A stretch of 32,435 nt of DNA from Cenarchaeum sp. SB0675_bin_21 (GCA_009843815.1 VYCS01000014.1:1-32435); one strand, 5' to 3'. Counted from the stretch's first letter, positions 1 to 32,435 are shown. Numbers and translations are program-made. The notes: generated by a model not told the origin, from the sequence alone.

Positions 1-27
1 CAGAGACTGTTTAATTAGATAAAGATA

Positions 28-47
28 ATTTTATTTTCTAATAAAAT
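28..47 (-). terminator. AT-rich stem-loop after the polyprenyl synthase gene
   Basis: A perfect 8-bp inverted repeat (ATTTTATT, loop TTCT, AATAAAAT) starts 3 nt beyond the stop codon of the leftward polyprenyl synthase gene. On the minus strand it is followed by T-rich sequence. Its position and composition suit a transcription end. Archaeal terminators mainly need U-rich tracts, so the stem itself may be incidental. Confidence 0.45.
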
Positions 48-50
48 GTG

Positions 51-902
51 TCATGCTTTTAGTACAGCAAAGCCAATTAATTCTTCCAATCCAGACCGTG
101 CGCTTCCTGCAGGTATTCCCTCTAGAGCAGACCGGGCTTTTCCTGCATATGTCTTTGACATCTCTTCCATCTTATCAAATACATCGCGAGGGTCAGTGCT
201 CTTTCTCACCAGCATGTTGAATATTTTATCTTCATTCTTCCAGTCTAAGAGATCATCGCGTATCTGATATGCTATCCCCATATTTCGACCATACTTGGTT
301 ACATCAGATATCTGACGCTCGTCTCCGCCACCTATTATGGCCCCGATCTTGGCTGCAGCCTCAAATGCCGTGGCGGTCTTGTACTGTACTGTCTTTAAGT
401 AGTCTTCAAAGGTGGCATCATCTCCGCTCACTAATCGCTCCTCAATCATCTCACCCTCACTCATCAACATGGCAGTCTTAGCCAAATTATCCGTTATTCG
501 GGCGTTGTCCAGCCGTGCAGATATAGATAGTATCAGGCCCAACACAAAGTCGCCGCTAAGAATACTAGTATCATAACCATATTTGACATGGAATGGTTTC
601 TTCTGCCTTCGGTGCATCTCATCATCAATTATGTCATCATGTATTATGGACTCTGTATGAAGCAACTCTACGGCGCATGCTGCAGACATGGCATTTTCAT
701 CCGCCTCACCAAAACATTCTGCCGATAGTACTAGTATGAGTGGCCTTATACGCTTTCCACCATCTAGTGAATACAGTAGGGGTTCGTAAAACTCTGAGTT
801 GGCATACGCCTCCATCTCCATATTCAATGACTCGTTTATTCGTGTAATGTATGGCGCGTATAATTTTAAAAGCGGATTAGTACTGATATTTTTTCTGTTC
901 AA
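51..902 (-). CDS. Polyprenyl (probably geranylgeranyl) diphosphate synthase
   Basis: This is a trans-isoprenyl diphosphate synthase of 283 residues, normal for the family. It condenses isopentenyl diphosphate with allylic diphosphates, most likely giving geranylgeranyl diphosphate for archaeal ether lipids. The first Asp-rich motif, DDIIDD, is at residues 89-94 and the second, DDLLD, at 216-220. The GGKRIRP substrate-binding segment is near 48-54. The reading frame opens with TTG at 902. No ATG fits before residue 28, and conserved N-terminal sequence (NPLLKLYAPYI) lies before that, so TTG is preferred. A TATA-like box at 931-939 sits about 33 nt upstream. The gene stands alone, downstream of the complex I operon on the same strand but with its own promoter. 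Product chain length cannot be fixed from sequence alone. Confidence 0.93.
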   Translation of the reverse strand: MNRKNISTNPLLKLYAPYITRINESLNMEMEAYANSEFYEPLLYSLDGGKRIRPLILVLSAECFGEADENAMSAACAVELLHTESIIHDDIIDDEMHRRQKKPFHVKYGYDTSILSGDFVLGLILSISARLDNARITDNLAKTAMLMSEGEMIEERLVSGDDATFEDYLKTVQYKTATAFEAAAKIGAIIGGGDERQISDVTKYGRNMGIAYQIRDDLLDWKNEDKIFNMLVRKSTDPRDVFDKMEEMSKTYAGKARSALEGIPAGSARSGLEELIGFAVLKA

Positions 903-930
903 TATGTAAATTGAATTGCCGTTTATCGGT

Positions 931-939
931 AATTAAAGT
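931..939 (-). promoter_or_regulatory. TATA-like box for polyprenyl synthase
   Basis: The minus strand reads ACTTTAATT. Its centre is about 33 nt before the TTG start at 902, so the transcript would have almost no leader. Confidence 0.4.
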
Positions 940-1057
940 TTGGTGCTAGTATAATTTGGTGTAGGACAGACTCTAGTAATGATGAGATATAATATAATTT
1001 TGTTGAATGTATGTGCAAGTCCTACATAAATTTAGACGGGATGAAAACTGCCACAAT

Positions 1058-2530
1058 TTAGGGAATCGTAAAGGTGGGTGTGGCAATCTCGACGAACTGG
1101 ATTACGGGGTCTGGATAGACACCCAGGCCCACCATAAATATTATTGAAAATATCATTACAGCTATAACTGATTTTGGTTCCCGGACCCGCTTGGCATCCT
1201 CACCCTCAAAGTACATCTTGCGCATGATCCAACCATAATACGCCAAAGACAAGGCGCTATTCAGTACGGCGGCAATAGCAAGCCAAGGGCCCCACCACAC
1301 AACACTTCCAGAATCCAGTGCTGCGCCAAAGAGCATCAATTTACTCCAAAAGCCGTTCAGTGGTGGAACACCCGCCAGTGCCAGTAAAGATATGGTAAGT
1401 CCCAGTGCTGTAATGGGCATGCGACGTCCCAGCCCCTTTATCTTATCCAGATGTGTTACGGCCAGCGCCACCACCACACCCGAGATGGCTATAAATGCAG
1501 CACCCTTCATGACGGCGTGATTAAGTACATGATACAGGGAGCCCTGTAGTCCAGTCGCCGAATAAGGTGCCACAGCCAAACCAATTAGAATATAGCCAGC
1601 ATGTCCTATACTCGAATAAGCCAGCATCCTAGACAGATTCTTCTGCATTATGGCAGCAACGTTGCCTATGGTCATGGTCATGACAGCGATGACACCTAGA
1701 GCCAGCGCCCAGTCCAGATGCAAGGCCGCCATACCCATTATAACTATGCGAATTGTAGCAGCAAAGCCGGCCTTCTTGGTGGCTGCTGCCAGCAGGGCAG
1801 TTATAGGCTGGGGAGCACCTTCATACGTATCGGGCAGCCACATGTGAAATGGTACCAGACCCATCTTAAAGCCAAACCCAGCAATGAACAGACCGACTGC
1901 CAGTATGGCCAGAGGTATCATTGATGCATCCAGTGTCGTCAAGCCAACTATAACCTCAGATATGTTGGTGGTACCAGTTAGTCCATACACCATCGATATG
2001 CCATATACTATAATGGCCGAGGACATGGCGCCGAACAAAAAGTACTTTAGAGCTGCCTCATTGGATATGGGGTTTCGCTTCATAAAGCCTGCCAGCACAT
2101 AGGTGGGTATACTCATCAACTCCCAGGCTACAAAGAGCATCACAAGGTCAGTAGAGTATGCGACCAGCACCATTCCTATAGCAGATAGTAGTATCAGGGA
2201 GTAGTAAACTGCTGGATACTTTTGATTTCGCATGTAACTTATAGAGCCTGTAACGCTAAAGACGGCCACTATAAGCATTGCAATGGCAAAGAGGCCACCA
2301 AAGGCATCATTGGCCAATACGTCTGTAGAAAAGACTGCGCCCGGCTGTATCACACCTGACACAAACTGATACCCCACGTATCCTATGGATATAAAGAGGG
2401 CACCTAGCGCCAAGGCAGCATACATCTGTGTGAATCGCTCCCTACGCGCCACATCAAGCACTGGCAGTATAACACCAGCCACGCCCAGCACACCTAGTAT
2501 TACCAATGGGGTTGCATTCATCTCAATCAT
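1058..2530 (-). CDS. nuoN: NADH dehydrogenase-like complex I subunit N
   Basis: Antiporter-like membrane subunit of complex I, related to Mrp antiporter subunits; it forms part of the ion-pumping arm. The protein has about 490 residues, mostly hydrophobic helices, with the family signature of charged residues inside helices (FKMGLVPFHMWLPDTYEGAP, and Lys/His in the later helices). It is the last gene of the leftward nuoABCDHIJKMLN operon, 12 nt after nuoL. Two ATG starts are possible, at 2530 and at 2521 (residue 4, MNATPL); the shorter form is equally plausible. No strong T-tract terminator is visible immediately downstream. Confidence 0.95.
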   Translation of the reverse strand: MIEMNATPLVILGVLGVAGVILPVLDVARRERFTQMYAALALGALFISIGYVGYQFVSGVIQPGAVFSTDVLANDAFGGLFAIAMLIVAVFSVTGSISYMRNQKYPAVYYSLILLSAIGMVLVAYSTDLVMLFVAWELMSIPTYVLAGFMKRNPISNEAALKYFLFGAMSSAIIVYGISMVYGLTGTTNISEVIVGLTTLDASMIPLAILAVGLFIAGFGFKMGLVPFHMWLPDTYEGAPQPITALLAAATKKAGFAATIRIVIMGMAALHLDWALALGVIAVMTMTIGNVAAIMQKNLSRMLAYSSIGHAGYILIGLAVAPYSATGLQGSLYHVLNHAVMKGAAFIAISGVVVALAVTHLDKIKGLGRRMPITALGLTISLLALAGVPPLNGFWSKLMLFGAALDSGSVVWWGPWLAIAAVLNSALSLAYYGWIMRKMYFEGEDAKRVREPKSVIAVMIFSIIFMVGLGVYPDPVIQFVEIATPTFTIP

Positions 2531-2542
2531 GTATCATACACC

Positions 2543-4579
2543 TCACACCATCAACATCAGAACCACAAATAGTAGTCCCGCTCCAAATACAAATAGATAT
2601 GATTGCACGGTTCCGGTCTGAGTTCCCTGTACCACAGTAGCTCCCCATCTGGTGGCCCTCTCAAGTCCTGTATTCATGCCGTAGTCTATTGCCGTACGCT
2701 CAAAGTATCGGAATAGTCCTCTTGCCAGCCAGAGTGGTGCCACCACAAAGCACCAATATACCATACTGTTCAGATACCACCGGTTTAACAGTAGTTTGTG
2801 TATGCCATAAAAGAAGAGATTGGAAGATATCAGTCGCTGAGGACTGACGAACCGTCCAATGTAAAAGATATATCCAAGCAGTATTCCTATACCAAAGGCT
2901 GCAAGCGATGACATCAAAGCCACAGGGTTTAGACCTCCCAATATGCCAGCATCAGACTCTTCTGCATGTTCGCTGTGTATGTGGAATGAGTGATCCAGAT
3001 ACTCATCAAACAGGTGGTGCAGTGAGCCTTCCACGTACAAGCCGGCCACTCCTATAATTATAGTCAGGGCGGCTAGTATGCCGTAGGGTACCCACATTGA
3101 GAGATGTGCCTCATGTATGTGGTGGCCTTCAGACTCCATTTTTTTGACGTGTGCACTCTTCTCTCCATGAAAGACCATGCCAATCATACGGGTAGTGTAG
3201 AATGCTGTAATTATGGCGGTTAAAACAGCAACTCCGTAGAGTATCATGCCAAACTCAGCACCAGATTCGTATACTGCAGCAAATATGGCATCTTTGCTCC
3301 AAAAGCCAGTAGTAATGAATGGTGCCCCCATCAGGCCTAGCCCCGCGGCCCACATGAATGCATATGTCTTCTTCATGTGTTTGCGCAGGCCTCCCATATC
3401 AGTCATAAAGCGGCTACCCACAACATGTAACAGTGAACCAGCAGCCATAAAGAGTGATGCCTTGAACATGGCATGGGATATAAGGTGGAAGAATCCGGCG
3501 GTATAGCCATCAACATACTGATGAGATAAGCCAGCGACACCCAGCGCCATCATCATGTATCCAATCTGTGAGCCGGTGGAGTATGCCAATACTTTTTTGA
3601 TCTCAGGGTTTGTCATACCTTGCGTGGCCAGCAAAAGTGCCGTAATGGCGCCAGTCCAGGCCACAATGGCAAAGAACTGCTCACCCAGGATTCCCGCAGC
3701 TCCCAGTGCAAACATAATAGGTCCAATCCGGGCCACCAAAAAGACACCTGCCTTTACCATGGTTGCAGCGTGTATCAATGCAGATACTGCAGTGGGTCCT
3801 GTCATTGCTTCAAGTAGCCACTCATTCAGTGGGAACTGGGCTGACTTTCCCACGGCACCACCAAATAGTAACACAAAGGCAGGCACCAGTAGTCCTACGG
3901 CGTCCATCTGGGTAGCCCACGTGGTCGTCTCCACCAACTCCCGGAACCCGAATGTGCCAGCATACAAAAATATCAAGAGCATGCCAGACAGCATCATTAT
4001 ATCGCCCACCTTTGTCATGATGAATGCCTTCATGCCCGCATGTGTGGGAGAGTAGTAGTCCAGTAGCCCCAAGGCGGTACGGCCACGCTGACCCACATGG
4101 TCCTTGTGTTTGTCTCTATACCAGAAGGAGATCAACGAGTAGGAGGCCAATCCCACGCCCTCCCATCCAAAGAATAATTGTAGTAGATTGTCTGAGAGGA
4201 CTATGATCTGCATCGAACCTATAAAGAACATCATCCAGAACCAGAATCGTATAATGTCTCTATCGCCCTTCATGTATCCGGTACTATACACCATTATCAG
4301 GAAAGATATCCATGCGACAACATTTGCCATTATAACTGATACGGGGTCTGCCAAGACACCTGCTTCTAGTCCAATGGCCTCAATCCACATTATCTGATGG
4401 TGCATCTCATCACCAGCTAGCGCCATGGGCAGTAGGGAGGCAGCAGACAGGGCAGATGCCAATGCAAATCCCACAGCCACATAGTTTGTGGCCTTCTTAG
4501 ACGCACGACCTACGCCAGGCATTATAAGGGCGGCAACAAACGGCAGTATCCAGACTAGCCAGATTAATTCATGCATCAA
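2543..4579 (-). CDS. nuoL: Complex I subunit L (antiporter-like)
   Basis: Largest membrane subunit of complex I, 678 residues, close to the usual size. It carries the NuoL-type core (FGWEGVGLASYSLISFWY; AMTGPTAVSALIHAATMVKAG) with the conserved Lys and Glu of the proton channel, followed by a C-terminal extension whose final hydrophobic helix should be the last segment after the long lateral helix. Its start ATG at 4579 overlaps the nuoM stop by 4 nt (ATGA), so translation is probably coupled. A His-rich stretch (HHIHEAHLS, then HSFHIHSEHAEE) lies in the loop before the C-terminal part. That is common in extramembranous loops and may not be functional. Confidence 0.96.
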   Translation of the reverse strand: MMHELIWLVWILPFVAALIMPGVGRASKKATNYVAVGFALASALSAASLLPMALAGDEMHHQIMWIEAIGLEAGVLADPVSVIMANVVAWISFLIMVYSTGYMKGDRDIIRFWFWMMFFIGSMQIIVLSDNLLQLFFGWEGVGLASYSLISFWYRDKHKDHVGQRGRTALGLLDYYSPTHAGMKAFIMTKVGDIMMLSGMLLIFLYAGTFGFRELVETTTWATQMDAVGLLVPAFVLLFGGAVGKSAQFPLNEWLLEAMTGPTAVSALIHAATMVKAGVFLVARIGPIMFALGAAGILGEQFFAIVAWTGAITALLLATQGMTNPEIKKVLAYSTGSQIGYMMMALGVAGLSHQYVDGYTAGFFHLISHAMFKASLFMAAGSLLHVVGSRFMTDMGGLRKHMKKTYAFMWAAGLGLMGAPFITTGFWSKDAIFAAVYESGAEFGMILYGVAVLTAIITAFYTTRMIGMVFHGEKSAHVKKMESEGHHIHEAHLSMWVPYGILAALTIIIGVAGLYVEGSLHHLFDEYLDHSFHIHSEHAEESDAGILGGLNPVALMSSLAAFGIGILLGYIFYIGRFVSPQRLISSNLFFYGIHKLLLNRWYLNSMVYWCFVVAPLWLARGLFRYFERTAIDYGMNTGLERATRWGATVVQGTQTGTVQSYLFVFGAGLLFVVLMLMV

Positions 4580-6078
4580 ATGCGCAACACCCCCTCCATG
4601 TACGGAATTATACCTTCAAGGAAGATATCTGGATATATGCCCAGTACAATGGTAAAGCCGGCCAGAATCATCATGGGTGCGGTCATGTGCCAACCAGCAT
4701 CGCGAACCTTCTCTAGATGCTGTGGAGTTTTGCCAAAGAAGACTCTTTTTAGCATCCATAACATATAGGACATTGTAAGGACTGTAGCCACAAGGCCCAG
4801 GCCGAATGTGACTGCTCGCACCATCGATCCTTCAGATATAGCAGTCTCCAAGGCGCCATAGAAGAGTATCCACTCGCCCATAAAGCCGCTAGTGGGCGGA
4901 ACTCCCATTATGGTTAGAGCACCCACAACGGCACAGACTGCTGTAATGGGCATCTTTCCTGCCAAACCACCCAGTTTTGATATGCTACGCGTGCCCGCCT
5001 TCACTATCAGTATACCGGCGGTCATAAAGAGCAGTCCCTTCCCCAGGGCGTGTGTTATGTACATCATCTCGGCTCCAGCCATACCAAGTACAGACAAAGA
5101 TCCTATTCCAAACAACAGATATCCCATCTGAGATATGGACGAATACGCAAAGAGTCGTTTTATGTCGTCTTGCATCAGGGCCATGGCGCCCCCATACAAC
5201 ATTGTAACCAGGCCCCATATGTGAAACCATATGGCTATATCTGCAAATGTATTAGGAAGGAACTCAACTACTAATCGAAATATACCATAGGCGCCTATGC
5301 CAATCATGGCCGGTGACAGTAAGGCGCTTATGGGAGTAGGTGCGGCACCGTGGACCCAAGGGAGCCATATGTGAAACATAAAGACTGCCAACTTTACGCC
5401 CAGTCCTATGGATATGGCTATTGCCGATAGTAGAACGATATCTTGTGGTATGGCAGACTCGGATATATCTGCAAAGTCAAAGCTACCAACCGTCAAACCG
5501 ATCATAAGGAAGCCCAACAATAATACAACGGCGCCTACATGCGTCCAGAAGAGAAACATCAGACCAATCTTGCGACGAGGTCCATCACCCCACAAAGAGA
5601 CCAAAAAGAAACCAGGTATCAGCATTATCTCGAAGAATACATAGAACTGTATCATGTTTGTAGACATAACGGTTCCCAGCATGCCCATGGCAAATACCAG
5701 ATATAGTGCAAAGTACAACCCCACCTGCCTGTTCAATGCAGACTTTTGTATCGTGCCATCTGCCATCTCCTCAAAGCGGTGCACCATGTATGGGCGGGAG
5801 TAGATCACCAAGATTGTACTGAGCACATATATTATTATGGCAAACGGTGAGGAGAGGCCATCCAAAGAGAAGCCAAAGCCGCCAAACGCTTCAGTCCATG
5901 GATAATACTCAGAGTAGTCAGAGAGGGCTCCCCAAACCACCAAGATGGTACCATATAACAGAACAACAAAGGAGAACCACATGGCCGGACCGGCGCCATA
6001 TCTAGTCCCCAAAACATACGCTACGGGAGCTAAAAAGAGAGGTAGAAATACTGCCTGAAGCAGTCCAAACTCTATCAT
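4576..6078 (-). CDS. nuoM: Complex I subunit M (antiporter-like)
   Basis: Membrane subunit of 500 residues homologous to NuoM and MrpD-type antiporters. The typical motifs are visible: FFEIMLIPGFFLVSLWG, then FMFHIWLPWVHGAAPTPISA and the conserved Lys in the following helices. It forms part of the ion-translocating arm. The start ATG overlaps the nuoK stop by 4 nt and its own stop overlaps nuoL by 4 nt. The gene order M-L-N, rather than L-M-N as in E. coli, is usual for archaeal complex I operons as I know them. Confidence 0.96.
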   Translation of the reverse strand: MIEFGLLQAVFLPLFLAPVAYVLGTRYGAGPAMWFSFVVLLYGTILVVWGALSDYSEYYPWTEAFGGFGFSLDGLSSPFAIIIYVLSTILVIYSRPYMVHRFEEMADGTIQKSALNRQVGLYFALYLVFAMGMLGTVMSTNMIQFYVFFEIMLIPGFFLVSLWGDGPRRKIGLMFLFWTHVGAVVLLLGFLMIGLTVGSFDFADISESAIPQDIVLLSAIAISIGLGVKLAVFMFHIWLPWVHGAAPTPISALLSPAMIGIGAYGIFRLVVEFLPNTFADIAIWFHIWGLVTMLYGGAMALMQDDIKRLFAYSSISQMGYLLFGIGSLSVLGMAGAEMMYITHALGKGLLFMTAGILIVKAGTRSISKLGGLAGKMPITAVCAVVGALTIMGVPPTSGFMGEWILFYGALETAISEGSMVRAVTFGLGLVATVLTMSYMLWMLKRVFFGKTPQHLEKVRDAGWHMTAPMMILAGFTIVLGIYPDIFLEGIIPYMEGVLRI

Positions 6079-6374
6079 CCTCGCAAGCTCCTAAAGTTGG
6101 CAATGTCTACATCCTTGTACATGCGATACGCCACCACCACCAACGCCAGACCCACTGCAACCTCGGCAGCAGCAATGGCAATGGAGAAGAGTGCCAATGT
6201 CTGTCCCCCACTGTCATCCACATATCTAGAGAATGCCACAAGGTTCAAGTTTGCGGCGTTTATTATAATCTCCACTGCAAAGAGCATGCGTATGGCGTTT
6301 CGTTTGACTGCTAGGCCATATATGCCAATACCCAGTAGTGCCACAGAGACCAGAACAAACTCAATTAGAGCCAT
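6075..6374 (-). CDS. nuoK: Complex I subunit K
   Basis: A 99-residue protein with three predicted membrane helices, the expected size for NuoK. The conserved Glu within the second helix (FAVEIIINAANLNLVAFS) is one of the channel carboxylates of the E-channel region. It overlaps nuoJ by 14 nt and nuoM by 4 nt. ATG start at 6374. Confidence 0.95.
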   Translation of the reverse strand: MALIEFVLVSVALLGIGIYGLAVKRNAIRMLFAVEIIINAANLNLVAFSRYVDDSGGQTLALFSIAIAAAEVAVGLALVVVAYRMYKDVDIANFRSLRG

Positions 6375-6864
6375 TCTCCACCTCCCGTCTAGCCAACACC
6401 AAGGCTCCAGTTACGGCCCCAGACAGTATCAAGGCCATGACCACCAAAGCAGGCCAATAGTACACCAAAAAGTCTTCGCCTATCTCCCGAAAGTCTATGG
6501 GCGGCGAGTCAGACTCCAACTGATGAATTCCAGATGACATTATCAAGGCACCCACCGAGACTAAAAAGACAAGCATTAAGCCAATACCTGCCATCTTGCG
6601 GCGCTTATCCTCTATCTTTTTGAATATCAGTTCGCGTCGTACCAACATTACAGTAAATAGTATCAGTACGGCTATCGAGCCCACATAGACGGCCAGCTGA
6701 AATAGTGCAACAAATGGCGCATCCAGTAAAAAGAAGAAGCCTGCCACTCCACCCAGTGAACCCATCAAGGCTATTGAGCCGTATATCAGCGAGCGCATCT
6801 CCAAGGCAGCAATAGCCGAGCCCACAGTCAGAACCGAGAGAGCCAAAAATACAGCATCAGCCAT
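6361..6864 (-). CDS. nuoJ: Complex I subunit J
   Basis: Membrane subunit homologous to NuoJ/ND6, about 167 residues with five hydrophobic segments. The segment around FQLAVYVGSIAVLILFTVML contains the conserved glycine-bearing helix that forms a pi-bulge in known structures. I chose the ATG at 6864, which overlaps the nuoI end by 8 nt; a GTG at 6873 would add three residues. The C-terminal tail is charged and lies in the overlap with nuoK. Confidence 0.93.
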   Translation of the reverse strand: MADAVFLALSVLTVGSAIAALEMRSLIYGSIALMGSLGGVAGFFFLLDAPFVALFQLAVYVGSIAVLILFTVMLVRRELIFKKIEDKRRKMAGIGLMLVFLVSVGALIMSSGIHQLESDSPPIDFREIGEDFLVYYWPALVVMALILSGAVTGALVLARREVENGSN

Positions 6865-7354
6865 GGGTGGCACCCCTATCAGTTATCTTTATCTCCGCAT
6901 CTTGTGATACGTGTGGCTTCACCTGTAGTTGGGCCGGGGTGTAAATCAAACCCTCCTTTGTGAACGATGACAGTTCATAGTCATTGCTCATGTATAATGC
7001 ATAGAAAGGACATGCATCCACGCATAGTCCACAAAAGACACATTTGCCGTAGTCTATCTGGGGCATTATGCTCTTCTTGTTCTGCTTATGTGTCTCAGGA
7101 ACCTTTACCATAGCGATGGCCTCTGCCACACCCTCGCATGCTATAGAGCATAGTTGGCAACCTGTACAGTGATCGTGAAACAGCATATGGCGACCCTTTA
7201 GGCCAGCAACACCAACACCGGTGACGGGATCATATCTGTAGCCATCACCCACAAACTTTAGCTTCTGTTCAGGATATCGTAATGTGAACCGCTTGCGCGC
7301 CAAGTGTTTCACACCCGAGTTTAGAGCTTTGATTATTCCAGTCGCAGTTCCCAT
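6857..7354 (-). CDS. nuoI: Complex I subunit I, two [4Fe-4S] ferredoxin-type
   Basis: Peripheral-arm subunit with two 4Fe-4S binding motifs: CTGCQLCSIACE in the first and CVFCGLCVDACP in the second. It passes electrons from the donor side to NuoB. The start is the ATG at 7354, where the nuoH stop and this start share a base (TAATG). The frame stays open upstream, but that extension lies inside nuoH and is unlike the family. The first motif ends in Cys-Glu rather than Cys-Pro, a small departure from the consensus. Length 165 residues, typical. Confidence 0.95.
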   Translation of the reverse strand: MGTATGIIKALNSGVKHLARKRFTLRYPEQKLKFVGDGYRYDPVTGVGVAGLKGRHMLFHDHCTGCQLCSIACEGVAEAIAMVKVPETHKQNKKSIMPQIDYGKCVFCGLCVDACPFYALYMSNDYELSSFTKEGLIYTPAQLQVKPHVSQDAEIKITDRGATHG

Positions 7355-8652
7355 TATATTATACCTCCAGGTCCAAGTACTCCAGCGTAAAGCAGCGCCA
7401 AGGCTATAAAGATGTTGATAAATGACAGGCCGATGAGTTTGTACCATCCTAAAGATAGCAGCATATCTATTCGTATGCGAGGAAATACGCCTCTAGGTAA
7501 TAGGATAAAGAATATGACTGCTACTGTCTTTAACAGGAACCACAGTACACCATTGAGCATTGCCTGGTCTAGTAGTGGTAGGCCAGGAATGGTAGCCGTT
7601 ATGGGGCCTAGTTGTATACCATCAGTTATAATCTCTTCTGGGAATGGTGGCCACAACATGGGACCACTCCAGCCGCCCAAGAACATTACAGTGAAGAGGG
7701 CGGCAAATGCGTACAGTTTAAGATATGTTCCCAGTTGCACCAAACCGTACATCATACCTGAAAACTCGGTAAGCCAGCCGGCTACAATCTCGGACTCTGC
7801 CTCAGGCAGGTCAAAGGGTATGCGCTCCAGCTCGGCAAGTATACAGATAAAGAATACAATGGCGCCCACCGGCAGAAATACAATCCAGGGGATAAATTCC
7901 TGGGACTCTGCTATTCCGGTCAGACTCATGGTTCCGGCCAGCATCACCACTCCCAATAGTGATAGTATTAGTGGGATCTCAAAGGAGATCATCTGATGTA
8001 AGGCTCTAATTCCACCGATAAATGGGAACTTTGAGTTGGCAGACCATGCAGACAACACTGTAACGATGGGGAAGAATCCTATTACAGCAAAGACGGCCAA
8101 GACTCCTAATTCGACATCGGCAACCACCCAGCCAGGAGCAACAGGTATCAGACTGACAAAGGCGGCAGCAGTACCAACAAACGCCACCGGTGCTATCCAA
8201 AATATTGGCTTGTCTGCCTTGGCGGGGATTATAATCTCCTTTGATATCAGTTTGAGTCCATCACCGGCCAGTTGTAGTATTCCTTCCACCTTACCACAGT
8301 AGAAGGGTCCCACGCGCAGTTGGAGCTTGGCCAACATTTTGCGTTCTACAAAGATAGTACCTGCAGCTACTAGCGCAGCCAGACCAAATCCTGGAAATAC
8401 GGCTATACGGAAGAAGTCAGTATACATAAACGCCTTTACTATGGGAATGGCACGCGAGGGGTCGGCCAGCCATGTGAGTGCCAGAAATGGGGTAAGCAGC
8501 TCGCCGTTAATTACAGGCATCTCTATATAGAATAAGACAATCTGTATCGCAGGAATTCCCACCAGTGTCACCAGGACTATAATCCAGAATACGTTATCCA
8601 GTATGCTCTTTAGAAAGTAGCTCAGACGAAAGGTGGGTGCTATAACAGACAT
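7354..8652 (-). CDS. nuoH: Complex I subunit H (quinone-site membrane subunit)
   Basis: NuoH/ND1 homologue of about 432 residues, somewhat longer than bacterial NuoH (about 325-345). It joins the membrane arm to the quinone chamber. Diagnostic stretches include GPFYCGKVEGILQLAGDGLK near residue 120 and ELERIPFDLPEAESEIVAGW, the loop lining the quinone site. The ATG at 8652 overlaps the nuoD stop (TAATG), which decides against the longer open frame starting at 8691. The extra length is mostly in the N-terminal region, with added hydrophobic segments before the core. Confidence 0.95.
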   Translation of the reverse strand: MSVIAPTFRLSYFLKSILDNVFWIIVLVTLVGIPAIQIVLFYIEMPVINGELLTPFLALTWLADPSRAIPIVKAFMYTDFFRIAVFPGFGLAALVAAGTIFVERKMLAKLQLRVGPFYCGKVEGILQLAGDGLKLISKEIIIPAKADKPIFWIAPVAFVGTAAAFVSLIPVAPGWVVADVELGVLAVFAVIGFFPIVTVLSAWSANSKFPFIGGIRALHQMISFEIPLILSLLGVVMLAGTMSLTGIAESQEFIPWIVFLPVGAIVFFICILAELERIPFDLPEAESEIVAGWLTEFSGMMYGLVQLGTYLKLYAFAALFTVMFLGGWSGPMLWPPFPEEIITDGIQLGPITATIPGLPLLDQAMLNGVLWFLLKTVAVIFFILLPRGVFPRIRIDMLLSLGWYKLIGLSFINIFIALALLYAGVLGPGGII

Positions 8653-9791
8653 TATCTGTCTGCCTCCACAGGCCAGTAGTTCAAACTCCAATATACAGAG
8701 GGCATGTTGCCTAATTTTTCGCCCTTTAGTAGATATGGCATTGCTATCAGATTACGGAATGAGCCGACACTGAGTTTGACCCTATACGGTTCGGGTTTCT
8801 TTCTTGACACTATATGACATCCCAAAGCTCCTCGGCCAGACTCGACGCGTTTGTACACGGATGTGTCTCCACCTTTTGGGTTTGGTTTTAGTTTTGTACG
8901 GACCGAGCCAGATTTTGGCATCTTTGATAGGGCATCACGTATGATGCGACAGGACTCCATCATGTCTAGCCATGGTACCTTGGAGCGCGCGTATGAATCA
9001 CCTGACTTTAATACATTAGTCTCAAAGTCTAAAGAGTCATAGACATCGTATGGTTCTTTTTTGCGCACATCATAGTCTACGCCGCTGGCGCGTAGGACAG
9101 AACCAGTAGTGCCCAATCGTATGGCGTCATTACGAGACAGTACTCCGGTGTTGGCGGTACGCGATATAAGTATGGGATTGTCATAGAAGATATCTGAATA
9201 TTCAGCTATGCGCTTCTCAAAGTATCTCACTTGACGCAGACATACATCCTCAAAGTTGGCGGGCATGTCATTTCGTACACCACCTGGAATAAAGTAGGCA
9301 TGTGTGACCCTAGCACCGGTCAGCTTCTCTAGTAGATCTATAAAGAGTTCACGATCACCAGAAGGCCACATGAACATTGTAGAGTGGCCCAAGAATATTC
9401 CATATATGGCCAGCCAGTATAGTGTGTATACACACCTGTTCAGCTCAGCAGCAATTACACGGACATACTTGGCGCGTTCAGGAACCTCAATTCCCAACAA
9501 CTCTTCGGCACCTAGTACATATGGGTATAATATATTACAAGAGTCATGTATCACAGGTCGCTCCAGATGTGGTATGTTGGTGATATAATTTCGGTATTCG
9601 GCCATCTTCTCTTCGCCACGATGCACGTACCCTGGATCGGGATCACAAGCCACGATATAGTCACCATCTATCTGTACAATTATCCTCATGTGACCAGAAC
9701 CTGGATGTTGAGGCCCCACGTTGAGCGTCATTATACGCTCATCTACTTTTTCAAGTTGCAAGCCGGGAGGTAGTTGTGCAGACATTGTCAT
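8652..9791 (-). CDS. nuoD: Complex I subunit D (49-kDa type)
   Basis: Peripheral subunit related to the large subunit of NiFe hydrogenases; with NuoB it builds the quinone-reduction site. The N-terminal signature NVGPQHPGSGHMR carries the conserved quinone-site His, and the Tyr/His-containing loop is intact. The NiFe-binding Cys pairs of hydrogenases are absent, as expected for NuoD. Length 379 residues, normal. The start ATG at 9791 overlaps the nuoC stop (TGATG). A second in-frame ATG lies two codons on. Confidence 0.96.
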   Translation of the reverse strand: MTMSAQLPPGLQLEKVDERIMTLNVGPQHPGSGHMRIIVQIDGDYIVACDPDPGYVHRGEEKMAEYRNYITNIPHLERPVIHDSCNILYPYVLGAEELLGIEVPERAKYVRVIAAELNRCVYTLYWLAIYGIFLGHSTMFMWPSGDRELFIDLLEKLTGARVTHAYFIPGGVRNDMPANFEDVCLRQVRYFEKRIAEYSDIFYDNPILISRTANTGVLSRNDAIRLGTTGSVLRASGVDYDVRKKEPYDVYDSLDFETNVLKSGDSYARSKVPWLDMMESCRIIRDALSKMPKSGSVRTKLKPNPKGGDTSVYKRVESGRGALGCHIVSRKKPEPYRVKLSVGSFRNLIAMPYLLKGEKLGNMPSVYWSLNYWPVEADR

Positions 9792-10276
9792 CAGCGACCC
9801 TTTATAGCAAAGTCTTTACGCATGGGAGGCAAGTCTGCCCAGTCTTCGGGGAGTAGAAGGCGACGGTTGTCCGGATGGCCTTCAAAGTATACGCCAAACA
9901 TCTCAAATATCTCACGCTCATGAAACTCAACTGAATAGAATACCTCCCGCAGTGTGGGTAGTCGTGTAGAGTCTTGGCCGGGCCTAGGGTCATCTTCCCG
10001 GGGAGCTCGTGTGGCCAGTGCCAGAACACACTTTGTCAGGTTCTCGTTTGTATACGAGCCTAGATGATATACGACCTCTATCTGATTATCGTTTGGGAAG
10101 TCCACACCCGATACAGACTCGGCATGATCAAAGCCCATCTCTTTGGCAAGTGTTGCAGCGTCTATTATATGCTCCTTTGGAACTAAGATTGCAGGGCGGT
10201 CCACATCATCAGATATTATGGTCGCGTCTGGAAACTTCTCCAAGAACGGTTGGGCTGTAGGCACAGGAGTGCTCAT
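9791..10276 (-). CDS. nuoC: Complex I subunit C (30-kDa type)
   Basis: NuoC homologue of 161 residues. The conserved C-terminal block (VEFHEREIFEMFGVYFEGHPDNRRLLLPEDW) identifies it. It sits on the hydrophilic arm with NuoD and NuoB. The ATG at 10276 overlaps the nuoB stop (TAATG), as at most other junctions of this operon; the longer open frame beginning at 10363 would run 87 nt into nuoB and is rejected. NuoC and NuoD are separate genes here, not fused as in E. coli. Confidence 0.95.
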   Translation of the reverse strand: MSTPVPTAQPFLEKFPDATIISDDVDRPAILVPKEHIIDAATLAKEMGFDHAESVSGVDFPNDNQIEVVYHLGSYTNENLTKCVLALATRAPREDDPRPGQDSTRLPTLREVFYSVEFHEREIFEMFGVYFEGHPDNRRLLLPEDWADLPPMRKDFAIKGR

Positions 10277-10800
10277 TAGACGTACTTCCTCGCCTTCATT
10301 CGCTTCATCTTCTCCTGTAGTAACATACATCCTTGTATTAGTGTCTCGGGTCTTGGTGGGCATCCGGGTACGTAGATATCCACAGGTAGGACGCCATCTA
10401 TTCCCGGTAGGACGTTATAAGAGTCAAAGTATAATCCGCCTGTGATTGCGCAAGCACCCATGGCTATGACGTACTTTGGTTCGGGCATCTGATCATATAC
10501 TAGTCTGAGCCGGGGCGCCATCTTGCGGGTTATTGTACCTTGTACTACTATCAGATCACACTGACGCAGTGACCCAAATGCCTCTATTATACCGAATCGT
10601 TCAACATCATATCTAGGACTTGATGCGGCGCCAAACTCTACACTACAGCAGGCCGTCTCTATATGGACGGGCCATAATGACCATATGCGGCCCCAGTTTA
10701 TTGCGTAGCCCAGAGGCTGATCAATTGCCTTCTCTAAAAGATCTCCCAACTTACCAACAAATACATTAGCATTATGTGGTGTCAACAACTCTCGAATCAT
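10276..10800 (-). CDS. nuoB: Complex I subunit B, cluster N2 ligand subunit
   Basis: NuoB/PSST homologue of 174 residues that binds the terminal 4Fe-4S cluster N2. The ligand cysteines are visible: the adjacent pair in ETACCSVEF (about residues 51-52), one in GACAITGG (about 117) and one in VPGCPPRPE (about 147). The ATG at 10800 overlaps the nuoA stop (TAATG), so I prefer it to the in-frame ATG at 10806. Confidence 0.96.
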   Translation of the reverse strand: MIRELLTPHNANVFVGKLGDLLEKAIDQPLGYAINWGRIWSLWPVHIETACCSVEFGAASSPRYDVERFGIIEAFGSLRQCDLIVVQGTITRKMAPRLRLVYDQMPEPKYVIAMGACAITGGLYFDSYNVLPGIDGVLPVDIYVPGCPPRPETLIQGCMLLQEKMKRMKARKYV

Positions 10801-11186
10801 TACCATATATTCCTCCTTTGAGACTGATATAATGCAAACGCCATGGCGGCAAACATTATACCCAAAAATGCAATCAGTGGTAGTGTGGCAGATTTAGGCA
10901 ACATCAGTATGGAACCGCCCCAAGCGTACAGGAATATCGCCATTACATCAAATACAACGAACATCAGTATATATGCATAGTATTGCATCATAAAGTGGGT
11001 ACGGCCTTCGCCCTTGGGTACCTGTCCACACTCCATGGGTAGAAACTTGACTGGATTGCTACGTTTACGGGGAGATATCATTCTGGATATTATCAATGCA
11101 GGACCAACAGCAACCACTGCAAAACCAAACATCAATAGTATGTTGCCATAGTTTCCTGCCAGTTCTCCTACCAATCTAGATCTCAA
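10800..11186 (-). CDS. nuoA: Complex I subunit A
   Basis: First gene of the complex I operon, with three predicted membrane helices and the conserved loop FLPMECGQVP containing the Glu-Cys pair typical of NuoA/ND3. The reading frame has no ATG start. TTG codons at 11186 and 11174 are the candidates. The TATA-like box at 11199-11208 is centred 30 nt before the TTG at 11174 but only 18 nt before the one at 11186, so the shorter protein (124 residues) fits a leaderless transcript better. I give the longer limit as the outer bound. Confidence 0.93.
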   Translation of the reverse strand: MRSRLVGELAGNYGNILLMFGFAVVAVGPALIISRMISPRKRSNPVKFLPMECGQVPKGEGRTHFMMQYYAYILMFVVFDVMAIFLYAWGGSILMLPKSATLPLIAFLGIMFAAMAFALYQSQRRNIW

Positions 11187-11198
11187 ATTTGAAATTTG

Positions 11199-11208
11199 CT
11201 ATAAAAAG
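11199..11208 (-). promoter_or_regulatory. TATA box of the complex I operon
   Basis: The minus strand reads CTTTTTATAG. The predicted transcription start, about 25 nt downstream, falls at or just before the TTG at 11174. It probably drives all eleven nuo genes, since no other gap in the operon exceeds 12 nt. Confidence 0.5.
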
Positions 11209-11253
11209 TTATGCGGCTATATCGTCTAATAACAAAGTTGTAAAAACTACAAC

Positions 11254-11263
11254 ATTAAATAAA
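11254..11263 (+). promoter_or_regulatory. TATA-like box of the carbonic-anhydrase-like gene
   Basis: The sequence ATTAAATAAA is centred about 27 nt before the ATG at 11286, which suits a leaderless transcript. It is divergent from the complex I promoter about 50 nt away. Confidence 0.45.
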
Positions 11264-11285
11264 CCGTACAAAAAGTGCCAAGTAG

Positions 11286-11660
11286 ATGTTTGGTACATCG
11301 ATATCTTGCATGGATGGGCGCATACAAGAGCCTATTCGCAAATGGATCACAGAAAAGTTCAATGTGCAACATGTGGATGTCGTAACACAGCCTGGGGTGG
11401 ACGGTGTACTTGTAGGGAAAGGTGGGCCACACATAGAGCTGATCAAACATATGGTAGCCATATCTGTAAATGCCCATGGCTCATCTACAATAGTGATATC
11501 TGGGCATTATGACTGTGCTGGTCATCCTGTCAGTGATGAGCAACACATACAAGACATTAAAAAAGCCGTATCAGTCGTAAAATCGTGGGAGAACATGTCA
11601 GGCAAAGAGGTTATCGGCATATGGGTAAACGATGACTGGCAAGTAGAACAGGTAGCCTAA
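11286..11660 (+). CDS. Small beta-carbonic-anhydrase-like protein
   Basis: A 124-residue protein with the zinc-site pattern of beta-class carbonic anhydrases: Cys8-x-Asp10-x-Arg12 near the N-terminus and His74-x-x-Cys77 in SGHYDCAG. These would bind zinc (Cys8, His74, Cys77) and form the Asp-Arg dyad. If active it would interconvert CO2 and bicarbonate, relevant to an organism that fixes bicarbonate through biotin carboxylases. It is well below the usual beta-class length (about 165-220), lacking the N-terminal helical arm and much of the C-terminal half. Its stop codon overlaps the stop of a convergent small gene. An alternative is a non-catalytic or different-substrate member of the superfamily. 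Confidence 0.75.
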   Translation: MFGTSISCMDGRIQEPIRKWITEKFNVQHVDVVTQPGVDGVLVGKGGPHIELIKHMVAISVNAHGSSTIVISGHYDCAGHPVSDEQHIQDIKKAVSVVKSWENMSGKEVIGIWVNDDWQVEQVA

Positions 11661-11794
11661 GAGTCCAGACTTGAGGTGTGATGTTTTGGCGACATGCCTT
11701 CGAATTCATCAGGCAAACTGTCCATAATCTTGTCTGACTGTATTCCTACGTATACTAACCTCGCTATTATTACGTGAACTGGTTCCTCCCGCAA
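11657..11794 (-). CDS. Very small protein of unknown function
   Basis: An open frame of 45 codons from a TTG at 11794 (52 from a TTG at 11815). The predicted protein has ordinary composition, with a hydrophobic strand-like stretch (VHVIIARLVYVGI) then an acidic helix-like part (SDKIMDSLPDEFEGM). Three things favour a real gene: its TAG stop overlaps the stop of the convergent carbonic-anhydrase-like gene, the composition is protein-like, and a TATA-like box at 11819-11828 is about 30 nt from the TTG at 11794. The 5' end may have been altered by insertion of the neighbouring tnpB element. I do not recognise the family. Confidence 0.45.
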   Translation of the reverse strand: MREEPVHVIIARLVYVGIQSDKIMDSLPDEFEGMSPKHHTSSLDS

Positions 11795-11818
11795 AGTCGG
11801 GTTCTGTATAATCAATTA

Positions 11819-11828
11819 TCTTTTTAAG
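11819..11828. promoter_or_regulatory. AT-box possibly serving both directions
   Basis: The element TCTTTTTAAG reads as a TATA box on either strand. It is centred about 28 nt before the tnpB ATG at 11852 on the plus strand and about 30 nt before the TTG at 11794 on the minus strand. Archaeal TATA elements are only weakly directional, so both uses are possible; this is inference from spacing. Confidence 0.35.
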
Positions 11829-13106
11829 TGTGTGGACCGTACTATACATTAATGGCGTTACGCACATATACATTTAGAGTTAGATTCCGTAAGGGGTTCA
11901 AGGAGGGGATGTTGGCCGGACAGGCCGGCTTGGATAGGTATGTGTATAACAAACTATTGGAAATCTTCAAGGAAGAGTACCGTCGAGTTGGGAGGGTCAA
12001 CACTACGCGCGGTAGAATAAACGCCTGATATACGGACTTGCGCAACCACTCGGGTCCACGTTGGCTGAAACAATCCATGTCGCAGGTAACGCGCCAAATA
12101 TTATATGATCTGGGCAGGCATTATGACCAATATGTGGAGACAGAGAGGTTGAAGGCTGCTGGCCTCGAACCTAAGGTGGAGTTTGGTGAGCCGCACGTTA
12201 AGAAACATGGAAGTCATATCTCCATCCCGTTGACGATAACGCATGATAACACTACTGGTCAGGCGCGCTTCACTGATACACGTACAATCAGGATAGCCAA
12301 GATGGGCGAGATTAAATTGTCGCGGGAGTTTCCCGTCTTGAATTACCGATACAAGACTGCACAACGGTTTCAACTGCCGGATGGCGGGTGGAGAATTACC
12401 ATATCTTGTAATATACCTGATGAGGAGCCAGTTGTGACGGAACCGACTATTATTGGCATAGACCGGAATGTCGGTAATGTGACCACACCTGACTGGGTAA
12501 TAATTATACCTGAAAAGGTGGCACGCCGCATGAACAACGCCGAGAAGACGGCCTCAAAGGCGCAAAAGATAGCATCATACAGGCAGAAGCCGGAGCATAC
12601 GAATCGCAAGCCCGGCTCCCGACGGTGGGCGAAAGCCGCCAAACGTGCCGCCAAGAACAAACGCAAGGTGGCAAACATGCGAAAGACCATCACACATAAG
12701 ATATCACGCATTATATCTAACAGCGCCACACATGCAGCCCTTGAGAAACTTCCCATACAAAACATGGTACAGTCCGCCAAAGGCACGGAAGAAGAACCCG
12801 GCAAAAACGTTGCGCAGAAGTCTGGGCTGAACAAGGCCATTCTGGAGCAGTGTTGGAGGCTGCTCGCTGCTCTATTGGAGTACAAGTTGGCTGGCGAGAT
12901 AGTTTGGGTTGCGGCAGCATATACAAGTCAGCGGTGCTGCTCGTGCGGCTATATGCATGAGGACAACCGGGATGGCAGAAAGTTCTTGTGCAGGAAGTGT
13001 GGCTACACATATCATGCCGACTGCAATGCGGGCTCAAACATAGAAGATATGGGGCTGAAGAAACTTGGCCGGGGGGCCATACATGACCAACTAAAGTTAC
13101 GAAATT

Positions 13107-13124
13107 TGCCGGACTACACCGGCA
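13107..13124 (+). repeat. Inverted repeat in the tnpB 3' region
   Basis: A perfect 6-bp stem (TGCCGG, loop ACTACA, CCGGCA). It lies in the part of tnpB beyond the zinc ribbon, where protein constraint should be low, so it may reflect RNA structure. Confidence 0.5.
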
Positions 13125-13253
13125 GCACCCATTGTACAAGAGGTGTCTGGACGTGGAGGGTTCTTGCGTTAGCTCCCCTGGGAAGCGTCAAGCACGGACC
13201 GGGGAACGAGATGCTTCATGCATTGTCGTCCTCTGGCATGATGTGTAATTGTA

Positions 13254-13271
13254 GGTGCGGGAACCCCCGTG
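13254..13271 (+). repeat. Hairpin near the right end of the tnpB element
   Basis: GTGCGGG, loop AACC, CCCGTGC. The pairing includes G-U pairs, so it is stronger as RNA than as DNA. It is a candidate for the terminal stem of the guide-RNA scaffold or the subterminal hairpin of the right end. Confidence 0.4.
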
Positions 13272-13301
13272 CTTGCAGTAGGAACCGATGGAGCCAAGCT
13301 T

Positions 13302-13310
13302 CATAATATG
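13302..13310 (+). promoter_or_regulatory. TATA-like box of the peroxiredoxin gene
   Basis: CATAATATG is centred about 24 nt before the ATG at 13330. It overlaps the tnpB stop codon at 13304-13306, so the mobile element ends at, or supplied part of, this promoter. Confidence 0.4.
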
Positions 13311-13329
13311 TAACGCAACATGCAACACA

Positions 13330-13797
13330 ATGACACTAAACGTAGGAGATAAGGCGCCAGACTTTGAGCTGGTGGATACAGAACTAAAGATGCGAACACT
13401 ACAAGAGTTCCGAGGAAAAAAGGTAGTTTTAGCCTTCTTTGTGGCTGCCAGCTCGCCAGTATGTGAGAAAGAGATGTGCACGTTCCGCGACTCATGGGAT
13501 GAGTTATCAAATATGAATGCGCAAGTAATCGGCATAAGTAATGATGGCCCATTTGCCAACAAAGCATTTGCAGCAGAGCACAAGTTGACATTTCCGGTAC
13601 TAGGAGACTATACCAGTAAGACCATACGAGATTATGACATATTGATGCCAGACTTGTTACATGTGAAAGGGTATAACGCAGCAAAACGCAGCGTCTTTAT
13701 CGTAGATGAAGAAGGTACAGTCACATACAGATGGGTCTCAGATAGTCCACTAAAAGAGCCCAATTACAATGAGATTACATCACATCTTCAAAAGTAG
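13330..13797 (+). CDS. Peroxiredoxin (AhpE/BCP-like thiol peroxidase)
   Basis: A thioredoxin-fold peroxidase of 155 residues that reduces hydroperoxides. The peroxidatic Cys should be Cys45 in SSPVCEKEMCTF, with Cys50 as a possible resolving Cys. The usual PxxxT/SxxC motif is altered: the Pro position is Val38, while Ser42 and Cys45 are kept. The opening GDKAPDFEL is typical. ATG at 13330 is chosen because conserved sequence starts there; an in-frame ATG at 13288 lies inside the tnpB tail. The gene is convergent with the carboxylase block, with only 5 nt between stop codons. The thioredoxin gene at 22.9-23.3 kb could serve as reductant (inference). Confidence 0.88.
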   Translation: MTLNVGDKAPDFELVDTELKMRTLQEFRGKKVVLAFFVAASSPVCEKEMCTFRDSWDELSNMNAQVIGISNDGPFANKAFAAEHKLTFPVLGDYTSKTIRDYDILMPDLLHVKGYNAAKRSVFIVDEEGTVTYRWVSDSPLKEPNYNEITSHLQK

Positions 13798-13804
13798 TTT
13801 TTTT
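13798..13804 (+). terminator. T-tract after peroxiredoxin
   Basis: Seven consecutive T directly follow the peroxiredoxin stop and run into the stop codon of the convergent biotin carrier gene. A U-rich tract like this is the usual archaeal termination signal. Confidence 0.4.
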
Positions 13805-14294
13805 ATTCTATTTCCGCTATCATATCGCCCTTGGCGACGCTTGAGCCAACCTTTACCCGTATAGATTTGACACTACCGGATGTGTGCGCTTTTACAGATA
13901 CCTGCATCTTCATAGATTCCAGAACGCAGATGGTGTCACCCTCCGATACCTCATCATTTACCGCAACAGCAATGGATACCACTTTGCCAGGTATCTGGCT
14001 TTGTAGAGCAGAGTTGGTCATGGCAGCACTGGCTCCGCCCGAATTCATGTACACAATATCATCAAGACCCGTGTGCAGTTTGAGTGTTACAGGAGAACCG
14101 TTCACATGAACAACCATCTGACCCCGGGACTCTTCTGCATAAATCACCTGAAAGTATTGCTTATCCAAGAGAAACTCAATCCCATCTGGGTTAATCGATA
14201 TTATACTGATATCATACGTGGTATTATCTATCATTAATGTATTATGATCAACAGATACAACAGAATGCTTTACATCATCTATCATATAGTCCAT
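13803..14294 (-). CDS. accB: Biotin carboxyl carrier protein of acetyl/propionyl-CoA carboxylase
   Basis: A 163-residue biotin carrier. The C-terminal biotinyl domain contains ESMKM with the biotinylated Lys at residue 129; the usual motif is AMKM, and the Ser variant is minor. A Pro-containing hinge (SQIPGKVVSIAVAVND) precedes it. The N-terminal half resembles the carrier extension that docks to the biotin carboxylase in acyl-CoA carboxylases. It follows the biotin carboxylase gene by 1 nt and should be co-expressed. In Thaumarchaeota this enzyme carboxylates acetyl-CoA and propionyl-CoA in the 3-hydroxypropionate/4-hydroxybutyrate cycle. Confidence 0.93.
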   Translation of the reverse strand: MDYMIDDVKHSVVSVDHNTLMIDNTTYDISIISINPDGIEFLLDKQYFQVIYAEESRGQMVVHVNGSPVTLKLHTGLDDIVYMNSGGASAAMTNSALQSQIPGKVVSIAVAVNDEVSEGDTICVLESMKMQVSVKAHTSGSVKSIRVKVGSSVAKGDMIAEIE

Positions 14295-14295
14295 C

Positions 14296-15771
14296 TTATA
14301 GACTCCCCCAGCCTGGTGATTTTGTAGGTTTTATGGTACTTGCATGATGTCTTCCCTTTAGTGCTGCCGCTGCCAATGCAGGGATGGCCAGCTCTTGGTT
14401 CTCGCGTTTTAGGTCTTGCCGATGCCGATTTATAATATCATATCGTTTTAAAAAGTCAGTACTGAGTGCACCATCCATATATTCTGGTGTATTCAAAATT
14501 GACTTGTAAAGCGGTATAGACGTTTGGACGCCGCTTATGTAAAAGTCATCAAGTGCCACCAACATACGAGTGCGAGATTGTTCGAACGTCTCACCCCATG
14601 TGCACAGTTTTGCCATCAGAGAGTCATAGAACGGTGATACTGTACAGCCAGGATAAAGATAGGTATCGCAACGCACACCAGGGCCATGAGGCAGGACCAC
14701 TCGAGGTACCGCACCAGTGGATGGTGCAAAGTCCAAAAATGTATCTTCGGCGTTTATACGACACTCTATGGCATAGCCGTTCATGTGTAGATCATCTTGC
14801 GCAAATGGCAAGGGTTCGCCATTGGCAATATCTATCTGAAGTTTCACCAAGTCCAGACCCGATACCATCTCAGTTATGGGATGCTCCACCTGAAGGCGCG
14901 CATTTATCTCTATAAAGTAGAACTCGCCAGTGTCCGCCCTAAGAAACTCGGCAGTTCCCAAATTGGTGTATCCAACTGCTTCAGAGGCCTTGACCACCAA
15001 CTCACCCACGATTTTGCGAGTCTCAGAGTCCACCACTGGTGAGGGTGTCTGTTCTATGAGTTTTTGGTTACGTCGCTGTATGGAGCACTCTCGCTCAAAG
15101 AGATGTACGCCGTTACCGCCATCATCTCTGGCCATCTGATACTCTATGTGTCGAGTCTTTTGGAGAAATTTTTCCACTAAAATTGCAGACTTGCCCACAG
15201 CAGCTATGGACTCGCCGGTTACAGACTCAAAGGCATTACGGAGTTCTGAATCGCTATTCACCAACCGTATACCCCGGCCACCACCACCATATACTGACTT
15301 TAACAGTACAGGATAGCCTATCTCGGCAGCAATATCTGCGGCTTCATCAGCATCCTTTACAAGACCCGGGCTGCCAGGTACTGTGGGAACTCCAGCATCC
15401 AGCATTGCAGCCTTGCAACGCATCTTGTCACCACAGAGGTTCATTGATGTTGCAGTTGGGCCTATAAAGTTGACATTATTCCTCTCACACAGGGTAGCAA
15501 ACTCATCATTCTCAGACAGAAATCCATATCCGGGATGTACTGCATCGGCACCCGACTTTTTTATTGCGTCAAGTATTCTGTTTTGGTTCAGGTATGAACG
15601 TGCCGGGGCCGCCTCACCTATATGATATGATTCGTCTGCCTTTTTGACATGGAGTGAGTCTCTATCCTCATCCGAGAAGACCGCTACAGACTTTATTCCT
15701 AATGCCTTGCAGGTACGCATAACTCGAAGTGCGATTTCGCCCCGGTTTGCCACCAGAATCTTCTCTATCAT
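14296..15771 (-). CDS. accC: Biotin carboxylase subunit of acetyl/propionyl-CoA carboxylase
   Basis: ATP-grasp enzyme of 491 residues that carboxylates biotin with bicarbonate and ATP. Recognisable parts: N-terminal domain ANRGEIALRVMRT, the HPGYGFLSEN segment, the glycine-rich ATP loop GGGGRGIR, ECSIQRRNQK, and the metal/bicarbonate region EINARLQVEHPITE. The C-terminal biotin carboxylase domain (GYAIECRINAED onward) is complete. It lies 6 nt after the carboxyltransferase gene and 1 nt before the carrier gene, a three-subunit operon in the order carboxyltransferase, biotin carboxylase, carrier. Confidence 0.96.
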   Translation of the reverse strand: MIEKILVANRGEIALRVMRTCKALGIKSVAVFSDEDRDSLHVKKADESYHIGEAAPARSYLNQNRILDAIKKSGADAVHPGYGFLSENDEFATLCERNNVNFIGPTATSMNLCGDKMRCKAAMLDAGVPTVPGSPGLVKDADEAADIAAEIGYPVLLKSVYGGGGRGIRLVNSDSELRNAFESVTGESIAAVGKSAILVEKFLQKTRHIEYQMARDDGGNGVHLFERECSIQRRNQKLIEQTPSPVVDSETRKIVGELVVKASEAVGYTNLGTAEFLRADTGEFYFIEINARLQVEHPITEMVSGLDLVKLQIDIANGEPLPFAQDDLHMNGYAIECRINAEDTFLDFAPSTGAVPRVVLPHGPGVRCDTYLYPGCTVSPFYDSLMAKLCTWGETFEQSRTRMLVALDDFYISGVQTSIPLYKSILNTPEYMDGALSTDFLKRYDIINRHRQDLKRENQELAIPALAAAALKGRHHASTIKPTKSPGWGSL

Positions 15772-15777
15772 GTCAAA

Positions 15778-17340
15778 TCACAGATTTATGTTCCCGTGTT
15801 TTCGTGGTAATTGCTTATCACGCTTGTTAGATAGCATTGTAAGTGCCTTTATCAGCATGGGTCGTGTCTGCGCCGGGTCTATTACCGCATCAACAGTCCC
15901 GTGAGATGCGGCCACATATGGGTTGTCAAACTTCTCTTCAAAGTTATCTTTGAGTTCCTGTAGTAATCTTGCTGGATCTTCGGCGTTCTGTATGTCTTTG
16001 CGATTCATGATTTTGACTGCAGCCTCAGCGCCCAAGACTGCGCAACGGGCAGTAGGCCAAGCATAATTCACATCCGTGCGCAGATTCTTACTGCCCATGG
16101 CTATATAGGCACCACCATACGCCTTTCCAATTACCAGAGTTATCTTTGGAACTGTAGCTTCACAGTATGCGTACAACAGTTTACTGCCATGACGGATTAT
16201 ACCGTTGTGTTCCTGATCTGAACCGGGCATATAGCCAGGCGTATCCACAAATGTCACAATCGGTATATTGAACGAGTCACAGAATCTAATGAATCTAGCC
16301 GCCTTGTTTGATGAGTCAATATCCAATGCTCCAGCCAGATACATTGGCTGGTTGGCCACAACCCCTATGGCCATACCGTTCAACCGTGCAAATCCAACGA
16401 CGATATTCTGTGCAAAGAGCTTGTGCACCTCAAAGAACTTTCCATCATCAACAACTCCGTTTATTATATCCTTCATATCGTATGGCTGTAAGGGGTTTGC
16501 AGGTATCAAAGAGAGCATATCCGGATTGGTCCTGTTGGGATCATCACTTACAGATATGGAAGGTGGTATCTGAGAGTTGTTCTGGGGCATATACGAGAGT
16601 AAATCCCGTATACAGTCAAAGCATTCATACTCGTTCTGGGCAACAAAGTGGGCAACTCCACTCTTTGTACCGTGCGCCATGGCACCGCCCAACTCATCAA
16701 AGCTTATCTCCTCGCCAAGTACCGTCTTTACCACATCAGGACCTGTAACAAACATCGAGCCAACTTTTTCAACCATCACTATAAAGTCGGTCATCGCCGG
16801 AGAGTATACTGAGCCTCCAGCAGATGGACCTATACTGGCAGTTATCTGAGGAATGACACCAGATGCCATCTGATTGTGATAAAATATATCTGCAAAGCCA
16901 TCCAGACTCATTATACCTTCCTGTATTCGTGCGCCTCCCGAGTCCATTATTCCAATAATGGGGCACCCGGTTCTAATTGCATGATCCATTAATTTGGTGA
17001 TTTTTTTGGCACCCATCTGGCTTAATGTTCCGCCCAATACTGTAAAGTCATATGCAAAGACAAAGACTTGTCTATTATTGATTGTTCCATATCCCCCAAC
17101 CACACCATCGTTATAGTGGAGGCGTTTCTGCATGTCAAACTCATGGTAATGGTGGGTAACCATGGAGTCTACCTCAACAAATGAATTTTCATCTAGTAGT
17201 AATGTTATGCGTTCGCGTGCAGTCAGTTTTCCCTTGCTGTGTTGCGCGTCAATGCGTTTTGTGCCACCGCCTAGTAGAGAAGTTTCCGTATTGCGCTTGA
17301 ACTCATCCATCTTATCTGCATGCAATGCACAATTTCTCAT
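15778..17340 (-). CDS. Carboxyltransferase subunit of acetyl/propionyl-CoA carboxylase
   Basis: A carboxyltransferase of about 515-520 residues that moves CO2 from biotin to acetyl-CoA or propionyl-CoA. It has both crotonase-fold halves in one chain, as in propionyl-CoA carboxylase beta subunits (pccB/accD type): GGARIQEG and GPSAGGSVYSPA in the first, TPGYMPGSDQEHNG and KAYGGAYIAMGSK in the second. Start choice is open: ATG at 17340, TTG at 17325 (27 nt from a TATA-like box) or ATG at 17310. The TTG gives an N-terminus beginning HADKMDEFK, which fits what I recall of relatives; the coordinates give the longest version. First gene of the carboxylase operon. Confidence 0.95.
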   Translation of the reverse strand: MRNCALHADKMDEFKRNTETSLLGGGTKRIDAQHSKGKLTARERITLLLDENSFVEVDSMVTHHYHEFDMQKRLHYNDGVVGGYGTINNRQVFVFAYDFTVLGGTLSQMGAKKITKLMDHAIRTGCPIIGIMDSGGARIQEGIMSLDGFADIFYHNQMASGVIPQITASIGPSAGGSVYSPAMTDFIVMVEKVGSMFVTGPDVVKTVLGEEISFDELGGAMAHGTKSGVAHFVAQNEYECFDCIRDLLSYMPQNNSQIPPSISVSDDPNRTNPDMLSLIPANPLQPYDMKDIINGVVDDGKFFEVHKLFAQNIVVGFARLNGMAIGVVANQPMYLAGALDIDSSNKAARFIRFCDSFNIPIVTFVDTPGYMPGSDQEHNGIIRHGSKLLYAYCEATVPKITLVIGKAYGGAYIAMGSKNLRTDVNYAWPTARCAVLGAEAAVKIMNRKDIQNAEDPARLLQELKDNFEEKFDNPYVAASHGTVDAVIDPAQTRPMLIKALTMLSNKRDKQLPRKHGNINL

Positions 17341-17348
17341 ACTGCATC

Positions 17349-17356
17349 ATATATAG
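17349..17356 (-). promoter_or_regulatory. TATA-like box of the carboxylase operon
   Basis: The minus strand reads CTATATAT, followed by the carboxyltransferase gene. Its centre is about 27 nt from the in-frame TTG at 17325 but only about 12 nt from the ATG at 17340, which argues for a start downstream of that ATG. Confidence 0.4.
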
Positions 17357-17385
17357 ATTTTTTTTATCACCAAATTTGAGTACAG

Positions 17386-17778
17386 TCATTTACGAAGTTT
17401 GGCGCGGCCACCATGCGCCGTGCGAAAGACATTCATGCCGATGTTATAGTTTTCATATAAATGATCCAGCGTCTTTAGATCCTCATGAGCTCGAAACATC
17501 TCTTGCTTGTTGGCATTTGGGTCCTGTTTTAAGGCCCGCAGTCGATCTTCGGTCTCTTGACGAACCAAGAGTATGCCAGCTTCGTAGTTTGATGTGCCAT
17601 TATACTCTGGACTTAGTATATTTTGCGGGTTATAATCAGGGGTCTCATCTTTGAACTGCTCGACGCGCTTATCTATTTCAGCTATTTCCTGAGGCGTATA
17701 CGCTGGTCGTATAAACTCTTCAGGAGTATCATCCTCTTGTTTGTCAGGCTCTTTGGAGTCTTTTGGTTCGTCTCCCAT
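17386..17778 (-). CDS. Acidic conserved-looking protein of unknown function
   Basis: A 130-residue soluble protein with no membrane segment. The first 25 residues are rich in Asp, Glu and Lys and look disordered. The rest is helix-prone, with a charged segment (VRQETEDRLRALKQDPNANK) and a basic C-terminus (GGRAKLRK). I do not recognise a domain. It lies between the sugar phosphomutase gene and the carboxylase operon on the same strand. A TATA-like box overlaps the end of the phosphomutase gene, so it may be transcribed separately. ATG at 17778. Its position gives no firm clue to function. Confidence 0.75.
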   Translation of the reverse strand: MGDEPKDSKEPDKQEDDTPEEFIRPAYTPQEIAEIDKRVEQFKDETPDYNPQNILSPEYNGTSNYEAGILLVRQETEDRLRALKQDPNANKQEMFRAHEDLKTLDHLYENYNIGMNVFRTAHGGRAKLRK

Positions 17779-17800
17779 TATACATTGTATGGCGAATAAG

Positions 17801-17810
17801 CTAAATTTTA
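17801..17810 (-). promoter_or_regulatory. TATA-like box of the acidic protein gene
   Basis: The minus strand reads TAAAATTTAG, centred about 27 nt before the ATG at 17778 and overlapping the stop codon of the upstream phosphomutase gene. Confidence 0.35.
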
Positions 17811-19145
17811 ACTTTTTATGACATGGATATATTTTGAGATTATACTGCTCAACTCTGTTGATGATGGGGCCTCGGCATATATGCGAACCAAGGGCTCTGT
17901 ACCGCTAGGCCGCACCATTATCCATGTGTCGGGTTTTAGTATTATCTTTATGCCGTCTGTGCGATCTGCTTCTGGATGCATATTGTGTAATTTTTCTAGA
18001 ATTTGAGCAGACTCTTCAGGAGTGCAATGAACCTTCTCTTTGGTTGTAAATGATAAAGGTAGTTTAGAGATGTTTGCAGATATTGTGTTATTTGAAGATG
18101 CCAGTGCAGACAATGCCAGAGATAACGTCATTAAGCCATCTCTAACCTGGTTATGGGCACCAAACATAAAACCGCCATTCTCTTCAAATCCCACAAGCGC
18201 GCCAACATCAACCATACGACGTGAGACCTCCACGCTACCCACTTTAGTACGAATAACATTCGAGTCATATTGTTCTGCTAGCGTCTCAACGGCATGAGCA
18301 GAATTCAGGCATGTGACTACTGTGGAGTTTGGTTGTCTTTGTAAAATATAATCCAGTAGAAATAGCGCAGATCTATCACCGGTCAGTATGGAGCCATTCT
18401 CATCGCATATTATGCTACGATCTCCATCTCCATCAAATGCCACACCAATGTCTGCGTTGTTTCTCTTGACAGTATACGATAAGTCTTGAAGATTTTCTGG
18501 TGTTGGCTCAGACCCCCTACCAGGAAAGTCACCATGAACTGTATCGTGTATCGGTATTATATTGCAGTTAAGACTTTTGCATAAGAGTGGTGCTGTGACC
18601 GCCTGTGCACCATTGCCCATATCCAGCACTACTGTATAGTTTTTCTGTCTTATGGCATCAGTATCAAGATGATTCAGTATGCCACTCACATAAGTAGAGA
18701 TGGTCCTATCCTCAGGGATGTCAGTGCCGAACTTTGGTCCACTCCGTCTATTTGTGGAATTAAAATAATTCTCTTCAATGATATGCTCGTCGTGACGCGA
18801 TACTTCAACACCATCAGATGCCACCGGTTTTAATCCGTTATATTCGGGGGGATTATGTGATGCGGTAACCATTACGCCGCCAGCATACTTTAGATGCTTT
18901 ACGCAGTACTCAAGGCACGGGGTGGGAACAAGGCCCGCATCAGCAGTATCAAGACCCGCATAATTTAGTGTCGAGCGGACCACCTTGGATACCATATCAC
19001 TTGTGTGGCGCCCATCACGACCCACCAATATTGGACCCCGACCAAAGTATTTTGCCATCGCCAGTGTGAGATCATGTACCATATCTAGTGTAAAGTCCTC
19101 GCCAAAGACACCGCGGACGCCGTTTGTCCCAAATAACTTACCCAT
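17808..19145 (-). CDS. glmM: Phosphoglucosamine mutase / phosphomannomutase family
   Basis: An alpha-D-phosphohexomutase of 445 residues. The catalytic phosphoserine is Ser96 in VMVTASHNPPEYNG, the metal loop is DGDGDR, the sugar-binding loop is GFEENGG, and the C-terminal phosphate-binding loop is RPSGTEPLVRIY. The N-terminal LFGTNGVRG is typical of GlmM. It interconverts glucosamine-6-phosphate and glucosamine-1-phosphate or the equivalent mannose or glucose phosphates, feeding nucleotide-sugar synthesis. Archaeal members often act on several sugars, so the exact substrate is uncertain. ATG at 19145 is preceded by a TATA-like box 26 nt away. Confidence 0.93.
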   Translation of the reverse strand: MGKLFGTNGVRGVFGEDFTLDMVHDLTLAMAKYFGRGPILVGRDGRHTSDMVSKVVRSTLNYAGLDTADAGLVPTPCLEYCVKHLKYAGGVMVTASHNPPEYNGLKPVASDGVEVSRHDEHIIEENYFNSTNRRSGPKFGTDIPEDRTISTYVSGILNHLDTDAIRQKNYTVVLDMGNGAQAVTAPLLCKSLNCNIIPIHDTVHGDFPGRGSEPTPENLQDLSYTVKRNNADIGVAFDGDGDRSIICDENGSILTGDRSALFLLDYILQRQPNSTVVTCLNSAHAVETLAEQYDSNVIRTKVGSVEVSRRMVDVGALVGFEENGGFMFGAHNQVRDGLMTLSLALSALASSNNTISANISKLPLSFTTKEKVHCTPEESAQILEKLHNMHPEADRTDGIKIILKPDTWIMVRPSGTEPLVRIYAEAPSSTELSSIISKYIHVIKS

Positions 19146-19166
19146 GAATCAAACAGGCATACACAA

Positions 19167-19176
19167 TATAATAATA
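19167..19176 (-). promoter_or_regulatory. TATA-like box of the phosphohexomutase gene
   Basis: The minus strand reads TTATTATATT, centred about 26 nt before the ATG at 19145. The AT-rich block is also TATA-like on the plus strand, so rightward transcription into 19200-19380 cannot be excluded. Confidence 0.4.
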
Positions 19177-19329
19177 ATACAACACATCATCAGCTAATTG
19201 TAGTACAAATATGATCATTCATCAATAGTTTCCATAGTAAATGCAAAATGAGTATCAAGCCAAACCGACCTTGGTGCTTGGAGGAACTGGTAACTTGTTG
19301 TGTGATGAACAGTGGCGTTAAGCGTGTGT

Positions 19330-19366
19330 AGTGCCGGGCGCGGGAGACCGCCATCTGCCCGGCACT
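19330..19366 (+). other. Strong stem-loop with GAGA tetraloop, possible RNA element
   Basis: A perfect 10-bp outer stem (AGTGCCGGGC with GCCCGGCACT) encloses a second perfect 4-bp stem GCGG/CCGC capped by GAGA. The inner stem begins directly after the left outer arm and is followed by a 5-nt bulge, CATCT, before the right arm. On the plus strand the loop is a GNRA tetraloop, which favours a plus-strand RNA. There is no T-tract on either side, so it does not look like a simple terminator. It lies downstream of the small leftward membrane-protein gene. Confidence 0.6.
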
Positions 19367-19387
19367 TGAGTTGTTACAGTCTCGACA

Positions 19388-19696
19388 TCACGTATCCGCG
19401 CCGTTCCGGATACGCTCCTCCGTCTTGATGATTGCGTGTTGCGCGTACACAGTTATGAGGAGGCCAAACGTCATGACCACCATCCAGGGCATTACTGCAG
19501 GGAGTAGAACGTTCCTCCAGCTAGGCATGTCATAGCCAGCTGCGCTACTGACGTATGCCATACCAAAGAGATACACCAGTATAATTAAGGTACTCACATA
19601 GAATATGACAAGTGCCATCTGCTTGAGGAACTTCTTGTCCTTCCATACGATAAACAACGCAATCGGTGACAGAAACCCAAACACCCCCACCGCCAA
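19388..19696 (-). CDS. Small membrane protein of unknown function
   Basis: An open frame of up to 102 codons encoding a protein with three predicted membrane helices (around SPIALFIVW, ALVIFYVSTLIILVYLFGM, and VMPWMVVMTFGLLITVYA) and a charged C-terminal tail (KTEERIRNG). No ATG start exists; TTG at 19696 and GTG at 19690 or 19684 are candidates, and an in-frame TAG lies just upstream. I do not recognise the family. By eye the gene and its flanks are richer in G+C than the neighbours and are surrounded by stem-loops. The hydrophobic pattern supports coding; the poor start and lack of a clear TATA box weaken it. Confidence 0.55.
   Translation of the reverse strand: MAVGVFGFLSPIALFIVWKDKKFLKQMALVIFYVSTLIILVYLFGMAYVSSAAGYDMPSWRNVLLPAVMPWMVVMTFGLLITVYAQHAIIKTEERIRNGADT
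19391..19414. repeat. Inverted repeat over the 3' end of the membrane-protein gene
   Basis: Perfect 8-bp arms CGTATCCG and CGGATACG with an 8-nt spacer, covering the last codons of the small membrane-protein gene. It is 24 nt from the 37-nt stem-loop at 19330-19366. Confidence 0.5.
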
Positions 19697-19728
19697 GGGC
19701 TCATTCTAGGTTCATCTGGACGGTATGT

Positions 19729-19751
19729 GGCGCCCCATTCAAACAGGCGCC
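19729..19751. repeat. Inverted repeat GGCGCC
   Basis: Two copies of the palindrome GGCGCC separated by 11 nt, able to form a 6-bp stem. It lies upstream of the small membrane-protein gene. Confidence 0.4.
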
Positions 19752-19758
19752 GAAAGAA

Positions 19759-19784
19759 CCCTCCACCCCCCCCCCACCGGAGGG
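19759..19784. repeat. Stem-loop holding a run of ten C
   Basis: CCCTCC and GGAGGG form a 6-bp stem around a loop that includes ten consecutive C at 19766-19775 (ten G on the minus strand). It is the longest C/G run I noticed in the window and is upstream of the small membrane-protein gene. Confidence 0.5.
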
Positions 19785-19844
19785 AGCAGTCCCATCAGCG
19801 CTTGAGTCCATGATCCGGATAGGCGGAGGTGCGTATATGTGTGT

Positions 19845-19893
19845 AGTACGGCCGGGGATTACATCGCTAAGTCAGCACTCCGCGATGCGTACT
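19845..19893. other. Bulged two-part inverted repeat upstream of the L7Ae promoter
   Basis: The continuous right arm GCGATGCGTACT (19882-19893) pairs with two left arms, CATCGC at 19862-19867 and AGTACG at 19845-19850, separated by an 11-nt bulge. All 12 positions pair. It lies outside genes and before the predicted L7Ae transcription start, so it is not in the L7Ae leader if the TATA box assignment is right. Confidence 0.5.
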
Positions 19894-19927
19894 TATCGGT
19901 ATAATCCCCTGTTTTTATTTGCAAACG

Positions 19928-19936
19928 CTTTTAAAA
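19928..19936 (+). promoter_or_regulatory. TATA box of the L7Ae operon
   Basis: CTTTTAAAA is centred 26 nt before the ATG at 19958, matching a leaderless archaeal mRNA. A second TATA-like stretch (GGTATAATC) lies about 30 nt further upstream. Confidence 0.5.
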
Positions 19937-19957
19937 CCAAATCCGGGTAATTACCCT

Positions 19958-20338
19958 ATGGCCAAAGGGTATTATGTAAAATTCGAAGTGCCCGATGATC
20001 TGGTTAATCCAATATACGAGGCTCTTCGAATATCTTCTAGTAGCGGCAAAGTCAAGAAGGGGACCAACGAGGTGACAAAGGCGATAGAACGAAATACTGC
20101 CAAGATGGTCATAATAGCCGAAGATGTAGACCCGCCCGAGGTAGTGGCACATCTGCCCATATTGTGTGATGAGCAAAAGATCCCTTTTGCATTTGTGCCC
20201 AGTCAACAAGAGATGGGCAAATCACTTGGATTGGAGACAAGATCTGCCGCTACAGCAATTATGGACTCTGGAGATGCGAAACATATTGTTGATCAGATCA
20301 TCGAGTCACTGGCGGCCATGCGAGGCGCTAACAAATGA
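19958..20338 (+). CDS. rpl7ae: Ribosomal protein L7Ae
   Basis: A 126-residue L7Ae/L30e-fold protein that binds kink-turn RNA. In Archaea it is part of the large ribosomal subunit, of C/D and H/ACA guide RNPs and often of RNase P. Typical segments are visible: [35 protein letters not shown] then [19 protein letters not shown]. The ATG at 19958 begins the conserved [12 protein letters not shown]; an open frame from 19919 is rejected. It overlaps the S28e start by 4 nt (ATGA) and heads a translation operon. Confidence 0.96.
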
Positions 20339-20547
20339 GTGCTGAGACGGATCAGGTAACCCCCGCCGAGGTTATACAGATAGTTGGTAGGACCGGCATC
20401 GCAGGTGAAGTCATACAGGTTCGTGTGCGCATACTAGATGGTAAAGACAAAGGCCGCATACTCACCCGTAATGTAAAGGGGTCCGTACGTGTACAGGAGA
20501 CACTAATGCTACGAGAGACCGAGAGGGAGGCCAAGAAGATAAAGTAG
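20335..20547 (+). CDS. rps28e: Ribosomal protein S28e
   Basis: A 70-residue small-subunit protein, the family's usual size. The signature [18 protein letters not shown] and the C-terminal block ending [13 protein letters not shown] identify it. Start ATG overlaps the L7Ae stop. The L7Ae-S28e-L24e order is common in Archaea. Confidence 0.97.
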
Positions 20548-20561
20548 GTGCATTATGTATA

Positions 20562-20765
20562 ATGAGTCTTTTAGTAAAATCCTGTAACTTTTGTAATCGG
20601 TCAGTTGCAAAGGGTTCAGGTACAATGCTTGCAAAGAATGATGGGAGCATACTGTGGTTCTGCTCATCAAAGTGCAAGAAGAACGCCCTGGTATTAAAGA
20701 GGGACCCTAGAAAGCTAAAGTGGACCAAGAAGTATGTAAAGGGCGGTATCAAACGGGGTGGTTAA
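20562..20765 (+). CDS. rpl24e: Ribosomal protein L24e
   Basis: A 67-residue large-subunit protein with the treble-clef zinc site: Cys pairs in SCNFCNRS (residues 8 and 11) and FCSSKCKKN. The basic C-terminal part (RDPRKLKWTKKYVKGG) fits the family. It lies 14 nt after S28e and 6 nt before ndk. Confidence 0.96.
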   Translation: MSLLVKSCNFCNRSVAKGSGTMLAKNDGSILWFCSSKCKKNALVLKRDPRKLKWTKKYVKGGIKRGG

Positions 20766-20771
20766 GATCAC

Positions 20772-21173
20772 ATGTCCGAGAGAACACTATTCATCATAAA
20801 GCCTGATGCAGTATCACGGGGATTAATTGGTCAAATCATACAACGATTCGAATCCAAGGGTTTTACAATAATTAACCTAAAGATGCTTCAATTCAACCGT
20901 GAACTAGCAACAAAGTTCTACAATGTGCACAAAGAAAAGCCGTTCTTTGAGGAGTTAGTCTCGTTTATAACGTCTGGCCCGGCAGTTGCTGCCATAATAG
21001 AAGGAGACCACGCAATAGATGCAACACGCCTGATGATTGGGAGTACACGGTCATATGAGGCGCAACCCGGCTCTGTACGGGGAGATTTTGGACTTGGTAT
21101 ATCCGCAAATATAATACATGCATCAGACTCGCTGGAGAGTTTCAAGTACGAATCCGGTGTGGTGTTTTCGTGA
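20772..21173 (+). CDS. ndk: Nucleoside diphosphate kinase
   Basis: A 133-residue enzyme that transfers phosphate between nucleoside tri- and diphosphates through a phosphohistidine. The active-site His is His116 in NIIHASDS; Lys10 in IKPDAV and the Arg-rich RLMIG and VRGDFG segments are intact. Position between L24e and IF2 matches the archaeal cluster. The stop TGA is followed 1 nt later by the likely IF2 start. Confidence 0.97.
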   Translation: MSERTLFIIKPDAVSRGLIGQIIQRFESKGFTIINLKMLQFNRELATKFYNVHKEKPFFEELVSFITSGPAVAAIIEGDHAIDATRLMIGSTRSYEAQPGSVRGDFGLGISANIIHASDSLESFKYESGVVFS

Positions 21174-21174
21174 C

Positions 21175-22953
21175 TTGGTCATACGGCAGCCCATAGTAGC
21201 AGTACTAGGGCACGTTGATTCGGGAAAGACATCATTACTGGACAACATAAGGGGTACTGGAGTTCAAGGGAGAGAAGCTGGTGGTATTACACAGCATATT
21301 GGTGCTAGTTTTCTCCCCAACGACACGGTACGAAAGGCATGTGGTCGTTTATATGATCGTCTAAAATCAGACTCAATGATACCCGGACTCTTGGTCATCG
21401 ATACGCCAGGCCACGAAGTATTCAAGAACCTAAGAAGTCGTGGGGGCTCAGCAGCAGATATAGCGATTCTAGTGATTGATGCCGCCCGAGGTTTCCAGCC
21501 TCAGACACAAGAGAGTTTCAAGATACTGCAGTCCAGAAAGGTTCCCTTTGTAGTTGCGCTCAACAAGTGTGATCAGATATCAGGTTGGAGAGATACATCA
21601 ACATCCTTCATCTCCGAAGCAGTCAAAGAACAGGACCAAATGGTACGCACAGAACTAGATAAAAGCATATACGATATAGTGGGCACACTCTCAATTCTAG
21701 GATACAAGTCCGAGGCATTCTACCGGGTAAAAGACTTCAAGTCTGAGGTGTCGATAATACCCATATCCGCCAAGACTGGTGTGGGTATACCTGAGCTGCT
21801 TACAGTTCTAGTGGCACTCACACAACAGTACATGCAAGGTAGGCTAGAGCAGAAGGAGAAAGAGTCGCGAGGTATAGTACTGGAAGCAAATCACGAGACA
21901 GGGCTGGGTGGGACAGCCAACATAATACTGATTGATGGTACCATAAAGAAAGACGATTACATACTCATGGCTAAGCGGGATGGCGTCATAGTAACAAAAC
22001 CAAAGGCCATACTGCTGCCAAAACCACTAGATGAGATGCGGGATCCGCGGGATAAATTCCAGACGACAGATTCAGTGATTGCCGCAGCAGGACTCAAGAT
22101 AGCATCTCCAGATCTGGAGGGAGTGCTGCCAGGAAGCACACTATACATAGCTAAAACCGACAAAGATATCAAAAGGTATAGTGAGATGATACGCTCAGAG
22201 ATGGAGTCTGTATTTATAGACACGCAGACACGGGGTGTGACGCTAAAGTGTGACACCATAGGATCCTTGGAGGCGATGGTTCAAATGTTAAATGAGAAGG
22301 GAGTAAAGATAGCAAAAGCAGACATCGGTCCTGTAAACCGTCGTGATGTAATGGAAGCGCGAGCCACCAAAGATGTGGATAGACGGTTAGGGGTGGTCTT
22401 GGCATTTAATGTCAAGGTGCTTCCGGATGCTGCCGAGGAGGCTGAGATAGGACATGTGCGCATATTTCAAGAACGTGTCATATACAAGTTGATAGACGAC
22501 TATACAGAGTGGGTACGTCAGGATATTATACATGAGGAGGATGCCGTATTTGCAGAGATAACGCCACTGGCCAAATTCACTTTTCTTAAGGGATATGTAT
22601 TTCGGAACAGCAATCCAGCCGTCTTTGGGATACGAATAGATGGTGGCATACTACGCTCAAAGACGCCCTTTATGAATCAGAAAGGCCGCAAAGTAGGGGC
22701 CGTCCATCAACTACAACATGATGGCAAGACCATACAGGAGGCCCATACAGGACAGGAGGTGGCCTGTTCGGTCCGCAATGTCACAATAGACAGACAGATA
22801 TTCGAGGAGGATACATATCATACTCTGCCCACTTCCAAAGAGGCAAAAAATCTGAAAGGTAGATTCATCGACAGGTTAAGTCCCGAACAGATAAGCATGT
22901 TAGACCACATAATAGAGGTACAACGAAGGCAGGATGCCGCTTACGCGTACTGA
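21175..22953 (+). CDS. infB: Translation initiation factor IF2 (aIF5B)
   Basis: A translational GTPase of about 592 residues that promotes subunit joining. G motifs: GHVDSGKT (G1), DTPGHE (G3), NKCD (G4), SAKTG (G5). Domain II and the later aIF5B domains follow, ending in the C-terminal helical part. Most IF2 proteins have GHVDHGKT; the Ser form is seen in other archaea. The start is unclear: TTG at 21175, directly after ndk, begins just before the conserved RQPIVAVLG; GTG at 21157 and ATG at 21118 lie inside ndk. Last gene of the rightward operon; its 3' end overlaps the convergent thioredoxin gene by 13 nt. Confidence 0.96.
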   Translation: MVIRQPIVAVLGHVDSGKTSLLDNIRGTGVQGREAGGITQHIGASFLPNDTVRKACGRLYDRLKSDSMIPGLLVIDTPGHEVFKNLRSRGGSAADIAILVIDAARGFQPQTQESFKILQSRKVPFVVALNKCDQISGWRDTSTSFISEAVKEQDQMVRTELDKSIYDIVGTLSILGYKSEAFYRVKDFKSEVSIIPISAKTGVGIPELLTVLVALTQQYMQGRLEQKEKESRGIVLEANHETGLGGTANIILIDGTIKKDDYILMAKRDGVIVTKPKAILLPKPLDEMRDPRDKFQTTDSVIAAAGLKIASPDLEGVLPGSTLYIAKTDKDIKRYSEMIRSEMESVFIDTQTRGVTLKCDTIGSLEAMVQMLNEKGVKIAKADIGPVNRRDVMEARATKDVDRRLGVVLAFNVKVLPDAAEEAEIGHVRIFQERVIYKLIDDYTEWVRQDIIHEEDAVFAEITPLAKFTFLKGYVFRNSNPAVFGIRIDGGILRSKTPFMNQKGRKVGAVHQLQHDGKTIQEAHTGQEVACSVRNVTIDRQIFEEDTYHTLPTSKEAKNLKGRFIDRLSPEQISMLDHIIEVQRRQDAAYAY

Positions 22954-23333
22954 TCGAACTTTTTACATACATCACGTATGCCAGACGCGCCCACCATGCC
23001 GGTCATTCGATGGATGGGTCTGCCTTTGTGAAACAGTATAAGCGTGGGTATGGCCTGGACAGCATACTTGGCGGGCATGATAGGGTTTTGGTCAATGTTT
23101 AATCGAGCAAACTGTATGGTGTTATACTCGCCAGCAACAGTCTGAAATACAGGGTGGAGGGCTCGGCAAGGTCCACACCACTCCGCCCAAAAGTCCAGCA
23201 AGACCAAACTGTTTGTATCTAGTATTTGATCCAGTGTGTTGTCGGTAGCATCCATAATTGTGCGCGTAGTGTTAAACATTCTATCTCGCATCTTTTTAGC
23301 CATAATTCGCGCTATCTCTGGGTCAGCATCCAT
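22941..23333 (-). CDS. trxA: Thioredoxin
   Basis: A 130-residue thioredoxin with the active site WCGPC at residues 52-56 and the cis-Pro loop in AIPTLILFHKG. A charged N-terminal extension of about 28 residues (IARIMAKKMRDRMF) precedes the fold; similar helical extensions occur in other archaeal thioredoxins as I recall. ATG at 23333 lies 26 nt after a TATA-like box; the longer open frame to 23423 is rejected. It could reduce the window's peroxiredoxin, but this is only inference. Confidence 0.94.
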   Translation of the reverse strand: MDADPEIARIMAKKMRDRMFNTTRTIMDATDNTLDQILDTNSLVLLDFWAEWCGPCRALHPVFQTVAGEYNTIQFARLNIDQNPIMPAKYAVQAIPTLILFHKGRPIHRMTGMVGASGIRDVCKKFDQYA

Positions 23334-23355
23334 GACAAGTATATCACATGTATGG

Positions 23356-23363
23356 TTATAAAT
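23356..23363 (-). promoter_or_regulatory. TATA box of the thioredoxin gene
   Basis: The minus strand reads ATTTATAA, centred 26 nt before the ATG at 23333, which indicates a leaderless transcript. Confidence 0.5.
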
Positions 23364-23483
23364 GGGAATTATATACATGAATGAACATTGTAACATAATT
23401 CCCCTATTTTGGGACCCGGGCATAAAATACGAAGGTGGTAAGTTATAAGGTGATGGGTGGGGCTGTTAAACCTAGTTTTTGTT

Positions 23484-23499
23484 CATGTCGCCGGACATG
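23484..23499. repeat. Hairpin in the gap between the Cache protein and thioredoxin genes
   Basis: A perfect 6-bp stem, CATGTC and GACATG, with loop GCCG. It lies about 83 nt beyond the stop of the Cache-repeat gene; on the minus strand it is followed by an A-run, not T, so a terminator role is doubtful. Confidence 0.35.
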
Positions 23500-23581
23500 T
23501 GGGATGTGGCACGCATGTACCGAATATGTCTATAGGTGGGACATACTCGTAATTTGTGCACCCGGCCATACATCCCAACGA

Positions 23582-26500
23582 CTAGCGGCATGTTTGTGCG
23601 GCATCAGATGCCGACAGAACATGACACTCAGACGCAAGCTCACTGTCAATGTCGGTGGAATAGTACCCAGTACCAAACACCAGCCCATCATCAAGTATAA
23701 GCCATGTGCGCTTGGTCTCCTGCCTGTCTGTTCCGGGATATGTGTGGTTGTAGCCGACCCAGACACCTGATCCACGGTTTAATTCATCCAAGAGATCCTG
23801 CTTTGAGACTGCCTGAATTATGGCACTCCAGTCGGTTATTTCACCGATACTGGTGGGGTCGATGCCCTGCGCCAAGGTCTCATCTAGCACAGAATCCGCA
23901 ACAAAAGAGTAATGGGGGTCAGACGCACCCGTGTTTACGGAGTCGATTACGGCGGCCCTACCGTCGCGCTCATATTCCAGTACGAGGCTGTGTGTCAATG
24001 ACTGCACGTTGGATTCCAGTATGTAATAACCAGACCCGAACACAAGGCCGTCATGCAGCTGCAAATAAGAGCGCTTTAGCTGCTCTACATTGGTGGCTGG
24101 ATTGTGAAATATGTAAGAGACCCACAGCGAGCCTCTGTCGTGTAATTCAACAAGGACGTCCTCAGGCGTTCTAAAAGAGGTGTCTAATATGATCTCACGC
24201 TGGTCTACCCTGTCGGGTACGACGCCGTCTGCCAAACGCGTCCAGGATTCAGCATCTATTACAAACGGATACAGCGCGTCAGTCGTGAGTTGCCGATCAG
24301 GAGTGATTATGTCTCTCCACGCGTCATCGGCCTTGTTGTTGTCATAGATGTCTATTGCACCGCGTACTTCAAACTTGACATCGGTTTCTAGTATGTCGGT
24401 GGAATAGTATCCTGCACCAAACACCAGACCGTCATGCAGTACGAGCCATGTGTGTTTTAGTTCTGGTTCGCCCGTAATCGGGGATATGTGAGTATAGCTT
24501 ATCCAGTCACCACTTCCCCGGTCCAGATTCTCCAGGACATCAGACTCTGGATATGTATCAGTTATGGCATCCCAGTCGGTCATAGTACCGACCACACTGC
24601 TGTTGACATTTTGGGCCAGCGTTATGCCAGAAGTAGGGTCGACTGCAAACGCATATGTGGTAATCGGTATGGGCGGAACCATGCCAATCGATTGAATCGT
24701 GGCGTTTCTGTAGTCACGCTCGTACTCCAGTATTCGGTTATGGACCAATGACTGCACTTTGGAATCAAGTACGTAATAGCCTGATCCGAACACGAGACCA
24801 TCATGCAGTTCAAGATAGGTGCGCTTTAGCTGCTCTATGCCCGTGGCGGGGTTGTGAAATATGTAATTGACCCATAGCGAGCCTACTTCATTTAATTCGG
24901 CAAGTACATCATCTACTGATCTTGTGGACGTATCCAGGATGGTCTCCGGCTGCCCCACCCTGCCAGGTACGACGCCATCTGCCAAACGCGTCCAGGATTC
25001 AGCATCTATTACAAACGGATATAGTGCGTCAGTCGTGATTGGTTCATCGGGCGTGATTATACCTGCCCAATCTTCACCCGTGCGATTGGCATCCCTGTAA
25101 ACGTTTATTGCATTTTGCACTGCAAACTTGACGTCTGATTCTGGAATCTCAGACGTATAGTATCCCGAACCAAACAGGAGGCCCTTGTGCAGTACAAGCC
25201 ACGTGTGCTTGTTTTCCGCTTCACCGGACGCCGGATTCTGATGAATATAGCTGACCCACATACCGGGTTGGACGGTAACCGTATCTATAATCTCCTGCGC
25301 AGGGACTACCCCGGTAATGGATTCCCAGTCGGTAACGCCACCGGGCAGATCAATGCCTTGTGCCAGAGTCTCCCCAGTCGTGGGGTTTACTACAAAATTA
25401 TATGTGGTTGCCGGTACCGCGGGTACTCGGTCAATTAACGCAAGCGTCCTGTCTCTTCCGACGCTGTCATACCCGATTACACTTGCAAACACCCTTGCCT
25501 GCGCCTCTGACTCGAGTATGTAATATCCGGATCCAAACACAAGCCCATCTTTGAGTTGAAGATAGGTGCGCTTTAGCTGCTCTACGCCTGTGGCGGGGTT
25601 GTGAAATATGTAATTGATCCACAGCGAGCCTGCTTCATTTAATTCGGCAAGTACATCATCCACGGATCTTGCGGACGTATCCAGGATGGTCTCCGGCTGC
25701 CCCACCCTGCCAGGTACGACGCCATCTGCCAAACGCGTCCAGGATTCAGCGTCAATCACAAACGGATACAGTTCAGATGTTACGACCGGCTCGTCGGGAG
25801 TGATTATGTCCCTCCACGCATCATTTTCGCGGTTGGATTCGTAAACGAATCTGGCATAATCGGTCGCCGATTGGGTATCGGCATCGGCAACTGAATATTG
25901 GGCCAAAAACAGATAGCCGTCATTAATTGTAGACCAGGATCGTGTGATCTGTGTGGTTCCGGTATCTGGATTGAAGGCAGCGAATTCTCCCCATAAGCTG
26001 ACACCGTCTGGAATGAATCTGAGCGGGAGTTGGTTCTTTAGAACATTAGAGGGTGGAACGGGGCCGACTCGCTGCGGTGCCGCGCCGTCTGCGAGTATAT
26101 GGGTCTCGTTTCTTATTATTGGAGAGACATCCAGCCTGTTGAGCTCCCCCGAATTGATTATCGTAATGGCCTTTTCTGGGTTGTTGTTATATGCATAAAC
26201 GGCATCGTCTACAGTCGATTGTACCCGAATGTCAGGAAGTGAAATGCTTGCGCCGAATATGTAATCACCGTACAACACCAGATATGTATGAGTAAGCTGC
26301 TGGGTCCTAGTTGCAGGATTCAGATCCATGTGCCATATCCAAACCCCGTCTGTTCCCGCATTCTGCAACTCGGCTAAAATTACCTCTGGTGATTTGTCGG
26401 CTGCCTCAAAATGAACGTATTTTTCACCCACCTGCATGGGTAATCTGCCATGTGCCACCACTTTCTGGGTTTCTGCATCCAATACGAAATATGACCGCGT

Positions 26501-27568
26501 TGACAGTGGATCAAACGAATCAGGGGTCATCATGGTAAAGGCATCGGTTCCATGGGCATCATACAGTAGCATGGAGCCCTCTGCAGGCCCTCGTGCGGAA
26601 TAATCGGTAGGATAGTAACCAGATCCGAAAACATAACCCTCGTGCAGGTAGAGCCATGTATACTTTAGCTGTGTTATGTCAGTGGATGGGTTGTGGAATG
26701 TATATGACACCCATGCAGAGCCCGTGTCGCGCAGTTCTGCATGGACATCTTCCACTGACCTTGCGGCTGTATCTAAAATTCTCTCAGGTTGTCCCACTCT
26801 GTCTGGTACGACACCGTCGGCAACTCTAGTCCAGCTCTCAAAGTCTATCACAAACGGGTATAGTTCATCGGTTATGACGGTCTCGTGGGGGGTGATCATG
26901 CCGGCAGCAAAGGCGCCTACCCCCTCTGCCTCATATCTCTGTACGGTCGACTCTACCAGGTTTTGAACCTCGAAATCGGCCAAAAAGTAACCTGACGAAA
27001 ATATCAAACCATCTTCGTGTAGGTGCAACAGAAGACGTACCACCATGTTCTGGCCGGTTGATGGATGTATGGTGATGTATTTTACCCATGCCTCTGTATT
27101 GGTCTCCAAATCCATAACGAGTTGTTCGAATGGAATGTCAGTCTCACCGTTAAATGTACGATCAAAACGGACATTGATATTGCCTAGCAAAATCTGTTCT
27201 GATCCTATTCCGGGAGTAAAAACAGATGTTCCTACAAATCCGGGCGTAGGACTGGCCAGAACCTTTCGGCTTTCCTTATCCACAACAAGTACCAGCAGAG
27301 TGTCAAAAGAGGTCCTGCTGTCAGTAATCATTTCAAACGCCTCCTGCCCATGTTCATCATACAACATTAGTGCGTTATCTAGAGCCTCTCGAACTTGGGC
27401 ATCTATTCCATTTTGGTCATATATGATACGTTCTTGACCGTCTGCGGCAAATGCAGTGTTAAGAAAGGAGGGGGATGATGCCATAAATGTTGCAACTGCG
27501 ATCATAATTAATGCGACAGTTGAAATTTTAACAGGAGAATTTAAGCTCAAAACATTACACCCAAGCAA
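23582..27568 (-). CDS. Large exported protein of ten tandem Cache-like repeats
   Basis: A 1328-residue protein. Residues about 14-41 form a signal peptide (Lys14, hydrophobic core, likely cleavage after AFA at 41). The rest is ten repeats of about 116-128 residues, each ending in a GSGYY-type motif near residues 197, 322, 445, 561, 686, 807, 935, 1057, 1185 and 1306. The unit resembles single Cache sensor domains (NPATG, then K-x-T-Y-L-x-L-x-D-G-L-V-F-G-S-G-Y-Y). Repeats 5, 7, 9 (type A) and 6, 8, 10 (type B) alternate with a period of 249-250 residues; repeat 2 is A-like. Repeats 3 and 4 are diverged. I see no later membrane helix, kinase or chemoreceptor domain, so it is probably secreted or surface-bound. 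Start is TTG at 27568, 24 nt from a TATA box. Function unknown. Confidence 0.85.
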   Translation of the reverse strand: MLGCNVLSLNSPVKISTVALIMIAVATFMASSPSFLNTAFAADGQERIIYDQNGIDAQVREALDNALMLYDEHGQEAFEMITDSRTSFDTLLVLVVDKESRKVLASPTPGFVGTSVFTPGIGSEQILLGNINVRFDRTFNGETDIPFEQLVMDLETNTEAWVKYITIHPSTGQNMVVRLLLHLHEDGLIFSSGYFLADFEVQNLVESTVQRYEAEGVGAFAAGMITPHETVITDELYPFVIDFESWTRVADGVVPDRVGQPERILDTAARSVEDVHAELRDTGSAWVSYTFHNPSTDITQLKYTWLYLHEGYVFGSGYYPTDYSARGPAEGSMLLYDAHGTDAFTMMTPDSFDPLSTRSYFVLDAETQKVVAHGRLPMQVGEKYVHFEAADKSPEVILAELQNAGTDGVWIWHMDLNPATRTQQLTHTYLVLYGDYIFGASISLPDIRVQSTVDDAVYAYNNNPEKAITIINSGELNRLDVSPIIRNETHILADGAAPQRVGPVPPSNVLKNQLPLRFIPDGVSLWGEFAAFNPDTGTTQITRSWSTINDGYLFLAQYSVADADTQSATDYARFVYESNRENDAWRDIITPDEPVVTSELYPFVIDAESWTRLADGVVPGRVGQPETILDTSARSVDDVLAELNEAGSLWINYIFHNPATGVEQLKRTYLQLKDGLVFGSGYYILESEAQARVFASVIGYDSVGRDRTLALIDRVPAVPATTYNFVVNPTTGETLAQGIDLPGGVTDWESITGVVPAQEIIDTVTVQPGMWVSYIHQNPASGEAENKHTWLVLHKGLLFGSGYYTSEIPESDVKFAVQNAINVYRDANRTGEDWAGIITPDEPITTDALYPFVIDAESWTRLADGVVPGRVGQPETILDTSTRSVDDVLAELNEVGSLWVNYIFHNPATGIEQLKRTYLELHDGLVFGSGYYVLDSKVQSLVHNRILEYERDYRNATIQSIGMVPPIPITTYAFAVDPTSGITLAQNVNSSVVGTMTDWDAITDTYPESDVLENLDRGSGDWISYTHISPITGEPELKHTWLVLHDGLVFGAGYYSTDILETDVKFEVRGAIDIYDNNKADDAWRDIITPDRQLTTDALYPFVIDAESWTRLADGVVPDRVDQREIILDTSFRTPEDVLVELHDRGSLWVSYIFHNPATNVEQLKRSYLQLHDGLVFGSGYYILESNVQSLTHSLVLEYERDGRAAVIDSVNTGASDPHYSFVADSVLDETLAQGIDPTSIGEITDWSAIIQAVSKQDLLDELNRGSGVWVGYNHTYPGTDRQETKRTWLILDDGLVFGTGYYSTDIDSELASECHVLSASDAAQTCR
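24927..25003 (-). repeat. 77-bp identical repeat, copy in Cache repeat 7
   Basis: This stretch is identical over 77 bp to 25674-25750, exactly 747 bp (249 codons) away. It encodes the conserved LADGVVPGRVGQPETILDTS part of type A repeats. Sequence beyond the block is also close to the other copy. A more diverged copy lies around 24177-24253. Confidence 0.85.
25674..25750 (-). repeat. 77-bp identical repeat, copy in Cache repeat 5
   Basis: Partner of the block at 24927-25003, in the same orientation and reading frame. Identity at synonymous sites points to recent duplication or gene conversion. Confidence 0.85.
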
Positions 27569-27586
27569 TACACTGACTAGCAGGCA

Positions 27587-27597
27587 TAATATAATAA
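27587..27597 (-). promoter_or_regulatory. TATA-like box of the Cache-repeat gene
   Basis: The minus strand reads TTATTATATTA, centred about 24 nt before the TTG at 27568. It supports TTG as the start and a leaderless transcript. Confidence 0.45.
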
Positions 27598-27624
27598 GTG
27601 TTTTCTGATACGAATATAATTCCC

Positions 27625-28047
27625 TTATAAATCCAGCAAGAACTGCAATACTATACCATTCTTGTCACAGTTAATCTTCATCTCATGATATGTGGGAGCC
27701 TTCACCTCGACTCGGAATCTATGTTTGGACAGATCTAATGGTTCACCAAATGCCCTAGCCTTCATTATTATATGATCAGAGTCATCAAATTCATCCACAG
27801 TGATCTCTTTGATGGCAAAGTTATCGGCGAGTGTCACAAATATGATATCATCCAACCACTGATACAATAAACGATGTACTGCATCATCTTTTATATCAAA
27901 GTGGCGCACTGTCTTGTTTTGAATTGCATCTCTATCCAGCATTATATCTATTGTAGATAAGGCAGCATCAGTCAGCGCCCCTCGCATATCAGTGTGACGA
28001 ACCTCAACTAGTGCATCGCTGGAGTGATCAAGGAACTTGTATGGCAT
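27625..28047 (-). CDS. Archease
   Basis: A 140-residue archease, the small protein that activates the RtcB RNA ligase during tRNA splicing and RNA repair. Family features: the N-terminal FLDHSSDALVEV with its metal-binding Asp-His region, the LLYQWLDDIIF helix, and the C-terminal APTYHEMKI followed by an acidic/hydrophobic tail. ATG at 28047 is preferred since conserved sequence begins there (MPYKFLDH) and a TATA-like box lies 29 nt upstream; an open frame to 28083 is rejected. It is divergent from the RFC gene. No rtcB is in the window. Confidence 0.93.
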   Translation of the reverse strand: MPYKFLDHSSDALVEVRHTDMRGALTDAALSTIDIMLDRDAIQNKTVRHFDIKDDAVHRLLYQWLDDIIFVTLADNFAIKEITVDEFDDSDHIIMKARAFGEPLDLSKHRFRVEVKAPTYHEMKINCDKNGIVLQFLLDL

Positions 28048-28071
28048 GTATACACGTGTAATGTATAGTAG

Positions 28072-28080
28072 TATTAAATT
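28072..28080 (-). promoter_or_regulatory. TATA-like box of the archease gene
   Basis: The minus strand reads AATTTAATA, centred about 29 nt before the ATG at 28047. Confidence 0.4.
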
Positions 28081-28130
28081 CACCTCTATGTTTAGGAGAG
28101 TATTAGTATGGGATCTAAATTTGATACAGT

Positions 28131-29081
28131 ATGGATAACATGTGGGTTAAAAAATATCGACCTACAGAGCTCTCAGATATTGTAGGGCAGAAGGGAATCA
28201 TAAACAGTATACAGAGTCTTTTAGAGAATGTATCACAGATGCCGCATCTACTCTTCTCGGGTTCTGCAGGTGTTGGCAAGACTACAACTGCCCTGTGTAT
28301 AGCGCGACACATACTAGGGGATAACCGTTCCAACTACACTCTAGAGTTGAATGCCTCAGATGAGAGGGGCATAGATATGGTACGGGAGAAGGTGAAACGA
28401 TTCTCCAGATATGCAGGGATGGGAGACATACCCTTTAAGATAATAATACTAGATGAAGCCGACGAGATGACATCAGGTGCGCAGACTGCCTTGCGCCGCA
28501 TAATTGAGGATGCTGCTGAGTATTGTAGATTTATCATAATAGCCAATAATGTATCAAAGATAATAGAACCCATACAGTCTAGATGTGCCAACTTTAGATT
28601 CACATCCATATCCAAAGAAGATATGACAGGTAAGCTACGACAGATAGCCAAATCTGAGGGCGCATCCATAGATGATAATACCCTAGATATGATATATGAC
28701 TACTCTGATGGAGACATGAGGCACTCCATAAATCTAATGCAGGCATCTGTGACCGACTCTAGTGTGACTACAGATAGTGTACGGGCCATGGCCGGACTAG
28801 CAAAGGTTACCGACGTTTATCGTATACTACAGATGGCCATAGACGGCAAGTTTACAGAGGCGCGGCAAAAGACTGTCGAGCTGATAAAAGTGTACGGAAT
28901 GTCCGAGTCAGACTTTTTAAAGTATATAACCGCCGCAGCATTCAAGATGGAGCGCATAGATCCCGCTTGGGTGGTGCGCATAATAGCCGAATATGACTAT
29001 CGTATATTATCTGGTGCCAACTCTGAGATACAGTTGTCAGCCATGCTTGCGGAGCTGGCATCCAACAAACCTATATCATAA
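28131..29081 (+). CDS. rfcS: Replication factor C small subunit
   Basis: AAA+ clamp-loader subunit of 316 residues that loads the PCNA sliding clamp. Walker A is GSAGVGKT at 44-51, Walker B LDEAD around 107-111, sensor 1 Asn near 139-140 and the SRC arginine finger at 150-152. The three C-terminal collar helices are complete. ATG at 28131; a second ATG three codons on is possible. The 3' end overlaps the convergent HD hydrolase gene by 6 nt. The RFC large subunit is not in this window. Confidence 0.96.
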   Translation: MDNMWVKKYRPTELSDIVGQKGIINSIQSLLENVSQMPHLLFSGSAGVGKTTTALCIARHILGDNRSNYTLELNASDERGIDMVREKVKRFSRYAGMGDIPFKIIILDEADEMTSGAQTALRRIIEDAAEYCRFIIIANNVSKIIEPIQSRCANFRFTSISKEDMTGKLRQIAKSEGASIDDNTLDMIYDYSDGDMRHSINLMQASVTDSSVTTDSVRAMAGLAKVTDVYRILQMAIDGKFTEARQKTVELIKVYGMSESDFLKYITAAAFKMERIDPAWVVRIIAEYDYRILSGANSEIQLSAMLAELASNKPIS

Positions 29082-30335
29082 TATGCCAAATTCACTACAC
29101 ATGTAGTCACGTACTGTATCTCGAACCCTCTTGTTGTCGGGACCAAATATGTAAAACTTGTCTATGGGTGAATGACTTGATATTATAGGTGAGGAGTCGT
29201 TCAGGTGTCTGGGTACACCATCGCGTATTACAAGAATTTGATCTTCGATGTGGTGTACTGGTATATGGGATGTATGCACCACTATATCATGTTCGGCCAG
29301 ATGTAGTGTGTGGGCAATCTCCGAGGCAACCTTTTGTTGTGTGGCATGATTCATCTTTGCCATCTTTAGGCGGGCTTTAGGGTCTGGTATGTCACTACCA
29401 GGATAGATTTCACAGACACGTTTTAGTAGGTCGCGGCGCCGTAGACGGCCCATTATCTTTGCTGCTACACCATTCGATGACAGTATTCTGTCACTCAATG
29501 ATTGGTCATCTAGTTTTGTATAATTTTCCAAAAAGTTTGGCGAACCTACCAATAACTCATCAGGATCTATCACGCTACCCACGGCGCGCAGCATAGAGTC
29601 TATACACATTCTGTTGGCTATCACTATGGTATGATGTTGGTATACTTGCGCATGCATTAGGTAACGACCCAGTCGGTACTGCTCAATTGCTCCCCATCCT
29701 TTGATGTTTACGGCTACCCATCTCTCGCCGGTATCTTTGGTGGTGGTTATCGTATGTAGTAGTTGATCAAGATCAAAGTGACCATAATCCACTCCCAGGT
29801 GGTACGAGTCCCGGCGCAGGTAGTCCATGCGGTCTACATCCAAAGGACCAGATATCACATCAGCGGCCAGCATACTCTCCTGAAGTGTCCAGCCAGGGAC
29901 AGGTTTATGAGCAAGAACGCTAGCCACTTGGGGAGCCAACTCTCCTAGAATGCCAGACAGTTCGGGGTCTTTTGTTATCATCATCTGAGATATCTCCTCG
30001 TGACCTATCTCCTGATGGTTGATACTAGACAGTACAGGCTCAAAGATGTGGGAGAATGGACCATGGCCCACATCATGTAATAATGCGGCTAAACGAACGG
30101 CTCGTATCATTTTATCATCAAATTCGAGATGTTTCGCCATGCGACCTGCCAAATGACATACTCCCAATGAATGTTCAAATCTAGCATGACTGGCTGACGG
30201 ATATACGGCATTGGCCTGAGCCAACTGTTTTATTCGGTGCAGGCGTCGAAATACCGCCGAATCAATTACACGAATCTCAAGCTCGCTCAAATCTATAAAG
30301 CCATACAGTGGATCATGGACAGACTTGTAGGTCAA
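29076..30335 (-). CDS. HD-domain phosphohydrolase (dNTPase-like)
   Basis: A 419-residue protein of the HD superfamily close to YwfO/SAMHD1-type deoxynucleotide triphosphohydrolases. Metal-binding residues: His55 in FEHSLG, His87-Asp88 in LLHDVGHGPFSH, and a later Asp in LDVDRMDYLRRDSYH. The opening HDPLYGFIDL and GRYLMHAQVYQHHT segments are typical. Substrate is not certain; dNTP hydrolysis is the best guess. It begins with TTG at 30335, 1 nt after the stop of the YwgA-like gene, so the two are one transcription unit. Confidence 0.92.
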   Translation of the reverse strand: MTYKSVHDPLYGFIDLSELEIRVIDSAVFRRLHRIKQLAQANAVYPSASHARFEHSLGVCHLAGRMAKHLEFDDKMIRAVRLAALLHDVGHGPFSHIFEPVLSSINHQEIGHEEISQMMITKDPELSGILGELAPQVASVLAHKPVPGWTLQESMLAADVISGPLDVDRMDYLRRDSYHLGVDYGHFDLDQLLHTITTTKDTGERWVAVNIKGWGAIEQYRLGRYLMHAQVYQHHTIVIANRMCIDSMLRAVGSVIDPDELLVGSPNFLENYTKLDDQSLSDRILSSNGVAAKIMGRLRRRDLLKRVCEIYPGSDIPDPKARLKMAKMNHATQQKVASEIAHTLHLAEHDIVVHTSHIPVHHIEDQILVIRDGVPRHLNDSSPIISSHSPIDKFYIFGPDNKRVRDTVRDYMCSEFGIL

Positions 30336-30336
30336 A

Positions 30337-30855
30337 CTAATGCTTCACCAAGTTTAGTCTCTGTAGTGTCTTTATGCCCGTCTTGATATCACCCCTATAC
30401 AACCCCCAATCAGACTTTTTAGCATCAAGTACAGCATCATCATAAGAGCGGTCAGCCATCAAGTATAGTATCTTTGAGGCATATGAGAGGGCGGCCACAT
30501 CAAAGTTGCACGTCTCCTGACAGACATCCATAAATGACTTTATTGTCATATATTCAGGCTTGCGCTTTAGATCATTAGATATATCAACTCCATCATCATT
30601 CAAAGAGTAATCATATGATTCATAGTGACCGCCAGGTGTCATATTCTCAGTTACAAATGATGTTGAGACCAACCTCTCCAATATACGGCCCAGCTTCTCG
30701 CTGAACGGCCCATAGTACTGTAGTTTGTATTGTGGGATCTCCAATGTGGGAATTTTGTGGCCTGCGACATATACCAACTTTTGTAGTGCGATTCTCCCTA
30801 TGTGAGCATCTCCCTTACAGTACAACAGTAGTAAAATGCCATCAAAGGTATCCAT
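30337..30855 (-). CDS. YwgA-like protein
   Basis: A 172-residue soluble protein. The opening (DAHIGRIALQKLVYVAGHKIP, then KLQYYGPFSEKLGRILERLV) resembles YwgA-family proteins with a winged-helix-like N-terminus. From memory, ywgA lies beside the HD-hydrolase gene ywfO in Bacillus; the same pair occurs here with 1 nt between genes. That suggests a shared function, possibly regulation or specificity of the hydrolase. The assignment rests on motif resemblance and context. ATG at 30855 with a TATA-like box 26 nt upstream. Confidence 0.65.
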   Translation of the reverse strand: MDTFDGILLLLYCKGDAHIGRIALQKLVYVAGHKIPTLEIPQYKLQYYGPFSEKLGRILERLVSTSFVTENMTPGGHYESYDYSLNDDGVDISNDLKRKPEYMTIKSFMDVCQETCNFDVAALSYASKILYLMADRSYDDAVLDAKKSDWGLYRGDIKTGIKTLQRLNLVKH

Positions 30856-30876
30856 ACTGTGTATAAGGGCAGGATT

Positions 30877-30885
30877 GTTATTTAC
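30877..30885 (-). promoter_or_regulatory. TATA-like box of the YwgA-HD operon
   Basis: The minus strand reads GTAAATAAC, centred about 26 nt before the ATG at 30855. Confidence 0.35.
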
Positions 30886-31175
30886 GTTGTTGCGGGAAAT
30901 CTTGTCTGTTTAGAGATACTCCAAAATCGATCTAAACCCTAAAGGTAAAATGCATGATGTGGGTATGGTATTGTTGCAAGTCCGACTGATGGCATTATAC
31001 TTCATGTTACAGCTTCAGAACAACGATGTTTCATTTCATCTTAAGCATGTGCATAGTTGTTTTGAGTGTGCCAATAATCTGTATTTGTGATAAATAATGT
31101 CTCAAAAACAAAGTTACAACTTAGTTATATCTCATCAGTCGAATTTGTAATAATGCCGTATGAGTATAAAGCGTA
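30886..31175. other. Intergenic stretch without a recognisable gene
   Basis: This AT-rich gap of about 290 bp separates the glycosylase gene from the YwgA-HD operon. It contains a 7-bp inverted repeat (GTTTAGA at 30908-30914, TCTAAAC at 30931-30937) and, on the minus strand, a T-rich tract at about 31103-31112 that could end the glycosylase transcript. I found no open frame with convincing protein-like sequence and no tRNA-like structure. Confidence 0.5.
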
Positions 31176-31880
31176 CTATACATCAATTATGCTCAAAGCG
31201 CGGGCAAAGACGCTATCCCATGCCTCCCAAGTGAGCCGGCCAGTCTGTGTGTTCTGTCTAGATGGATGGTACGATGTCAGTATGCTGATCTTTGTGCCAT
31301 CATACTTGTGTAGTGTATTGTGACCAAATTTAGCAGGTTTGACGTTTAGAGCCTGGCAGGTAGCTCTGTATCCGATCTGGCCCAAACATAAAATCAGCCG
31401 CACATTATACAGTATATCCAACTCACGCTGTAGAAACGGCAGGCAGTTACGCAACTCTGTTGCTGTAGGCTTGTTCTGTGGGGGAGCACATCGAGCCGCG
31501 GCGGTCACATATGCGTTGTGCAGTGTCAGGCCATCAGACTTGTCAATACTAGTAGGAGTAGATGCCAGTTTGTATTTGTACATGACGCGGGCCAGCCAGT
31601 CTGCAGACGAATCGCCTGTAAACATCCGTCCTGTACGATTTCCGCCATGGGCAGCCGGGGCCAAACCCACTATCAACAGTCTTGCATGCACATCACCAAA
31701 GCCTGGCAGTGGCCTGCCATGGTACGTCTCGTTAATGAACCGGCGAGTACGAGTCTTGGCAACATTACGAATATACGTTGCCAACCGCGGACATCTAACA
31801 CAGTTTAAAACATCCTCCTGTAACGATATCATTCTAGTCTCAGATTCGTCCATTTTTGTCGTGTCAGGGTCTTGGTTCAT
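31176..31880 (-). CDS. Uracil-DNA glycosylase, family 5 (UDGb)
   Basis: An iron-sulphur uracil-DNA glycosylase of 234 residues that removes uracil and related deaminated bases from DNA. Motif 1 is GLAPAAHGGNRTG at 72-84, where the usual catalytic Asp/Asn position is replaced by Ala as in family 5, and motif 2 is HPSRQNTQTGRL at about 205-216. Cluster ligands would be Cys27, Cys30, Cys131 and Cys146. The ATG shares a base with the stop of the upstream small gene (TGATG), so it is probably the last gene of a coupled set. Confidence 0.92.
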   Translation of the reverse strand: MNQDPDTTKMDESETRMISLQEDVLNCVRCPRLATYIRNVAKTRTRRFINETYHGRPLPGFGDVHARLLIVGLAPAAHGGNRTGRMFTGDSSADWLARVMYKYKLASTPTSIDKSDGLTLHNAYVTAAARCAPPQNKPTATELRNCLPFLQRELDILYNVRLILCLGQIGYRATCQALNVKPAKFGHNTLHKYDGTKISILTSYHPSRQNTQTGRLTWEAWDSVFARALSIIDV

Positions 31881-32086
31881 CAGGCCAAAGGGGCACTTAT
31901 GCGGCTCAACTCACCACATAATCCTGATGAGTCATCTTTGTCATTTTGAAGAATTCGTATGTTCCAAGGACCAGATATGTTACAACGCTCGCATACTACA
32001 GACGAGTTTCTACCAGCGGTAAAGCCGCCAAAGGTAACATCTGTTGTACTCCAGCCCATCAACTCCCAGTCATCTTTATCATACAT
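31880..32086 (-). CDS. Small protein with a CxxC motif, unknown function
   Basis: A 68-codon frame, ATG at 32086, with a CERC motif near residue 32 and a third Cys near the C-terminus, which may be a small metal-binding or redox protein. Its stop overlaps the glycosylase start (TGATG), the kind of junction used throughout this genome, and it follows the upstream small gene by 16 nt. No family recognised. The coding call rests mainly on junction geometry and plausible composition. Confidence 0.45.
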   Translation of the reverse strand: MYDKDDWELMGWSTTDVTFGGFTAGRNSSVVCERCNISGPWNIRILQNDKDDSSGLCGELSRISAPLA

Positions 32087-32102
32087 GCCAATCCATCACA
32101 TA

Positions 32103-32315
32103 TCAGGTCCAGCTCTTGGGGCTTTTTTTACGCACCTCTTTACCATCGACGATTATAAAATCATCTTCCTCAAAGACAGTGTGCCATCGACCATTGTCAG
32201 GAAATATAGCATTCATATCTTTGATAATTTTATTTGTGGGAGGACGGTTCATTAAGGCTCCCCAGCGCATATTGTCTATCTTGGGCATTATGTCATTTAT
32301 GTCACGAATAGTCAT
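32103..32315 (-). CDS. Small charged protein, unknown function
   Basis: A 70-residue frame with ATG at 32315 overlapping the stop of the upstream gene by 4 nt (ATGA). The protein is mixed-charge and soluble, with an N-terminal helix-like part (RDINDIMPKIDNMRW), a strand-rich middle (RWHTVFEEDDFIIVDGKEV) and a basic end (RKKSPKSW). No family recognised. The overlap makes translational coupling likely. Confidence 0.55.
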   Translation of the reverse strand: MTIRDINDIMPKIDNMRWGALMNRPPTNKIIKDMNAIFPDNGRWHTVFEEDDFIIVDGKEVRKKSPKSWT

Positions 32316-32435
32316 TGTACCACCAATATTCCCTCTCGGATGAGAAATTGTAGTGCTTGTAGGAATGATGCATCATCAATGGAGCCATCGGCCCACCAAC
32401 CTGCATTATTCCGTACCCAGTCAGGTATTACAGAT
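32312..32435 (-). CDS. C-terminal fragment of a probable exported protein (5' end outside window)
   Basis: The last 40 codons of a leftward gene that enters from the right edge. The sequence IPDWVRNNAGWWADGSIDD then FLQALQFLIREGI is a module that, from memory, recurs in many thaumarchaeal exported proteins, often as repeats near the ends. The stop TGA overlaps the start of the next small gene. What the rest of the protein does cannot be seen. Confidence 0.8.
   Translation of the reverse strand, partial: SVIPDWVRNNAGWWADGSIDDASFLQALQFLIREGILVVQ

Follow-up and report, generated by a model that had tools for sequence, protein, structure and literature searches.

The single-Cache receptors PscD, Adeh_3718, VP0183 and TlpB, members of the sCache_2 family (PF17200), each carry one copy of the domain between two transmembrane helices, ahead of an MCP module. 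PscD binds propionate via Tyr90, His103, Tyr143 and Lys156 (PMC5062169), and Adeh_3718 binds acetate through the equivalent four residues (PMC3831638). The dCache_2 family is regarded as having arisen by duplication of sCache_2, and Upadhyay et al. found signalling outputs to be generally present in Cache proteins (PMC4822843). The accessible text of a study of sponge-associated Thaumarchaeota reports that Cache domains are enriched in these archaea and proposes them as candidates for surface or host recognition; LVIVD repeats are reported there as well (PMC7848895).

The window, by which we mean the whole 32,435-nucleotide stretch of DNA analysed from Cenarchaeum sp. SB0675_bin_21, encodes an exported ten-unit sCache_2-type array protein on its minus strand (23582..27568), as judged from the open reading frame and its translation, the Pfam search and a profile built from the units. 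The protein has 1328 aa when read from a TTG at 27568; the upstream DNA also allows a start at the TTG at 27550. A signal peptide spans residues ~7-41 (27446..27550, minus strand) and ends in AFA before AD. It contains the sole signal-like hydrophobic peak in a hydropathy scan of the whole protein (residues 11-36), and we found no second hydrophobic stretch or membrane anchor, the best later Kyte-Doolittle window scoring 1.18. The last unit, R10, is followed by a C-terminal tail of about 25 residues (23585..23659, minus strand) in which sequence, hydropathy and Pfam search reveal neither an anchor nor an output domain. The window protein thus lacks the transmembrane anchor and the cytoplasmic MCP, HK or GGDEF output of a chemoreceptor or sensor kinase. 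Its neighbours, identified with Pfam, are housekeeping genes (thioredoxin, archease, RFC, aIF5B and NDK), with no partner receptor gene among them.

Between signal peptide and tail lie ten units of 116-148 residues, all on the minus strand, with pairwise identities of 18-76%. The unit-built profile returned exactly ten domains in the window protein (E 1e-34 to 1e-50) and matched the same units in independent paralogues; the ten-unit repeat is far beyond chance. Alignment, tree and a map of the pocket residues sort the units into types. The last six follow the order A-B-A-B-A-B, in three pairs: R5 (A1, 25520..25891) and R6 (B1, 25157..25519), R7 (A2, 24773..25156) and R8 (B2, 24404..24772), and R9 (A3, 24023..24403) and R10 (B3, 23660..24022). 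The A units R5, R7 and R9 are 66-76% identical among themselves and the B units R6, R8 and R10 40-48%, whereas A and B units share 28-36%. The spacing of the FGSGYY motif gives a super-period of 249-250 aa for A units and of 248-251 aa for B units. R2 (26612..26983) is also A-type, with 54-60% identity to the other A units. R1 (26984..27427), which has a long insert, R3 (26240..26611) and R4 (25892..26239) are single, more diverged units, the latter two of types specific to their positions. An earlier note on this DNA, made from the sequence alone, had described an exported protein of ten tandem Cache-like repeats, the last six alternating between two types with a 249-250 residue period and nothing resembling an output domain behind them. 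Each part of that description stands, with R2 now added to the A type.

The identity of the protein as a Cache array is near certain. The whole protein matched Pfam dCache_2 (PF08269) with E = 1.3e-10 and 41.4 bits, against a curated cut-off of 26.5. This was the only Pfam Cache family above cut-off for the whole window protein, and its best match, residues 636-808, covers parts of R5 and R6. For sCache_2 the Pfam search reported nothing for the window protein at E ≤ 1, short of the curated cut-off. Other arrays of the same genome do pass the PF17200 cut-off, namely the four-unit proteins of the loci C36 and C10, and the C10 array reaches 51.4 bits as a whole protein. The comparison of each repeat with the Cache families, which the earlier note had proposed, left single units below threshold; the whole protein passed through dCache_2.

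Structure prediction leads to the same family. An AlphaFold2 model of the pair R7-R8, computed from an alignment that included 51 related pairs, has a pLDDT of 94.4. The pair alignment was kept in A-B register; a mixed-register version, in which B-A pairs slid against A-B pairs, was dropped. The model predicts two copies of a helix, two strands, a second helix and three strands, in that order; R1-R4, modelled together, follow the same arrangement, though less confidently (pLDDT 72.7). Foldseek searches with the R7-R8 model returned the sCache_2 domains 5g4y, 4exo/2qhk, 4k08 and 3ub6, with target-normalised TM scores of 0.51-0.60 over ~140 columns. The top ranks went mostly to two-domain PAS proteins, which are favoured by their length and have the ancestral fold in common; the useful information in the list lies in the single-domain sCache matches. 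A profile of the pair matched 3ub6, 2qhk, 4k08 and 5g4y in the PDB at 1.6e-7 to 4.4e-6, and the whole Foldseek set at up to 5.9e-6; this profile includes bacterial relatives, on which the sequence link to solved structures draws, and an archaeal-only unit profile found nothing in the PDB at E ≤ 1. As modelled, the fold is that of sCache_2: PAS-like, with an N-terminal helix and a five-stranded sheet, and with sCache_2 domains as the nearest solved structures. The single long N-terminal helix that serves both the membrane-distal and the membrane-proximal module of dCache_2 is absent: both AlphaFold2 models build each unit with a separate N-terminal helix and sheet, and there is no membrane segment. 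The whole-protein dCache_2 match, the model, and the Foldseek and pair-profile matches agree on the Cache-like fold that the earlier note had claimed. Non-Cache folds, such as the beta-propeller it had named as a contrary outcome for an A-B pair, are ruled out by the R7-R8 model and Foldseek.

The two unit types differ in their predicted pockets. When the PscD columns are mapped on the units, the window A units (R2, R5, R7 and R9) read Tyr-Asp-Tyr-Lys and the B units (R6, R8 and R10) Tyr-Gln-Tyr-Lys. Three of the four carboxylate-binding residues are kept in both, and the His of the conserved Tyr/His/Lys triad of sCache_2 is the one replaced. These types hold across paralogues and species. Gln occupies the His column in all B units, and Asp is found in every A unit in which the column is covered, among the array proteins of the window genome, JAJEHG and G002. 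Not all A-type units of the genus carry Asp: in the diverged lineage G001, R2 shows His, and the remaining A-like units are gapped at this position. His is kept in most units of an LVIVD protein and in most bacterial units, and the Asp and Gln states therefore look derived. In R3 the pocket reads S-H-H-T, with His kept and Lys absent; R4 has an intact Y-H-Y-K in the C10, JAJa and G001 paralogues and is degraded in the window copy; the pocket of R1 is likewise degraded.

TlpB is a urea-binding sCache protein. Its Asp at the A-unit column, which we take to be D114, contacts urea. In the HMMER alignments this Asp stands in the column that His normally fills, just as the Asp of A units does; structural equivalence does not, however, extend to every aligned column of TlpB (PMC5062169). 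Urease is encoded in all three genomes of the genus, and on that ground we put forward a urea-like ligand, strictly as a testable guess.

In a tree of 84 units, drawn from a short alignment and with many forks open, the R3 units group into a single clade whichever paralogue they come from (99), as do the R4 units (99), so that positions 3 and 4 predate the paralogue split. All B units also form one clade (99), and the first A units group across proteins. Later pairs tend to group by protein or lineage (WIN7+9, JAJa6+8, JAJa7+9, G002c2+4 and a C10/C40/C33 set), which makes the A-B pair the element that has multiplied recently. Judged from their codons, the units are under purifying selection, with dN/dS between units of 0.04-0.41, several dS values being saturated.

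The array belongs to a family that is nearly restricted, within its phylum, to one sponge-symbiont genus. We found it in 3/3 genomes examined of this genus and in 5 of 398 sampled genomes of the phylum, two of the five being of the same genus; sCache_2 was detected in 8 of 151 genomes of the source organism's family. Close relatives point to Ca. Nitrosokoinonia (GTDB VYCS01) as the probable genus; its members are sponge symbionts and include a MAG from Ircinia ramosa (PMC11812461). A search of the window genome alone with the unit profile gave 53 matches, spread over about ten reading frames, and no synteny with other array genes was seen within the loci searched. Copy number differs between paralogues: C10 carries 11 or more units and C40 nine or more, both reaching contig ends, and C10 has a second, four-unit protein. 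The final 55 bases of C10 recur exactly as the opening 55 bases of the C33 end when the latter is read on its reverse strand. Because of this exact overlap, the three units at C33:34167-35303, which we had considered a pseudogene until the overlap led us to drop that reading, most simply finish the C10 gene. The assembly would then yield a gene of 14 units, again four followed by A-B pairs, here five.

Units of this family also occur beside other modules. C46 combines LVIVD-like repeats, recognised by eye, with about six units; C36 encodes a cupredoxin with two units in addition to its four-unit protein; and C14 joins two type I periplasmic-binding domains (ANF_receptor/Peripla_BP_6) to one Cache unit. 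The related 3.2 Mb genome G024 has single units in giant frames of 4055-5609 aa, with right-handed beta-helix and ANF_receptor domains. Cache units of the family are further joined to SBP_bac_3, in a 906-aa frame ending there, and, in another genus, also to a Kazal domain. By association, the fusions to SBP_bac_3 and to ANF_receptor/Peripla_BP_6 speak for a role in solute capture.

A scan of a genome collection with the A-unit alignment found relatives in Cenarchaeum sp. SB0662_bin_33, Nitrosopumilaceae 277c_17, p16x60bins.31, SAR202 bin90, whose source is the sponge Aplysina aerophoba (PMC5649159), and two Acidimicrobiales. The SAR202 and Acidimicrobiales proteins (L066, L067 and L068) have 6, 16 and 3 units, respectively, and no output domain; all three bear a lipobox-like signal and two a coiled-coil-like stretch. 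That bacteria place such arrays in proteins that are exported or resemble lipoproteins, and that are devoid of output domains, likewise favours capture. sCache_2 was found in six of nine genomes of the family to which the 16-unit genome belongs, mostly with 2-3 units per frame, and in four of eight genomes of the SAR202 family.

We infer both ligand and role, at a rough probability of 0.55: the protein would be a secreted, multivalent capture or buffer protein for small metabolites, with two specificities, and not a receptor. The suggestion in the earlier note of a multivalent ligand-binding or surface protein remains the best reading, given the kept pocket residues and the fusions to solute-binding domains, from which binding is predicted. 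The array may be pictured as a chain of beads, ten single sCache_2-type domains cut free of a signalling module and held pericellularly or at the cell surface. At least the seven A and B units could each bind a small polar metabolite, with A units (Asp) and B units (Gln) preferring different compounds supplied by the sponge host, such as small carboxylates or amides/urea-like nitrogen compounds. The whole array would provide a high-capacity capture device or buffer in the pseudoperiplasm or the sponge matrix. The loss of His could also mean a loss of binding, and the kept Tyr and Lys could be structural or inherited.

A possible, though clearly less probable, reading is that the protein is structural or adhesive, its rigid Cache beads forming an S-layer-associated stalk or a host/symbiont adhesin whose copy number tunes length or antigenic surface, with binding vestigial. 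Most pocket residues are gone from R1, R3 and the window R4, which fits such a vestige and counts against capture, and relatives carry surface modules (LVIVD repeats, seen by eye in C46 and in C108 of G002; beta-helices in G024), coiled-coil-like stalks in SAR202/Acidimicrobiales proteins and a copy number that varies among paralogues. A pure spacer, however, would not need the Tyr/Tyr/Lys kept in all window A/B units or a type-specific fourth residue throughout the genus, and the fusions to solute-binding domains suggest binding. The usual place of Cache domains at the input of a sensor (PMC4822843) leaves some room for a soluble co-receptor, which when loaded with ligand would dock on a membrane sensor and feed signalling; we consider this unlikely, as no MCPsignal domain was found in the three genus genomes and the genes beside the array are housekeeping genes and include no partner receptor. 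It is very improbable that the array is a decaying receptor or a functionless pseudogene. R1 and R4 are degenerate in the window copy, and the reading frames of the G002 and JAJa homologues are interrupted, for which assembly errors may account, but the window frame is open over 1328 codons, dN/dS between units is low, as given above, and multi-copy families are kept in all three genus genomes.

A wider and rather doubtful extrapolation makes output-less Cache arrays a recurrent device of symbionts, with examples in SAR202, Acidimicrobiales and ammonia-oxidising archaea: a receptor input domain would have become an exported, multivalent solute-capture polymer. Asp/Gln pairs might give two specificities and lineages might tune capacity by pairs, while the A-type Asp may capture urea-like nitrogen waste of the host that feeds urease and ammonia oxidation. 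More broadly, a large output-less tandem family with two alternating pocket types shows the Cache fold in a use other than signalling by its own protein. One A unit and one B unit are easily expressed candidates for studying extracellular binding by a sponge-associated ammonia oxidiser, a question that rested until now on domain counts.

Several known systems resemble this array in part. The Cache proteins of sponge Thaumarchaeota share its host guild and Pfam class, and multi-unit arrays, A-B alternation and pocket types are not described in the accessible text of that study (PMC7848895). We found no prior description of tandem sCache arrays, of A-B alternation or of the pocket types in the open-access literature, where the earlier note had allowed that this architecture might already be on record. 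Cache enrichment in sponge thaumarchaea was thus known beforehand, as far as that text goes, and the array architecture with alternating pocket types is apparently new. Animal alpha2delta/CACHD1 proteins are also extracellular; they contain four Cache domains and lack a signalling output themselves, and alpha2delta-1 binds amino acids (PMC9901441). They are built of dCache_1 pairs plus VWA, are membrane-anchored channel subunits without tandem amplification, give weak fold matches to the window model and are not close relatives. The SAR202/Acidimicrobiales arrays are likewise exported sCache_2 units without output, but they differ in their lipobox-like signal, in pockets that mostly carry His in the units inspected (SAR202 also Asn), in the lack of any strict A-B alternation seen and in units that fall outside the archaeal clade of the tree. 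In dCache_2 receptors one pair is joined to an output domain, whereas each window unit has a complete fold. Closest in structure are PscD, Adeh_3718, VP0183 and TlpB, with the same fold and topology as the window units, whose A and B types keep three of the four carboxylate contacts of PscD and Adeh_3718; unlike these receptors, the window protein strings ten such domains in tandem, free of transmembrane and output modules, with Asp or Gln in place of His.

The ends of two contigs of the window's own genome, C10 and C33, overlap exactly over 55 bp inside array repeats (locus L009, 8770-8824, on C10; locus L011, 13250-13304, on C33). On the strength of this match C10 probably runs on into C33, which would yield a second array gene, longer than the window's, on the same strand as that array and roughly 7 kb away from it. 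Adjoining it is the gene of an exported protein with a repeated IPDWVRNNAGWWADG motif (L011:10429-12024, minus strand), which contains an N gap and exact direct repeats of 108 bp and 55 bp. Within the window, a TnpB/OrfB (IS605-type) gene adjoins the complex I genes (12038-13306, plus strand). In JAJEHG the array gene is broken in two (L061:3633-4133 and L061:4102-7560) by what looks like a frameshift, close to where unit 1 ends; this could be an assembly error.

Cache units are also found fused to other domains. Cupredoxin-Cache fusions occur both in the genome of the window and in further genera of the Nitrosopumilaceae (L013:4108-5541, minus strand; L076:64-2202, which also carries a Kazal-type inhibitor domain according to Pfam; L077; L079), and are possible copper/ligand surface proteins. 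Proteins with LVIVD-type repeats, recognised by eye, carry a C-terminal set of about six Cache units, with mostly His-type pockets (L012:5002-7650 and L022:1489-4527, both minus strand). In JAJEHG, an exported 906-aa frame joins four Cache units to an SBP_bac_3 solute-binding domain (L091:1157-3874, plus strand), with no TM or kinase at its end. Giant frames of 4055-5609 aa in the 3.2-Mb relative G024 have a single Cache unit joined with a beta-helix and an ANF_receptor domain (L092, G024:C1:2072000-2090000; L059; L060).

Tandem sCache_2 units are present in bacteria too. A lipoprotein-like protein of SAR202 bin90, from Aplysina aerophoba, has six units and a coiled-coil-like stretch (L066:4108-7050, plus strand), with Asn at the pocket His column in two units. 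Another, of 2100 aa, in an Acidimicrobiales MAG (L067:2815-9114, plus strand) comprises 16 tandem units and exceeds the ten-unit array of the window in length.
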